Notes under the pieces: model-generated
Database searches by the model: none
What the model saw: the letters and a program-made list of their open reading frames with translations, nothing else
Told to the model about the DNA's origin: nothing
Made by a program: the position numbers and the translations under genes
From: Nitrososphaerota archaeon
Lineage (GTDB): Archaea > Thermoproteota > Nitrososphaeria > Nitrososphaerales > Nitrosopumilaceae
Reading direction: 5' to 3'
Assembly (NCBI GenBank): GCA_021323705.1
Contig: JAJPKL010000008.1
Location: forward strand, 1 to 64,000
DNA length: 64,000 nt
Shown: positions 1 through 64,000 of the stretch, one piece after another
Position numbering within the stretch: the first letter of the stretch is position 1
How the letters are laid out: each line of letters starts with the position of its first letter

Positions 1-470
1 GATAGCGGTGTACTATAACTGTGTCAGAGGCAGCAAGCATCCAAGATGTGTAAGATACATGCTGGGAAACTAACATTATTTTTGTGTGAAATTATGCCCA
101 TCCCTCGCTTAGATAGTATTTGCATTTTGTTCTTGATGTATTTATCATTGAACACTTTGGTATTTCATCATCTATCTGAATATGGGTAGACTCTTCTATA
201 GTTGGTATATGTAGAAAAACTTCCGTTGTCTTTTCTCTCATGATGTGCCAAAAAAAGAATGTAATATACACACTAGGCCACGCCAATGAATAACGTCGCA
301 AACAAGAAAAATAAGAACCGCTCTAACCGCAAGAACAATAAACAAATAACACTAGTTGAAACTAGCACCCTCCAACTCTTCTTTATTTGCAAGAAAATTC
401 TCTAACACTGAAAAGTCAAACAGAGCAATCCTACGCATCTCTTATCTATTAAAAACGAGAAATTCATGCA

Positions 471-1421
471 GTGAAAGGATTAAACAGCGTCTTTCTATTT
501 GTGGTATCCTTTTTGGCATGCATCATCACAACATATCATGCATATGCAGACAATGAGGTGGTAATACCTATTGGGGCATCCCATCAAAACACCGGTGTCT
601 TCTATTCACCTACTGTCATAGACATCAAGGCAGGTGATACCATAACATGGAAAAACGATGACACTTCAGTGCACACAGTATCTACAGGGAAGCCAAATCT
701 TGGGGTTGATGGGAGGATGGATAGCGGCATAATTAATCCCGGAGGTACTTTTTCTTACACCTTTGACAAGATTGGGGTTTATGGTTATTATTGCCTTGTA
801 CATCCTTGGATGACAGGAACAGTCAACGTTGGAACTGACTTGCCTCTACAATCGCCAGTTACCCTTTCTATATATACTGACAAACCTTACTATACGGCGG
901 GCGACAACATTACCGTATCAGGACAAGCTTCTCGATTTGTTTCAAATGAAATAGTTACAGTGTGGGTGACTGATCTTTCCGGAAACGGTGTTGCTTCAAA
1001 CCATGTGTCAACTGAGACATCCAACAAATTTTCTACAACAATCATGCCGACCAATCTGTGGATACCTGGAAATGAATATGTAATTAATGCACAGTATGGA
1101 GCACGAGGTACAATTGCTACAACTAACATAATGTATGAACCAAGCCAGCTATCTGTACCAAGCTGGATCAAGGACACTGCAAACCAGTGGACTATGGGTC
1201 AGGTGTCTGACAAGACATTTGCAACTGCACTACAATACATGATGAAACAGGGAACTATCCAGGCACCACAAATCTACTTTGTAGTTGATTCTAACTATCA
1301 TATACCATCATGGGTCAAAAATACCGCTACTTGGTGGTCTCAAGGTCAGATATCAGATAATGACTTTGTAAACGAAATTCAATATCTTATAACATCTGGA
1401 GCCATCCAAGTTAATCCCTGA
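471..1421 (+). CDS. Secreted cupredoxin (plastocyanin-like) with two C-terminal PSWIK/WW-type repeats
   Basis: Signal peptide; type-1 Cu motif (H...YYCLVHPWM); C-terminal PSWIKDTANQWTMGQVSDKTFATALQYMM and IPSWVKNTATWWSQGQISDNDFVNEIQYLI. Confidence 0.85.
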   Translation: MKGLNSVFLFVVSFLACIITTYHAYADNEVVIPIGASHQNTGVFYSPTVIDIKAGDTITWKNDDTSVHTVSTGKPNLGVDGRMDSGIINPGGTFSYTFDKIGVYGYYCLVHPWMTGTVNVGTDLPLQSPVTLSIYTDKPYYTAGDNITVSGQASRFVSNEIVTVWVTDLSGNGVASNHVSTETSNKFSTTIMPTNLWIPGNEYVINAQYGARGTIATTNIMYEPSQLSVPSWIKDTANQWTMGQVSDKTFATALQYMMKQGTIQAPQIYFVVDSNYHIPSWVKNTATWWSQGQISDNDFVNEIQYLITSGAIQVNP

Positions 1422-1435
1422 TTTGCAGTATGGGA

Positions 1436-1576
1436 TCAAGTTTCCCAGTACCACTTTTGTTTGAACCCGTCATGTTTTGCAGGATGGGCAGCCTTGAAGT
1501 GTCTCTCTAGTCTAGTTCTGTCATCAAATTTCATGCCGCATTCTTTGCACTTGAACTCCTTGTGCTCGTCTCCCAT
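1436..1576 (-). CDS. Small C2H2 zinc-finger protein (46 aa)
   Basis: Manual translation MGDEHKEFKCKECGMKFDDRTRLERHFKAAHPAKHDGFKQKWYWET; C-x2-C...H-x4-H. Absent from the ORF track because of its size. Confidence 0.75.
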   Translation of the reverse strand: MGDEHKEFKCKECGMKFDDRTRLERHFKAAHPAKHDGFKQKWYWET

Positions 1577-1946
1577 TACATCACAATATCTGATATAGCC
1601 TAAGTTATAATAAACTTGGTTCTTGTTTTCTAGAGTAACAAAGTTAGTTAATACTGTTCAACAATTGTTTTATGCTAACCAACACAACAACGAGCATGAA
1701 AGGCAGAAAGAAAGGGTTTGAGTTTGGAGATACAAAGATTGTATTTTCTCACCCAATTATGATAGAACAATAGATGACAGATTTCACTTCCTGTATAGAA
1801 TAATGTCTTGTCTATACAATGGAAAACTCTGTCATGATGAAATTTTGATATTGCAACTTTATTCTAAATTTTTAGAATTCATATTTGTTTTCATAACTTG
1901 TTGCAATTAGACAAATTAAATATTTGACCGAAATTAGTCTGGCCTA

Positions 1947-2813
1947 ATGCAACGATTAATGATTGCCATGTTCATTGTATTGTCCATTTTTATGATTTCA
2001 GGTCTACAGGTTTCAAGAAGCCAGGTATATGGCATAGATGCAAATACCATGTCAATCTCATGGCTAAAGGACAATGCAAAACAGTGGATTGCAGGAAACC
2101 TTACCGACATCCAATATGTTGATGATGTACGCCTGTTTGTCCAAAACAGTCTTTTACACGACATACCACATCAAGTAAACTCGACTTTCTCTCAAGCGAC
2201 ACAAAATGCTACGCAAGAACAGGTTTTACCACATTCAAAGAATTGCAGTGACAAAAACTTTCCAAGAGTTGACTGGTCTGGGTGTGACCATTCTAACGCA
2301 TATCTAAGTCATGCCAATCTCAACAATGCAAATCTTCAAAGGACTAATCTCTCTCATGCTAACCTAGAAAAGGCTTATCTTGTTAGTACTAACTTGGAAA
2401 GCGCCAATCTGAGCCAAGCTGAAATGACTAACATGGACTTGCCAGAAGCAAACCTTGTAGGTACCATCCTGGTGGGTGTCCATGCTCCGTTTGTAGACTT
2501 TCATTTTGCAAACCTCACAAACGCAAATCTTACAAATGGGAATTTTCATCAAAGTTCTTTCTCATGGGCGTGGCTTAAAGATGCAATTTTCAAGGATGCT
2601 GACCTTAATGGTGTTGAAATGCTTCAAGATGACCTCTCTGATGTAGATTTTAGTAATGCTGATCTCTCTAATGCAAGACTTGATGGTGCAAACCTAACAA
2701 ATGCTAATTTTCATAACGCAAACCTGCACAGCGCGGATCTGTCAGGAGCAATCTTGAATGGCGCAGACTTGAGATGTAAAAACAACCCAGTTTGCGTTTC
2801 AGACGGTAAATAA
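1947..2813 (+). CDS. Secreted pentapeptide-repeat protein with N-terminal SWLK/W-type domain
   Basis: Many A(N/D)LxxA repeats (HANLNNANLQRTNLSHANL...); signal peptide; SISWLKDNAKQWIAGNLTDIQYVDDVRLFV. Confidence 0.85.
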   Translation: MQRLMIAMFIVLSIFMISGLQVSRSQVYGIDANTMSISWLKDNAKQWIAGNLTDIQYVDDVRLFVQNSLLHDIPHQVNSTFSQATQNATQEQVLPHSKNCSDKNFPRVDWSGCDHSNAYLSHANLNNANLQRTNLSHANLEKAYLVSTNLESANLSQAEMTNMDLPEANLVGTILVGVHAPFVDFHFANLTNANLTNGNFHQSSFSWAWLKDAIFKDADLNGVEMLQDDLSDVDFSNADLSNARLDGANLTNANFHNANLHSADLSGAILNGADLRCKNNPVCVSDGK

Positions 2814-3012
2814 AAATGGACATTTTCAACTCTTGATACTTGGCGCAATAGCAGAATTTGGACTGATCTGATAGTTTCACTTGGAGGCGCATAAATTCAT
2901 GAATTACAAGACAGTCATCACCTTTAACATATGGCCTCAAGGACGATATCTGACGCTCTCGTAAAGGATATTCCGTATCTTGTGACTAAATAGTTAAGGT
3001 CTAATAGGTGTC

Positions 3013-3909
3013 TTGATTATTCCAAATCGGAGTTTTTTGTTTACATCTTTACTCATGGTATGCCTCCTCTGGCTATTGCCTCTAGGTGGATTTGATGTAT
3101 CATATGCAACCGCCAGCAATGCTTTGATATTTACAAGCAGCAACGGTACATCGATTTCTAGTGTGATGGATACAACATCCTTGACAATCTCTTCAAGCTC
3201 ATCTATAGAAGATTCTCAATCAAACACAACTTTTGTTCCTGGACATCCAATTACTCTTGCTGTACATGTTGCAGACATCTCTAACCCTACCACATCCCTG
3301 ATAGGAATTGTATCATGGAATGATAATCGTGCAGGAGGCATATTCAATCCAGATAACTGTCTATTAATAAACAACAAATGTGCAATAACATACACACCAC
3401 CTAATAACTTGAGCAGTGTGACAATAACTGCAACATATGGGGGAGACTCTAGTCATTCTGGAATCTACGACACAACAATATTGTCTGCAATCACACCTTC
3501 AACCAAATCTTCAACTGTGCAATCTATGCCTACAAATTCTATGCTGAACAATACTGTATCGACATCATCTTTTCCTCCATCACAATCTCCTCCTTCGCAG
3601 CCTTCAGCCATGAAATCTACTGTTCAAGCCTCTCCTCCAAAATCTGTGCAAGTCAATACCACAAGTCCGACTCCTACCCAGTCAATCACCTTACAAGCTA
3701 ATCTATCAAAATCAACTCAAACTACATCTACCTCAACATCATCATCTCCTACAACTACATCACCTGCAACAATAAACCATATTGCAACAACACCGCACAA
3801 TACCTCTGCCAGTCCCACCGTCTCCACAGTTAATCAAGTAGTGAATGCACCAGAAACTATTTTTGACAAAATAATAGCGATAATTACAAGCATATTGAAG
3901 AAAATCTAA
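3013..3909 (+). CDS. Secreted Ser/Thr/Pro-rich protein with Ig-like region
   Basis: Signal peptide, Ig-like beta-sandwich-type sequence, long S/T/P-rich C-terminal half. Confidence 0.6.
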   Translation: MIIPNRSFLFTSLLMVCLLWLLPLGGFDVSYATASNALIFTSSNGTSISSVMDTTSLTISSSSSIEDSQSNTTFVPGHPITLAVHVADISNPTTSLIGIVSWNDNRAGGIFNPDNCLLINNKCAITYTPPNNLSSVTITATYGGDSSHSGIYDTTILSAITPSTKSSTVQSMPTNSMLNNTVSTSSFPPSQSPPSQPSAMKSTVQASPPKSVQVNTTSPTPTQSITLQANLSKSTQTTSTSTSSSPTTTSPATINHIATTPHNTSASPTVSTVNQVVNAPETIFDKIIAIITSILKKI

Positions 3910-3964
3910 CATCATCTATTCGTAAAGTCAGTTGCACAATTAAAAATTATTTACTCATTAACAA

Positions 3965-3976
3965 TGTTCCTTAACA
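3965..3976 (+). promoter_or_regulatory. Palindromic element TGTTCCTTAACA 15 nt upstream of TATA-like TTATAAA
   Basis: Direct reading; same 12-mer at 7714-7725 (reverse strand), related TGTTCATGAACA at 8821-8832, with the same spacing to a TATA-like box. Confidence 0.5.
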
Positions 3977-4018
3977 AAGTGTCGCAATTTTTTATAAATA
4001 ATTTGCATATTGAAATCT

Positions 4019-4162
4019 ATGCCATTAATACGAGGAATGATTGTGGCCTCTTTTCTCATGGCTGTAACTCCATTTTATGAAAACCTATTTTCTGCAGTTG
4101 TGCAGTTCTCCGCTAAATCATTAATGCCAATGTTGCTGTCTACTCTGGGAATCTCAAGCTAA
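4019..4162 (+). CDS. Small hydrophobic protein (47 aa)
   Basis: ORF MPLIRGMIVASFLMAVTPFYENLFSAVVQFSAKSLMPMLLSTLGISS just downstream of the palindrome/TATA promoter. Confidence 0.4.
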   Translation: MPLIRGMIVASFLMAVTPFYENLFSAVVQFSAKSLMPMLLSTLGISS

Positions 4163-4255
4163 AATTACACTTTTTGAAAACGAAAACTAGATTTTTTATC
4201 AAATTAATTTTGAAATGTTTTGTGATAAGAAGATTTGATGGAAACACTACACCAT

Positions 4256-4387
4256 CTATGTCTCAGGCCAGTTAGTATAACATTTAGGACAGCGTCCTCT
4301 ATACCCATTATATCTTGGCTCCCAGTAAAACTCTACCGCCTCTTTGCAGTTCATGCACTTTGTAATGCTTTTCTGTTCTCTATGCAA
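4256..4387 (-). CDS. Small zinc-ribbon protein (43 aa, TTG start)
   Basis: Manual translation MHREQKSITKCMNCKEAVEFYWEPRYNGYRGRCPKCYTNWPET; two CxxC knuckles. Confidence 0.6.
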   Translation of the reverse strand: MHREQKSITKCMNCKEAVEFYWEPRYNGYRGRCPKCYTNWPET

Positions 4388-4596
4388 CGGATCCTGTTAT
4401 GAGACTTCTTTCTATTATCCAAATGTGTGTTAAAACTAAACATACCTATCATCATCTGCTCTTTTTGTAATTGCTACAAACTTGCTGAATAATGGATGGT
4501 GCTATGACAAAAAGAGGGCGAGTAGCCTCTAGAGGACATTAAAGAAGCAAATTTTGACAATTGCTATTCATTCAAAAATTAATTAATTTTAAGTAA

Positions 4597-5562
4597 TTGC
4601 TTAAATACAAGCAAAGAAACTCGTCTCTAGTGAGAATTAACGCTAAAGGGTTAACATTACTGAGCATCTTGGTTAGCGCGGCTGGTATAGTTCCAGCATT
4701 TGCTGATGCTGGCTCTATGAATATGACAAATTCTACTGTTCAAACCAATCTGCCACCGCCCTCATACATGATAACCAATTCATCAGGTAATTCAGGTAAA
4801 ATAGTAAGTATGGGCACATCCACTCCTGCAATCGCAGTTGCAACTGACAAATCGTCATACAATGATGGCGATAAGATTATGATATCTGGTACAACACATG
4901 ATTATCTTGGCGACACTCCTCTTACACTAATTTTGAGAAATCCAGTAGGAAACGTAGTTACAGTAAACCAAGTACCAGTTAATACGGACAAGACGTTTTC
5001 AATTACTCTAACGGCTGGCGGTGCCTTGTGGCAAGCCGCTGGCACTTATTCGGTATATGTACAGTTTGGCGGGCAAGACAGGTCCGCTACAACAACATTC
5101 CAATTTTCAGGGTCGCACATTACTGGTCCTGGAAACACAATACAAGTGGATGGTACCAATTCTTCAGTAACATATACTATAACAAATGGCAAAGTTCTTG
5201 ATGTAAAAGCCGATACCAACTCAAAGTCACTGATAGTTTCTATTCAAACAACCGGTGATGGCGTATTGACAATCACAATGCCTAGGACATTAATTGATGC
5301 AAAGAAGATTGATGGTACTGATGACCAGTACTTTGTACTAAACGATGGCCAAGAAAATGATCAATTCCAAGAGACAGGCACCACTGCAGCTGATCGAACC
5401 CTCCAAATACCATTCTCAAACGGAACATCTCAAATAGAGATAATTGGAACATTTGTAGTTCCAGAGTTTGGTGCAATCGCAGCACTAGTGTTAGCAATTG
5501 CAATCATATCGATAGTCGCGATTTCAGCCAAGACTGGCTTGAGATTTACACCTAGAGTGTAG
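4597..5562 (+). CDS. Secreted surface protein with PEFG-CTERM-type C-terminus
   Basis: Signal peptide; C-terminal VPEFGAIAALVLAIAIISIVAISAKTGLRFTPRV; paralog of 18665-19612. Confidence 0.8.
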   Translation: MLKYKQRNSSLVRINAKGLTLLSILVSAAGIVPAFADAGSMNMTNSTVQTNLPPPSYMITNSSGNSGKIVSMGTSTPAIAVATDKSSYNDGDKIMISGTTHDYLGDTPLTLILRNPVGNVVTVNQVPVNTDKTFSITLTAGGALWQAAGTYSVYVQFGGQDRSATTTFQFSGSHITGPGNTIQVDGTNSSVTYTITNGKVLDVKADTNSKSLIVSIQTTGDGVLTITMPRTLIDAKKIDGTDDQYFVLNDGQENDQFQETGTTAADRTLQIPFSNGTSQIEIIGTFVVPEFGAIAALVLAIAIISIVAISAKTGLRFTPRV

Positions 5563-5593
5563 AATCGCCACAATATTTTTCAAAACCGCATCT

Positions 5594-7021
5594 CTAGCTG
5601 TGTGCAGTGCGTTCGTTTTGAGGCTTGGATGCGCGTTCTATAATTGAAGGAATTATTGATGCTATGAGTAAAGCAGCAGACAAGAAAAAGACTATGTGAA
5701 TAGAGTTGACAAAACTTGCACCGCTTGAAAAATTCATGGTTTTACCGATAAAGACCATCTCAAGCTCAGAGATTGGAACGTATCTTGCAACTATAAGAAA
5801 AGACAAACCAAGGCTTATGGTGTTCCCAAGGGTTACAAGGGTAGTAGTCATTCCAGATGCAATGCCTCTTCTCTGAGCAGGAACGGAATTCATGACTGCA
5901 GTTCTATTGGGTGCTGCAAACATGCCCATTCCTGCACCCACTAACACTAATGGTACCAACAACTGCACAAAACTTTCATGTTCTTGTAGATGCGTAAGGA
6001 TGAGAAATCCTACTGTGGAGGTCAATAATCCTCCAATGATGAAAATTTTGTAACCATACTTGTCAGAAAGCCAACCGCTGATAGGACCAAACGTTGCCAT
6101 TGTAAATGATATTGGAATAAGGTATAGGCCAGATTCTAGTGTACTGAGTTTCATTGTAGGTCCTTGCAGGTAAAGCGACATCATCAAGATTAACGCGCCT
6201 CTTGCAATTGCATTGAAAAAGACACCGAGATTTCCTGTGTTAAACACACGTATTCTAAACAGCTTGACATCAAACATCGGATCTTCTATTTTAGATTCGA
6301 CATAGACAAACAAAACCAATGTTGCCAAGCCGCCGACAATCATCAATAATTCTTCTATGGTGGATAAAATCTGAAGCGATCCAAGTGTCAAGCCAAGGAA
6401 AACAGAAACAAGACCCAGCGCCAAAACACAATTTCCAACGTAATCCACTTTGCCCCCGGTCCTTGTGCCAAGCTCTCTGAGCTTTGTATACGACCAAATG
6501 GCGCCAAATATGCCAATTGGCACATTTACCCAAAATATTGATCTCCAACCAAAGGTATCTGTAAGTAATCCACCTAGGACAAGTCCTGCTACGGAGCCCA
6601 CTACTATGGAAACTTGGTTCAATCCTAGTGCCTTTCCGCGTTCCTTTACATCAAAAGCGTCGGTAAGTATTGCCGCACTATTTGAAAATAGGAAAGCTGC
6701 ACCCAACGCTTGAATAGACCTGAACAAAATCAATTCTTGGCCAGATCTGGAAAAACCGCAAAGTGCAGAACCCGCTGTAAATACTATAAGACCAAGATTG
6801 TACAATTTGACCCGACCGAACATGTCTGCTAGTCTCCCAAAGCTCAATAGAACAATGGTGGTTACCAGACCAAAACACAAAACAATCCACATTGTTTCAA
6901 GAATTGAGGCATGGAGGTCAGCCGAGATCTTTGGCAGTGCAATAATCACAATATTTGTGTCAAGTGAGGCCATGAGGATTGTAATAGTAGTATTTGTTAA
7001 TGCGATCCACTTGTATTCCAT
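5594..7021 (-). CDS. MFS transporter, DHA2-like drug/efflux family
   Basis: Multi-TM; MFS signatures (SFGRLADMFGRVKLY, GGLLTDTFGWRSIFWVNVPIG). Confidence 0.85.
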   Translation of the reverse strand: MEYKWIALTNTTITILMASLDTNIVIIALPKISADLHASILETMWIVLCFGLVTTIVLLSFGRLADMFGRVKLYNLGLIVFTAGSALCGFSRSGQELILFRSIQALGAAFLFSNSAAILTDAFDVKERGKALGLNQVSIVVGSVAGLVLGGLLTDTFGWRSIFWVNVPIGIFGAIWSYTKLRELGTRTGGKVDYVGNCVLALGLVSVFLGLTLGSLQILSTIEELLMIVGGLATLVLFVYVESKIEDPMFDVKLFRIRVFNTGNLGVFFNAIARGALILMMSLYLQGPTMKLSTLESGLYLIPISFTMATFGPISGWLSDKYGYKIFIIGGLLTSTVGFLILTHLQEHESFVQLLVPLVLVGAGMGMFAAPNRTAVMNSVPAQRRGIASGMTTTLVTLGNTISLGLSFLIVARYVPISELEMVFIGKTMNFSSGASFVNSIHIVFFLSAALLIASIIPSIIERASKPQNERTAHS

Positions 7022-7146
7022 CTTCCTTCGCCTGTGTTCCGTATTTTTTAAATTTAATTATAATTTGAATGAAATGTTGATTCTTAGTTTAAGAAAATCA
7101 ATAAGCAGATAATTTAAAAAATAAAAAAGAAAGGCGATTCTAAGAT

Positions 7147-7668
7147 TTATTCTTGGAATCCGCTTGGAGTTGTTGTGCTAGGAGCAGTGCTTCCAGGTGT
7201 CTGGGATTTCATCCAGCCTCCTGCATGCATGCCAAAGTGTCCATGCAGTCGCATTCCAGGACCGCCCATGCCGCCAAAGACGCCCATGTTTAATGGATGT
7301 CCCTGCGATGTCTTGAGCACTGTACCATTTCCTGCGTCTACTATTACAGAGTAGATGTTTGTGCCATCGGTTATCTTGAAGGCATAAACTGCATAACCCT
7401 GCTGTACGGTGAGAGCTCCGGCCAAGATTTTGCCATTTGTCACATGACCTGCAGCAGTATTTGCAGCAGTGGTAAAGTCAACCTTTACGCTAGATAAGAT
7501 CATCTGCGGAAGATTGATTGAACCCTGTATTGGTGTTGGTGCCTGACCTGTACCAGATCCTGGTGCAGTCTGTGCATATGCAAGCGAGCCTCCAACTGTA
7601 GCAATTACTGCCACGCCGAGAATCACTGCAAGCAGTCTTTGGTTTGTCTTCAATGCTTGTATGTTCAT
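7147..7668 (-). CDS. Secreted PepSY-like domain protein
   Basis: Signal peptide; YAVYAFKITDGTNIYSVIVDAGNGTVLKTSQG resembles PepSY. Confidence 0.6.
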   Translation of the reverse strand: MNIQALKTNQRLLAVILGVAVIATVGGSLAYAQTAPGSGTGQAPTPIQGSINLPQMILSSVKVDFTTAANTAAGHVTNGKILAGALTVQQGYAVYAFKITDGTNIYSVIVDAGNGTVLKTSQGHPLNMGVFGGMGGPGMRLHGHFGMHAGGWMKSQTPGSTAPSTTTPSGFQE

Positions 7669-7709
7669 TCTACCCTGAATTAGCTACACAGTTTATAATG
7701 GATTGTGCC

Positions 7710-7729
7710 ACCTTGTTAAGGAACAAGGT
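7710..7729 (-). promoter_or_regulatory. Inverted repeat ACCTTGTT-AAGG-AACAAGGT upstream of the PepSY-like gene
   Basis: 8-bp arms; core on the reverse strand is TGTTCCTTAACA, followed 15 nt later by TTATAAA. Confidence 0.55.
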
Positions 7730-7838
7730 TAGTGATTACACCATAAACATAATTATGAGATAATACACAATGAGATCTGAATTAGCAATTTCAGTCTAGG
7801 ATACATGTTCCCGTTTATGTGTAAAATTCAAAATGGTA

Positions 7839-8384
7839 TCAGTCTTTCCCTAACTCGTCATCTATCTTGTCCTGTGTAGTCTTATATTTTTGGTATCTCA
7901 TATTCCATTTCGAAAAGAATCTGTATTCTTTAACTGCTATATACAAAAGTACAGCAGCAAATATTATGCATATGAAGATGAATGCCTGTATGCCAATGAA
8001 AATTGGTATATCTTGACGTGGTGGGTGTGGTGGAGGATGTATTGGCATCTCTCTAACAATAGAACTTCCGTTCTTTTCAATTATGAAGAACTGAGTACCG
8101 CTTGGCGACATGTAATTGCCTGATGTCATGTTGTCACCATATTCTTCATGATTTTCTTCAAGACGAAATACACTGTAACGTGGATGTCCAATCAATATTC
8201 CTCCCATTACAAGTGCAACAGGAGCAAAAATTAGTGCAGATGCAATAAAGATGAGAAATATGCGTCTTGAACTATTTGTATGAGCAAGAAGATCGTCTAT
8301 CATCCTGAACATGTTTTCAGGAGCCTCGTCACTTTTGTTACCCTTGTTTGATTCCTTATCTTTGTTTTCTGTAGGTTCAGACAT
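7839..8384 (-). CDS. Membrane protein of unknown function (two TM segments)
   Basis: ORF with two hydrophobic segments flanking an extracytoplasmic region. Confidence 0.6.
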   Translation of the reverse strand: MSEPTENKDKESNKGNKSDEAPENMFRMIDDLLAHTNSSRRIFLIFIASALIFAPVALVMGGILIGHPRYSVFRLEENHEEYGDNMTSGNYMSPSGTQFFIIEKNGSSIVREMPIHPPPHPPRQDIPIFIGIQAFIFICIIFAAVLLYIAVKEYRFFSKWNMRYQKYKTTQDKIDDELGKD

Positions 8385-8424
8385 TTAGATGATTAACCTC
8401 CTTGTGTATGAATAAAACATTTCG

Positions 8425-8754
8425 CTAACTTTGTTCCCGATCATTTTTTTCATTCCTTGGAAAGATTTCTTCATAGGGTTCCAAAACCATGCGACAAAAC
8501 TGTCTTCCTTTCTCCGTAACTGAATATTTTATCACTTTCTTATTTCCCCATGGTATTTCTGTCCTTTTTATGAACCCTTTTCGTTCTAGACTCTCTAGTA
8601 TATCTCTATGTTTCATTAAATTTAGACCGCAATAACTTAACAGGTTTGTCTGATTAAGCTCTCCGTATTCCGTTAGTTTCAAAAGAATATCCTTTCTAAT
8701 GTAAACTCGATCACGGTACTCATGTGACACGGAAATCATCTTTGCTGGGTGCAA
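8425..8754 (-). CDS. Winged-helix transcriptional regulator
   Basis: LTEYGELNQTNLLSYCGLNLMKHRDILESLERKGFIKRTEIPWGNKKVIKYSVTEKGRQF typical archaeal wHTH. Confidence 0.75.
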   Translation of the reverse strand: MHPAKMISVSHEYRDRVYIRKDILLKLTEYGELNQTNLLSYCGLNLMKHRDILESLERKGFIKRTEIPWGNKKVIKYSVTEKGRQFCRMVLEPYEEIFPRNEKNDREQS

Positions 8755-8820
8755 AATTCTGTATTAAGCTTTTACATGATTTTACAAATTTACTTTTAGG
8801 TATGGGTTATACAGTAACAA

Positions 8821-8832
8821 TGTTCATGAACA
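8821..8832 (+). promoter_or_regulatory. Perfect 12-bp palindrome TGTTCATGAACA between the wHTH gene and the ABC operon
   Basis: Perfect dyad; 15 nt upstream of TTAATT TATA-like sequence; intergenic. Confidence 0.5.
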
Positions 8833-9155
8833 AAGTTTGACAATTATTTAATTCGTCTCTGGCTAATGGGAAACGTGGGCATAATTTTGAGTTCTACAGA
8901 GGAGAAGATGAGAGTTTTTCACAACCCCTTCGATCTTAGTGCATACTCCAGAAGTGGACATGCCCACAAATCCGTACTCCTCACAAACTCATATCGATAC
9001 GGTAGATGCGGTGTTCCCATGCAATTCATATGGGATTTATTTTTTTACAACCTTGATAAATTTTTCACAAAGTCTGCCACTCATATCCGAAAAACAGCTG
9101 GAGTGTAATATCTTTGAATAGGGATAAATCAGGTACCAAACAAAACTCCGTTACC

Positions 9156-9881
9156 ATGGTGGAAGAGTCCACAAAGATTGATAATATTGATTTGAAGGAA
9201 ACTGCGCTTGCAGTAAAAAATTTGTCAAAGATTTACGATTCTTCAGCAGGAAGGGTTGTAGCATTAGACAACCTAAGTTTTTCTGTAAAAAAGGGTGAAT
9301 TTGTTTCCATCGCGGGTCCTTCTGGAAGTGGCAAATCTACACTCCTTAACATGGTTGGAGCCTTGGACAGGCCTACTTCTGGACATGTCTACATAAACGG
9401 AATCGACATTTTTGCCTTGAACGATTCGATGATAGCTACTATGCGAAATAACCTAATTGGATTCATTTTCCAATCTTTCAATCTGATTAACAGAACCACG
9501 GTTCTCAAGAACGTAAAGCTACCGGGTACAATTTCTGGCATGTCTCCATCTGACGCCAATGCACGTGCAATGAAAATTTTGGAGGCTCTAGGAATTGCGG
9601 ACAAGGCAACACAAAAACCAGTTAACCTAAGTGGTGGTCAGCAACAAAGAGTTGCAATTGCAAGAGCTCTAGTAAACAACCCGGCAATAGTCTTGGCAGA
9701 TGAACCTACGGGAAATCTTGATACCAAGACTGGGGAGGATGTTTTTGATATGCTAAAGACATTGTCGCACAAATTCAAACGTACCATAATAATGGTCACT
9801 CACAATCCTGAGCTTGCCGAGTCAACTGACCGTTCTATACTGATAAGAGATGGGAGAATAGAAAAGGATGTTGTCAATTAG
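9156..9881 (+). CDS. ABC transporter ATP-binding protein, MacB/LolD-like
   Basis: Walker A GPSGSGKST, signature LSGGQQQR, Walker B VLADEPTGNLD; ATG at 9156 chosen over the ORF-track start at 9114. Confidence 0.9.
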   Translation: MVEESTKIDNIDLKETALAVKNLSKIYDSSAGRVVALDNLSFSVKKGEFVSIAGPSGSGKSTLLNMVGALDRPTSGHVYINGIDIFALNDSMIATMRNNLIGFIFQSFNLINRTTVLKNVKLPGTISGMSPSDANARAMKILEALGIADKATQKPVNLSGGQQQRVAIARALVNNPAIVLADEPTGNLDTKTGEDVFDMLKTLSHKFKRTIIMVTHNPELAESTDRSILIRDGRIEKDVVN

Positions 9882-12033
9882 TAGCTTTCAAAAAAATACA
9901 GCTCTCAAAATCTGCTCCATTGTTCTGTTTGGCATGTTGTTTGCCCCCTCGTTTAATGTTCCCTCATCAGCGCAGGTAATGCAAGAAAATGACTGCGCGG
10001 CCCCCCTGACCACTACAATAGATGCAAATTATCAGGGTCCTGTGGTAATAGACGCTTATTGGGTTGACCAGGGAACATCAGATGCAGCAGCAAGCAACAC
10101 AATCCCTGTCAAAAAAGAAGTGGGGCCGGGAGAGGGAGCATCAGTACTTGCAGTAGTAATTAACAATAAAGGTAACAATCCGCTGAATTCGGTAACGGCA
10201 TTTTTGAATTTGCCCTCTGGATTTTCTCCGACCGGCAGTAGTAAAATACCGCAGCTCCTTCAACAGTATAATCCTGCATCAAAAGTTGCAAATCGTTACG
10301 CTCTTGCAAGCTATTATGGCCAGGTAGGGCCTGGGAGCACTGTCACTCTTTTCTTTAATGTAAATGTCTTACCAACTGCCAAAGTAGGCACATACAGCAC
10401 CAACATGGTAATTAATTACAAAATAGGTGTTGGTGCAGCAAATCTCAATGTGCAAAGCTGTACCTCTGCATTACTTCAAGTACCAATAGTTCTTCCAGGT
10501 AAAGTGGTACTGGATGTTTCAACAGACACACCAAGTATACTTCCAGTACAAGCAGATCCAATTACAATAACCATTTCAAACAAGGGCTCAGCTAATGCAA
10601 CCGGCGTAGTTGCTACAATCACAAACCTTGGACAAAAAGGAAATTCTGGCTCTAGCGCATCCTCCGGCACTCTCACGTTATCTTCAACGACGACAAATAT
10701 TGTTAATTTTGGGGCAAATCAATTCAATCTAGGTAATATTCCTGCAAATGGAACTGCGCAAATTCAAACTACTGTGTTTCCTGCCACCTCTGCAGCAGGA
10801 CAGACTCAAGATGTGGCTATACAGCTGACTTATAACAACGCATGGGGCAAACAAATTACTACTCAACTGAATACCGGTATAGTAGTTGCTCCAATTCCTC
10901 CGCAATCTCTGAGCCTGCATTATCTTGGAAATGCAACCTCTCCTATAATCACCTCTAACATTCTCTCCCCATTGAATTTCACAGTAGCAAACAACAGCAC
11001 AACCGAGGCATCTGATATAGTGGTCTCACTTGTTCCTCAGTCGACTTCTGTATCGGTTGTCGGGCCTTCCACATGGAACATACCAAAGCTGGAACCGGGA
11101 CAGGTGCAATCTTTGTCAACCCAAGTATTTGCCGCAAACTCCCTCATTGACACTCCAACCGCTTTTACACTCACTGCAAATTACGTAGCCAATGGGCAGA
11201 CCCAGACTAACTCCCTAACTCTGGGAGCGTTTGTAGTAGGAGAAGTCAAACTGGAAATATACGGTCTGGCTGTAAACTATGTGGGCAATTCGCCACAGCT
11301 AGCTGGTAGCTTGCTAAATCAGGGAAGCACCACTGGACTTTATGGTACAATACAGCTTGCGCCATCTCCACTACTTGATGCCCTAAGACAGGCCAGAATG
11401 GCTTACGGTAACAGTTCCAATTACACGTCAACATCATTCCAACAGGCAGATGCTCAATCAACACCAGACCAGAGCGGTGGAAGACAGGGCGGATTTGGAG
11501 GAGGCCGTGGAGGATTTGGTGGCGATCAGGGCGGCGGGTTTGGTGGAGGCGGTCGTGGTGGATTTGGAGGAGGCCAAGGCGGGTTCAATGGTGGTCAAGG
11601 TAGTGGTACCGGCGGAGGAGGTGCTGGACCAATGTCGCAACAATTCTTAGGAGATCTTTCTGCTGACTCTCCAATTCCCTTTAGCATTCAGCTTAATGGT
11701 TTGAACTTGCTAAAACCAGGCGTCTACCCTGTATCATTCAAGGTGGTATATGCAGACGACCTCAAGAACTTCCATACCGTTATTCTTACCCAAAACGTAA
11801 TGATTGCTAGAAGCCAGCCTGTGCGCACACTTGTACAAGAGTCTCTCACTGACCAGATTTTGGGCAACCCTGTAATTCTGGCTGCAATTGGCGCCTCTGT
11901 TGCAGGGGCGATAACTGCTGGAATAATAATCCGAAAGAGAAGGGTGCAGAAAAAACTAAAGATGCTGACTGGAAGTGATACCGACATTGTATCCGTTTTA
12001 GAAAACGACAATAAGAAAAATGAACCCAAGTGA
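9868..12033 (+). CDS. Secreted/membrane-anchored CARDB-like surface protein with Gly-rich segment, ABC operon partner
   Basis: Signal peptide, repeated beta-rich domains, GGFGGGRGGFGG-type segment, C-terminal TM; overlaps both neighbouring genes by 14 nt. Confidence 0.75.
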   Translation: MLSISSFQKNTALKICSIVLFGMLFAPSFNVPSSAQVMQENDCAAPLTTTIDANYQGPVVIDAYWVDQGTSDAAASNTIPVKKEVGPGEGASVLAVVINNKGNNPLNSVTAFLNLPSGFSPTGSSKIPQLLQQYNPASKVANRYALASYYGQVGPGSTVTLFFNVNVLPTAKVGTYSTNMVINYKIGVGAANLNVQSCTSALLQVPIVLPGKVVLDVSTDTPSILPVQADPITITISNKGSANATGVVATITNLGQKGNSGSSASSGTLTLSSTTTNIVNFGANQFNLGNIPANGTAQIQTTVFPATSAAGQTQDVAIQLTYNNAWGKQITTQLNTGIVVAPIPPQSLSLHYLGNATSPIITSNILSPLNFTVANNSTTEASDIVVSLVPQSTSVSVVGPSTWNIPKLEPGQVQSLSTQVFAANSLIDTPTAFTLTANYVANGQTQTNSLTLGAFVVGEVKLEIYGLAVNYVGNSPQLAGSLLNQGSTTGLYGTIQLAPSPLLDALRQARMAYGNSSNYTSTSFQQADAQSTPDQSGGRQGGFGGGRGGFGGDQGGGFGGGGRGGFGGGQGGFNGGQGSGTGGGGAGPMSQQFLGDLSADSPIPFSIQLNGLNLLKPGVYPVSFKVVYADDLKNFHTVILTQNVMIARSQPVRTLVQESLTDQILGNPVILAAIGASVAGAITAGIIIRKRRVQKKLKMLTGSDTDIVSVLENDNKKNEPK
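11473..11628 (+). repeat. Gly-rich low-complexity coding repeat (GGFGGGRGGFGGDQGGGFGG...)
   Basis: Direct reading of DNA and protein. Confidence 0.8.
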
Positions 12034-13288
12034 CATCTTTTCTCTAGCATATGATGCTTTAGTAGACCGAAAAATTAGGACAATACTGACTGTACTCATG
12101 GTAGTTTTAGGTGCAAGCCTTGTCGTAGTCATAAACGGACTAAGTGCTGGGCAGTCGGCATTCTTGGAAAAACAACTCAGCTCCTTGGCCACAAATGTGA
12201 TTTATGCAACATCTGGACAGCGTTCGTATTATGGAGGGGCATCATCACAGTCGTCCCTTATCCTCAACTCTGTTATAATAAACAAACTGAGAGCATTACC
12301 ATATGTAACAGATGTTGTTCCGCAATATTCTGGTTCTGTGACAATAGATTCGTATGGCAACGTTCAGCGAGTTTCTGTAGTGGGAATGGATCCCAACAAA
12401 CTTACTGTCATGCTGCCAAATTTGCAGTATGTCGACGGTTCAACACTTTCACCAAATGACAGGTCTGCAGCAGTAGTGGGTGATACGATAGCCAACCCTC
12501 CGGGTGCTACCACACCTTTTGTTACAGTTGGCCAAACACTCAAAATTACTTACAGCTATACTGATTCCGCAGGCAAATCACAGCAAGAGGTTAGAAATTT
12601 TCTCGTAACCGGAATAATGAAACCCTCTGGAAACACGCGCATTGACAACGCTCTTGTGATAAATCCTGATGCTGCAAACCAACTATTGCGCAAATCGGGA
12701 AGATATGACTCACTGCTTATCCAAACTACTGATGATACTTATGTAAATACAGTTCAGCAAGAGATCACTGACATTTATGGAAAAAACATCGGATTGACTG
12801 TCCCGCAAGCATTTCTACAGGTAAGGCAGCAGACTGCCCAAGGAAATGCAATGTTTGTAGAGATGATTGGGTTTATTGCGTTAGTTGTGGGCGCAGTGGG
12901 AATAGTAACCACACTCTACAATTCAGTAACAGAGAGGATTCGTGAAATTGGTACAATGAAAGCAATAGGTGCGCAGAACTCGTCAATACTTGCACTATTC
13001 CTAGTTGAAGCGGCGTTGATTGGAATAATGGGTGCCACATTAGGCTTGGCCATTGGAGTAGTGGGGGGTTATGCTATGACAAGCTTCCCATCTCACACAG
13101 GTGGTGCTGGAGGCCCCGGTGGCTTTGGTCCGGGTGGTGGTAGCATCAGCTCTTTCCCGCCCATTTTTCTGCCACAAGACCTAATCAAGGTCTGGCTACT
13201 GTCGGTTTCATTGGCTGTAGGAGCTGGAATATTTCCTGCATGGAAAGCATCGAAACTATCTCCAATGGTTGCACTGCGAAGAGAATAA
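12020..13288 (+). CDS. ABC transporter permease, FtsX/MacB-type
   Basis: TM1 plus large extracytoplasmic domain, VTERIREIGTMKAIGAQNSSIL motif, four TM segments. Confidence 0.88.
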   Translation: MNPSDIFSLAYDALVDRKIRTILTVLMVVLGASLVVVINGLSAGQSAFLEKQLSSLATNVIYATSGQRSYYGGASSQSSLILNSVIINKLRALPYVTDVVPQYSGSVTIDSYGNVQRVSVVGMDPNKLTVMLPNLQYVDGSTLSPNDRSAAVVGDTIANPPGATTPFVTVGQTLKITYSYTDSAGKSQQEVRNFLVTGIMKPSGNTRIDNALVINPDAANQLLRKSGRYDSLLIQTTDDTYVNTVQQEITDIYGKNIGLTVPQAFLQVRQQTAQGNAMFVEMIGFIALVVGAVGIVTTLYNSVTERIREIGTMKAIGAQNSSILALFLVEAALIGIMGATLGLAIGVVGGYAMTSFPSHTGGAGGPGGFGPGGGSISSFPPIFLPQDLIKVWLLSVSLAVGAGIFPAWKASKLSPMVALRRE

Positions 13289-13328
13289 TTGCTATCTATT
13301 GAAATTTACTAAAAAATAAAATTTAGTA

Positions 13329-13796
13329 TCAACTACACCATGTAGTTATCATGCTGTCTACCTTCAAGACCCCATCCGTTTTTTGCATGGTTTCTTCTAC
13401 AATCTTGTCTGCTAAACTCGAGACTGTAGGAATTGTAATTGTTGAGGTGGAGTTGGCATCTGGCGTGCTTATGTATAGGTAATCCCACCATTGGTGGCCG
13501 TCAAGAACATCCGCACTGAAATCTATGCCTGACAAACTTTGTTTTAATGTGTCTAAGGTCTTCGGTTCATCAAATTTTGTAGGATCCTTGTAGATGATTG
13601 TATATGTGGTCTCACATTGAGGCCCAATTGGAATCTGTGCTGTCTGGGTGGATGCATGGGCATGTGGCAGCAATAAAATCAACAATACTGAATATACTGC
13701 AAAAACCATAGGTAGTGTAATTGCAAGCTTTTGGTCTCTATTCATATATTTGAATAATAAGGAAAAGACCTTAAGGGGTATGGAATTATGTCGCAA
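13329..13796 (-). CDS. Secreted protein of unknown function
   Basis: Signal peptide; no family recognised. Confidence 0.5.
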   Translation of the reverse strand: MRHNSIPLKVFSLLFKYMNRDQKLAITLPMVFAVYSVLLILLLPHAHASTQTAQIPIGPQCETTYTIIYKDPTKFDEPKTLDTLKQSLSGIDFSADVLDGHQWWDYLYISTPDANSTSTITIPTVSSLADKIVEETMQKTDGVLKVDSMITTWCS

Positions 13797-13884
13797 AATG
13801 AGGTTCCACTGTGGAAAAATTCGACCTAAATGATTTCACATCTTATTCTAGGCAGACATACAAATTAATTGGAATGGCCTATTT

Positions 13885-14217
13885 TCAGGAGCTCAAGATT
13901 GTGATTCCAGTGATCTTTTTAATCTCCTCGCGGTTCATCCCGCTGGCCGCCAAGAATACTGCAAGTTTTATTGCATCCTGTCCTCCCTCTGGTATCTTCA
14001 AGAGATTAATTGTGCCAAGGTCCTTCACGGTTTTAGAAGTATCCTGAGAATCTAACGTTTCAGAATTTTCTATATTTGTCAAATTTCGTTTCTTCCCGTC
14101 AAGCAACGTATCTATCTTTACAAGATCAATTTTTGCTAGCTGGTCTTCCAAATCTTTAGTATCAGAAAATTCAATGGTCAGTTCGCCTCCATCTATGTTG
14201 ATCTTTATCTTTGCCAT
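13885..14217 (-). CDS. Hypothetical cytosolic protein
   Basis: ORF, MAKIKINIDGGELTIEFSDTKDLEDQLAKID start. Confidence 0.55.
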   Translation of the reverse strand: MAKIKINIDGGELTIEFSDTKDLEDQLAKIDLVKIDTLLDGKKRNLTNIENSETLDSQDTSKTVKDLGTINLLKIPEGGQDAIKLAVFLAASGMNREEIKKITGITILSS

Positions 14218-14340
14218 GTGTTGCCAAATGGTTGGTATCTGCTACATTTAAAATTAAATCATCTGAATAACTTTGGCGCTAACTTGTATGGGGAGGATTA
14301 TTTGCTACCGTGAATTGAATAGTCGTACAATTTAAGCAAA

Positions 14341-14736
14341 TCATCCGCCATAACCAGAATTTCCTATAAACGGAACACTTGCAGGCTCTCTATATGATTG
14401 GGTAATGTTTATTCCTTGATCCGTTGTGACCCTAACTGTTGTAAGATCACTTCCTACAGGTGGAGAAAGTGAGATCTTCTCGCCTGGCTGGAGGAGCGGA
14501 ATTACATCGGGTCTTGCAGTTCCGCCATAATCTACTCTGATGTTAGTAAGAACGTCCATGCCAGTATTTTTGATAACAACATGTGTCTCTGTGCCCATAC
14601 TGTCTTTCACAAGAATTGGGTCTACAGCAATGTCGTATTTCTGAGTAGGGGTAACTACAAGAAAATTAAATACAAGAAATATTGTTATTGCGGTAAGGCC
14701 TCCACCAATTACCAACGCAAGTATAGGCGCTTTCAA
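14341..14736 (-). CDS. Single-TM protein with extracytoplasmic beta domain
   Basis: N-terminal TM then VVIKNTGMDVLTNIRVDYGG. Confidence 0.55.
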   Translation of the reverse strand: MKAPILALVIGGGLTAITIFLVFNFLVVTPTQKYDIAVDPILVKDSMGTETHVVIKNTGMDVLTNIRVDYGGTARPDVIPLLQPGEKISLSPPVGSDLTTVRVTTDQGINITQSYREPASVPFIGNSGYGG

Positions 14737-14962
14737 CTAATAATGAATTAATTACTAAATATTTCAATGATGCTGTGATGCCTATTTTTGACATACGGAA
14801 CAGGAAAAATCTTGACGTATATACACGCACATTACCGCCATCGCAAATCATGTAATTGATGTATCCTAGTTTGGTGTGTGCTTCTGCAATCGAATTTATT
14901 TTTCAATTAGAACAAAAAAATGAGATTAAACTTTTTTAAAATAGCAGGGGGAACATAGTTCA

Positions 14963-15463
14963 GTGAACAGCCACAAGTACTACCAAGTATTGGGACTGTA
15001 TGAAGGTGCGTCTATGTCAGAAATAAAAGCAGCATATAGAAGATTAGCGTTAAGATACCATCCTGATAAAAATGCGTCAAAGCACGATCAAGAAAAGTTC
15101 AAGGTTATAACAGAGGCTTATAGGATACTACGTACAGATTATGCTCTAACTAGTTCAAGTTCATCTAAATCAAACTGCAAAGAAAATCTTTCTGGAATGA
15201 AAATATCTTACTGGAATGAACTAAACCTTGAGAAAATTTTTGACAAGCATACTTGGTACTATGGTTATACGAAATCTTATAGGCGAGTTTCCAAATATGA
15301 GCAAAAATTATGCAGGTATTACAAAGAACTTCGTCATGCCTCAACAGCATTTCCGTCAACTATCAAAGATGTTTATTTAAAACCATTTCTTACTTTGGAT
15401 GTTCACAACCATCTTTTGAAAAACACACTGCAAAGCCTCAAATCTAAATTCAGATTCCGATAG
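14963..15463 (+). CDS. J-domain (DnaJ-like) protein with non-standard C-terminus
   Basis: [51 protein letters not shown] with HPD motif; no G/F or zinc-finger region. Confidence 0.85.
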
Positions 15464-15549
15464 TTATATTCCGATCATCGTATCATTCAATGCTTGTGTG
15501 ACAAAATTAATTAAAAATAAAAAGAATGTAGTCTTTTTGACCATCTGCC

Positions 15550-16332
15550 TTATCTGCGACGTACCGCTGACCAGACTCCAATACCGCTCATGACTGCAGC
15601 AACTGCAATACCTGCACCCCATCCAGACATTTGATCTGGACTGGCGTTACCGGTTTCTGATGTTGATGTTGTGGTAGTTGTAGTTGTAGTGCTGCTTGGT
15701 TGTTCGCTGGTTGATGGTGCATAAGACGTAGTTGTACTTGAAGGCATACTAGTGCTCTCTGTAGTACTTGATGGGGCACTTGTTGTAGTTGGTGCACTGC
15801 TAGCTGTACTAGGTGCGCTTGTACCTGAGGACATGTTCATGCTTGAAGATGTACTAGAAGGCATACTTGTACCTGAAGACATATTCATGCTTGAAGATGT
15901 ACTAGAAGGTGCGCTTGTGCTAGTGCTTGGTGTAGAAGCTGCGCCAACAATCACTTGGCCTGTCATCCATGGATGGACTTGGCAAAAGTAATTGTATGTA
16001 CCAGGGTTGTTGAATGTAAAGGTAAAGTCTTTTCCAGCTGCAATAAGACTACTATCAAAGATAGTGCCTGTCTGATTGTCTGATGGACTGCCACTTGTTA
16101 CAGTGTGGCTGACTTTGTCATTGTTTTTCCATTCTACCGTTGTACCCGGTGTTACATTGATGACGTTCGGATCAAAACAATTGTTTGACTGTGCACATGT
16201 TGGACCCGAACCTGCGCCTGCTGAAATGTTTACAGTTGCTTCTGACTCCTGTGCAAAAGCTGATGGAGCTATTGCAAGGATTGCAACTAGCGTCAAAACA
16301 CCAAATAATGCGCCCATTGGTTTTGACATCAT
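15550..16332 (-). CDS. Secreted cupredoxin with Ser/Thr-rich linker and C-terminal TM
   Basis: VEWKNNDKVSHTVTSG...YNYFCQVHPWMTGQVIV; S/T-rich stretch; TM GAGIAVAAVMSGIGVWSAVRRR. Confidence 0.88.
   Translation of the reverse strand: MMSKPMGALFGVLTLVAILAIAPSAFAQESEATVNISAGAGSGPTCAQSNNCFDPNVINVTPGTTVEWKNNDKVSHTVTSGSPSDNQTGTIFDSSLIAAGKDFTFTFNNPGTYNYFCQVHPWMTGQVIVGAASTPSTSTSAPSSTSSSMNMSSGTSMPSSTSSSMNMSSGTSAPSTASSAPTTTSAPSSTTESTSMPSSTTTSYAPSTSEQPSSTTTTTTTTSTSETGNASPDQMSGWGAGIAVAAVMSGIGVWSAVRRR
15811..15906 (-). repeat. Two tandem copies of a 48-bp unit in the cupredoxin linker
   Basis: Units at 15811-15858 and 15859-15906 (…cttgtacctga(a/g)gacat(a/g)ttcatgcttgaagatgtactaga); encodes (SSTSSSMNMSSGTSxP)2. 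Confidence 0.8.
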
Positions 16333-16514
16333 GAGTTCCCTACCACCCTAATCAGTTAATAAATTCTATGAATGTTCATGAATCTGTTTCAAGGCACCTT
16401 TCTAATCTGCTTTCCAACTGTTCAAAACGTGTTAAAAAGTGCAAAAGATTGCAAAAAACTGTCAGAAACGACCCTATAGATGCACAAAAATATTGCCACA
16501 AATCCAGTCTACAT

Positions 16515-16658
16515 ATGACAAGCATGAAATGCGTAGTATGCGGAATAGGGTTCTTTTCTGCCACAGGTTCTGACAAATGTTCCAAATGTGCAGGAAAAGA
16601 AAAATCAGACACCATGAGCAGCCATGATTCTTGTGGTTGTGGGCATCACCACCACTAG
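16515..16658 (+). CDS. Small zinc-ribbon/His-tail protein
   Basis: MTSMKCVVCGIGFFSATGSDKCSKCAGKEKSDTMSSHDSCGCGHHHH; CxxC pairs and HHHH tail. Start is in frame with, but downstream of, the ORF-track start. Confidence 0.55.
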   Translation: MTSMKCVVCGIGFFSATGSDKCSKCAGKEKSDTMSSHDSCGCGHHHH

Positions 16659-16791
16659 ACCTTCTTTTTATCCTTCTGATCTTCTCTGCAAAGTTGCTTC
16701 ATACTGTTTTTTGATGTATAATTCAATTCTATACGACATATCAAAAGTAGTTCATTTTCTTAATATTACCACGCATGAGATTTAATGAATC

Positions 16792-17862
16792 GTGAAAGCC
16801 CTCGTATATGAAGAGTATGCTCCCGATGATAATTTTGCAAGAATTCTAAAAATCAAAGAACTGCCTGATCCTACACCCAAACCAAATGAGGTAGTCTTCA
16901 AAGTAAAGTTTGCAGGACTAAATTACGATGACATTTGGGCAATGAGAGGAAGGCCAATTCAGATACCAATGCCACATATTTCCGGAACTGACGCCGCAGG
17001 CGAAGTGATTGCAGTAGGTAATGATGTGACGACAGTTAAGGTAGGAGATAGAGTTGTATCGCACGGCAACCTCTCGTGCAGAGTTTGTCCGGCGTGCACT
17101 GATGGCAGAGAATACGATTGCAGATACAGGAAAATCTGGGGATTTCAGACAGGCCCGTTATGGGGAGGATTCTGTGAGTATGTCCATCTGCCTGAAGTCA
17201 ACGTGGTAAAAATTCCTGAGAATGTAAGCTATGAGGAAGCTGCCGCCGCATCTATGGTTTTGGTAACTTCGTGGCATATGTTGGTAGGAAGAGCAAGGAT
17301 CAGGCCAGGGCAGATAGTACTCATAATGGGTGGAACTTCTGGTATTGGAACATTTGGAATACAAATTGCAAAATTGTATGGTTGTGATGTCATTGCCACT
17401 GCAAGTCCAAGCAAACTGGACCAATGTCTAAAACTTGGAGCCGACTTTGCAGTGGATCACAGAAAGGAAGATTGGCACAAAGAAGTCTTTGCAATAACAA
17501 AAAACCTTGCAAAAGAAAAGGGAACAAACGCAGGTGTAGATGTCATCTTTGAGCATATAGGCGGTTCTCACTGGAACAAGGAACTGACTTTGCTAAAATA
17601 TGGTGCAACTCTTGTTACTACCGGAGCAACTATTGGGTATGAAGTACAAACTGACCTCCGACACATATTCTTCAAAGGGGTAAATGTTCTGGGCTCAACC
17701 CAAGGCACACGCTCAGAACTTGTTGACGGATTGTATTGGATGTCCAAAGGAAAAATAAAATCAATAATTGACTCTGTCTATACTTTTGAGAATGCAGTTG
17801 AGGCGCACACAAAGATGCTCAAAGGGGAGTCTGTGGGCAAGATATTGCTGAAACCAAATTGA
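16792..17862 (+). CDS. Zinc-type alcohol dehydrogenase / quinone oxidoreductase-like (MDR family)
   Basis: ISGTDAAGEVIAVGNDVTTVKVGDRV, structural Zn motif CRVCPACTDGREYDC, Rossmann GGTSGIGTFGIQIAKLYG. Confidence 0.9.
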   Translation: MKALVYEEYAPDDNFARILKIKELPDPTPKPNEVVFKVKFAGLNYDDIWAMRGRPIQIPMPHISGTDAAGEVIAVGNDVTTVKVGDRVVSHGNLSCRVCPACTDGREYDCRYRKIWGFQTGPLWGGFCEYVHLPEVNVVKIPENVSYEEAAAASMVLVTSWHMLVGRARIRPGQIVLIMGGTSGIGTFGIQIAKLYGCDVIATASPSKLDQCLKLGADFAVDHRKEDWHKEVFAITKNLAKEKGTNAGVDVIFEHIGGSHWNKELTLLKYGATLVTTGATIGYEVQTDLRHIFFKGVNVLGSTQGTRSELVDGLYWMSKGKIKSIIDSVYTFENAVEAHTKMLKGESVGKILLKPN

Positions 17863-17941
17863 ATCCTTATGAAATCTGATCAATTTCACAAACTCGTTAA
17901 CTGATGCTCATAGAAAACATGAAAACATCATCTGATCTCAA

Positions 17942-18277
17942 ATGTTCGTGTTTCCCATCTCGTTGAGCATTTGGGGCTGTGTTCCAGAGTTTTCAAAAGG
18001 TTGCATTGATATGAGTAATGCGGCCTCTGCATATCTTGGAATTATAGTTGGCGCTATAATTGGGGGTATAGTAAGTTGGTGGGTATACAATAGGCAGAAG
18101 AAGACTTCTGACTCGCAAGATCATATATTACATCGAATAAAGGAATTAGATGAAAACCATGATGCAATATTGAAAAAACTTGCTGATTTTGATGACAAGC
18201 ACGAATCTTCACTTAATGCAATAAATGAGTTGAACAGGAAAGTTGACTCACTTTTCAACCAAAAGGACAATCTCTGA
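17942..18277 (+). CDS. Small membrane protein with coiled coil
   Basis: TM ASAYLGIIVGAIIGGIVSWWVY followed by a heptad-like helix. Confidence 0.55.
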   Translation: MFVFPISLSIWGCVPEFSKGCIDMSNAASAYLGIIVGAIIGGIVSWWVYNRQKKTSDSQDHILHRIKELDENHDAILKKLADFDDKHESSLNAINELNRKVDSLFNQKDNL

Positions 18278-18412
18278 ATTGGAAAGAACGTCTCTATTCT
18301 AAACGATGAATAGTCTGAGACATTATTATCATTTAATTTTACTACAATGATAATAATTACGGGAATCCAAAATCTGTGACTTTTTCTTAAATAGGAGAAA
18401 GGCAAATAATAT

Positions 18413-18488
18413 GATGAAGAAAACCCATTTCCAGACACACACAAGTACCAAGACCTTATGTTTTGGTACTTTGGGTTTTCTTCTTTTA
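18413..18488 (+). ncRNA. Candidate structured small RNA (long imperfect hairpin)
   Basis: GAAGAAAACCCA(18416-18427)..AAGTACCAA(18443-18451)..TTGGTACTT(18463-18471)TGGGTTTTCTTC(18472-18483); TATA-like TTCTTAAATA at 18385 about 25-30 nt upstream; U-rich end. Confidence 0.35.
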
Positions 18489-18538
18489 CCACAAAGTAAT
18501 GATTTTTAAGATTTGTCATTTAACCAAGTTCTATACTA

Positions 18539-18554
18539 GTTTTCAACTGAAAAC
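18539..18554. promoter_or_regulatory. Inverted repeat GTTTTCA-AC-TGAAAAC upstream of PEFG-CTERM gene
   Basis: Perfect 7-bp arms, intergenic. Confidence 0.35.
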
Positions 18555-18664
18555 CTGGTTGAACTATGCGAGTAATTTTCAAAAATTTTTGACAAATACA
18601 TCTGATCTGAAAATTAACAATTTTTTTACAATTGCTTATATAACGGTTAGATGGTTGGCAATCA

Positions 18665-19612
18665 TTGAATAACAAACTTGGCGGATTGTTGCTACTTGTA
18701 ATAATATTTGGTTCAAGCGTTGCGGTTCCAGCCTTTGCAGTTACAAATTCTACTAATAGTTCAAGCTCAAATGGAACTGTCACTACAACGGTCCCAGCAG
18801 GTCTTACACCGCCCGCCTATATGCTAAATTCTAATACTACAAGTTCACCAACGGGAACTCCATCGTCTGGTTCTCTGGCACTAACCGTTACTACCGATAA
18901 AACGTCCTACAATGATGGTGACAAGATAACAATATCTGGCACGGCCAGGGACTATATGGCTGATACTCCACTCACGCTAGAATTAAGAAATCCAATTGGA
19001 AATTTAATCCAAACTGCCCAAATTACAGTGGGTACTGACAAGACATATTCCACTACTTTGACAGCTACTGGCCTTTTATGGCAAGCCGCTGGCACTTATA
19101 CCGTATATGTACAATATGGTAGCCCTGACAGATCTGCAAAAACAGCCTTTACTTTCACAGGAGCTCAAATATCTAAAGGTCCAAGCACAATACCAGTAGA
19201 CGGCACCAATTACTCTATCACTTATACAATCACTAATGGAAAAGTTCTTGACATCAAAGCAAATCCCCAGTCCAAGTCTTTGATCATATCTATCCAGACT
19301 ACTGGCGACGGCTTGTTGACAATTACGATGCCAAGGGCAGTGATTGACGCAAAGAAGATTGATGGTACTGATGACCAGTTCATAGTGCTAAACGATGGTC
19401 AGCAAAACAGTCAAGCAAATGAAACGGCTACCACAAACACTGACAGAACATTGGCAATTCCCTTCAAGAATGGCACTCAACAAATTGAAATCGTTGGAAC
19501 ATTTGTAATCCCAGAATTTGGTCCAATCGCTGCACTAGTACTTACAATTGCAATCGTATCCATAATTGCAATATCCAAAAGGACCGGACTTAGATTACTG
19601 CCACGATATTAG
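18665..19612 (+). CDS. Secreted surface protein with PEFG-CTERM-type C-terminus (paralog of 4597-5562)
   Basis: Signal peptide; TDKTSYNDGDKITISGTARDY; IPEFGPIAALVLTIAIVSIIAISKRTGLRLLPRY. Confidence 0.8.
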   Translation: MNNKLGGLLLLVIIFGSSVAVPAFAVTNSTNSSSSNGTVTTTVPAGLTPPAYMLNSNTTSSPTGTPSSGSLALTVTTDKTSYNDGDKITISGTARDYMADTPLTLELRNPIGNLIQTAQITVGTDKTYSTTLTATGLLWQAAGTYTVYVQYGSPDRSAKTAFTFTGAQISKGPSTIPVDGTNYSITYTITNGKVLDIKANPQSKSLIISIQTTGDGLLTITMPRAVIDAKKIDGTDDQFIVLNDGQQNSQANETATTNTDRTLAIPFKNGTQQIEIVGTFVIPEFGPIAALVLTIAIVSIIAISKRTGLRLLPRY

Positions 19613-19673
19613 ATAAAACGACCTCTTACCTCTCTCCGTAATGCTATATACTAACTAGGATCAGAGTAAATTC

Positions 19674-19805
19674 ATGGAGAATTTACTAACAAACGAAGAG
19701 ATTGATTGGCTGTGTAAGTTTCTAGAGGGAAAAGGCAGTAACAATGAGATCATAATGAAGATAGTTACCATCACAACCAAGCTTCAAAAGATGAAGCGAA
19801 GGTAA
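19674..19805 (+). CDS. Small hypothetical protein (43 aa)
   Basis: MENLLTNEEIDWLCKFLEGKGSNNEIIMKIVTITTKLQKMKRR. Confidence 0.45.
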   Translation: MENLLTNEEIDWLCKFLEGKGSNNEIIMKIVTITTKLQKMKRR

Positions 19806-19866
19806 TCTTATCTGAATCTAAATTCTACTTTATGATATAAATCAGGCCCACGTCAATTGATAAGAA

Positions 19867-20376
19867 ATGGCAAGCTCAAGTATCCTGTATCGTGAAGCGA
19901 ATTTTTTTTCAAATTCTATAATATGGATTGTTGTTATTTGCATTACCTTTTGTAGCGTCTATTTTGCACTGCCACAGCTTTTTGCCATTGAAAGCGACAA
20001 ATCTCCTTCAACCGTAATAGTAATTGCATCATCCATCTTTTTGGCAATAGGATTTGCACTGCCAATCATATTGTTTGCAATAAAGCTTAGAATTCAGGTG
20101 CGCGACGATGGTCTGTACGTTAAGGTCACTCCATTCCAAATCTCATTTAAGAAAATTTCCCTTGAAGGTCTACAAAACTGTGAGCCATATATGCCGCAGG
20201 AAAAGGAAGAAAACAAACTGGGATTGTGGTATGCAATTTCAAAGAAATCTTATTCACTTGGGGGAAAACGTGGAATTCGTCTAGAGTTTAAAGATGGGCG
20301 CAGTGTGTTATTAGAGTCAAAGCGCCCAGAAAAAATTATTCAGGCCATAAAGACTGCCTGTAACACAGGTAGATAA
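19867..20376 (+). CDS. Two-TM membrane protein with PH-like domain
   Basis: Two TM then IQVRDDGLYVKVTPFQISFKKISLEGLQ...GIRLEFKDGRSVLLESKRPEKIIQAI. Confidence 0.6.
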   Translation: MASSSILYREANFFSNSIIWIVVICITFCSVYFALPQLFAIESDKSPSTVIVIASSIFLAIGFALPIILFAIKLRIQVRDDGLYVKVTPFQISFKKISLEGLQNCEPYMPQEKEENKLGLWYAISKKSYSLGGKRGIRLEFKDGRSVLLESKRPEKIIQAIKTACNTGR

Positions 20377-20446
20377 GGAGAAAATAATATCTGATTGTCC
20401 AAATCCAAGCCTCAAACTTTATTAAATTTGGGTTTATTCATATCGT

Positions 20447-20677
20447 GTGAACGAAGCATACGTATTACTAAACGTAGATTATAAAAAACAAAAAAATATC
20501 ATCGAGCAAGCAAAAAAACTCCCTACTGTTAAATCGGTTAAAACCACATATGGAATATATGATATTCTAATAATACTTGAATCAAATAACATGCAAGAAA
20601 TAAAACAAACTATAGATGTTGACTTGCATGAAATCGACGGCATAAACAACCTCACATCACTCATCTCCATTATCTGA
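20447..20677 (+). CDS. Stand-alone Lrp/AsnC ligand-binding (RAM) domain protein
   Basis: AYVLLNVDYKKQKNIIEQAKKLPTVKSVKTTYGIYDILIILESNNMQEIKQTI; no HTH. Confidence 0.8.
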   Translation: MNEAYVLLNVDYKKQKNIIEQAKKLPTVKSVKTTYGIYDILIILESNNMQEIKQTIDVDLHEIDGINNLTSLISII

Positions 20678-20678
20678 G

Positions 20679-21653
20679 TTGGTTCAAGAATACGAAGTAA
20701 TTGTAGTGGGGGGAGGACCTGCCGGACTGAGTGCAGGAATTTTTATCGCAAGACAAAAAACATCATGCCTCTTGATATCGAAAGACTTGGGAGGGCAGAT
20801 GAATTTGATCCCAAAACTCGAGAATTATCCAGGTATGATGATGTCAAGCGGTCCGCTACTTGCAAAGACGCTTGAGAGCCAATTTCTAGCATTCAATGGA
20901 GAGATGATCTATGATACAGTAACAATGATAGAAGAAGCCGAAGAAGGCATGAAGGTCAAAACAAACCGTTCTGAATATATTACAAAAGCCATAGTTCTTG
21001 CACCAGGCAAAGTACCAAATAGCTTAGGCGTGGAAAATGAATCCACGCTGTCAAACAAGGGAGTTCACTACTGTACAAAATGCGATGCTCCTTTTTATCA
21101 GGGAAGAGTAACTGCAACTGTTGGCGTTGGTGGCTATCTGTTAGAATCTGGAATATTGCTTTCTAGAATGGCATCAAAAGTGTATCTAATTTACAAGGGC
21201 GGTACGCTAGGAGGCGACAAAGAGATGATTGCCTCCATTGAAAAGAAGGAAAATGTGCAACTAGTGCCACAATCCTCAGTCAAATCTATTTCGGGCACAA
21301 ACAATCTACAGTCAGTCACAGTTGTAGATAATTCTGGAAAAGAAACAACACTGCAAGTAGACGGCTTATTCATTGAGATGGGCTCAAAGATAAACTTGGA
21401 TTTCGTAAAACATCTAGTCAAGATTAACTCAAAAGGTGAGATTGAGATATCCGAAGGTGGCAAGACTTCGCACCCTGCAATATTTGCAGCAGGCGATGCA
21501 ACCAGCATACCGTACAAACAGATTGTAGCCGCATGTGCAGGCGGCGCAAACGCAGGACTTTCTGCATTCAACTATATAGAGCGCCTAAAGGGAAGGCCTG
21601 GAATTCGTGCAGACTGGAAAAAGACAATTGGGGATACAGTCTTTCATTACTAG
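20679..21653 (+). CDS. Thioredoxin reductase-like FAD/NAD(P) oxidoreductase
   Basis: FAD motif VVGGGPAGLSAGIF; redox CTKC; GDATSIPYKQIVAACAGGANAGLSA; TTG start 2 nt after the upstream gene. Confidence 0.85.
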   Translation: MVQEYEVIVVGGGPAGLSAGIFIARQKTSCLLISKDLGGQMNLIPKLENYPGMMMSSGPLLAKTLESQFLAFNGEMIYDTVTMIEEAEEGMKVKTNRSEYITKAIVLAPGKVPNSLGVENESTLSNKGVHYCTKCDAPFYQGRVTATVGVGGYLLESGILLSRMASKVYLIYKGGTLGGDKEMIASIEKKENVQLVPQSSVKSISGTNNLQSVTVVDNSGKETTLQVDGLFIEMGSKINLDFVKHLVKINSKGEIEISEGGKTSHPAIFAAGDATSIPYKQIVAACAGGANAGLSAFNYIERLKGRPGIRADWKKTIGDTVFHY

Positions 21654-21820
21654 ATTTTTGTATCTTGCCTCATGAAACCAAAATTTGATTTGATTTTTTT
21701 GTAGGCAGTAATACAATATGGCGCATTGTAAGATTGAATCAAATCTAGTTGAATTTCGATTTTGGTTAGTTTTACCGAAGATATTATCTATCAGTTAGTG
21801 GTAAAAAGTTTGGATGGGAT

Positions 21821-22186
21821 ATGACAAATCAAAACCTTGAGGACTATGATTCTACATGTAAAAAGATAATGGATCTTGATTCTAAGATAAGGTTTGTAGG
21901 TGTAATCAATGAAAGGGGAAAGCTTCTTGCAGGTGGTCTACGCAACGGTCTCAAGTCACTTGAAGATCCAAAAGACGATGAGATGCTCTTTACCGAGGTC
22001 GCACTGCGAGCAAGGATGCGAAAAGAGTTTAACTCACAGCTAGGTAAGGTCAAGTTTGCAATGTCTGTCAGGGAAAAGGTCATTATCATGAGTTTTCCAA
22101 CTGACGGCAGTGATATATTGTATGTATCTGCAAATACAGATATAGATTATGGCAAAATATCAAAAATGATTTTACAGATGTTCTAA
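21821..22186 (+). CDS. Small archaeal protein, FVGVINxxG family (possibly Roadblock-like fold)
   Basis: Homologous pattern to 22190-22564 and 49814-50218. Confidence 0.6.
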   Translation: MTNQNLEDYDSTCKKIMDLDSKIRFVGVINERGKLLAGGLRNGLKSLEDPKDDEMLFTEVALRARMRKEFNSQLGKVKFAMSVREKVIIMSFPTDGSDILYVSANTDIDYGKISKMILQMF

Positions 22187-22189
22187 CGT

Positions 22190-22564
22190 TTACTGGTAGT
22201 GCTTTACTATTGGAAGGCAGTTGTCTATTATTCTGAGCACTTCGGAGCGGATCACATTTTTGTCAATTGAGACCCAGACTGTATTCTTACCCAGGGCAAA
22301 TGATATGGTCTGAACCTTGTCGCGTTCTTCCCAGAGGAATTTTACGTTGCCAAGCTGTCTGTTAAACTGTGCTGTCATGCCTCTCTGTTTTGCAAGGTGT
22401 GAAAACTGGTTTTTTGTTTTCTTTGTGTTAAGAAGAGGCTTCAAGTCTGCCCTTCGCACGTATGCTGCCAAGGTGCCATTACTGTTTATGACTCCGGCAA
22501 ATCTGACATAGTGACTTATGCTGCTTATTCTTTCTGCTATTTCTTGGGCCTCGATTCTGTTCAA
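22190..22564 (-). CDS. Small archaeal protein, FVGVINxxG family paralog
   Basis: HYVRFAGVINSNGTLAAYVR...MTAQFNRQLGNVKFLWEERDKVQTISFAL. Confidence 0.6.
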   Translation of the reverse strand: MNRIEAQEIAERISSISHYVRFAGVINSNGTLAAYVRRADLKPLLNTKKTKNQFSHLAKQRGMTAQFNRQLGNVKFLWEERDKVQTISFALGKNTVWVSIDKNVIRSEVLRIIDNCLPIVKHYQ

Positions 22565-22701
22565 TACAAAATCTCTGGATTTTCGCTATTTAACTATTCA
22601 GAGGCATTTTTGTATCACGCCTATTCCTTAAAGATTTCTGAGCCAATAGAGAAAAAAGTTAGATTTCGCTAATTAACAATGGTTACAAAAAGTATTCGTA
22701 G

Positions 22702-23451
22702 TTGAAAAGAACCCATATGGCATCAATAGCCGCAGTGCTTGTAATCTTCATGATAGGATTATCCAATGTCCAAGTCTCCAATTCGGTACTCACATACAGT
22801 ATGCTTGTTTCAGTAAAGCCACAGAAAGATCCTATAATGCAGGGAGAATTTCCAGTAATAGTAGGTAATGTCACAGACCAAGCGTACAAACCTGTTGCAA
22901 ATGCCAACGTGTTTATCATATTTGGGTCTGAGGCAGTCACCACAACCACCGATGACCACGGCAAATTCAAGTATCAGTCTGCCATACCTGCAATCCCTGG
23001 AACCTATGAAATAGACGTCACTGTCACAAAGCCTGGATACATAAAGCAACTTGCAAACTCGATATTCACTGTAAACCCGTATCCTACAACAAAGACAACT
23101 CCTGCAAATACCACTACTGAGATAACAAACACAGTAACCGGCTTGCCGGTTGTTGCAGGAAATTATACTGTTTATCTTGGCAAGGTTTCCCAGTGGAATC
23201 TTGAAACCACTTGCTTTGTAGATTTTAGCGACAAGTACATGAGATTTTTGAAGACGTGCGATCTGTATAATCTAGACCCTGAGGACTTTAAGATAGACCA
23301 GAAAGTAATACCGATGGTTACAGTAATAGAGTATAACGGAACCTACAGGCTATTCCCAGACCATGTCTACAACGAGGCATACTATCTGGGAAACGGCACT
23401 GCAAGTGACTTTGCAGACGAAACATGGAAAAGCTATGTTGCGCCCAACTAG
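22702..23451 (+). CDS. Secreted protein with carboxypeptidase-regulatory-like (Ig-like) domain
   Basis: Signal peptide; VTDQAYKPVANANVFIIFGSEAVTTTTDDHGKFKYQSAIPAIPGTYEIDVTVTKPGY. Confidence 0.7.
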   Translation: MKRTHMASIAAVLVIFMIGLSNVQVSNSVLTYSMLVSVKPQKDPIMQGEFPVIVGNVTDQAYKPVANANVFIIFGSEAVTTTTDDHGKFKYQSAIPAIPGTYEIDVTVTKPGYIKQLANSIFTVNPYPTTKTTPANTTTEITNTVTGLPVVAGNYTVYLGKVSQWNLETTCFVDFSDKYMRFLKTCDLYNLDPEDFKIDQKVIPMVTVIEYNGTYRLFPDHVYNEAYYLGNGTASDFADETWKSYVAPN

Positions 23452-23486
23452 TTTCAAATAATATTTTTCTAAAAACTCACTTCGTA

Positions 23487-24086
23487 TCAAAAATCTTTGT
23501 CTCTCATCTTTTCGGCATCCTTTTTCCATTCGTATGCAAAAAGATTTTCTGGCTCGTCTTCAAGCGCTTTATCAAAATAGGCAATTGCTTCATCGTACCT
23601 ACCAAGATGCGCAAGCGACAAACCTTTGTTTATGGTTACATTGATGTCGTCTGGCTGCTGCTGTAGCACTACATCAAAACACATTATTGCCTCCCTGTAT
23701 CTTCCCAAGCTATCAAGGGTGTATCCTTTCAGGGATAGTACTCCAGAATCGTTTGGTACTAGTTGCAGTGCTTCGTCAAAACACAACAGTGCCTCTTCTT
23801 TCCTGTTCATGGCGGGGTTTGAAAGACAAAGCCCTTTGTTTACAAGAGCTGCAAAATTTTCTGGTTCTGCATCCAAAACCTTGTCGTAAAAACTTACTGC
23901 GTCGACAAACCTTAGGCTCATTTGAAGGGATATTGCCTTGTCGTATAGCAATTCCATATTTTTGGGCTCTATCTCTATTGCTTGGTCAAAATAGGAGATT
24001 GCCTCATCCTGTCTTCCTTGCTGCTGTAGCGCAAGGCCTCTTTTATGAAGTGATTTTGTATCTTTTACGTTTCTTGGCTTGTTCAT
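23487..24086 (-). CDS. TPR-repeat protein
   Basis: Repeated GLALQQQGRQDEAISYFDQAIEIEP / GYTLDSLGRYREAIMCFDVVLQ units. Confidence 0.88.
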   Translation of the reverse strand: MNKPRNVKDTKSLHKRGLALQQQGRQDEAISYFDQAIEIEPKNMELLYDKAISLQMSLRFVDAVSFYDKVLDAEPENFAALVNKGLCLSNPAMNRKEEALLCFDEALQLVPNDSGVLSLKGYTLDSLGRYREAIMCFDVVLQQQPDDINVTINKGLSLAHLGRYDEAIAYFDKALEDEPENLFAYEWKKDAEKMRDKDF

Positions 24087-24174
24087 TGGGAATCTTATGC
24101 TATGATGATGAATAAAGAGGAGGTATGTAGTGTTTGTGGGAACGTCCTGTCATGATTTAATATGATTTTAGCAA

Positions 24175-24708
24175 ATGTCAAATAGTCATTTCTACAACTT
24201 GTCACATATGAAAGAAGAATCTGTACAGTTGAGCAATGTTGAGGTAAACAAGTTAGTCGCTAGCATTAAACAACATCTTGCAGAGCTTGAATTGCAGATA
24301 ATTCATGAAGATTCGCATGAAGGATACTGGAGTATAAAAGCCCACAAGGGAGGAACACTCTCTGCCGTTACAGGAAGTATAAGAGATGTTGAGATACTGA
24401 TAACTGGCTCAAACAACCGTTACGACCTCACTCTTAGGACTGGGGCGTGGGGAAGAGATATTGCGATTCCTGCGTTGCTTGCAAGTGCAGTATCGTTTGG
24501 AGCAGGCGCGGTAGTGGCAGGAGCCGAGGTCTACCGGGCTCACAAGTTTGAGAAAAATTTCTGGGACTGGCTAAACCAGCAAATAAAATCTCTCAACGCT
24601 ACAATAAGTGCTCCTGCACCGTCTACAAAGGAAAAAGTTTGTAGCAAATGCAACTTGCCAGTTCAGGCTGATGCCAAATTCTGCATGCACTGCGGCTCAC
24701 CGCAATGA
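24175..24708 (+). CDS. Protein with C-terminal zinc ribbon
   Basis: KVCSKCNLPVQADAKFCMHCGSPQ. Confidence 0.65.
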   Translation: MSNSHFYNLSHMKEESVQLSNVEVNKLVASIKQHLAELELQIIHEDSHEGYWSIKAHKGGTLSAVTGSIRDVEILITGSNNRYDLTLRTGAWGRDIAIPALLASAVSFGAGAVVAGAEVYRAHKFEKNFWDWLNQQIKSLNATISAPAPSTKEKVCSKCNLPVQADAKFCMHCGSPQ

Positions 24709-24733
24709 AAACACCTGCAATCTATATTTGATG

Positions 24734-25273
24734 TCAAATATGGGATCTAAAATTTAACCTATTTCTAGCAAGAAGCATTGCAAAAAGTGCCGACGCCACA
24801 AAGACCAACTCTACGGCGGGGCCAAACTCGGGAACTGTAACGTTACCATTTGACGGATTTATCTCATTGCCAACAATAATCGTGCCTTCCATCCACGGAT
24901 GGATGGAACAAAAATAGTTGTAAGTGCCTGGACTCATGAAGAGAAACGAGTACGTTCCTCCAGGAGCTATCTGGTCACTGTCAAATACCGAACCGGTCTC
25001 ATTTTCTGACGGTTTGCCGCTAGTAACGGTATGAGCTACAGTATCCATGTTTGTCCACGCTACTAGTGTGCTTGGCTGAATGGTTATAGTATCCGGAACA
25101 TAGCAATTCTTTGCAGAAACACAACTCTGGCCTGCCTCACTGCCGCCAACTATGTTTATTGAAACTCCAGATCCTTCTGCAAAAACAGGTACGGCAAACA
25201 CGGATCCAACAAGTATGGCAAAAATGACTGGAACTATTCTCATCTTTTTATCTGTACTTGAACCCAAAATCAA
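24734..25273 (-). CDS. Secreted cupredoxin with PEFG-CTERM-type C-terminus
   Basis: VAWTNMDTVAHTVTSG...YNYFCSIHPWMEGTIIV; VPEFGPAVELVFVASALFAMLLARNRLNF. Confidence 0.88.
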   Translation of the reverse strand: MILGSSTDKKMRIVPVIFAILVGSVFAVPVFAEGSGVSINIVGGSEAGQSCVSAKNCYVPDTITIQPSTLVAWTNMDTVAHTVTSGKPSENETGSVFDSDQIAPGGTYSFLFMSPGTYNYFCSIHPWMEGTIIVGNEINPSNGNVTVPEFGPAVELVFVASALFAMLLARNRLNFRSHI

Positions 25274-25378
25274 ATGTATCGGTGAATGCCAAAATCTGTT
25301 TCAAAAATATCATAAATGATGACACAAAGCAAGAACTGAACCTAACATATTAAAATAGGAGAAAAGGTGAGGTGACGC

Positions 25379-25735
25379 GTGAAAGGTTCAAGCGCACTAG
25401 ATAACTATGACCGTAAAAAGGCCGAGAAAGCTCTTACAATGCTTTATGCTGACAAAAGTCACGAGTTTCGCGAACTTGCAGATGCCACAGGATATCCAGT
25501 GGGTGGCAAAGATTGGGAGAAGATAATCTTGAACTTTTGCTTGGACTTTGACGACTGTTTCAAGGCATGGTCTGATGAATCTACGCCGTCTGATCACAAC
25601 AAGGTGCACAAATGCATGACAATGATGAGACAGCTGGCGCGCGGAAAACCAAACATGACCGAAGTTACAAAACTGCAGACCATAGCCTATAGGATTGCCG
25701 AAGACTTCAAGTCGATTTATAAAAGAATAGAATAA
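25379..25735 (+). CDS. Hypothetical helical protein
   Basis: ORF with codon usage and spacing consistent with a gene. Confidence 0.55.
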   Translation: MKGSSALDNYDRKKAEKALTMLYADKSHEFRELADATGYPVGGKDWEKIILNFCLDFDDCFKAWSDESTPSDHNKVHKCMTMMRQLARGKPNMTEVTKLQTIAYRIAEDFKSIYKRIE

Positions 25736-25844
25736 TCCATTTCTGCTGTTTATTGTAAAATCTTGTTTTGATCACACAAGCTGAGCAGGTGCTATGAAAA
25801 CTCTCACACCTTATCATATTATCAAGCTGTGAAGATAACTTGCG

Positions 25845-25991
25845 ATGCCAAGCCCAGATGTATCAGTAGAGGAAATGTGGAAGACACTGGAACATTGTGG
25901 AATAAATCGCAAATCTCTTGAGAAACTTCATCCTTCACCTGAAACTATCTCGCACATCTATTCATCAGTAAAGAACCAAAAGACATCATAA
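25845..25991 (+). CDS. Small hypothetical protein (48 aa)
   Basis: MPSPDVSVEEMWKTLEHCGINRKSLEKLHPSPETISHIYSSVKNQKTS. Confidence 0.45.
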   Translation: MPSPDVSVEEMWKTLEHCGINRKSLEKLHPSPETISHIYSSVKNQKTS

Positions 25992-26036
25992 CTCTACTAG
26001 ATGTGGTATATAGGAAATCTTCTGCAAATAGCCCGT

Positions 26037-26957
26037 CTACTTTATGATGTTTCTAAAACGTGGATTGGCCCTTATCCTGTCTAGATCCTTGTCCTGCACT
26101 GCTGCCTCTTTCCATGAGGGGTCAAGACGAGTTGCCTTTTCAAGAGATGTGACTGCGCCATACTCGTCGCCCTTGAGTGAGCAAAGACAGGCCTTGTTGT
26201 ACAATGCCTCTGCATTGTTATTGTCCAGACGTATTACCTTGTTGTACCACTCAAGTGCCTCTGCATTTTTCCCAAGTCTGTACAATGAATGAGCCTTGAA
26301 TGTTAGTGCGTTGATATAATTTGCATCAATCTTCAACGCTGCATCAAAACACTCAAGAGCTTGTTGATACTTTTCACTTTTGTATAGTGTAATCCCTTTG
26401 TTTGATAGAACATGTACATTTTCTGGCACTTTGTTTAATGCCTCGTTAAAATATTGTAACGCGTTGTCATACTGTCCGTCTGAATCAAGTATGACTCCCT
26501 TGTTGTTGAGTGCTGCCATCTTGTTGGGGTTCCTCTTGAGTATATTGTCGTACATGTCAACAGCTTTTTGAGAGTTGCCTGTTATGTGATAAAAATTGGC
26601 TACCTTTAACAGATGTTCTTCTTCCTCTACTACCTGCTTGCCTGATTTTTGTAGCAAGTCCTTCAGTTTTTCATTTTCATCCAAAATAGTTTCTATGTCT
26701 TGTTTTGGTTCCTCTTCAAGAACTATGCTTTGCTCAGACCTGAGGACAAGTGGCAAGCCTAACGAGGTCAAGGTTTTTACGATGTACCTGCTGTTTTCCT
26801 CAAACCTTACACTCTCATCTTTGGGTGGCAGTACAGTTTCTACTGATTGGGGCTCTTCCACAAGTCTTTGTTCTTCCTGCGGGACATCCTCTTGCTTTGT
26901 CTCCACTACACTCTCTTTTTCCGGAGGTTTGACTTTGTTTAGCGAAGGAAATCTCAA
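26037..26957 (-). CDS. TPR-repeat protein
   Basis: Multiple TPRs (ALNNKGVILDSDGQYDNALQYFNEALNKVPE...). Confidence 0.88.
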   Translation of the reverse strand: MRFPSLNKVKPPEKESVVETKQEDVPQEEQRLVEEPQSVETVLPPKDESVRFEENSRYIVKTLTSLGLPLVLRSEQSIVLEEEPKQDIETILDENEKLKDLLQKSGKQVVEEEEHLLKVANFYHITGNSQKAVDMYDNILKRNPNKMAALNNKGVILDSDGQYDNALQYFNEALNKVPENVHVLSNKGITLYKSEKYQQALECFDAALKIDANYINALTFKAHSLYRLGKNAEALEWYNKVIRLDNNNAEALYNKACLCSLKGDEYGAVTSLEKATRLDPSWKEAAVQDKDLDRIRANPRFRNIIK

Positions 26958-27090
26958 CTATTTGCTTTGGCGCAAGCCCGATTAATAATGCAATCTCTTG
27001 AGTTCATTCTTCTTTCTTTAATAAAAGTGGACGCTCATGGTGTTTATGACATGTAGCGCTTGGAGCATTCATTTGATTGGCAAGAGATTT

Positions 27091-27324
27091 TTATTCTAAT
27101 TCCTTGCCTGTCATTCGCATATATAATTCCCTTATGCCTGTAATTTTTATCTCAGCCTCTCTCAAAGATAGATTATAGAAATCAAATGGAAATGTAGGGT
27201 TATTCTTGTACATGTTCATCATTTCAGTCACCCTGTCTTGAAGTTCTTTTATGGACTGGACACAATTCTCACGTAAAAACGATTGGAATTCTTCTGGCAT
27301 TGTGGTCTCTCCATCCCCATCCAT
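27091..27324 (-). CDS. Small hypothetical protein
   Basis: ORF only. Confidence 0.45.
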   Translation of the reverse strand: MDGDGETTMPEEFQSFLRENCVQSIKELQDRVTEMMNMYKNNPTFPFDFYNLSLREAEIKITGIRELYMRMTGKELE

Positions 27325-27392
27325 GATGGTTTAGGACACATGTTTTACTTAACCATTATCTGAAAGGATAATTCGGTATGTTTGATGACTAG

Positions 27393-27516
27393 ATATTCTA
27401 TAATTGTCTACAATCACATATGGGATTAGATGGAAAAACGTCTAGTGAATGGCAGGAATCAAAGTAGACGGTGAAAACAAGTGGATTACCTTGATACAAA
27501 ATGCGAGTAAGAAAAC
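27393..27516 (+). pseudogene. Decayed transposase C-terminal fragment (same family as 36824-37060)
   Basis: Nucleotide similarity to 36932-37051 (catatgggattaga..ggaaaaac..gcaggaatcaa..aagtggatta..ttgatacaaaatgc); frame disrupted. Confidence 0.6.
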
Positions 27517-27560
27517 TTGAAACATCGTTTTAATACCTGAAACAAATCATCAAATCATCC

Positions 27561-28223
27561 ATGAAATGTATTGATTGCCAATGCATACCTGAAATATGCA
27601 GTAAAGTAAGTTTCGAAGATTGTAGGTTATGTATCAAGGATGATTGTTGTTGTATCGAGATTCATCTCAAAGAGGGAAACAAATCAGTAATTGCAAAATT
27701 CTTCTTGAACACAAAAAACATGTATGCGTCTGCACTAGGTATTGAGATCCTTTGCATTCTATCTGCGGAAATAGGACAAAATAGCAGTTTCTTTTTGTTT
27801 GGTTTCAAAACTCCCTTCGGAATCGCTATGTCCTATATCATGGGTTATGGTCTTGCAGGCTTTACTACATTTGCAACAATACTAGGCAGATACAATTTGG
27901 AAAGAGTAGCAGATGGTTGTTGTTCTGTATTAGAACATGACAGTAATGGATTTTTTTCTAATCTCAAAACTACTTTCAAAAACTTTGCAATAGGCATGGA
28001 TAAGATACCTAAAATATACAAAATGCCAGAATTTAGGATGATAGTTAAAACAAGCCTTTACGTTTTAGTAGCAAGTGAAAGTATCTGTATCCTAACTGCG
28101 GAAACGGTCAATTTTGCATTCTTTAGACACGCACTTTGGTTATCTATTCCATTGTCCTTATTTGCAGGGGCTTTGGCAATAACTATGTTAGAAGCTTACA
28201 AGAAAACCAAAGTTTCAAACTAA
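27561..28223 (+). CDS. Membrane protein with Cys-rich N-terminus
   Basis: MKCIDCQCIPEICSKVSFEDCRLCIKDDCCCIEI then four hydrophobic segments. Confidence 0.6.
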   Translation: MKCIDCQCIPEICSKVSFEDCRLCIKDDCCCIEIHLKEGNKSVIAKFFLNTKNMYASALGIEILCILSAEIGQNSSFFLFGFKTPFGIAMSYIMGYGLAGFTTFATILGRYNLERVADGCCSVLEHDSNGFFSNLKTTFKNFAIGMDKIPKIYKMPEFRMIVKTSLYVLVASESICILTAETVNFAFFRHALWLSIPLSLFAGALAITMLEAYKKTKVSN

Positions 28224-28322
28224 GGCCTCGACTCTTGATACGAAGAAAAATCTAGTCAGGTCTCATAAATTATCCAAAACCCTAAAAGATCATGTTTTTC
28301 AATAATCGAGTCGTAATGCTGT

Positions 28323-29012
28323 ATGATGCACCAATCAATAAAAAAGAACGAGTTTTTGACCTTTGTAGAAAGGGAAGCAAAGATACACATTGACAACTAC
28401 ATCGAAAGTGCAATCCACTTGGCAGAAGAGGTCCACTCCGGTGTCAAAAGGGAGGATGGCACTTCGCCGTTTCTTGAAACGCACATCTTTCCTGTTGCAA
28501 TGGACGTAATCCGACACTACAAGTGGGCAAACAAACCCATGACCACAATTCAGATCGTATCTGCAATACTACATGATGTCATGGAAGACAATGAACGAAT
28601 ATTGGATCTGCATGCTGCAAAGTCATACGGATTTGATGCATACTTTAGCCACCGATTTGGAGAATACGTATACAAGGTAGCCACAACGCTGAAAACAAAG
28701 CCGCTTGAGATTTATCCGGGGCATGATGAAAAAGAGCAGGAACTGGAAAGGTTTCGGGAATACTGTAACACTTTAACAAAATCAGATTATGATATCAAGA
28801 CAATCAAGCTTGCAGACAGACTAAATAACATGAGATTTATCTCAAAGGTTACAGGACATGAAAAAATAAACAGGTACATAAGAGAGGCTGAGGACTTTTA
28901 CATTGCATATACGATAATAGAGCCCAGAATGGACGACTTTTACCAAGAAATTCGAAAAGCCTATGAAGACTTGAGGCTTCTCTCAAAGGAAAAAACGACC
29001 ATTGCAGCCTAG
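28323..29012 (+). CDS. HD-domain phosphohydrolase, RelA/SpoT-HD (Mesh1-like)
   Basis: SAILHDVMEDN, KLADRLNNMRFI motifs. Confidence 0.8.
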   Translation: MMHQSIKKNEFLTFVEREAKIHIDNYIESAIHLAEEVHSGVKREDGTSPFLETHIFPVAMDVIRHYKWANKPMTTIQIVSAILHDVMEDNERILDLHAAKSYGFDAYFSHRFGEYVYKVATTLKTKPLEIYPGHDEKEQELERFREYCNTLTKSDYDIKTIKLADRLNNMRFISKVTGHEKINRYIREAEDFYIAYTIIEPRMDDFYQEIRKAYEDLRLLSKEKTTIAA

Positions 29013-29027
29013 AAAAATAACTGCTTT

Positions 29028-30896
29028 CTAACCATACTGATAATTGATTCCCTTCTCGCCTGCAGGGTGCTTCCAGTCTGTCTCCTCTGAGCACGTGCCG
29101 CATTCTATGCACCCTTCGTGTTGTATCATTACACCCTCTTTTTCCATGAAATAGCACTTGGTTGGGCACAGAACTATCATCTTTTTCATAAACTCGCTTG
29201 TGGGCTTGAGCACCTTGATATGTGATTTGCTGTCATCATTGTACTTTAGCTTGGCAATTCTTTGTGCAATGGATGGAATGGTTGGAGTGTAAGAAGATGA
29301 CATGCTTGTTCCAAGTCTTTCTGCAATCTCTGTCGGCACTTTGACATAAGTATCTACAGTCTCAATTATTGGAAGTAATTTTTCATATCCCAAGATGTTT
29401 GCAAATCCCACTGCAAAGTTTCGCAGCGTCTTGCTTGACATCATCTTTATCACCATGCCGTATTTTGAGCTGATTATATCCTTTGGAACGTCTTTTGCAG
29501 CATCAAGGAATATCTTCAGGTAGTCTTTGTCTATTGACTTCAAGTCATGCGTATAGGGGCTCTGTTCTACTGATTGCAAATAGTATTGGCCCAGATGGTC
29601 GTCAGAAAAGTTGTTCCTGTCAAGGGTTCTGGCAACTGCCTCTGCAGCCCTTGCAGCATCATCTATTCCTACGTTGAGCCCTTCTATTCTTGGACCGACA
29701 AATACTCCTCGTCCTGCGGCATCTCCTACAAATAGAATGTTCTTAAAGTACGGCTTTTCCATTCTGCAGCGCTTTCCGTCTGGCACAAGTTTTGCGCTGT
29801 ATTCTTCTTCTATATAGTCAGTCCCAAACTTGATGCCATATTTTGTTGACATCTGGTCTCTAATAGAAGAAAGCTGTGATTCCATCTCTTCTGCAGAACT
29901 ATACTTTCCTTCCGCGATGATCTTCTCTCTCTTATTTTTGGAGTAATATGCGTCTCTAAGTTCTGTCCATGTTTTTATCATCTTGGTTACCGCAAAACGG
30001 ATGCGCATCTGTTCTTCTTTTGCAACGTTCTTGTCTATCTCCCCCCTGAGAGGAACCTCATCTTTGATAAACTCGCTTATCATGGGATTTCTCAGCAAAG
30101 CATTTACAATCTCGTAAGGCTCGGCCGGGTTCTCTAAAAGCGAATCAAGGTGGTATACGCCACCAACCGACAAGGTATCGCGGTTAGTATAGAGGAATCC
30201 TCCGCCAATGTGATTTAGAGTTACATCTCCTGCAAAAAGATGCGCGGCTCCCTCATCAGGACCAATTGAGAACCTCTGGGCCATTATGTCTTCAGGAAGT
30301 TTTACAACAACTTTGACCCCCTGATAGATCTGACTTGGAGAAAATTTCTGCCTTGCACCAGTCATGTATGCAATCTCAGAGTTGACGCCGTCAGCTGCAA
30401 TCACTGCCTTGACTTCGATCTCTTCTAGCTCATCAGTCTGTATGATAGTTTTCTCTCCTTCCCACCGTATAGCACTGACGTGTACCCCTGATACTATGCC
30501 TCCGCCTTGTTTTTGAGCCGCCTCCTCTGCTTGTTGTGCAAACCAGTTGTTCAGCTTGTTCATGAGTACAGAGCAACCAAAGTTTGCTTCATAATTGTGT
30601 GCTGCAGTGAGGTCAATCGAAAAGACCTTGTCTTTTGAGGTTGCATTCAAAATGTATTTTGTTATCTTTCTTTCATAGGGCGCGTCTGTTAGAAAGTTTT
30701 CATAAATATCTTCTACGTTGTATGCCTTGCCTTTTTTTGGTTTTTTGGAATATAGTATTCCGCCTGAAATATTTTTGGAACCGATCTTTTCTCCACCTTC
30801 TAAAAGAACTGCCTGTTTCCCAAGAGATGAAAGGCGCTTGAGTGCTGCAAGTCCTGCCGAGCCGCCCCCAATGATTGATACATCGTATTTTTCCAA
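29028..30896 (-). CDS. ETF:quinone oxidoreductase-like (FixC) with fused C-terminal ferredoxin (FixX-like)
   Basis: FAD motif SIIGGGSAGLAAL; VGDAAGRGVFVGPRIEGLNVGIDDA; C-terminal CPTKCYFMEKEG...CIECGTC...GINYQYG. Confidence 0.88.
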   Translation of the reverse strand: MEKYDVSIIGGGSAGLAALKRLSSLGKQAVLLEGGEKIGSKNISGGILYSKKPKKGKAYNVEDIYENFLTDAPYERKITKYILNATSKDKVFSIDLTAAHNYEANFGCSVLMNKLNNWFAQQAEEAAQKQGGGIVSGVHVSAIRWEGEKTIIQTDELEEIEVKAVIAADGVNSEIAYMTGARQKFSPSQIYQGVKVVVKLPEDIMAQRFSIGPDEGAAHLFAGDVTLNHIGGGFLYTNRDTLSVGGVYHLDSLLENPAEPYEIVNALLRNPMISEFIKDEVPLRGEIDKNVAKEEQMRIRFAVTKMIKTWTELRDAYYSKNKREKIIAEGKYSSAEEMESQLSSIRDQMSTKYGIKFGTDYIEEEYSAKLVPDGKRCRMEKPYFKNILFVGDAAGRGVFVGPRIEGLNVGIDDAARAAEAVARTLDRNNFSDDHLGQYYLQSVEQSPYTHDLKSIDKDYLKIFLDAAKDVPKDIISSKYGMVIKMMSSKTLRNFAVGFANILGYEKLLPIIETVDTYVKVPTEIAERLGTSMSSSYTPTIPSIAQRIAKLKYNDDSKSHIKVLKPTSEFMKKMIVLCPTKCYFMEKEGVMIQHEGCIECGTCSEETDWKHPAGEKGINYQYG

Positions 30897-30909
30897 ATCT
30901 CTTGCCTGC

Positions 30910-32094
30910 CTATGCCTGCACTACCTGCTTTTGCTTTCTTATCTCTTCGATAAAGATTGGAATGACGTCTTCCATCCTGCCTTTCACAAACACGTCACAC
31001 TCGTCTCGAATTGAGGCGTTCTCGTCTGGGTTTATTGCAACGATAAATTCAGAGTCTCGCATGCCCGAAATGTGCTGCATGGCTCCGCTAATTCCTATTG
31101 CCATGTACACCTTGGGACTTACCTTTCTTCCACTGATGCCAATCACCCTGTCGGGAATTAGATAGGTCGAGTCTACTGTCTGGCTTACCGAGAACGGTCT
31201 TTTGGATAAAGGCAGGGTAATTCCAATCTGTGCATCAAGTTCAGACGCAAGTTCCTCTATCAATTTTATGTTCTGCTCAGGCGAGTCCTTGACTCCTCGG
31301 CCAAAACTTACTACCGCCTTGTGGCTGTCAAAATCGATCTCGCTTTTGATTATCTTGCGGTCAATTATCTTGACTCTCAGATCCTGCTCGTCAAATTTTG
31401 GCGTGTACTCTATGATCGTACCTTGTCTGGTGGAGTCGGGGTGTATTACTTCAAAGACTCCGGGTATTATGCTGCAGGCCTGCGGGTGGTAATCTTTCTG
31501 CATTGCAGGATTTTTGTTGTCAAGACAGAGTATTGTAGTCCATAAAAATCCAGAAAAATCTGGCCTGTACATTTCAAGCGTCTTCTCATATGTAAGGGGC
31601 TTGCCACCAGTCTTGTTTTGGTGCGTTATCTGAAGGTCTGCCACAACCAACTTGTTAATGTCTGATGCAAGGCCCGACTCTAGCTGGGCCATGACCGTGG
31701 CCGAAAGGTGCCTTCCTATGCTGTCTGCCCCAAAGAACATGTATCTTGGTCTCTTGAATTGTTGCGCATACTCTAGTTCTATCTTTGACGCAATCTCTCT
31801 GTCCTGGGCTATCTGAGCTATCACTTTGGTATAAATTGTATTTCTGAGATGATTCAACTCTGGATTGTCGGCGCATACCACTGCATCTGCACCATGCTGG
31901 ATGAGAACATTTGGTAATTCTTTTACATTGTACCCAAGTAAGACTGCAACAACTTTTTCTTTTGATGAATATTTCTTGTTGAAATCATCCATCATTCTAC
32001 GTGCTTCGCCTATCATCTCAAGGCTTACCTGCAGTATCTTTCCTTCCTCGTGTTCTACTATGATGTATACGTGCCTGTAATCCCCATCTGTCAT
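30910..32094 (-). CDS. etfA: Electron transfer flavoprotein alpha subunit (EtfA/FixB)
   Basis: C-terminal FAD domain VVSFGRGVKDSPEQNIKLIEELASELDAQIGITLPLSKRPF...GISGAMQHISGMRDSEFIVAINPDENA. Confidence 0.9.
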   Translation of the reverse strand: MTDGDYRHVYIIVEHEEGKILQVSLEMIGEARRMMDDFNKKYSSKEKVVAVLLGYNVKELPNVLIQHGADAVVCADNPELNHLRNTIYTKVIAQIAQDREIASKIELEYAQQFKRPRYMFFGADSIGRHLSATVMAQLESGLASDINKLVVADLQITHQNKTGGKPLTYEKTLEMYRPDFSGFLWTTILCLDNKNPAMQKDYHPQACSIIPGVFEVIHPDSTRQGTIIEYTPKFDEQDLRVKIIDRKIIKSEIDFDSHKAVVSFGRGVKDSPEQNIKLIEELASELDAQIGITLPLSKRPFSVSQTVDSTYLIPDRVIGISGRKVSPKVYMAIGISGAMQHISGMRDSEFIVAINPDENASIRDECDVFVKGRMEDVIPIFIEEIRKQKQVVQA

Positions 32095-32969
32095 TTTATC
32101 ACCATTGTAGAAAGAGACTGTCTAATCCTTGCGACAACCTTGCGAATCTGTTCTTTGTCTTGACCATCGATTACTTCAGCTTGTCTTGTGGCCTTGCCTT
32201 TTGGTATACGCTCCACCTTGTAGACTATGGTTGGAGAGCCAGCAATCCCGATAAGCTTCGGATCTGCTCCTATCTGCAATGCGTTTAGAACCTTGAGGTA
32301 TTGCTTGAAATTTTGAGAGCGCACTCTTGCCTCCTTTTGATATTTTTCGTAAGCCAATCTTTGTGATACGGTATTAAACTTGGGTTTGTATGAAGGATCT
32401 ATTGCAATAAAGACAGGTAGGGGGACCTCCATCTCTTCTACTACGTCATAAATCCCTTGTAATCTGACAAACCTTTTGACTCTAACTATCCTCTTTGCTG
32501 GGTCTATCTCATAATCAATTACATTTCCAAGAAATGTCATTCCAAGCTTCCATGCTGTCTGAGGGCCCGTCTGTCCCGTCTCTCCATCAGATGCCCTGTG
32601 CCCTGAAAACACAATGTCCATTTTCTCTTGCATCTTGAGTATGCCTGATTTGAGAACTTCAGCCGTTGCTAACGTGTCAGCACCAGCAAAAACCCTATCG
32701 CTGTAAAGATAAAGTTCGTCTGCGTCTGACATCAACTGAGCCTGCTGTAGCATGGATTCTGCAGTGGGAGGACCCATTGTGGCAATTGAGATCTTTGCAC
32801 CGTGCTTTACCTTTGCATAAAACGCAGCGTTTACAGCTATAGCACTGTGCGGTCCAAGTATGTTCTTTGTCTCTGCTCTGTTGAGTGTGCCGTCTGGGTT
32901 ATAACTGACGTTTCCTTCTGAAAAGTCAGGCTCTAATTTTACAATTACTGCTATATTAATCAAGTCCAT
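32091..32969 (-). CDS. etfB: Electron transfer flavoprotein beta subunit (EtfB/FixA)
   Basis: FSGHRASDGETGQTGPQTAWKLGMTFLG; overlaps etfA; start chosen at MDLINIAVIVK. Confidence 0.9.
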   Translation of the reverse strand: MDLINIAVIVKLEPDFSEGNVSYNPDGTLNRAETKNILGPHSAIAVNAAFYAKVKHGAKISIATMGPPTAESMLQQAQLMSDADELYLYSDRVFAGADTLATAEVLKSGILKMQEKMDIVFSGHRASDGETGQTGPQTAWKLGMTFLGNVIDYEIDPAKRIVRVKRFVRLQGIYDVVEEMEVPLPVFIAIDPSYKPKFNTVSQRLAYEKYQKEARVRSQNFKQYLKVLNALQIGADPKLIGIAGSPTIVYKVERIPKGKATRQAEVIDGQDKEQIRKVVARIRQSLSTMVIK

Positions 32970-33167
32970 TATTTCTAGATGATATGCTTTGATTTTATCT
33001 ATTGTGGTGATTCTTAAATGCAAAAAATAGAATTATTTGTTAACCCCGTTCCTGTCTGTGAGCACTATTTTTTCAAAAATGGTATTTCTTGGCATTGAAA
33101 TTCAATAGCTCAAATTAAATAGCTGAAATCAAATTAAGTGATAAAATGAATCTCCCTTCTTTTCTGA

Positions 33168-33518
33168 ATGTACATAAGATACGTTCTTCTTATGGATCTC
33201 AATCAAAGCCGTGATCTATACGTGATAAGACAGAACAAAAAATCAAACAACGTAAAATTGGTAATTTTCATTGTTATATACGCAGCCTTGGTAGTCTTCT
33301 CTCTTGCATGGTACAATGCTCTAACAAGCATTGATTGCGACATTACTCACACTTTGCCGTCAAATCCAGTCAGAGTCGGTTCGTCTCAAGACGTCTCGCA
33401 TAGTTGCAGTGATGAACTGAATTTCCACTGGATAAAGTTTTACGGTATAAACGGCCTCATTTATGGAGCCTCTCTGTTCATCTTTGTTGCTAATGCAAGA
33501 AAGAAAAACAGAAACTAA
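33168..33518 (+). CDS. Small two-TM protein
   Basis: Two hydrophobic segments. Confidence 0.5.
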   Translation: MYIRYVLLMDLNQSRDLYVIRQNKKSNNVKLVIFIVIYAALVVFSLAWYNALTSIDCDITHTLPSNPVRVGSSQDVSHSCSDELNFHWIKFYGINGLIYGASLFIFVANARKKNRN

Positions 33519-33622
33519 ACCGTCGAAAACACCTGACTATTTTTATAAAAACAGCCATGTGAGAATATGAACAAAATTTATAATCAAGAAAACGTACTTT
33601 TTAGCTAAACTGAGATCCGCTT

Positions 33623-34657
33623 ATGAAAAAAATTGTAATTGCGGCAATATCTATAATCTTACTTGTGGCATCTATTTCTGTAGTTTATTCGTTCAAGGCT
33701 TCTGCACAAGAAACCTTGATTCCATCCTGGATAAAAAAGACTGCACAGTGGTGGTCGCAGAATCAGACAAGTGATTCTGACTTTTTACTGGCAATACAGT
33801 ATCTGATTGATCACAATGTGATACATGTATCTTCTATCCGGCAAAACAATGGAACAAGTTACGCTGCTGGAAATGCAAATCAAGGAAGTTCGCTTGAACA
33901 AAAGCTAAGTGACCTTCAAAATAGATATGACGCGCTCCAGTCAAAATACAATCTGCTGTTACAGCAGGTAAAAAGTATAAGCGCGCAGCCTTCTGCCGCT
34001 TCTGGAGAAAATACTGCTTCAATATTTGCTGTGGCGGTGCGGCCTGTAATACAAAGTGATGGATTTTTTGAAACGACTACCTACCAGGGTTCGATATTAA
34101 AAATATTGGTAGAGATTCGCGACGGGTCTGGCCTTGTTCTTGTCAATACTGCAATCCCAACAGGTGTTGACTTTCAGTCTTCTGCACGCACTGCAGTAAT
34201 GGTGGCGCAAAATGTAACAGGCGTGGACCTCTCAAAAAAAGATGTAATATTTTCAATCAGCTCTGCTAATAATCAAGACCTGCAGGCAGTAGATGGAGGC
34301 AGTGCTGGGGGTGCAATGACCGTATTGCTTATTTCCGATCTTCTTGGAAAGCCGATAAACCATAATGTGTTGATGACAGGTACCATACAGCCAGACGGCA
34401 CTATTGGTCCAATAGGTGCTGCTGCAGACAAGGCAGATGCTGCGGGCCAATTTGGTGCAAAGACATTCCTTGTCCCACAAGGGCAGGCAGTAGTATCTGT
34501 CCAAAATTGCAGTGAAAAAACTGAAGGGACTATCACATATCAAACATGCACAATGGAACAAAAACCGCTTTCTCCAATAATGCAAAGCAAGTATGGCATG
34601 CAAGTAATTGAGATCAGTACGATTCAAGACGCTCTCAAGTACTTTAATTCTACATGA
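33623..34657 (+). CDS. Secreted/membrane-tethered Lon-like (S16) protease with N-terminal PSWIK/WW domain and coiled coil
   Basis: Signal peptide; LIPSWIKKTAQWWSQNQTSDSDFLLAIQYLI; S16 motifs DGGSAGGAMTVLLISDLLGKPINHNVLMTGTIQPDGTIGPIGAAADKADAA. Confidence 0.82.
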   Translation: MKKIVIAAISIILLVASISVVYSFKASAQETLIPSWIKKTAQWWSQNQTSDSDFLLAIQYLIDHNVIHVSSIRQNNGTSYAAGNANQGSSLEQKLSDLQNRYDALQSKYNLLLQQVKSISAQPSAASGENTASIFAVAVRPVIQSDGFFETTTYQGSILKILVEIRDGSGLVLVNTAIPTGVDFQSSARTAVMVAQNVTGVDLSKKDVIFSISSANNQDLQAVDGGSAGGAMTVLLISDLLGKPINHNVLMTGTIQPDGTIGPIGAAADKADAAGQFGAKTFLVPQGQAVVSVQNCSEKTEGTITYQTCTMEQKPLSPIMQSKYGMQVIEISTIQDALKYFNST

Positions 34658-35058
34658 TATCGGTGCAATTAGTTGCAATCACACTTGTCAAGTTTATCTT
34701 TATGGATGTGCTAATGCACTATGACACGGCAACTACTACATACAACCAACAAAACTGTGATGAGATCCCAGAACCCCTATTGAAAATATTGTCGGAGACA
34801 AGTGCAATTCGGATTTTGCGCTCTGCCACATTGCCCAAAAATGCCTATCAACTAAGTCAAGAGTGTGACGTCTCGCTGACTACGATATACCGTCAGATAA
34901 AGAGACTAAATGACAAAAAACTATTGGTGGTATCAGGCTCGATAGACAAGAGCGGAAAAAAACACTTTATTTTCAAGAGCAAGAAAAATGTTTACTGTAA
35001 ATGTGCCTGTTCACACATAGACCTATCGCCGTTTATAGTGCCTGAAAAATTAGCATAA
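34654..35058 (+). CDS. ArsR-like winged-helix regulator
   Basis: AIRILRSATLPKNAYQLSQECDVSLTTIYRQIKRLNDKKLLVVSG. Confidence 0.7.
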   Translation: MISVQLVAITLVKFIFMDVLMHYDTATTTYNQQNCDEIPEPLLKILSETSAIRILRSATLPKNAYQLSQECDVSLTTIYRQIKRLNDKKLLVVSGSIDKSGKKHFIFKSKKNVYCKCACSHIDLSPFIVPEKLA

Positions 35059-35115
35059 CGTCCGCCACTTTCATAGAATAGTTTCTTATTAGGTTGGTAT
35101 TCTTGTAACTGCAAT

Positions 35116-35688
35116 TTGGCAAAATTCCAAGTACGAGGTCTGATAGTTGTATCAATTGGCATGGCATTGCTTGTTGTTGGGTCAAGTATCTTTGATGATT
35201 CTTACAATATGGTAGAATCCGCGATGAGCGGCAAAAAATATCTAATTCAAAGCAAAACAATATTGCAAGGACAATCAATCAATTCTACAATTACTTGGAA
35301 TCAACTTGCTGAACACAGCATACTGATAGTTAATTCGACCCCCCTTTCAAATTTGGTGAAACTACAAGTGACAGAGCCTGGAGGTGGAACATTTGAAAAA
35401 GAGAACAAAAATGGATATGTGTATCATATCATAGGAAAGAATACTCAGAATCAGGGAAACTACTCAATTACAGTATCTAATGAGGGAACTGGACCGGCTA
35501 ACATCAATTTGATTTTGGGTGAAGACCCATACCTTAGCGGAAAATGCAGTTCATACAATGAGACATCTTGCTATGCAATCCCTTCTGCAATTGGTCTTGT
35601 CATTGCAGGAATGCTTGCGCTGATAGTAGGTTCATTAATTGCCGTAAACGACTTTAGGAAAAAGAAAAAGCCCACTCAGTCTTCATAA
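35116..35688 (+). CDS. Two-TM extracytoplasmic-domain protein
   Basis: N- and C-terminal TM segments. Confidence 0.6.
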   Translation: MAKFQVRGLIVVSIGMALLVVGSSIFDDSYNMVESAMSGKKYLIQSKTILQGQSINSTITWNQLAEHSILIVNSTPLSNLVKLQVTEPGGGTFEKENKNGYVYHIIGKNTQNQGNYSITVSNEGTGPANINLILGEDPYLSGKCSSYNETSCYAIPSAIGLVIAGMLALIVGSLIAVNDFRKKKKPTQSS

Positions 35689-35705
35689 TTTTACCCATCA
35701 ATGCG

Positions 35706-36581
35706 TCAAACCTTGATTATGTCATTGCTGATGAGATACTGTAGACCTTTTACAAAGTCACTGTCTGATATCTCACCGCTTGCCCACCATCCTGCAGAAT
35801 TTCTTATCCATGATGGAATTTGTTGCTGTGGTTGATTAGAGCTATGGGTTGAAGGAACTACTATGATTCCATTTTTTATCAAGTATTGTATTCCACTCAG
35901 AAAGTTCTGGTCGTCAATTGTACCAGATGCCCACCATTTGGCATTGTTTTTTACCCATAGGGGAATCTTGACATCTGCGGGTGGGGCGCCTACATAAAAT
36001 GTGTAGGCAGACCTTTCAAACTCTGCTGCATTTTGGTAAAAGCCGTTTTGCGATGATGCCAAGACAAGGAAATACTGCCTGCCATCCATTAGCCAAAATG
36101 AAAACTCTTCAATCACTGGAGAGTTTTTAGTCTGATTCTCTGCAGCAACGGCTTGGATGACAAAGCCATCAGAAAACCTTTGGATGTTTTCTTGATATAT
36201 TGTATATTTTGTGCCGGCAAACAGCTTTGCAATTGCCATTTTTAGAATCTCAGAATCTGGAGCTGCCAGTATCGGTTCAGATATTGGCATGCCTTGGTAA
36301 TAGTAAATCGCAAAATTTGCTTGTCTGTCAGGGTTCTCATTTGCAAATACTGCCAGTGCAGTATCTGACTTGTTGCCCTGACCTACTGAAATCCATCCCT
36401 GAGGAGGAAGTATGGAAAAGTTGTACGAAGAATCGTTATAGGTATTGGTATGAATATTTGCAGGGTTGAACATTGAGATCAATCCTTCCGATGCGGTCAT
36501 ATTGCCGTCTGCCCAAGCATGACCTACTAGTAAAGTAAGAGCTAAACCAAGCAGGACAGAGAAAAAAATTACTTTCAACAA
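35706..36581 (-). CDS. Secreted PsbP-like protein with two C-terminal PSWIK/WW repeats
   Basis: YNFSILPPQGWISVGQG...; IPLWVKNNAKWWASGTIDDQNFLSGIQYLI and IPSWIRNSAGWWASGEISDSDFVKGLQYLI. Confidence 0.75.
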   Translation of the reverse strand: MLKVIFFSVLLGLALTLLVGHAWADGNMTASEGLISMFNPANIHTNTYNDSSYNFSILPPQGWISVGQGNKSDTALAVFANENPDRQANFAIYYYQGMPISEPILAAPDSEILKMAIAKLFAGTKYTIYQENIQRFSDGFVIQAVAAENQTKNSPVIEEFSFWLMDGRQYFLVLASSQNGFYQNAAEFERSAYTFYVGAPPADVKIPLWVKNNAKWWASGTIDDQNFLSGIQYLIKNGIIVVPSTHSSNQPQQQIPSWIRNSAGWWASGEISDSDFVKGLQYLISNDIIKV

Positions 36582-36648
36582 ACCAATTTTAGAGATCTGT
36601 TATAAGAAGTATGACACTGACATGCTGAAATCTTTCAAATGCTTGTCC

Positions 36649-36656
36649 CAAAATGA
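36649..36656. repeat. Left 8-bp target-site duplication CAAAATGA
   Basis: Identical to 37601-37608. Confidence 0.85.
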
Positions 36657-36706
36657 GGTTCTGTGTAGTTGTCGTCGGTTCTTATTCTTGTAAAAAAGCG
36701 TCGGGT
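36657..36706. repeat. Left terminal inverted repeat
   Basis: ggttctgtgtagttgtcgtcggttcttattcttgtaaaaaagcgtcgggt. Confidence 0.88.
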
Positions 36707-36823
36707 CGAACCTCTTAGAATCTAAAGGATACCAAAAATATCCATCAAAGACCAAGACTAGATCGCCTTGTATTCTATAATCCACAAGTCCTCTACATTC
36801 AGCATATCCATTTCAAAGGTGAC

Positions 36824-37060
36824 ATGAATAACAACAAAATGGAGAGATTGAATGGAGAGATTAGAGACAGGGAAAAGGTAATGCGAGGTTTAAAGAAAAT
36901 GGATACGCCAATTCTTACAGGTTATCAGTTATTCCACAATTACATTAGACCTCATATGGGATTAGAAGGTAAAACACCTTCTGAGGTTGCAGGAATCAAG
37001 ATAGAAGGCTACAACAAATGGATGACTTTGATTCAAAATGCTAGTAGGAAAGAAGCATGA
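36824..37060 (+). pseudogene. Transposase C-terminal remnant, IS6-like DDE family
   Basis: MNNNKMERLNGEIRDREKVMRGLKKMDTPILTGYQLFHNYIRPHMGLEGKTPSEVAGI, the E-containing end of a DDE catalytic domain; N-terminal two-thirds missing. Confidence 0.82.
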
Positions 37061-37185
37061 CTACTTACGAGTGTCCTTTGTGTAAAATCCAAATTGATAT
37101 TGACTATGATTATAAAATAAAATATCTATGGTGTGATGATTGTAGGATTAAAGTTACAAAATATTTGTCAGGATCATATTCTTAA
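37057..37185 (+). CDS. Small zinc-ribbon passenger protein (42 aa)
   Basis: MTTYECPLCKIQIDIDYDYKIKYLWCDDCRIKVTKYLSGSYS; start overlaps the transposase stop. Confidence 0.6.
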   Translation: MTTYECPLCKIQIDIDYDYKIKYLWCDDCRIKVTKYLSGSYS

Positions 37186-37211
37186 ACAAGAATCTTTAGA
37201 ATAATCTTGTA

Positions 37212-37544
37212 ATGGATTCTATCAATCTTATACGAAAGATAAAACGAGATTTAGAAAAAAAGAGAAGTAGAAATGTTAGCATACAAGCTAGTAAACGAAT
37301 GCAAGATACCTCATTCTTACACACTTCAAAAAATACAACAAAAACGCAACCTAAACGGTCACTGGACGACATAATTGCATCATTAGATAGATTAGAAAAA
37401 AAGGCAGAGCGAGATGATGCTTTCAAAAAAAATCTTGAAGTGGCAATTTCAAAGCAAAGGGAAGAATTAGATAATATTGCGGACAAAGTAGATAGTAATA
37501 CAGAGAAATTAGACCAATTAATTGATGATTGGAATAACCTTTGA
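37212..37544 (+). CDS. Coiled-coil passenger protein
   Basis: ORF inside the TIRs; heptad-like helix, LDRLEKKAERDDAFKKNLEVAISKQREELDNIADKVDSNTEKLDQLI. Confidence 0.6.
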   Translation: MDSINLIRKIKRDLEKKRSRNVSIQASKRMQDTSFLHTSKNTTKTQPKRSLDDIIASLDRLEKKAERDDAFKKNLEVAISKQREELDNIADKVDSNTEKLDQLIDDWNNL

Positions 37545-37550
37545 TATTTT

Positions 37551-37600
37551 ACCCGACGATTTTTCCCAATGATAAAAACCGACGACAACTACACAGAACC
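37551..37600. repeat. Right terminal inverted repeat
   Basis: acccgacgatttttcccaatgataaaaaccgacgacaactacacagaacc. Confidence 0.88.
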
Positions 37601-37608
37601 CAAAATGA
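37601..37608. repeat. Right 8-bp target-site duplication CAAAATGA
   Basis: Identical to 36649-36656. Confidence 0.85.
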
Positions 37609-37635
37609 TCAAATTTTTATCATATTGTACACAAA

Positions 37636-38850
37636 ATGAATTTTGTGCTAAAATACATCTTGTTGATCTTGCTTTTGGTTCCACTCCAGTCTTTTGCCTT
37701 TACTACTGGGCAGAATGCTACTCTTGTTCTAGGTCGAACCAATTTTAATGCTGGAGGGACAATACATGATTCCCCATCTGGTCATGCCTTGTATGTTCCA
37801 GAAGGATTAGCATTTGACAACTCTGGAAACCTCTGGGTCGTAGATACTGGTTTTAACCGTGTGCTCATGTTCGCACCTCCATTTACAAATGGCAAGAGTG
37901 CCACACTTGTAATTGGGCAGGAAAATCTTACTTCTACAGATCCTGCCTTGTCTGCAACGGGACTTGATCAACCATACGGTATGGCATTTGACAATGACGG
38001 TAACATATGGGTTGCCGACACCAACAACAATAGGATTGTGGAATACAGAACACCATTTGTCACAGGAGAAACTGCATCAGTTGTAATCGGCTCTCCTAGT
38101 TTTGACAAAGGGGTTTACCCAACCACTGCAAGCTCGCTTGCTGCGCCATATGGTATGGCGTTTGACACCTCTGGAAACCTCTGGGCAGTCGATTATTACG
38201 ATAACAGGATACTGGAATACAAACAGCCATTCAAAGATCATATGAACGCATCTCTTGTGATAGGACAGCCTGACTTTACAACCAATTCTGATGGCTCAAC
38301 TCCAAACAGAACGAACCTGCCAAGCTCAATAGCATTTGACAGTACTGGAAATCTGTGGGTGACTGATAGCCTAAACAACAGGGTATTAGAGTTTACAAAA
38401 CCGTTCTCCACTGACGAGTCTGCGTCATTAGTAATAGGGCAAAAGAACTTTACGGAAAATTTATCAGGAATAACAAACGACTCCCTCAACACTCCATATG
38501 GTATTACCTTTGACAAGTCAGGAAATCTTTGGATAACTGATGGAAACAATGCTAGAGTCTTGGAATATGTGCCGCCATTTAGTAATGGGATGGCAGCATC
38601 GCTTGTCCTGGGTCAGACAAATTTCGCTGGCATGCACATGGGAACATCATCTAGCATGCTTTCTGAGCCTTATGATGTGAAGATTGACGATAAAGGAAAC
38701 CTCTGGGTTGCAGACACTGACAACAATAGGGTGCTGGAATTTGCCACAACTGCTGTTCCAGAATTTGGGCCTATCACAAGTGCGGTATTTGCGTTATCAG
38801 TAGGAATACTTGTGATTGCTTCTGTACGTAGCAGACTGCGTTCGTTTTAA
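37636..38850 (+). CDS. Secreted NHL-type beta-propeller with PEFG-CTERM-type C-terminus
   Basis: Six LVIGQxxF...GLAFDNSGNLWVVDTGFNRVLMF-like repeats; VPEFGPITSAVFALSVGILVIASVRSRLRSF. Confidence 0.85.
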   Translation: MNFVLKYILLILLLVPLQSFAFTTGQNATLVLGRTNFNAGGTIHDSPSGHALYVPEGLAFDNSGNLWVVDTGFNRVLMFAPPFTNGKSATLVIGQENLTSTDPALSATGLDQPYGMAFDNDGNIWVADTNNNRIVEYRTPFVTGETASVVIGSPSFDKGVYPTTASSLAAPYGMAFDTSGNLWAVDYYDNRILEYKQPFKDHMNASLVIGQPDFTTNSDGSTPNRTNLPSSIAFDSTGNLWVTDSLNNRVLEFTKPFSTDESASLVIGQKNFTENLSGITNDSLNTPYGITFDKSGNLWITDGNNARVLEYVPPFSNGMAASLVLGQTNFAGMHMGTSSSMLSEPYDVKIDDKGNLWVADTDNNRVLEFATTAVPEFGPITSAVFALSVGILVIASVRSRLRSF

Positions 38851-39003
38851 GATCACATGCATAGTGCAATTAGTTGCAAAATAATGCTATTCTCTTAATA
38901 ATGAACTGTATCAATTGCTCGGTAGAGACTGTAGGAAAGTTGGAGATATGAACAACCCCATCCATTCAACTTGCCTACAGTTTCCTGCTTGACGTACCTA
39001 GTT

Positions 39004-39546
39004 CTAGGAATGTGAAGAGATTTTGCGAGATCTTATAAATCTTGAAAGATGAACCGCTCCAATAAAAGGCCAGGCCAAAGCCATGAAAACAAAAGTCCAA
39101 GAAACAAGTGCGCCTTGGCCAAAACTGTTTGCAAGGGTGTTTAGAGGAAACAAGTATTGAATAGCACCTGACGGGACGTATTGTCCTAATGCAAGCATGA
39201 CGGAATTTTGGAACGTGTGCCAGCCAACAAACACGGTAGCAAAGAAAAGCACTGTCTTTTTACCCACGTACTTTTCAAAGCCTCGTTTTTCAAATCTTTG
39301 GAGTCTGTCATCTAATGTTCTTATTTCATTGTATAACGTGTTAATTGTCTGCTCTGTGTGTTTCTGTAGTGATTCCAAATCTTGGTTGCCAAGATAGAGC
39401 GGGATAATGCTCTCAAGATATCTCTGATCTGATAGAGGCAAAGCCCTGCCCCTTGTTATGAGCTCAAGGATGTACTCTAACCTACCCCTGTCTCCTTTTC
39501 CAAGTAAAATGAGCTGTTGTATAGAGCTTACCAAGTTTTCAGACAA
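39004..39546 (-). CDS. Membrane protein with coiled coil and two TM segments
   Basis: Helical N-terminus, two C-terminal hydrophobic segments. Confidence 0.6.
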   Translation of the reverse strand: MSENLVSSIQQLILLGKGDRGRLEYILELITRGRALPLSDQRYLESIIPLYLGNQDLESLQKHTEQTINTLYNEIRTLDDRLQRFEKRGFEKYVGKKTVLFFATVFVGWHTFQNSVMLALGQYVPSGAIQYLFPLNTLANSFGQGALVSWTFVFMALAWPFIGAVHLSRFIRSRKISSHS

Positions 39547-39591
39547 TGCATGATAAACATTTCAGCCCAGATAAAAGCGATAGGATGCAAC

Positions 39592-39738
39592 CTATTGTAG
39601 TGATTTGAATTTTTTAATTGCTTCTCTGGCCAATTCTTCTTGCGAATCTTTTGATATCTTGGTAGGGTCGTCTGAGGCCAACGCCTTGTTGTATTCATCC
39701 TCTGTATTTGATTTCATCTTTTTTCTCTCTTCTGCCAT
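39592..39738 (-). CDS. Small charged protein (48 aa)
   Basis: MAEERKKMKSNTEDEYNKALASDDPTKISKDSQEELAREAIKKFKSLQ. Confidence 0.45.
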   Translation of the reverse strand: MAEERKKMKSNTEDEYNKALASDDPTKISKDSQEELAREAIKKFKSLQ

Positions 39739-39795
39739 GGAAAGCACTATGCGGCCACACTTGATATCTCTTACTGTACAACTAACTGTATCTAG

Positions 39796-40347
39796 TTATA
39801 ACACAAAAGGCCTTTGGCCATATGTAGCACTTGTCTCATTTATTCCATTTACAATGTTTTGTATTCCGGGGTACTGATATTTGGCCTTGGCCAAGTCCTG
39901 CTTCATTATGTTGAGATAATACAATTCTTTTTTTACATATTTTGTTTTTTTGGTCTTTGACCATGTAGCATTTTTCAAATCTTTGAAGGATGTTGACATG
40001 TCGCAAAGCTTGATAATCTTAACTTCAACGGGCGATTCTTTTAACTGCTTGACATGCTGCTTTTCTATCTGGTCCTTTGGAATGGTATTGTCTCTAAATG
40101 ATGCAAGGGCAAGAACTGCTATCTTGCTACCAAATCTCTTATCAATCTCATCAAAGGTTGCCTTGGCTTCATTCATGATTCCGTATAGCCACGCTGATGC
40201 AAGTATGTCTTCATCTGATATGCCTAGACTTTTGAGCCTTGTTACTACTCCCTTTAGATGGTCTAGGTGTAGAACACCGTCTGTCCTGGCGGTATTGCTG
40301 TACCTCTCTTTTACAAATAATTCTGCAGATTCTATTGTCTGCGTCAT
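39796..40347 (-). CDS. Degenerate RelA/SpoT-type HD-domain protein
   Basis: HLDHLKGVVTRLKSLGISDEDILASAWLYGIMNEAKATFDEIDKRFGSKIAVLAL...IKLCDMSTSFKDL aligns with SpoT-HD but HD replaced by YG. Confidence 0.6.
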   Translation of the reverse strand: MTQTIESAELFVKERYSNTARTDGVLHLDHLKGVVTRLKSLGISDEDILASAWLYGIMNEAKATFDEIDKRFGSKIAVLALASFRDNTIPKDQIEKQHVKQLKESPVEVKIIKLCDMSTSFKDLKNATWSKTKKTKYVKKELYYLNIMKQDLAKAKYQYPGIQNIVNGINETSATYGQRPFVL

Positions 40348-40601
40348 TCTTCTGTCCTTTCAAATTCCTGACAGAGAATCTTGTAGTTTTCAACAAGTTC
40401 CTTAAATGAGGAAAATATAATGCCGATATTTTTTTGTACAAGCTCAAAACGCATCGTCTTTTCAACAAGATAGGAGGGATCTTTTGGGTCAAGGCCAGTA
40501 TCTTCCCAAATGTTTTCTGCCTCGCTCATCAATTTCTGGAGGCAAGCCTCGCTCTTCTCTATCTTTTCTTTCAATTGCTTTATACGAACAATGTCTGCCA
40601 A
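40344..40601 (-). CDS. Small coiled-coil protein, overlaps HD-like gene
   Basis: 4-nt overlap with the downstream gene; helical. Confidence 0.55.
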   Translation of the reverse strand: MADIVRIKQLKEKIEKSEACLQKLMSEAENIWEDTGLDPKDPSYLVEKTMRFELVQKNIGIIFSSFKELVENYKILCQEFERTEE

Positions 40602-40681
40602 GTCTTACATAGGAAAGGTAAACAGGACCTAATAATAACATCAGTTAAAAATTGGCTAATTTTTCATAAATCCCGCATTTC

Positions 40682-41275
40682 TTGACTGCTTGTCCGTCTG
40701 GCGGCAAATGTCATATGCTGTATCTTGAGTCAATTGCTAGCAAAGGAGAAATACAAGTCCATGTCAAACTTCTTGTGCGCTGGGAATTTTCAATTATTCT
40801 GACCACAGTGTTGTTATCTCTACTAGGAGTATCATCTTATGCACAGCCTATGGATAGTTATACTGTCAAGAATCCTCAAGGTGGTGAGTCTTACAACGTT
40901 AACTATACAATGACTGGTGCAACAATAAATGACATGCAAATCAACATACGTGACACTTCGCTTGTGATCTTGATAAACTCTACAAGTGATGGAAACTTGG
41001 CCATTGATCTGCCGCGTAGTCTAATTGATGCAAAGGCTGGAGCAAATGATGACCAATTTATCGTACTGGTTGATGATACATACACCCCCTTTCATGAAAC
41101 AAAGACTGATACCGATAGGACACTTTCCATTGCATTTACTGGAGGTACATCAAGAATCGAGATAATAGGCACTCAGGTAGTGCCAGAGTTTGTCTCTCTA
41201 CCAGTTGCAGTGCTTGCCATATCTGTAATATCTATAGTGGTACTCTCTGCCAAGATCAGACTGCGAATTTCCTAG
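40682..41275 (+). CDS. Secreted protein with PEF-CTERM-like C-terminus
   Basis: Related to the C-terminal domain of 4597-5562 and 18665-19612; VPEFVSLPVAVLAISVISIVVLSAKIRLRIS. Confidence 0.7.
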   Translation: MTACPSGGKCHMLYLESIASKGEIQVHVKLLVRWEFSIILTTVLLSLLGVSSYAQPMDSYTVKNPQGGESYNVNYTMTGATINDMQINIRDTSLVILINSTSDGNLAIDLPRSLIDAKAGANDDQFIVLVDDTYTPFHETKTDTDRTLSIAFTGGTSRIEIIGTQVVPEFVSLPVAVLAISVISIVVLSAKIRLRIS

Positions 41276-41294
41276 CATTTCGAATGTTTCTTGC

Positions 41295-41567
41295 CTAGCT
41301 AAAACCTGCTCCAAACTCATCGCCGTGCTGGAGTGGATCTAACGAGTCCGAGCTTTTTAGTTTCAAGTACAGGAATGCCTCATTGACTAGTTGTAAAGCA
41401 GGCTCTCCTTCAATATGAAAGCGCTCTTTTACAAAATCGTAATATTTTTTCAATTTTGTCTGGTCCTGCTCATCAAGAGGAGTGTGGTCTTTGGTAATCA
41501 TTTCTGCAACTTTTTCAATTTTAGAATTGTATTCTTCACTCAATATTGTATATTGAAACAGTTGCAT
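41295..41567 (-). CDS. Hypothetical protein
   Basis: ORF only. Confidence 0.5.
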   Translation of the reverse strand: MQLFQYTILSEEYNSKIEKVAEMITKDHTPLDEQDQTKLKKYYDFVKERFHIEGEPALQLVNEAFLYLKLKSSDSLDPLQHGDEFGAGFS

Positions 41568-41628
41568 CTTTTAAGTGATTGTGACAAACGATTCTTTAAT
41601 CTAATGCGCTGGATTTGTCAGAAAAATA

Positions 41629-41748
41629 TCATTTGGCAGCATCCAACTCGTCTTCCTCAAATTCGTCATCCAAGTATTCCACCTGATCGTCTTTTTCTAC
41701 GGTCTCATCAAGAAACTCTTCTTTTGGTTTTTTCTGTTTTTCTGCCAT
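41629..41748 (-). CDS. Small acidic protein (39 aa)
   Basis: MAEKQKKPKEEFLDETVEKDDQVEYLDDEFEEDELDAAK. Confidence 0.45.
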   Translation of the reverse strand: MAEKQKKPKEEFLDETVEKDDQVEYLDDEFEEDELDAAK

Positions 41749-41811
41749 GTTCAAAGTTATTAGACATGGTACATGAAGATTGCGCATTTTAAAACAAAAT
41801 ATGCAAAATAG

Positions 41812-42156
41812 TTATTTCCGTAAATATTCCTGCAAGAATACTGCATTGTTATGCTCTGTGTCTTTTGCAGCATAAAGGAGGGTTATCCTCTTTTCTTCCT
41901 TTTCAAGTGATTTAATTCTTGAAGCCAGTTCTCTTTTTTCATCCAGTTCTTTACTGTATCTCTTTTTAAACTCGTTCCATTTCTTGGGGTCGTGGGAGAA
42001 CCATTTTCTGAGTTTATCACTTGGCGCTATGTCCTTGAGCCAGAGATCTATTTGCGCAGGCTCTTTTGATAATCCTCGCGGCCAGAGCCTATCTATGAGC
42101 ACCCTGAAGCCATCCTCATCTGATGGTATCTCATATACACGCTTTATCCGTATCAA
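41812..42156 (-). CDS. DUF488-family protein
   Basis: [62 protein letters not shown]. Confidence 0.88.
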
Positions 42157-42174
42157 GAATAGGTTGAATTGGTT

Positions 42175-42963
42175 TTACTTGGATAAAAAGTCAAGCACCA
42201 GTTTTGAAAATTCCAAAGGATGTTCTTCATATGGTATGTGCCCAAACCCATCCATTATCACAAACTTGCAGTTTGGAATCGATGCTACAAAATCTTTAGA
42301 GTACTCGATTGGAATCATCTTGTCCTCGCTTCCCCATATGAGCAGAACTGGAACCTTTATCAGACCTAGTTTTTCTGTTATGGGAGGAGTATTTTTCATC
42401 CCTAGAAGTGTGGAAAGAAACACCATCTTGGTATTAGGCCTTGACATATTTGAAATAAAATTTTCAATGGATTGTTCGCTAATCTCTCTGTCTTTTCCAA
42501 GCATCATCTGGTATGCCAGCCTAACTGACTCGTGGTTTGGATACAAGGCCGCCATGGTGTATGCGTCAAGTGCAGGAGTAGACTTTTTCATAATCCCTGC
42601 AGGTGAGACCATGACTGCCTTTTTGATTAAAGCACTCTGTGTGGCAGCGCACTCTGCTACAATCTCTCCCCCAAGGGACGTGCCTATCATGTAGACGTTT
42701 TGTAACGATAGAGTCTCTAAAATACCCAAAGTAATTTTTTTGAAAAGATCCATTGTGTAATCTATCTGTGGCTTGTCGCTCTGTCCATATCCTATCAAGT
42801 CTGGCGCAATCACGCGATAGCTTTTACTCAGCAATGGAAATATTGGTATCCATCTTTCTGCCATTCCGCCCAAACCGTGAAGCAGAACGATCGTATCTTT
42901 AGAATTCCCTTCTTCAAGATATCTTATCTTGTTCCCATCTACCACGATATGATTTTCTATCAT
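42175..42963 (-). CDS. Alpha/beta hydrolase
   Basis: LLHGLGGMAERW, nucleophile elbow GTSLGG, GFGHIPYEEHP. Confidence 0.88.
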   Translation of the reverse strand: MIENHIVVDGNKIRYLEEGNSKDTIVLLHGLGGMAERWIPIFPLLSKSYRVIAPDLIGYGQSDKPQIDYTMDLFKKITLGILETLSLQNVYMIGTSLGGEIVAECAATQSALIKKAVMVSPAGIMKKSTPALDAYTMAALYPNHESVRLAYQMMLGKDREISEQSIENFISNMSRPNTKMVFLSTLLGMKNTPPITEKLGLIKVPVLLIWGSEDKMIPIEYSKDFVASIPNCKFVIMDGFGHIPYEEHPLEFSKLVLDFLSK

Positions 42964-43072
42964 ATTTGAGCTGGTGAGATATATTGTGAGATAAGGTTTT
43001 GTTAGTGGGGGTGTACTAATATTGGCTGTTTACTGGAACATGATTTCACATTCATGCGATTTTGTAAAGTGA

Positions 43073-43579
43073 TCAGGATCTTTTGAGTGCACTAAGTGTG
43101 CCTGCAAGCATCTTTGAGTAATAATCAAGCATTAGATGTATGTATTCGTCCGAGGTCTTGATGGCAGATATCTGGTTTTGTAACAGTGTTTTTTGTATGT
43201 TGTTCGCCATTTCAATTTGAGTTATTGCTGACTTTGTTATTATCTTGGTATAATCTCCAAACGACTGTAGGGTTTTCTGACTTATTCCCATCCTGGACAG
43301 GATCTCATTTTCTGCTATGTAGCATGCTCCAAAAAGATCTTGCAACGAATGTAGATATTCTGTGTAAAAATCCGAGTACATCTGCATATTTACAGGCAAA
43401 AGCGATTCTAGCTTCTCAATTACATTGTTAGCACTATCGTGCATAATGTCGCAGACAGATATGGTGACTGGCAAGCTAGTGGTATCTGCTTTCTCTGATT
43501 GGACGCGTTTTTGTGCCATTACTTGATGATAGTACAAGGTTTCTTTTAATGATTTGTAAAAGCACCTCGTTTCATCCAA
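43073..43579 (-). CDS. Helical, possibly phasin-like protein
   Basis: All-helical, adjacent to phaEC, amphipathic repeats. Confidence 0.4.
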   Translation of the reverse strand: MDETRCFYKSLKETLYYHQVMAQKRVQSEKADTTSLPVTISVCDIMHDSANNVIEKLESLLPVNMQMYSDFYTEYLHSLQDLFGACYIAENEILSRMGISQKTLQSFGDYTKIITKSAITQIEMANNIQKTLLQNQISAIKTSDEYIHLMLDYYSKMLAGTLSALKRS

Positions 43580-43696
43580 TTAACCAAACTCTCAAACAAA
43601 GTCGTCTTGTCTCATCACGACGTATTACTGGACATACAGTTTTTTGCAAGATTTTCATCGTGTTAAAACCGTCTGGTTGAGTAATCTCTATAAGTT

Positions 43697-44299
43697 GTGA
43701 ATACTATCAGAATGTACTTTATGGCCTCATCAGAGGATTATAAAAAATCTATAGGATATTACAAGCATGTATCGTTATTTTGGACTGATCTGCTATCTCT
43801 CATGTCAAGCCGACCTCACTCGTTGTTATCAACAGGTCCATTAAGAAAATTTGGTGTAAACGCAAAAAAGGTGAATACCGAAATGATAGAAATAAATCAA
43901 GAATTGGCAGAATTCAACGCCAGACTTTCGGAATACTATAAACAACTCACTGACACGTGGAATGAGGCCCAAAAACAGTTTAACAAAAAAGTGCCTGAGA
44001 TACCTACCGACACAGAACATCTTGATTCCACAAAGCGAATCTGGATAGATATATTTGAAAACTATTTTACGCGGCTCTTTGACTCTCCGGAATTTGCAGA
44101 AAACTTTGGGAAGATGGTCTCAAGTGAGCTTGAACTTGCAAAACATTGGAACAACATTATCTCACTCATGATGGAATCTGCAAACATGCCTACCAAGAAG
44201 GAGATTGATGAGCTGTACAAAGAATTACACTTGTTGCGAAAAAGAGTTGCCAAACTTGAAAAAATAGCCAGTATTGGAGGAAGTGCAAATGGAAAGTGA
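43697..44299 (+). CDS. phaE: PHA synthase subunit PhaE
   Basis: Helical; overlaps phaC by 26 nt; C-terminal LYKELHLLRKRVAKLEK. Confidence 0.75.
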   Translation: MNTIRMYFMASSEDYKKSIGYYKHVSLFWTDLLSLMSSRPHSLLSTGPLRKFGVNAKKVNTEMIEINQELAEFNARLSEYYKQLTDTWNEAQKQFNKKVPEIPTDTEHLDSTKRIWIDIFENYFTRLFDSPEFAENFGKMVSSELELAKHWNNIISLMMESANMPTKKEIDELYKELHLLRKRVAKLEKIASIGGSANGK

Positions 44300-45359
44300 A
44301 CTTAAGATAGATCCAAGAATAATCGAAGAGTTTCTCCAGATAAACAAGAACATTCTTGACGCCCCGAAACTTGTTGCGGCACCAGACGAGATAAGTCTGG
44401 AGATGACGCCTTATGACGTTGTCTACTCTGAAGGAAAGATGCGCCTTTTACACTTTAATTCTGACAAACAAAAGCAAGTGAGAACTCCATTGCTGATTGC
44501 ATATGCGTTGATAAACCGATACCACATACTTGACATCCATCCGCAGAAAAGCTGGGTTCGAAACATGCTAGACCAGGGTCTGGATGTATATATGATAGAC
44601 TGGGGAACCCCGACCAAGATGGATAGATATCTTGGATTTGATGACTATGTGAATAGCTACATGGATAACTGTGTTGATTTTATCCTAAACGAGTCTTCAG
44701 TTGAAAAAGTTTCATTGCAGGGCTATTGTACGGGAGGTACACTTGCTACTGTTTATACAGCATTGCACCCTAACAAAATAAAAAACCTGGTTCTTACTGC
44801 GCCTGTAATTGACGGCAGCAAGGACAGCACAGTTGTGGCAAACCTTGCAAAGCACATGGATGTTGACAAGATGGTAGATGTCATAGGGAACATGCCGCCG
44901 GAGTTCATGTACTATGTATTTTCTATTCTAAAACCATTTGAGCAGGGCCTTGAGAAATACGTCCAGTTTTTCAAAAACATACACAACAAGGAATATGTCG
45001 AAAATTTCATCCGGGTGGAAAAATGGCTAAGCGACACTCCGCCTATACCGGGAGAACTCTTCAGGGAATGGGTAAAAAACGTCTATCAAGAAAACCTCTT
45101 GATACGAAACCAGATGAACGTGGCAGGCAAAGTGGTTGACCTAAAAAACATCTCGATGCCTGTCTTTACTCAGGTGGCAGTAGGCGATCATCTTGTCTCC
45201 CCCGAATGCAGCATGCCTATACACTATGCAGTATCCACCGAAGACAAGACGCTTAGAATCTATGCTACTGGCCATGTTGGAATGATTGCCAGCTCATTTT
45301 CCCAAAAACGAGTCTTGCCAGAACTTGGGCAATGGCTAAAAGAAAGATCTGAAAAATAA
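44274..45359 (+). CDS. phaC: Class III polyhydroxyalkanoate synthase PhaC
   Basis: GYCTGGT lipase-like box, MLDQGLDVYMIDWGTPTKMDRYLGFDDYV, GHVGMIAS. Confidence 0.92.
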   Translation: MEEVQMESELKIDPRIIEEFLQINKNILDAPKLVAAPDEISLEMTPYDVVYSEGKMRLLHFNSDKQKQVRTPLLIAYALINRYHILDIHPQKSWVRNMLDQGLDVYMIDWGTPTKMDRYLGFDDYVNSYMDNCVDFILNESSVEKVSLQGYCTGGTLATVYTALHPNKIKNLVLTAPVIDGSKDSTVVANLAKHMDVDKMVDVIGNMPPEFMYYVFSILKPFEQGLEKYVQFFKNIHNKEYVENFIRVEKWLSDTPPIPGELFREWVKNVYQENLLIRNQMNVAGKVVDLKNISMPVFTQVAVGDHLVSPECSMPIHYAVSTEDKTLRIYATGHVGMIASSFSQKRVLPELGQWLKERSEK

Positions 45360-45379
45360 AAAAAGAGATTAGATTCCAG

Positions 45380-45796
45380 CTAGTTTCTTGCTGGTGTCCA
45401 TGCTGAGAACCATGATTGCAGTATGTTTGCATTCATGTCTGAAAACGCTTTTGTGTTCTCGTTGAATGTCTTTACGTTTTGTCTTACTGCATCGATTGTT
45501 GCAAGAACTGCTTTGCTTTGAACTGAGGCTGTCTTCACTATCTCCTCCGTTGCATCATTTACTGCTTTGAGGTATGTTGATGGAACGTTTGTGGATAGGC
45601 CAGTTTTTGAAGCATATTCTTGTTGCATTGATATTGTATTCTCAATTGTGTTCTTGCATGCTGTTGCGTACTCCTGCTGAAGGTTGGTTACTGCTTGCAG
45701 GTACTGTGCAACATTTTTCTCTGTCTCGTCAAAGTATCGGTTGACATTCTGCTTGTACACTGAAAAGATCTCTTTTGTCTCTTGTGCTTTACTCAT
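45380..45796 (-). CDS. Phasin-like protein
   Basis: Helical, AVNDATEEIVKTASVQSKAVLATIDAVRQNVKTFNENTKAF; PHA locus. Confidence 0.6.
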   Translation of the reverse strand: MSKAQETKEIFSVYKQNVNRYFDETEKNVAQYLQAVTNLQQEYATACKNTIENTISMQQEYASKTGLSTNVPSTYLKAVNDATEEIVKTASVQSKAVLATIDAVRQNVKTFNENTKAFSDMNANILQSWFSAWTPARN

Positions 45797-46215
45797 TGTT
45801 TCACCTCCTCTTTTCGTCCTTTTCTTTCGACCGGAATCACTATTACCTGAACCAGGTCGTCCTCTTTGATCCCAAGCGCATCCCGCTCTGCCTCCGGGAT
45901 CGAGATTCGACCGTTACTTCCAACTGATGTCTTGAAGGTTGCCCAAGATAAGAGCGAGGGTAGAAACTGCGATGGGTTGAATAGGTTAAACATTCCACCG
46001 GGGTTGCTCATGTTTGCCATGTTCTGGACAAACTCTGTTTGTGCCTTTGCTGCCTTGTTTGACATCTCTTTTAACATGTCTAGGGGATTGGGTTGGTTGC
46101 TCTTGCTCATCATCTCGCCAAACGTCTTCATGAAATCCATCTGCGCCTTTCCGCTCCTCTGTATCCACTCGCGGAACATTTCAGTAGGATCATATTGGTT
46201 GTTGTTACCAGTCAT
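45793..46215 (-). CDS. Phasin-like region fused to SpoVT/AbrB-type swapped-hairpin domain
   Basis: N-terminal helical region; C-terminal SVGSNGRISIPEAERDALGIKEDDLVQVIVIPVERKG. Confidence 0.7.
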   Translation of the reverse strand: MTGNNNQYDPTEMFREWIQRSGKAQMDFMKTFGEMMSKSNQPNPLDMLKEMSNKAAKAQTEFVQNMANMSNPGGMFNLFNPSQFLPSLLSWATFKTSVGSNGRISIPEAERDALGIKEDDLVQVIVIPVERKGRKEEVKQ

Positions 46216-46253
46216 TGGTAATTATAACCAATATATGGTATTTAACCTTATTG

Positions 46254-47051
46254 CTATCTTGCCAAAACTAGTCTTGAGCTGAGAAAATCTAGTATTGAAT
46301 CGGCGAAAAAGTCTGGCTTTTCCACATGTGGTAGGTGGCCGCAATCATCAATTTCCAAAAACGTACAATTCCTAATTGATGAGACAAATCTGTCGGCATA
46401 AGCAATTGGTATTACCTTGTCCTGCCTTCCCCAAATGAGCAACGTAGGAACTGTTATCTTCTGAAGGCTGTCCTCCACTGCAGAATTTTTAATCCCAAGT
46501 ACCGAGGAGATAAACGCCAGCTTGGCATTTGGGGTGGACATCCTTTTTACAAAGTCATATACAGTAAACTCGTCTACTGTACCAGAGTGAGACATCATCT
46601 CAAATGCCTCTTTGGCACTTGCATGGTTGGGGTAGAGTGCAGCCATCATGTATGCGTCAATTGCCGCAGTAGTAGATTTCATGACCCCTGAAGGCGCCAC
46701 CATGACTATCTTCTCTATGGATCTGCTGGTGCTGGCAAGATGTGCAACAATCTGACCCCCAAGAGAGGTGCCTACAAGTGATGTAGTTTTCAGATTAAGA
46801 CTCTTGATAAAAGCGGAAAGAAACTTTGCAAAAAACTCTATGGTATAATCTTCTGATGGTTTGTCGCTGTACCCAAAGCCGATCATGTCTGGAGCAATGA
46901 CTCTATAGTCTGTACTAAGACGGGGGATTACCTTTAGCCATCTTTCAGCTGATCCGCCCAATCCGTGGATTAGGAGAATGGTCTTGTCGGAATCACCGTC
47001 CTCAAGATATCTTATCTTATGCCCCCATACCTCTGCAAACTTGGTTTGCAA
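46254..47051 (-). CDS. Alpha/beta hydrolase (paralog of 42175-42963)
   Basis: LIHGLGGSAERW, GTSLGG, DDCGHLPHVEKP. Confidence 0.88.
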   Translation of the reverse strand: MQTKFAEVWGHKIRYLEDGDSDKTILLIHGLGGSAERWLKVIPRLSTDYRVIAPDMIGFGYSDKPSEDYTIEFFAKFLSAFIKSLNLKTTSLVGTSLGGQIVAHLASTSRSIEKIVMVAPSGVMKSTTAAIDAYMMAALYPNHASAKEAFEMMSHSGTVDEFTVYDFVKRMSTPNAKLAFISSVLGIKNSAVEDSLQKITVPTLLIWGRQDKVIPIAYADRFVSSIRNCTFLEIDDCGHLPHVEKPDFFADSILDFLSSRLVLAR

Positions 47052-47127
47052 CTAGACTTACGAATAAAACATCTATGTTAAGTCTTTTTCGTTACAATCG
47101 TTTGACTGCGTGTAAATTGTCTTTGGC

Positions 47128-48255
47128 TCACTGATCTATTTCTAGGGTGTTTTTAGCAAGCACTTCTTTTGCATCTTTTTCACCGCTGCTTATAAGATCC
47201 TTTATTGTGGTAATGGAAAAATCTGCATCCTCAAAGAGAAAGTGGTGATGTTCCAAGCGTTGGATCTTGATTATCTGATCTATTACTGCACCGCGTTCTG
47301 AGGCAAGTCTGTGGTATTCTTGTTCAAGGCGTTCAAACCTTGATTTTGTTTTTTCATCCAACGTGGAAGAGCTGATCATATCATGCATTTCCCGAATCAA
47401 CTTGAGGTAACGCGTTATTATCCTTGACATGTGGACGTTGTGCTCCGTCTTGTCCGCGTACATGATGTCTCTTGCCCTGTGCCAGACCTCAAACATGTTG
47501 TTTGGAATCTCGGCCTGCATTTTTGGGAAGAGGTCTACGACGTAGACCTTTTTGTCGTGTTTTGGTGACGCATTTATCACCTCACGGAGTGGAGTGTTGC
47601 TCAAAAGCGTCCCATCCCAGAGATACTTGCCGCTTTTCATTGTCCATGATATTCCGTAGAAGGGGTATCCAGCGCTGGCAAGCACGTGCTCTGCTTCAAT
47701 CTTGTCATATTTGCTGTCAAAAACAGACGGCTTGGCATTCTGTACATCAGTTGATGTTACTACCAGTCTTGGCCTTTGGGGGTTTCGAATTTTTTGAAAA
47801 TCGACATACTGGTTTAAGGTGTTTTTGAGCGGGGTTATATCGTAAAGATATTGCCAAAAGTATGGCATGAAATAGTCAGTGCTTGGAAAGAACCATTTTG
47901 GAAAAAACACTTTGGGGTTGCCAAAAATTGCAGAGTTCATCGCGGCAAAATAAGGTCTTATGTCGTTTGGGAGCCCAGGAGGAGTGATACCTTCTGCTAA
48001 ATCTAACCAAAAATCTTCTAGTGCCTTTGCAGGCTCATCACTCTTGCTTCCTACTATGATTGAAGCGTTTACTGCACCAATAGATGTTCCACCAATTATA
48101 TCAAATTCAATCCCATGTCTGTGCAATGCCTTGTACACTCCACATTCGTATGCGCCAAGGGAGCCCCCGCCTTGTAATATCAGAACCGTTTCAAACTGTA
48201 AACTTTGTTTTTCACGAGAAGAAAGCGACTGCATCTGGTAGTAATCCCCAGTCAA
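47128..48255 (-). CDS. Patatin-like phospholipase
   Basis: LQGGGSLGAYECGVYKAL, GGTSIGAVNA, WDGTLLSNTPL. Confidence 0.9.
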   Translation of the reverse strand: MTGDYYQMQSLSSREKQSLQFETVLILQGGGSLGAYECGVYKALHRHGIEFDIIGGTSIGAVNASIIVGSKSDEPAKALEDFWLDLAEGITPPGLPNDIRPYFAAMNSAIFGNPKVFFPKWFFPSTDYFMPYFWQYLYDITPLKNTLNQYVDFQKIRNPQRPRLVVTSTDVQNAKPSVFDSKYDKIEAEHVLASAGYPFYGISWTMKSGKYLWDGTLLSNTPLREVINASPKHDKKVYVVDLFPKMQAEIPNNMFEVWHRARDIMYADKTEHNVHMSRIITRYLKLIREMHDMISSSTLDEKTKSRFERLEQEYHRLASERGAVIDQIIKIQRLEHHHFLFEDADFSITTIKDLISSGEKDAKEVLAKNTLEIDQ

Positions 48256-48337
48256 AATATTAAAAGCTTCAAGATTGCAAATTATTCATTTGCACCATGG
48301 GGACTTGATTATATACTAGGTTTTGTCTTACTCTTGT

Positions 48338-49723
48338 ATGGTAATTACCACAATTAATCCTGCAACAGAAGAAGTTCTTGCGCGATATGACGTAATTACA
48401 AAAGACGAATTAGATAAAAAAATAGAAAAAGCAAAAAAGACTTTTAATGACTGGAAAACAAATATCAAAAGAAGATCTGATTTTCTCAACCTCTTTGCAG
48501 ATGTATTACGAAAGAACAAACAACAGTTAGCGCTTGCTGCAACAAAAGAGATGGGAAAAGCCATTAAAGAATCGCTCTCAGAGGTTGAAAAATGTGCGTG
48601 GGTGATGGAGTTTTATGCAGACAATGGCGCAACCTTTCTTCATGATGAATCGATAAACACAGATGCAAGAAAAAGCTTCATTGCATTTGAGCCACTGGGA
48701 GTAATTGGTAGTATAATGCCGTGGAACTTTCCGTACTGGCAAGCTCTGAGATTTGCTGCACCATCACTGATGGCAGGAAATACCGTTGTATTAAAACCTG
48801 CAAGCGCTACAATGCAGTGCGGAATAGAGATTGAAAACATGTTCAAAAAAGCAGGACTTCCTGATGGTGTCTTCCAGACAGCAATTGCGGATTCTGCTAT
48901 GGCAGAAAAACTTGTGGACTCTGTCAACGCGGTAACGTTTACGGGTAGCAACGTGGCAGGCTCAAAGGTAGCACAACGTGCAACATCTCAAGTAAAAAAA
49001 TGTGTTTTGGAACTTGGGGGAAGTGACCCTTTCATAGTTTGCTCTGACGCCGACGTGGAAAAGGCATCTACAGGTGCCGTAAAAGGTCGTTTTATCAACT
49101 GCGGACAAAGTTGTATTGCATCAAAGCGATTCTTTGTCACAAAAAATCTTGCAAATGAGTTTATTGAAAAGTTTGTTCAAAAGGCAGAGAAACTAAAGGT
49201 GGGAGACCCAACATCTGATGGCACCGATATGGGACCCTTGGTAAATTCTGCCGGTCTTGAAAAAATAGAGGAACTTGTCAAAGACGCTGTAGACAAGGGG
49301 GCACAAATACTAACAGGCGGAAAAAGAATTGGAAACAAGGGATACTTTTACACTCCCACCGTACTTGGAAATGTCACGCCAGCGATGCGCATAGCGCAAG
49401 AAGAAGCATTTGGACCAATTGCACCAGTTACAATTGTACAAGATGAGATGGAAGCTATACGACTTGCCAACAGCTCGCAGTATGGTCTTGGTGGGAGCAG
49501 ATGGACGCAAGATCTTGAAAAAGCAGACAAACTGTCAAGACTGGTTGAATCTGGAATCATAACCGTAAACAATGTTGTTGCATCTGATCCTAGAATACCA
49601 TTTGGCGGAGTAAAGCAAAGTGGCTTTGGCCGTGAACTGTCTAGATATGGAATGCTAGAATTTGTCAACATCAAATCTGTTAGATTCTATGATAATCTTG
49701 TAGTGCAGCATCACGTTGAATGA
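48338..49723 (+). CDS. Aldehyde dehydrogenase, succinate-semialdehyde dehydrogenase-like
   Basis: VIGSIMPWNFPYWQ, VLELGGSDPFIV, GQSCIASKRFFV; ATG at 48338 preferred. Confidence 0.9.
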   Translation: MVITTINPATEEVLARYDVITKDELDKKIEKAKKTFNDWKTNIKRRSDFLNLFADVLRKNKQQLALAATKEMGKAIKESLSEVEKCAWVMEFYADNGATFLHDESINTDARKSFIAFEPLGVIGSIMPWNFPYWQALRFAAPSLMAGNTVVLKPASATMQCGIEIENMFKKAGLPDGVFQTAIADSAMAEKLVDSVNAVTFTGSNVAGSKVAQRATSQVKKCVLELGGSDPFIVCSDADVEKASTGAVKGRFINCGQSCIASKRFFVTKNLANEFIEKFVQKAEKLKVGDPTSDGTDMGPLVNSAGLEKIEELVKDAVDKGAQILTGGKRIGNKGYFYTPTVLGNVTPAMRIAQEEAFGPIAPVTIVQDEMEAIRLANSSQYGLGGSRWTQDLEKADKLSRLVESGIITVNNVVASDPRIPFGGVKQSGFGRELSRYGMLEFVNIKSVRFYDNLVVQHHVE

Positions 49724-49813
49724 TTTGAAAATACAATGTGATGATTTCCCACATTGCAATCAAGTGCGTAATATTGCACCGATCTTTTAGCATAGTATGA
49801 CATCTATATTCTC

Positions 49814-50218
49814 ATGAAAGAAAAAAATCTAGAGTATTGTCTGAATTCATTGCTAGCGTATGGTCTTGACTATGTAGGTGTGATAAATGCCCAGGGCAGG
49901 ATAGTGGAGCATGCGTCAAAACTGCTTCATCTCACGCCGCAAAAACTTGAGATGCTTTGCATGGGAATACGATTGCAGCACTCGATGCAGTCTGATTTTG
50001 ATGAAGATCTAGGGGGTGTGAACTATATAGTAACACAGCGAGGCAACTTGAAATTTGTCTCCATGCCGGTCTCTTCAAATGTAATGCTTGCTATTGCAAA
50101 AAAAGATGTGGACCATTCTCCTCTAATCCAGAGGATGCACTCAAAGCAATTTGCAGATGAGTTAAAAAATCATCTTGATATGTACAATATTGTCGCTATT
50201 GGTGCAAAAGCACCATAA
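49814..50218 (+). CDS. Small archaeal protein, YVGVINAQG family (third paralog)
   Basis: LDYVGVINAQGRIVEHASK...MQSDFDEDLGGVNYIVTQRGNLKFVSMPV. Confidence 0.6.
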   Translation: MKEKNLEYCLNSLLAYGLDYVGVINAQGRIVEHASKLLHLTPQKLEMLCMGIRLQHSMQSDFDEDLGGVNYIVTQRGNLKFVSMPVSSNVMLAIAKKDVDHSPLIQRMHSKQFADELKNHLDMYNIVAIGAKAP

Positions 50219-50309
50219 TCTTACTCATACGTGTTATCTGTATTGCAATAAAGTGCTAGTGAACCCCGTTACGCAATATTAATCAGTACGCATACGGAAA
50301 AAATGTAAC

Positions 50310-50867
50310 ATGGATGATGACGAATCTGTAGGCGAGAAGAACAAGACAGTTACATTTAGGATTGACAAGGAAGTGCTTGACAAGATAAAATCTCATGCTT
50401 CATTTGAAAGGATAACACTCAATGCACTGGTAAACCAACTTTTGGCGCATGCGGTAGACTGGGACCTTGTGGCGGCCAAGTCAGGATGGGTACCTGTATC
50501 CAAAGTGCTACTCATGGCATGGTTTGATAAACTAGACGACAAGGTAATACAAAACATTGCTGAAGAAAAAGGAAGGATGATCTCAAGAGATATGTTGTAT
50601 GCAATGAAAGGAAAATACGATGTGTGGGAATGGATATCAATTTTACGTGGCAGAGCAAAGGCCGCAGGATTTAGCTTTACGCAGTTAGAAGATAAAAACG
50701 AACTCAAATTTATCATGCGCCATGACATGGGAATTAAATGGTCAAAACATTTCAAATATTTTTACGAGTCTGCCTTCAAGGAACTTGAATGCAACGTAAA
50801 ATTTGACCTGACCGAAAATACCATTGTTTACAAACTTGACAAAAAATATGCAAATCATGATGAATGA
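50310..50867 (+). CDS. Ribbon-helix-helix-like regulator with C-terminal domain
   Basis: KTVTFRIDKEVLDKIKSHASFERITLNALVNQLL; C-terminal FIMRHDMGIKWSKHFKYFYESAFKEL. Confidence 0.65.
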   Translation: MDDDESVGEKNKTVTFRIDKEVLDKIKSHASFERITLNALVNQLLAHAVDWDLVAAKSGWVPVSKVLLMAWFDKLDDKVIQNIAEEKGRMISRDMLYAMKGKYDVWEWISILRGRAKAAGFSFTQLEDKNELKFIMRHDMGIKWSKHFKYFYESAFKELECNVKFDLTENTIVYKLDKKYANHDE

Positions 50868-50884
50868 TGATCTAGGGCTATGTT

Positions 50885-52063
50885 GTGATAATAATGACAT
50901 ATGACAGAAACTCAAGGAAGGCAATAGAACTACACAAGAAGCTAAAGGGGAAAATTCTTGTCACGGGAAAGATAAAAAATCTAAAACCAAATGAGATAAA
51001 GCTAATCTATACGCCTGGAGTTGCCGCCGTATGTGAGGAAATCTACCATCACCCAGAAAAAAAGTATGACCTTACTTCAAAAGGAAACAATGTTGCAATT
51101 GTAACTGATGGTACCAGAATACTTGGACTTGGCAACATAGGCCCGTATGCAGCTCTTCCTGTCATGGAGGGAAAGGCAGTACTGTATCAAGAATTTGGCA
51201 CTGTGAGCGCATTTCCAATCTGTCTTGATACGACTAAAAAAGATGAGATAATCACAGCAATTCGTGCAATAGAACCGGCATTTGGAGCGATAAACTTGGA
51301 GGACATTGAATCTCCAAAGGTGCTTGAGATCTCAGATGATCTTACAAAACTGTTGTCAATACCAATCTTTCATGATGACAGGCATGGCACCTCTGTAGTG
51401 GTGCTGTCTGCACTCTTGAACTCCCTAAAACTAGTCCAAAAACAACTCTCATCAATCAAGGTGGTAGTTGCAGGTGCAGGTTCTGCAGGATATGGCATAT
51501 GCAAGTTGCTTGTTGCTGCAGGATGCAAGAACATACTTGTTACAGATTCTGACGGCATAATTTACAGGGGAAGGCGTGAAAACATGAACAAGTACAAAAC
51601 TGAACTTGGCTCCATCACAAACCCAAAAAGGGAGAGGGGTTTGCTGTATGACGCACTACGAAACGCCGATGTTTTTATTGGAGTTTCAGGAAAAAACAAC
51701 CTGATAACTCCGAAGATGATAAAAGAGATGAGTTCTGAACCGATAATTTTTGCCCTAACAAACCCTGACCCAGAGATAAAACCCGATCTTGCAAAGGCAG
51801 CCGGTGCAAGGATTGTGGCAACTGGGAGCTATCTGTATCCAAACAAGGTTAATAACGCTCTGGTATTTCCGCATCTGATGAGAATAATCCTTGATAAGAA
51901 AATTAAAAAGATAACAATGGAACTACTGCTTGCCACCGCACAAGCAATAGCCATGTCTGTGCCAAACAAGAGGTTGCACTACGATAACATCATGCCTGAC
52001 ATGTATGACAAGAGAATCCAGAAAAACATTGTAAAAGCGGTATCAAAGTTGCTATCAAAATAG
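50885..52063 (+). CDS. NAD(P)-dependent malic enzyme
   Basis: IYTPGVAAVCEEI, TDGTRILGLGNIGPYAALPVMEGKAVLY, HDDRHGTSVVVLSAL. Confidence 0.92.
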   Translation: MIIMTYDRNSRKAIELHKKLKGKILVTGKIKNLKPNEIKLIYTPGVAAVCEEIYHHPEKKYDLTSKGNNVAIVTDGTRILGLGNIGPYAALPVMEGKAVLYQEFGTVSAFPICLDTTKKDEIITAIRAIEPAFGAINLEDIESPKVLEISDDLTKLLSIPIFHDDRHGTSVVVLSALLNSLKLVQKQLSSIKVVVAGAGSAGYGICKLLVAAGCKNILVTDSDGIIYRGRRENMNKYKTELGSITNPKRERGLLYDALRNADVFIGVSGKNNLITPKMIKEMSSEPIIFALTNPDPEIKPDLAKAAGARIVATGSYLYPNKVNNALVFPHLMRIILDKKIKKITMELLLATAQAIAMSVPNKRLHYDNIMPDMYDKRIQKNIVKAVSKLLSK

Positions 52064-52090
52064 TATTTTCTGTACGTTCTTCTATGCATC

Positions 52091-52897
52091 TTACTGGTTA
52101 TTTTCAATTACAAGTAAGGTGTTTTGATCCTTCCACGTTATCTTGTCAAGATCATCGTAGTGATTTAGTATGTTTTGAACAAACTTGTGCAGAGCCTCTT
52201 TAAACTCGTTTTTCTTGTAGAGCCTGAAAGTAGAATAGTGATGATTCTTTGCTTGTTCCACAAGCCTCTCTAGTGGAAATACTCTGTGATGCTCAAATAG
52301 TTTAACCGAGTTGATATTGAGATTAGGATCTTTTTCAAAGGCTGACTTTAGTTCTTCAAGCTCGTACAACCTGTTTTCCTTTTTGGCAAATGATGGAAAA
52401 TGCATGCCCCAGATAGTTTTAGCATTTTGATCTCGAAGACGTGTATAGACAAACAACTTCCCATTATTCTTTAGTATTCTAGAAGATTCTCTGAGAAAGT
52501 TTGATAATGAAAAGTGGTGTATCGCGTTAAATGACATGACACAGTCAAGCAAATCTGTCTGCAACGGTATCTTATGTGAATCACTGCGTATGGGTGTAAA
52601 GTTTGTAACATGATGTTCCAAAAAGTACTTTCTTAGATGTGTTAGCATCTCCATGTTGTTATCAACACAAAATAGGTGGCACTTTTCTCCTACATGTTCA
52701 ATTAATTTGAGTCCATATCGGCCCGTACCGCACCCAATGTCTGCGGCCTGTATGTGTTGAAGGTCTCTTATCTTATTTGCAATGAAAGTAATTGGGCCAA
52801 TGTCTGTTGTTCTAAGCTTCCCGTATCGTGGTGCGATATGTAGAAAATGATCATGCATTTTGTCTAGTATTGACATTTTACCGCTATGTTTTTCCAT
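52091..52897 (-). CDS. SAM-dependent methyltransferase
   Basis: IQAADIGCGTGRYGLKLI; DLLDCVMSFNAIHHF. Confidence 0.88.
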   Translation of the reverse strand: MEKHSGKMSILDKMHDHFLHIAPRYGKLRTTDIGPITFIANKIRDLQHIQAADIGCGTGRYGLKLIEHVGEKCHLFCVDNNMEMLTHLRKYFLEHHVTNFTPIRSDSHKIPLQTDLLDCVMSFNAIHHFSLSNFLRESSRILKNNGKLFVYTRLRDQNAKTIWGMHFPSFAKKENRLYELEELKSAFEKDPNLNINSVKLFEHHRVFPLERLVEQAKNHHYSTFRLYKKNEFKEALHKFVQNILNHYDDLDKITWKDQNTLLVIENNQ

Positions 52898-53076
52898 TAC
52901 GCAAATATTGGTCTCATAATTTTAAAATTTTTCCATAACCGATAAAAGCCATGAAGCAAAAATTAATTTTTTTATTTCTATGTTTACTGCTTACTAGTAC
53001 TGAAATTTGTAGACACGTATTTTTTTCCAAGACAAGACAATGTCATACTTAAGTACAAAAGAAACTTACCATACTC

Positions 53077-53685
53077 ATGATTGATTCAGAAATTCAAAAA
53101 ATAAGAAAACCGAGATATGAAATTAATCCAAATATACTAAACAGATGGTCGCCGCGGTCATTTAGTGGCGAGGATCTAAGAGATGATGATCTTTATGCAC
53201 TTTTTGAGGCAGCTCGATGGGCTCCGTCATCGTACAACAACCAGCCGTGGAGGTTTATCTTCGCAAAGAAAAATTCAAAGCACTGGAATTTGTTGTTTAA
53301 CTTACTAGGAGACTTTAACAAGCAATGGTGCGCAAATGCATCTGTTCTGGCCGTAATCATATCGCACAAGACGTTTGAATATAATGGCAAGCCATCAGTT
53401 ACGCACCAGTTTGATACCGGCGCTGCATGGGAAAATCTTGCAATACAGGCAACATCACAAGGGCTTGTGACTCATGCAATGCAAGGATTTGATTATGACA
53501 AGGCCAAAAAAGATCTACAAATACCAGATGAGTATGAAGTGATGGCAATGGTGGCAATAGGGAAAAAGGCTCCAAAAGAAAGACTCTCGCCAGAGTTACA
53601 ACAACGTGAGACTCCAAGTGATAGAAAGCCTCTTGACGAGATAATCATGGAGGGAAAGTTTGGAAACCGCGTCAAGATTGGATGA
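53077..53685 (+). CDS. Nitroreductase-family protein
   Basis: RWSPRSFSGEDLRDDDLYALFEAARWAPSSYNNQPWRFI. Confidence 0.9.
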   Translation: MIDSEIQKIRKPRYEINPNILNRWSPRSFSGEDLRDDDLYALFEAARWAPSSYNNQPWRFIFAKKNSKHWNLLFNLLGDFNKQWCANASVLAVIISHKTFEYNGKPSVTHQFDTGAAWENLAIQATSQGLVTHAMQGFDYDKAKKDLQIPDEYEVMAMVAIGKKAPKERLSPELQQRETPSDRKPLDEIIMEGKFGNRVKIG

Positions 53686-53764
53686 CTGAACCTCTCACAC
53701 ACCAAATCTGTCTCATGATTTTCTAAGAAACCGATTAATAGTGGTAAAGTGAGTTAATCTCATC

Positions 53765-55015
53765 TTGCCGATAGACACTGGAGACTCTGCATGGGTCATG
53801 ATAGCTTCAAGTTTAGTTTTGCTCATGACTCCTGCACTTGGAATGTTTGAAGCAGGTCTTTTACGAAGAAAAAACGCTGTCTCTGTCTTTATGCAGATCT
53901 TCTTTGGTCTTGCACTGTTAAGTGTAATGTGGTTTACATTTGGATTTAGTCTAACGTTTGGACCTGATACGGGTGAGGGAATTACAGGAAATCTAGATTG
54001 GGCATTTCTCAAAGGAGTGCCACAAAATGACTCTTTAAAATACGCTCCGATGATTCCAGGTGTTCTCTTTGCCATGTTTCAGATGATGTTTGCAGTGATC
54101 ACACCACTGATTCTCACTGGTGCCGTTGCAGAACGCATGAAGTTTAGTGCATACATTTTGTTTATCGTGGCATGGAGCGGCTTGATCTACTACCCACTTG
54201 TTCACTGGATCTGGGGCAACGGATGGTTGCATAGTCTAGGTGTAGTTGATTTTGCGGGCGGAATAATCATTCACACAACTACCGGAGTTGGCGGAATTGC
54301 AGCAGCGCTTGTACTTGGAAGGAGACTAAACTTTGGACCTGGAATAATGGTTCCACACAGCATCCCACTTGCAGTACTCGGCTCTTCACTTCTCTGGCTT
54401 GGGTGGTTTGGATTTAATGCAGGAAGTGCATATTCTGCAGGAAGCACCTCTGGTCTTACAATCATAAATACGCAGATTGCTTCTGCTGTTTCTGCACTGA
54501 TATGGGTAGTAGTCTTTTGGATACGAACAAAGAAATCAAGCGTAATTGCTGCAATTAATGGCGCCGTTGCGGGCCTTGCAGGGATTACTCCTGCATCTGG
54601 TTATGTCGGCGTTGAATATGCGTTTGTTATAGGAATAATATGCGGAATTGCATCATCATTTACAGTTCCACTCTTCAAATCAAGATGGAAGATTGACGAT
54701 GCGTTAGACATAGGTTCTGTGCACGGAGTGGCTGGAATACTTGGCTCTTTGCTTGTAGGTGTGTTTGCAAGCTCGATAGTAAATCACGCTGGCGTAAACG
54801 GTGCACTGTTTGGAAATCTGCACCAGCTTGAATCTCAGGCAATAGGAGTGGGGATAGCGGTGCTTATGGGGTTTGGCGGAACATGGGCAATCTTAAAAGT
54901 GCTTCAAGTATTAATTCCAATTCGAGTCTCACCCGAAGTGGAGGAGGCAGGACTTGACATCCAAGAACATGCAGAGCGTGCATATTCTGACGAAGATGAG
55001 TTTGGGAAATTATAA
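53765..55015 (+). CDS. amt: Ammonium transporter (Amt)
   Basis: MTPALGMFEAGLLRRKNAVSVFMQ; IIHTTTGVGG and SVHGVAG twin-His motifs; 11-TM pattern. Confidence 0.92.
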   Translation: MPIDTGDSAWVMIASSLVLLMTPALGMFEAGLLRRKNAVSVFMQIFFGLALLSVMWFTFGFSLTFGPDTGEGITGNLDWAFLKGVPQNDSLKYAPMIPGVLFAMFQMMFAVITPLILTGAVAERMKFSAYILFIVAWSGLIYYPLVHWIWGNGWLHSLGVVDFAGGIIIHTTTGVGGIAAALVLGRRLNFGPGIMVPHSIPLAVLGSSLLWLGWFGFNAGSAYSAGSTSGLTIINTQIASAVSALIWVVVFWIRTKKSSVIAAINGAVAGLAGITPASGYVGVEYAFVIGIICGIASSFTVPLFKSRWKIDDALDIGSVHGVAGILGSLLVGVFASSIVNHAGVNGALFGNLHQLESQAIGVGIAVLMGFGGTWAILKVLQVLIPIRVSPEVEEAGLDIQEHAERAYSDEDEFGKL

Positions 55016-55069
55016 CCTGATAAACTAGAATAACTTAAAATAGAAAAATATCCCACTTTGTGCTAATCT

Positions 55070-55225
55070 ATGACCGGATTTGAGAAGGACTGCCCAGTTT
55101 GCAATAAGAAATTTACGAGTCTTTTAGAGTATACGACACATCTTGGAAAGGATCACCGTGATATTCCAACTGAGCGTATACTAAAGGTGGATAAAGAAGA
55201 CAAGTGGAGCATGTCTGACAGATAG
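55070..55225 (+). CDS. Small C2H2 zinc-finger protein (51 aa)
   Basis: MTGFEKDCPVCNKKFTSLLEYTTHLGKDHRDIPTERILKVDKEDKWSMSDR. Confidence 0.7.
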   Translation: MTGFEKDCPVCNKKFTSLLEYTTHLGKDHRDIPTERILKVDKEDKWSMSDR

Positions 55226-55229
55226 ATAT

Positions 55230-55676
55230 CTACTTGTTTATCTTCTCGATAAACGCTTCTATTGGATACTCATACTTGAAATTGGTCAGAAACTCCCTAA
55301 TGGAGTTTATTACCTCTACATGCGATTTGCCGAACACCTCTTTTAAGATCTCAGTTAGATATTGGGGGTGGTCATAGGCATCCATTATGGTACAGCGGTA
55401 TTTTTCACGAAACAGGTTCTCCACCTTATCAAAAACTGGTCTGCCTATCTGCAATAGAGTTTTTTCTACGGCTAGACTCACCAGTACTCTTTCTACTTGT
55501 GTGTGAGTGCTATCCACACTAATACTTGCTTGGATGCTTACTAAAGAACTGTGGAAGAATCGCATTCGTTTTGATTCCGAATTGGAACATGTCTCAAAAA
55601 TGATTAGAAAACAGATCTTTGCGATCTGGTGAAAATTAAAAATTGTGTACAACTTGTCAGTGAAACATATCGCCAA
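55230..55676 (-). CDS. Hypothetical helical protein (start possibly internal at MRFFHSS)
   Basis: ORF; conserved-looking C-terminal half. Confidence 0.5.
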   Translation of the reverse strand: MAICFTDKLYTIFNFHQIAKICFLIIFETCSNSESKRMRFFHSSLVSIQASISVDSTHTQVERVLVSLAVEKTLLQIGRPVFDKVENLFREKYRCTIMDAYDHPQYLTEILKEVFGKSHVEVINSIREFLTNFKYEYPIEAFIEKINK

Positions 55677-55692
55677 GAAATTTTAAGGGGAA

Positions 55693-56409
55693 TTGGAAGG
55701 TATAGGTATGTCGGCAAGTGATAAAGAACCTGATCTTACTATAAAGCCTGAGGAGTACCTTGAGGTAATTAGCACTGAAGACGAGAGAATCAAAATAATA
55801 GGGGAAGAACTTGCAAATGACACAGGTAGGGCCATATTTGGAAAGATATCTCAAGGAGTGACAAGCTCAAACGAGCTTGCAAAGGCGCTTGAGATATCGC
55901 TGCCACTAGTCAACTGGCACGTAAATAGGCTTCTGGATGTAGGGCTCATCAAGGTTGAAAAGGTTGAGATGAGCCAAAAAAACAAACAGATGAAATTCTA
56001 TGCTCCAGTCAAGACAGCACTTGTAATAATCCCTCCAGAGGACTCGTCTGGAAAAAGCCTGGCAGCTTCAAAAAAAGAAACAGTACTTGAGAGACTGCGT
56101 CATTACATGGCAGGCATTGTATCTTTTGTGGTAGGTGCTTCTGGAATCTATGTTGCAGAAAAAAGCCAACTTCCACAAGAAGTGCCGTACGTTCCAGAGA
56201 CCGCGCCAGAGCCCGCAATGCATGCTGCACTCAAAGCCTCTCCGTTGGTTGGCTCTGCCCCACAACCGGAACAATCTATCTTTACAGGTGAGCCTATGAT
56301 AGTCTTGGTAGCATTACTTGGTGGTTGGGCTATCTTTTGTACTGTATTTTTTGGAATAAAACTAGCACAAAGGATAAAAAACAAAAAATCAGCACAAAGT
56401 GCAAGCTAG
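55693..56409 (+). CDS. Membrane-anchored ArsR-like winged-helix protein
   Basis: AIFGKISQGVTSSNELAKALEISLPLVNWHVNRLLDVGLIKVEKVE; two TM segments in C-terminal half. Confidence 0.72.
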   Translation: MEGIGMSASDKEPDLTIKPEEYLEVISTEDERIKIIGEELANDTGRAIFGKISQGVTSSNELAKALEISLPLVNWHVNRLLDVGLIKVEKVEMSQKNKQMKFYAPVKTALVIIPPEDSSGKSLAASKKETVLERLRHYMAGIVSFVVGASGIYVAEKSQLPQEVPYVPETAPEPAMHAALKASPLVGSAPQPEQSIFTGEPMIVLVALLGGWAIFCTVFFGIKLAQRIKNKKSAQSAS

Positions 56410-56532
56410 ATTTTTGTGTTGAATGGAAAGATAAAATCTCACACGTAAAACATCCCAAAGATTTATTGCATAAAATTGTGTTAAATTCAAATTTAATCAA
56501 AGCCTATAAGAGCTAGCATTCAATACAGTGCA

Positions 56533-57318
56533 ATGACACATAGAATAACAACAATCTTGACAGCAATTGCCGCAATTGCGATTGTATCAACAACCATGTT
56601 TGTGGGAATGCATGGTTCAGCCTACAAAGCATATGCACAGACCACGTATTATTTTCCGCCAGAACAGAATACAACCTCAGTTACTGGAACTGCAACTACA
56701 ACAGTATCTCCAGATCTTGTAGTGATACAACTAGGGGTTGATACACAAGCAACTAGTGCAAAAGATGCAATGACACAAAATGCCAAAGCAATGAACGCCA
56801 CGGCAACTGCAATCCAAAAGCTTAACATCACAAACTCTGAAATTAGTACCACTAATTTCACAATACAGCCTGTTTACAACAACACCGGTCAGTATCCTCC
56901 ATACAACGAATACAAAAGCGTATTTGTTGGATACAAGGTGTCAAACACACTGCTCATCAAAACGACCAAACTTGGACTAGCAGGCAATATACTTGACACC
57001 GCAGTTGGAGCAGGAGCAAACAGGGTGGACAGCGTATCGTTTACACTCTCGCCTGCAAAGCAGCAAAGTGTTCAAAACAGCTTGATAGGTGATGCTATAT
57101 TGGATGCCCAGTCCAAAGCCCAAAAAGCATTGGCTCCGCTTGGGCAGAAAATAATTGGTGTAAAATCCGTAAACTTGTCTGGATTTACCATGCCGCAGGC
57201 AATGCCGGTCTACAGCAAGTTGGGACTTGCCGCTCCAATGGTGCAGACACCAATATTCACATCAAACCAAGATATAACAACCAGTGTTGATGTCATTTTC
57301 TTGATTGGAGCGCAGTAG
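56533..57318 (+). CDS. Secreted SIMPL-domain (DUF541) protein
   Basis: VTGTATTTVSPDLVVIQLGVDTQATSAKDAMTQNAKAMNATATAI...YKVSNTLLI. Confidence 0.85.
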   Translation: MTHRITTILTAIAAIAIVSTTMFVGMHGSAYKAYAQTTYYFPPEQNTTSVTGTATTTVSPDLVVIQLGVDTQATSAKDAMTQNAKAMNATATAIQKLNITNSEISTTNFTIQPVYNNTGQYPPYNEYKSVFVGYKVSNTLLIKTTKLGLAGNILDTAVGAGANRVDSVSFTLSPAKQQSVQNSLIGDAILDAQSKAQKALAPLGQKIIGVKSVNLSGFTMPQAMPVYSKLGLAAPMVQTPIFTSNQDITTSVDVIFLIGAQ

Positions 57319-57355
57319 CTCCTAACTTTTTTTTATTTTTACGGTACACGGCCTA

Positions 57356-57628
57356 TTGATAAAAATTTCATATACTATAACTGCGTATTATTATGGGTTG
57401 GAAACTGCATATGTAATGATAAACTGTGAGATGGGGTCAGAAAGTTCAATCATTGAAAAGATAAAGCCAATTCAAGGAGTCAAAGAAGTAGTAGGCGTAT
57501 TTGGGAACTATGATGTGCTAGTCAAGATCCAATCGGCAAACGTTGACGAGATACGCCAGACAATAATTGCAAACATTCGTAGGCTGGACAAGATCCGATG
57601 TACTACGACGCTAATGTGCGCTAACTAG
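57356..57628 (+). CDS. Stand-alone Lrp/AsnC ligand-binding domain protein
   Basis: AYVMINCEMGSESSIIEKIKPIQGVKEVVGVFGNYDVLVKIQSANVDEIRQTI; no HTH. Confidence 0.8.
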   Translation: MIKISYTITAYYYGLETAYVMINCEMGSESSIIEKIKPIQGVKEVVGVFGNYDVLVKIQSANVDEIRQTIIANIRRLDKIRCTTTLMCAN

Positions 57629-57716
57629 ATGCATACCGATCTTTAGCAGATCCTATATCGGAAGATATCTGGACTAAATAAGAACATCTTTTAAGGCATG
57701 GACTGTACACAAGGTC

Positions 57717-58664
57717 ATGGAAATAATGGGAAGGGGTTTTAGGCAAATAATGCAAGAAACCCCTGCCTACTTTCACATATTTACCAAATTTGCAGCGTAC
57801 AGATTATTTAACAAGCGAAGCCCAATTTACGGTTCTGCTGACATCATAAATGTCTGCAACCTTCATTGCGAACATTGCTACTGGTGGCTAAACAGAAAGG
57901 AAAACGAAGAACTCACAGTAGAGCAGTGGAAAAAAGTAATCGATGAAAAATTCAAGAAAAACCATGTTTTCATCATCACGCTTGTAGGTGGAGAGCCAAC
58001 CATGAGGCCAGACGTGATTGAACTATTCATAAAAGAGTTTCCAAAGAGAATATGCATTGTTTCAAACGGCACGCTTCCGTTGAAGCGATACGAGGATCTT
58101 TACTTTTACTGGATATCTATTGACGGAACAAAAGAGATTCATGACAAGATTAGAGGCAACGGTGCTTGGGATAGGACACGAAAGAATGTCGTTGATTATG
58201 TGGAAAAAAACGGCAAGCTTGCATACAAAGATATCTGGATCACCATGACCATAAACGCACTAAACTACAAAACTGTAAAAAATGTCATTGAGGAGTGGTC
58301 TGACTATTCAAACAAAATTGGATTCCAATTCCACACGCCTTTTATGAAAAACGATCCTCTCTGGCTTCCTTTTGGCGAAGAACGAACTAGGGTAGTTGAT
58401 GAAATCATATCAATGAAGGAAAAATACAAAGACTATATCATTAACCCTGACAGCCAGCTTGAGCTGATGAAGAGAAACTGGGGCGGAAAGGGCACTACAC
58501 CTATAGACTGCCCTACCTGGGCAATCATATCAGTAGATCATATGGGGCGAGAAAAGATGCCTTGCTGTATAGGCAGCGCGGAAAACAAATCAATGAAGCC
58601 AATATGTGAAGATTGCGGCCTTGGGTGCTATTCTGTCTTGGTTGGCTATGGCATGAAGGGATAA
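57717..58664 (+). CDS. Radical SAM protein with Cys-rich C-terminus
   Basis: CNLHCEHC (CxxxCxxC); C-terminal CPTW...CC...CEDCGLGC. Confidence 0.88.
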   Translation: MEIMGRGFRQIMQETPAYFHIFTKFAAYRLFNKRSPIYGSADIINVCNLHCEHCYWWLNRKENEELTVEQWKKVIDEKFKKNHVFIITLVGGEPTMRPDVIELFIKEFPKRICIVSNGTLPLKRYEDLYFYWISIDGTKEIHDKIRGNGAWDRTRKNVVDYVEKNGKLAYKDIWITMTINALNYKTVKNVIEEWSDYSNKIGFQFHTPFMKNDPLWLPFGEERTRVVDEIISMKEKYKDYIINPDSQLELMKRNWGGKGTTPIDCPTWAIISVDHMGREKMPCCIGSAENKSMKPICEDCGLGCYSVLVGYGMKG

Positions 58665-58668
58665 TTCT

Positions 58669-60072
58669 TTACTTGAAGGGCCTGAATTTTGTTATCGATA
58701 CCATCAATCCAAACACAACTACAAGTATCATGATTGATGCAAACGGAAACTCGGGCACTGTAGACTGGGTGCCTACTTGAGGCGCGGAATTTGTAGCCGG
58801 ATTGCTTACGGTAGCAGGAAATTCAGTTGACGCAAAGCTACTGCCGTTTAGATTTTCAAACGCAATTGTAATAGAACCTGTATAATTTGCAGGAAACGGG
58901 ACGCTGATACTATCTCCGTTGCTTGAATCCGTAGTCCTTCCCACCTGGTGGTATATGACGCCATTTCTTCCTTCCAGCACTGAAAAGTCATAGGAGATTG
59001 AGCTTACCGTTTTATTTGTGGTATAAGGGTCCATTACCTTAAAGTTGAATTGTGTTGTATTTCCAGCCAGAATTTTTGGTGGATTCCAACTCAGCGCTAT
59101 TTTGTACTGGGCATTTCTTGTAAACTGTACTATTGGGAAGGTGTTCTCATTGCTTGGCCTCAACGCAAAGCTCATTTGCTGACCTAGGTCTTTCTGGTCT
59201 GAGAAGAGCTTTTGCACATCCGGCTTGTATAGTATTAGGTGTACTATCCTGTAGGCATCCATGGAATAGTCGTCAATTGAGATTAGCTTGTCAGGTATCT
59301 TGATGTTGTTTACATATGCGTCATATTTGGTAACTACCAAGCTCCCAAGCGTTCTTGGAATTCTTATCTCTTGATGGACTACTGTGAGCTGCCCAATGTT
59401 TTTCTGCGACCAATCAAAAGGCATTGTAAAGTTGATGAACTGCTTAGCTGGGTCATACTTGATATTGTGGAGCTGGTCGTAATACCCGATTATCTGAATC
59501 TGGTTGGTGCCGTAGTTAGGATCATTTATTGTAAGGTTATCGTACTCTGGAATTGAAATCCCAGCGTTGTACGTCTTGCTGACTTGGTTATTATATGCTC
59601 CCATGGTGATTACCTCGATTTTGAATCGATACAGGCCTCCTGAGTTGAAGACTGGGCCCTTTATGTCATAATTTCCGCTAGATTGGCCAAAGAGTCCTGA
59701 GAGCACTCCTCCCTGTTCGCTAAACGTGGTATTTCCTGACTGCTGGGGGTAAAAACTCAAAATGAAATTTCCACTATCACTTTTGAATATGTGCCCAAAC
59801 ACAGCAGTCTGACCTTTGAATGAGGAGATTGCAAGAGTTGCGTCTGGAATAGGTTGCTGTGTAGTTGCATCCATGAGTACGAGATTTAGCTGTGTTCCTG
59901 CATGGTTATTGTCAATCAAAAAAGGTGTAGAGCCAATAGACAACGTGACATTTATCTTTCCTATCAGTGAAGGGGGAAGAGTCTCACTTGCAAGTCCGTC
60001 TCCATAAGCTTTTGTGACAAAGAAAAACAAAGACGCGAATATAACAGCATACAAAAAATAGATTGACTTCAC
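58669..60072 (-). CDS. Secreted protein with PEF-CTERM-like C-terminus
   Basis: Signal peptide; VPEFPFASIMILVVVFGLMVSITKFRPFK. Confidence 0.75.
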   Translation of the reverse strand: MKSIYFLYAVIFASLFFFVTKAYGDGLASETLPPSLIGKINVTLSIGSTPFLIDNNHAGTQLNLVLMDATTQQPIPDATLAISSFKGQTAVFGHIFKSDSGNFILSFYPQQSGNTTFSEQGGVLSGLFGQSSGNYDIKGPVFNSGGLYRFKIEVITMGAYNNQVSKTYNAGISIPEYDNLTINDPNYGTNQIQIIGYYDQLHNIKYDPAKQFINFTMPFDWSQKNIGQLTVVHQEIRIPRTLGSLVVTKYDAYVNNIKIPDKLISIDDYSMDAYRIVHLILYKPDVQKLFSDQKDLGQQMSFALRPSNENTFPIVQFTRNAQYKIALSWNPPKILAGNTTQFNFKVMDPYTTNKTVSSISYDFSVLEGRNGVIYHQVGRTTDSSNGDSISVPFPANYTGSITIAFENLNGSSFASTEFPATVSNPATNSAPQVGTQSTVPEFPFASIMILVVVFGLMVSITKFRPFK

Positions 60073-60173
60073 AACGTATCGCTCATTTTACGCATTAGTT
60101 AGACACTAAATAAACTCTAAACCTTACTCCCAAGATGTGATTTGTAATGTGGTGGCACATTAGCTGCATTGTA

Positions 60174-60692
60174 TTACAATGATGAGAAAGTATCTGCAAG
60201 GCGGTCGGCTGAACTCTCGATCAGATTTGGATGGTATTTGGAGATTATGCTTCTTAATTTAGCTGCATCCCTGACATAGTATTTTTTCTTGAAATTGACA
60301 ATCTTGCTTTCAACTAGGCTGTCACGTGTGACCTGTGATAGGTATAGGGATACAGTTGCCTGGGACTTGCCTGTCTTTTCTACTAACTCGCTAAACGATA
60401 ATGCCTCATGATATAGCAAAGAAGCAAGTATCTGCCTTGGAGTCTCTTGTCTGAGGTTTTTTATGAGCAACACTTCCTCATCTGACACGCCAGGTGGGTA
60501 GAATCTAGTCTGACCGGGTGTACGCTCTATCCTTGCGGTTCCTTCCCTTTCAAGCTTGGCCGCATAATATCCAAGAACACCATTTTTCATTCCGGTTTCA
60601 CGCATTATCTCCCGGAATTTGATGCCTGGATTTTTTTCAATAACGCTGATTATCTGAGTGACTCTATCCATCCTAATCTCTCCTAAATACAC
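60174..60692 (-). CDS. Two-domain winged-helix transcriptional regulator
   Basis: IISVIEKNPGIKFREIMRETGMKNGVLGYYAAKLEREG and ALSFSELVEKTGKSQATVSLYLSQVTRDSLVE. Confidence 0.82.
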   Translation of the reverse strand: MYLGEIRMDRVTQIISVIEKNPGIKFREIMRETGMKNGVLGYYAAKLEREGTARIERTPGQTRFYPPGVSDEEVLLIKNLRQETPRQILASLLYHEALSFSELVEKTGKSQATVSLYLSQVTRDSLVESKIVNFKKKYYVRDAAKLRSIISKYHPNLIESSADRLADTFSSL

Positions 60693-61065
60693 TTAGCGCA
60701 AACATTAGCAATGTACAGAACATCACAAGATGGCCTATCTCTGCAGATGAAAAGTCCCAAAAATAGTACTTGGACTGCCATGCTGCGTCTATTAATGAAA
60801 ATACCTCTGACAAGATAAAAGTGCCAAATGCAAAGGTGGTAAACAACATTCTACGAGTCTTGATCCTGTGGTATGCTACTGCAGCTACTACTGTAAGAAA
60901 TGAGGCAAAACCTATACCGCCTATGTGTAAGAGAATATGGAATACTTCGTACTCTTGAAATATGTGTGGTAAAATGACGGGTATTGACAGAGCTGCAATA
61001 AGCGAGAATATTATAATACTCAACAGTGTTGACTTGGTTTCAAATAATGTCTGGGGGCGGAACAC
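60673..61065 (-). CDS. Four-TM membrane protein
   Basis: Hydrophobic; overlaps the wHTH gene by 20 nt. Confidence 0.65.
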   Translation of the reverse strand: MFRPQTLFETKSTLLSIIIFSLIAALSIPVILPHIFQEYEVFHILLHIGGIGFASFLTVVAAVAYHRIKTRRMLFTTFAFGTFILSEVFSLIDAAWQSKYYFWDFSSAEIGHLVMFCTLLMFALSVFRRD

Positions 61066-61157
61066 AATTAAAATTGGCCAAAAAGAGATTTAAATCAAGT
61101 GGTACAAATTCTAAACTAATTTGAACCATATGTTGAATTTGCAAGCAAATCTGTGGT

Positions 61158-64000
61158 TCATCCATGAACCTCTCTTGAATGTTTCATACTTTTCTTCAGA
61201 TCGATGACGCTTCTAGTATAAAGAAATGCTATGCCGGCAAGACATGCAGCCACGACTGGAGCGACAACATCTGCATAACTAAATCCAAGGTTTGGAATGA
61301 CTGATTCGGCGGACTGGCTTGACTGTGTTGGTGATGCAGGACTTGCTGTGGTGGTAATTATGCCAAGTCCATTGCCTCTTTGCTCCGATATGATTATGTT
61401 TCCTTGACCATCATTCGTTATCCACTGGGTAAAAGAAGAACTGGTCGGTATGTTAAACTCATTTTTATCGCCAGTCCTTGGGTCTAATACTATGATCTTA
61501 TCTAGCGTGTGTTGTGCAATCCAAAGATCATGATTTTTATCAAAGGCCATTCCAAATGGAAGTCCTTGTGCATCAAGCTTGTATCTGGTAAAACTCTTTA
61601 GAAGAGGGTCAAAGACTGCAACGGATGCGCCATCATGCTCTGTAACAAAGATCTTGCCGCTAGACTGATCCATAAACAGGGCAGTTGGACTTGCTAGCGT
61701 ATCATTTTTGCCAGGAGCGTACTCTGTGATTTTGCTGCTTGTTTGGTTTATTCTTGCTAGTTTGCCCGTGCCACTCTCGGCTAACCATATCTGATCACTT
61801 GACTTGTCTACTATGATATTAAGGGGAGTACTACCAATGGCTAGTTTTATGGAAGTAAATTTGTTGGTACTAGGATTGAATTTCAGCACATCGTCAGTGG
61901 TCGAGACGGTTAACCACACATTGCCCTCATTGTCCAATGCTAGGCCGGAAAGGCTACCGTTTGTTGGAACACTGTAAATCTTGTTGGAGTTGTCTGTTGG
62001 GTTGAAATGTCCTATTATCTTTGATAGGGGATCAACATACCAGAGGTTATCGGATGAATCTAAAACTGAATAAGTGATAATATTGGTTCCGTCGATCTTG
62101 TGCTGTGTATATTTTTTTGAATCCAAGTTAAACTCTATTAACTTTCCACTTTTGATTGCACTGTCACCTGCCCACACGACATTTCTTTTTTCATCATAGA
62201 CTGGATACAACGGCATGCTTTGGTTATCGATCTTGTACTCTTGTACGGTGGCAGAAATCTTACTTGGTTGAGGTTTTACTAAAAGGCTGTAATCTGCAAC
62301 AAGACTCAGTGAACCGGCTGCACTAGGAACACCTTCAACATGTGCTTGCCAGTTACCAGGTATTGTTAGCGAGTCTGTCCTTGCAGAATACACTCCTTTA
62401 GAAACCTGCTTCATATCGACAGTAATGGGGCCAACTGATTTGTCAACCTGAGTAAGCTCCAACAAGACCGATTGTATATCCACTGGGTTTCGATTTGAAT
62501 CAAGAAATGACACTGTAATGTCGTTTGTCCCCACAAAATAAGGATCGATTCCAAGAACTACTCTGCTACCGTTTTCTACAAACCTTGTATCCGTAAACAA
62601 GTTTGGATGGCTGTCTGAGCTTGCAAAGGCAAGAGAGGTGGATTGTTGAACCTGTAAAATGTCTTGATATTCTGTAGCCGGTAGTCCAGAGTTAACTAAA
62701 GCCGCCACTGCCACTATCAGAAGTATTCCTGCCACTGACTCGATCTTTGCGCTTATTCCAAACTTTGACAGCACAGATGACCCAGATTGCTTGATTATTG
62801 TATTGCCTACCTTAGATGAAATTACATTTCTCAAAGCATGTCTGTGTATTGCAATCTGGTGGTAGGCACCTACGGCAATCATTATTGCGGCAAGTGAAAG
62901 TTTGATGATCAGTATCTTTCCATAAATAGATACAAGTGTTAAGGCAAGGTTGCTCTCAAGCAAGAATAACAAAAAGGGGCCTGTGATCACAACTGCACCT
63001 AAAATGAATAGAACCACCGTTGAAAATTTTGGTATTACAATTGATAATATGGATGATGAAAGTCCTTCATCCTGGATTTGTTTTAATTTTGTTATTATGA
63101 TGTAATCGATGTAGATGATGCCACCTATCCAAAATGAGGCCGCCACGTTATGTATGAAATCAAGAAACAGTGTGCCAAATTCTCCCGTCGCTGCTCCATG
63201 GCTTATCAAACTGGTGGTCGAAAGTACCGCTATACCGACACCAAGTATTGAGGATGTTTGGAATTTCGAGAGGATGGAATTTGATTTTCTTTGTTGAAAG
63301 TAAAAAACAAGTGATAAACCTAACAGTATGGACGAGGCTATCATCCGTACTATCCACATTTGACCAAATTTGGTTGCAACTGCGTCTGCAAATCCTGCAT
63401 GAATAGAATATGCCACAGCTGCAATCATGCCAAAACCTGAAGAAAAGACGATGATGGCACCTATTAGAATCAATATCGTTGCTCTGTTGTCTATCTTGCG
63501 CCTTGTTTCAACAAGCTTCTGCTGAATTCCAGCAATTCTAGAAATAGGGCTCCATAACCAAAGAGTTGAAAACGCAACTCCGACAACTATTACTTGGCCT
63601 ATGAGTGCAGGAAACCTCGCAATCGTATCCGGTATGGAGATTACGTCAGAATAACTTACACCTGATTTTGCAGTAGGCTGTGGGGCTGCAACTCCCACTG
63701 CAAAGACAAACCCGTTTTCTGTAACATGACCATCTGTCTGATCAAGAACTTTGGTGCTCACTGTGTAAACACCATTTGGTAACCCTGCAGGAAGGGTTAC
63801 ACCAAGACCGCTCTGGTCACTGTTGATGTATTTCAGATCATGATTTTCTATCTCCTTCCCATTTGGATCTAGAACCTTTATCTCACTGTACCGTATATCT
63901 ACTGGGTCAGTAAAGTAGACATCAATCTTTGCAGGTGGTGAAGAAAGTGACTGGGATGGAGTGGGATTGCTCTTTAGTATTAGTGCGTGAGCAGAGGCAT
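61158..64000 (-). CDS. CopC-CopD-beta-propeller (Vgb/NHL-like) fusion, N-terminus beyond window
   Basis: In-frame extension upstream of the track start encodes ASAHALILKSNPTPSQSLSSPPAKIDVYFTDPVDIRYSEIKVLDPNGKEI...LPNGVYTVSTKVLDQTDGHVTENGF (CopC), followed by a CopD-type TM domain and propeller repeats. Confidence 0.85.
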   Translation of the reverse strand, partial: ASAHALILKSNPTPSQSLSSPPAKIDVYFTDPVDIRYSEIKVLDPNGKEIENHDLKYINSDQSGLGVTLPAGLPNGVYTVSTKVLDQTDGHVTENGFVFAVGVAAPQPTAKSGVSYSDVISIPDTIARFPALIGQVIVVGVAFSTLWLWSPISRIAGIQQKLVETRRKIDNRATILILIGAIIVFSSGFGMIAAVAYSIHAGFADAVATKFGQMWIVRMIASSILLGLSLVFYFQQRKSNSILSKFQTSSILGVGIAVLSTTSLISHGAATGEFGTLFLDFIHNVAASFWIGGIIYIDYIIITKLKQIQDEGLSSSILSIVIPKFSTVVLFILGAVVITGPFLLFLLESNLALTLVSIYGKILIIKLSLAAIMIAVGAYHQIAIHRHALRNVISSKVGNTIIKQSGSSVLSKFGISAKIESVAGILLIVAVAALVNSGLPATEYQDILQVQQSTSLAFASSDSHPNLFTDTRFVENGSRVVLGIDPYFVGTNDITVSFLDSNRNPVDIQSVLLELTQVDKSVGPITVDMKQVSKGVYSARTDSLTIPGNWQAHVEGVPSAAGSLSLVADYSLLVKPQPSKISATVQEYKIDNQSMPLYPVYDEKRNVVWAGDSAIKSGKLIEFNLDSKKYTQHKIDGTNIITYSVLDSSDNLWYVDPLSKIIGHFNPTDNSNKIYSVPTNGSLSGLALDNEGNVWLTVSTTDDVLKFNPSTNKFTSIKLAIGSTPLNIIVDKSSDQIWLAESGTGKLARINQTSSKITEYAPGKNDTLASPTALFMDQSSGKIFVTEHDGASVAVFDPLLKSFTRYKLDAQGLPFGMAFDKNHDLWIAQHTLDKIIVLDPRTGDKNEFNIPTSSSFTQWITNDGQGNIIISEQRGNGLGIITTTASPASPTQSSQSAESVIPNLGFSYADVVAPVVAACLAGIAFLYTRSVIDLKKSMKHSREVHG

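Follow-up and report, generated by a model that had tools for sequence, protein, structure and literature searches.

The window, the whole 64-kb stretch of DNA analysed here, comes from a genome of Ca. Nitrosotalea (genus inferred) and contains, between two divergent genes for exported-type proteins, a 944-bp unit with terminal inverted repeats (TIRs) at 36657-37600. With the target site duplications (TSDs) on its two sides the unit spans 36649-37608, and its parts are arranged as follows.

36649..36656, no strand: left TSD, CAAAATGA (direct sequence)
36657..36706, plus strand: left TIR, 50 bp, carrying the motif CGTCGG twice in direct orientation, at 36673-36678 and 36699-36704 (26 bp apart)
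36707..36797, minus strand: 3' remnant of a leftward left-end gene (ECRGLVDYRIQGDLVLVFDGYFWYPLDSKRFDP...), its frame running on through the left TIR (phmmer)
36793..36799, no strand: approximate point at which the deletion joins the left-end gene to the transposase, at a short shared ACATTCA-like stretch (comparison with L128, L125 and L124)
36779..37060, plus strand: C-terminal transposase remnant, codons ~281-373, with an ORF at 36824-37060 (tblastn)
37057..37185, plus strand: ORF for a 42-aa zinc ribbon; its start has a 4-nt overlap (ATGA) with the stop codon of the transposase
37212..37544, plus strand: 110-aa predicted coiled-coil ORF, an orphan without homologue and probable cargo
37551..37600, minus strand: right TIR, 50 bp (direct sequence)
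37601..37608, no strand: right TSD, CAAAATGA (direct sequence)

The two TIRs are identical at 44 of 50 positions, with no mismatch in the outermost 24 bp, and both ends of the unit are directly bordered by a perfect copy of the 8-bp duplication (8/8 exact). A first-pass annotation of the window had recorded these repeats and duplications correctly, and its description of a mobile unit with IS6-like ends stands; GG and CTGT motifs are present in the ends. A TIR profile built in part from these two ends recovers each of them from the 64-kb window with an E-value of ~1.6e-14, and nothing else in the window is convincing (next match, E 0.024). The search for further copies in the same genome that the annotation had proposed was carried out, and the unit is single-copy there.

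The intergenic position between two divergent genes for surface proteins, also noted at first pass, is borne out in that both neighbors encode proteins of exported type. In the congeners G019, G005, G029, G017, and others, these two genes adjoin each other in a matching arrangement and the unit is missing. Removal of the unit and one CAAAATGA leaves a region of 170 bp at this site, compared with 171 bp in three orthologues. The proposed comparison with empty sites succeeded in finding orthologous regions that lack the unit but not in finding a single conserved CAAAATGA; the congener loci are only ~70-75% identical and the 8-mer is not conserved among them, a divergence too great for the exact octamer to be demonstrable in their empty sites. 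The right TSD ends 27 bp ahead of the start codon of the right-hand gene, which encodes an NHL-repeat protein bearing a PEFG motif at its C-terminus. A TTTTTAT stretch immediately downstream of this TSD (window 37609-37636) is conserved in relatives and is likely the TATA box of that gene. That gene may have had its upstream promoter element replaced by the insertion.

Only the C-terminal part of the transposase remains, as had been claimed. The remnant aligns with codons 281-373 of the complete 373-aa transposase of element L047 at 86% identity (tblastn, E 3e-50). Complete transposases from nine relatives share invariant D203, D262, E302, and R309; the remnant retains the DDE glutamate and the arginine at +7 without either aspartate, a loss of two of the three catalytic residues. 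A second remnant of the same transposase type lies elsewhere in the window (27393-27511, plus strand); it is more decayed, covering codons 331-370 with a frameshift, and is accompanied only by a weak TIR-like match at 28932-28973.

The other side of the unit contains a second gene fragment that is absent from the earlier description. The ~90 bp that directly follow the left TIR (~36707-36797), read on the minus strand and on through the TIR, encode ECRGLVDYRIQGDLVLVFDGYFWYPLDSKRFDPTLFYKNKNRRQLHRT, a peptide that resembles the C-terminus of a gene which, in complete elements, occupies the left end and points leftward (phmmer, 6e-9 for L128 and 1.5e-7 for L125/L067, with further left-end ORF matches in L203, L191, and L130). 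The homologous segment is a short peptide, with an E-value of 6e-9 if the TIR-encoded tail is included and 2e-5 without it. Between the points that are joined in the unit, these complete relatives have the left-end gene, additional cargo, a small regulator, and the N-terminal part of the transposase, and the junction at ~36793-36799 falls within a short stretch that is alike in both parent sequences. Because the tails of the left-end gene and the transposase are fused, the unit is a derivative, by internal deletion, of an element of roughly 2.6 kb. The missing length, ~1.7 kb, is an estimate from the geometry of L128, and no close parent with the 110-aa ORF among its cargo was found.

This junction changes the meaning of the TSD. 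The first-pass annotation had argued from the duplication around the whole unit that it inserted as a cargo-bearing, possibly trans-mobilised element. That conclusion does not follow, because a deletion after insertion preserves the same TSD, and the duplication was rejected as proof of insertion in the present form on the strength of the two fused gene tails. The unit is very probably a defective copy of a cargo-bearing archaeal IS6-like DDE transposon that was internally deleted after it had inserted; we infer both this order of events and the loss of autonomous mobility. Complete cargo-bearing elements with matching ends, the relatives that the annotation had suggested looking for, do exist in the genus: L124 (=L047; 3871 bp, TSD GCAAATGA), L125 (3035 bp), and L130 (3740 bp). 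It is unlikely that the deletion occurred elsewhere and that the 944-bp form then inserted at its present size as a non-autonomous element mobilised in trans. Such a history would account for the intact TIRs and TSD, and complete transposases related to the lost one are encoded in the same genome (on C1 and C14, 55.6% and 45.9% identical to the L047 transposase). It would also have a parallel in a congener, in which an 861-bp unit bounded by TIRs and a TSD (TCATAAAA) lacks a transposase (L070 3298-4158, G001:C158). However, no second copy of the deleted 944-bp form is present in its own genome or in 36 congeners, and the C1 locus, which has the nearest ends in the genome, adjoins a TIR only 34-35/50 identical to those of the unit. 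The TIRs of the L070 unit are of the same general kind, and it is a possible non-autonomous relative.

The two ORFs in the right half of the unit differ in their relationship to the transposase. The zinc ribbon retains all four of its cysteines, and its overlap with the transposase stop, as described at first pass, is confirmed and measures 4 nt. A zinc ribbon follows the transposase at ~20 Nitrosotalea loci, with overlap at most of those that have a readable junction; alignments show the 4-nt stop/start overlap (ATGA/TTGA) at seven loci, coordinates place it in L125 as well, and inspection of the sequences adds several more cases. The two genes are probably translationally coupled, and the zinc ribbon, earlier taken to be a passenger, is better described as a gene that is coupled to the transposase and typical of the Nitrosotalea elements. 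In the wider family just two of the 42 complete elements (L124 and L125, both from Nitrosotalea-type MAGs) carry it, so it is an accessory gene specific to that lineage; the same count led to rejection of the zinc ribbon as a gene general to the whole family. Its product is viewed as a putative accessory subunit or regulator of transposition. The designation of the coiled-coil ORF as a passenger stands in part: the 110-aa frame is open and may be true cargo, but searches of 37 genomes gave no homologue, and nothing in Pfam, NCBIfam, or PADLOC matches it convincingly.

Open reading frames and an intact set of zinc-ribbon cysteines might also be expected if both ORFs had been domesticated and the unit were kept as a small host locus instead of a decaying transposon. 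This scenario is highly improbable given that the unit is missing from the orthologous locus of congeners, that the coiled-coil ORF lacks homologues, and that lone ends of transposons and tails of transposases occur frequently across the genus. Because such debris is common, the open frames perhaps reflect merely a recent deletion. Under the preferred reading of an internally deleted transposon, the layout of the parent, as reconstructed from complete relatives, would have been left TIR, leftward cargo with the small, Cys-rich gene of the left end among it, a leftward small DNA-binding regulator, the rightward transposase, the overlapping zinc-ribbon gene, right cargo, and right TIR. Its insertion between the two divergent genes would have duplicated CAAAATGA, and a subsequent deletion of ~1.7 kb would have taken the regulator, transposase codons 1 to ~281, and all but the tail of the left-end gene, leaving the ends, the transposase tail, the zinc ribbon, and one cargo ORF.

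By itself, the gutted unit is an instance of ordinary decay, and its wider significance lies in the family that it exposes. A transposase profile search retrieved 80 loci, nearly all archaeal, and the surroundings of each were searched for inverted GG...CC ends flanked by an 8-bp direct repeat. The outcome is a set of 42 non-redundant TIR-bounded elements of 1970-5663 bp, again nearly all archaeal, built around homologous SWIM-zinc-ribbon-DDE transposases; the 42 include three Nitrosotalea-type elements found via the TIR profile. An exact direct 8-bp TSD flanks 41 of the 42, partly by selection, as the TSD was used in the search. When TIR pairs were chosen blind to the TSD, 8/8 duplications were seen in 27/50 cases versus 0/50 for an offset control, and shuffled loci reached the detection score in 0/42. 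No elements were found at ~1.3 kb, the length that a transposase with nothing but its ends should have, and the left arm ahead of the transposase measures 700-3932 bp across the 42. Hosts include Nitrosotalea, Nitrosopumilus, Nitrosarchaeum, Nitrososphaera, Nitrosocosmicus, Methanoperedens, Bathyarchaeota, and Thermoplasmata. In Pfam, the transposase SWIM finger scores 21.1 bits (cut-off 19.6); an IS1/IS1595-type zinc-binding domain reaches 25.4 bits, below its cut-off of 28. The complete L047 protein matches DDE_Tnp_IS240 with 54 bits (cut-off 27), and its best NCBIfam match, transpos_IS6, scores 110.8 bits, under the cut-off of 125. Among PDB sequences nothing matches the transposase profile, and the catalytic core is poorly modeled by AlphaFold (mean pLDDT 57.6).

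In 34 of the 42 elements, the transposase is preceded by a leftward ORF of 45-85 aa whose start lies 75-165 bp away, compared with 2-6 of 37-42 in same-strand shifted windows and 1-10 of 42 on the opposite strand. These ORFs encode ribbon-helix-helix, AbrB/MazE-like, or zinc-ribbon proteins (by mostly weak Pfam matches and inspection), and unrelated DNA-binding folds therefore share one slot, from which they presumably control divergent promoters. The TIRs of the family, 40-50 bp in length, contain two direct copies of a motif ~26 bp apart. The motif is CGTCGG in the unit and CGGTTGA, CGGCACAT, or CGGGTCAT in other elements, and its two copies are more alike within an element than between elements (at least 8/10 positions in 29% versus 4%), a moderate signal that is not universal. 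The TSDs of the Nitrosotalea elements L001, L047, L074, L092, and L097 resemble TCRTTTTG (TCATTTTG, TCATTTGC, and, three times, TCGTTTTG), a hint of target preference. At three loci (L067 2252-5400 on G016:C134, L074 1264-1359, and L099 187-296), the ends of separate elements stand back to back with one shared 8-bp flank. The two flanks of the L067 (=L125) element are reverse complements of each other, CGATTAAA and TTTAATCG, an arrangement suggestive of an intramolecular replicative event or a nested insertion into a TSD.

The non-transposase ORFs are mostly unrelated from one element to the next. Their identification, which covered mainly the largest ORFs, returned type IIG/I-like methylase or restriction proteins (L102, L161, L195), a D12 methylase (L155), an N4/N6 methylase with an Mrr-like domain (L172), GmrSD with HNH (L130, L163), a DUF3800 cargo ORF, and a proteasome-like hydrolase (L157, Pfam). 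In L124, a close complete relative of the unit, a 208-aa ORF resembles the phage-defence protein PD-T7-4 (E 3.5e-78). The genome that carries the unit also hosts a complete element, L102 (G000:C14:3722-8631; 4910 bp, TSD TTTATTGA, TIRs GGTTCTGTCGGGTTATCGAGACCTA), with an 890-aa Eco57I-like restriction-methylase gene as cargo. Proteasome-like proteins of Ntn-hydrolase type recur in or beside elements (L134 3701-4534, L157 3734-4543, L161 6266-6985, L125 6912-7853), with Pfam confirmation for L157 only. Elements of 2-6 kb that move restriction-modification, PD-T7-4, and GmrSD-type genes provide a concrete vehicle for the transfer of defence genes among archaea, in which small cargo transposons are poorly charted. 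Taken together, these comparisons favor, on balance, the view that the unit is a relic of undescribed, archaea-wide IS6-like transposons with exchangeable, often phage-defence cargo, a divergent regulator that faces the transposase and is exchangeable among RHH, AbrB, and zinc-ribbon types, and bipartite TIRs with a repeated motif that varies from lineage to lineage yet agrees between its two copies in many elements, as if it followed transposase specificity. The delimited elements suffice to test how IS6-like transposases handle cargo and the exchange of regulators.

IS6 members are 789-880 bp in length, with one ORF, 15-20-bp ends, and an 8-bp TSD, and the sole member named as having a passenger gene is ISDsp3 (Varani et al. 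2021, PMC7986276); archaeal IS6 elements may fall outside the IS6 family (Harmer and Hall 2019, PMC6807381). Like IS6 elements (IS26, IS257, IS240, and the archaeal groups), the present family has an 8-bp TSD, exact in the unit and in 41/42 relatives. It further resembles them in a DDE + K/R catalytic domain, which passes the Pfam but not the NCBIfam cut-off, and in ends that start with GG and carry CTGT and CAA-type motifs, within TIRs of 40-50 bp. Unlike IS6 elements, with their 0.8-0.9 kb and 14-20-bp TIRs, its members are 2.0-5.7 kb in length and have bipartite TIRs of 40-50 bp; their transposase, with an N-terminal SWIM finger and zinc ribbon, is central and does not span the element, and they carry a divergent small regulator and multi-gene cargo. 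By size and single-ORF content, as read from the sequences, these are not ordinary IS6 members. The Clostridia IS6 clades h and i (PMC7986276) are described as having long transposases with an N-terminal zinc finger, a zinc-binding extension comparable to that of the present family, which is set apart from them, again by description, in being archaeal and cargo-bearing with a finger of SWIM type. Thaumarchaeal IS-like transposons, reported as abundant and typically of one or two genes in the portions considered of a survey by Krupovic et al. (2019, PMC6563490), share the host phylum and are likewise of DDE type, but multi-gene cargo elements of the present type are not delimited in those portions. 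Searches limited to openly accessible literature returned no description of these cargo elements; the family is apparently undescribed, and the unit is a dead representative of this new, cargo-bearing variant of IS6-like transposons. Similar in organization are the transporter ISs (tIS) of other IS families, which likewise are simple TIR-bounded elements that combine a transposase with passenger genes, but in the archaeal family cargo is the rule in a clade that extends over several phyla, and the divergent regulator occupies a fixed slot.
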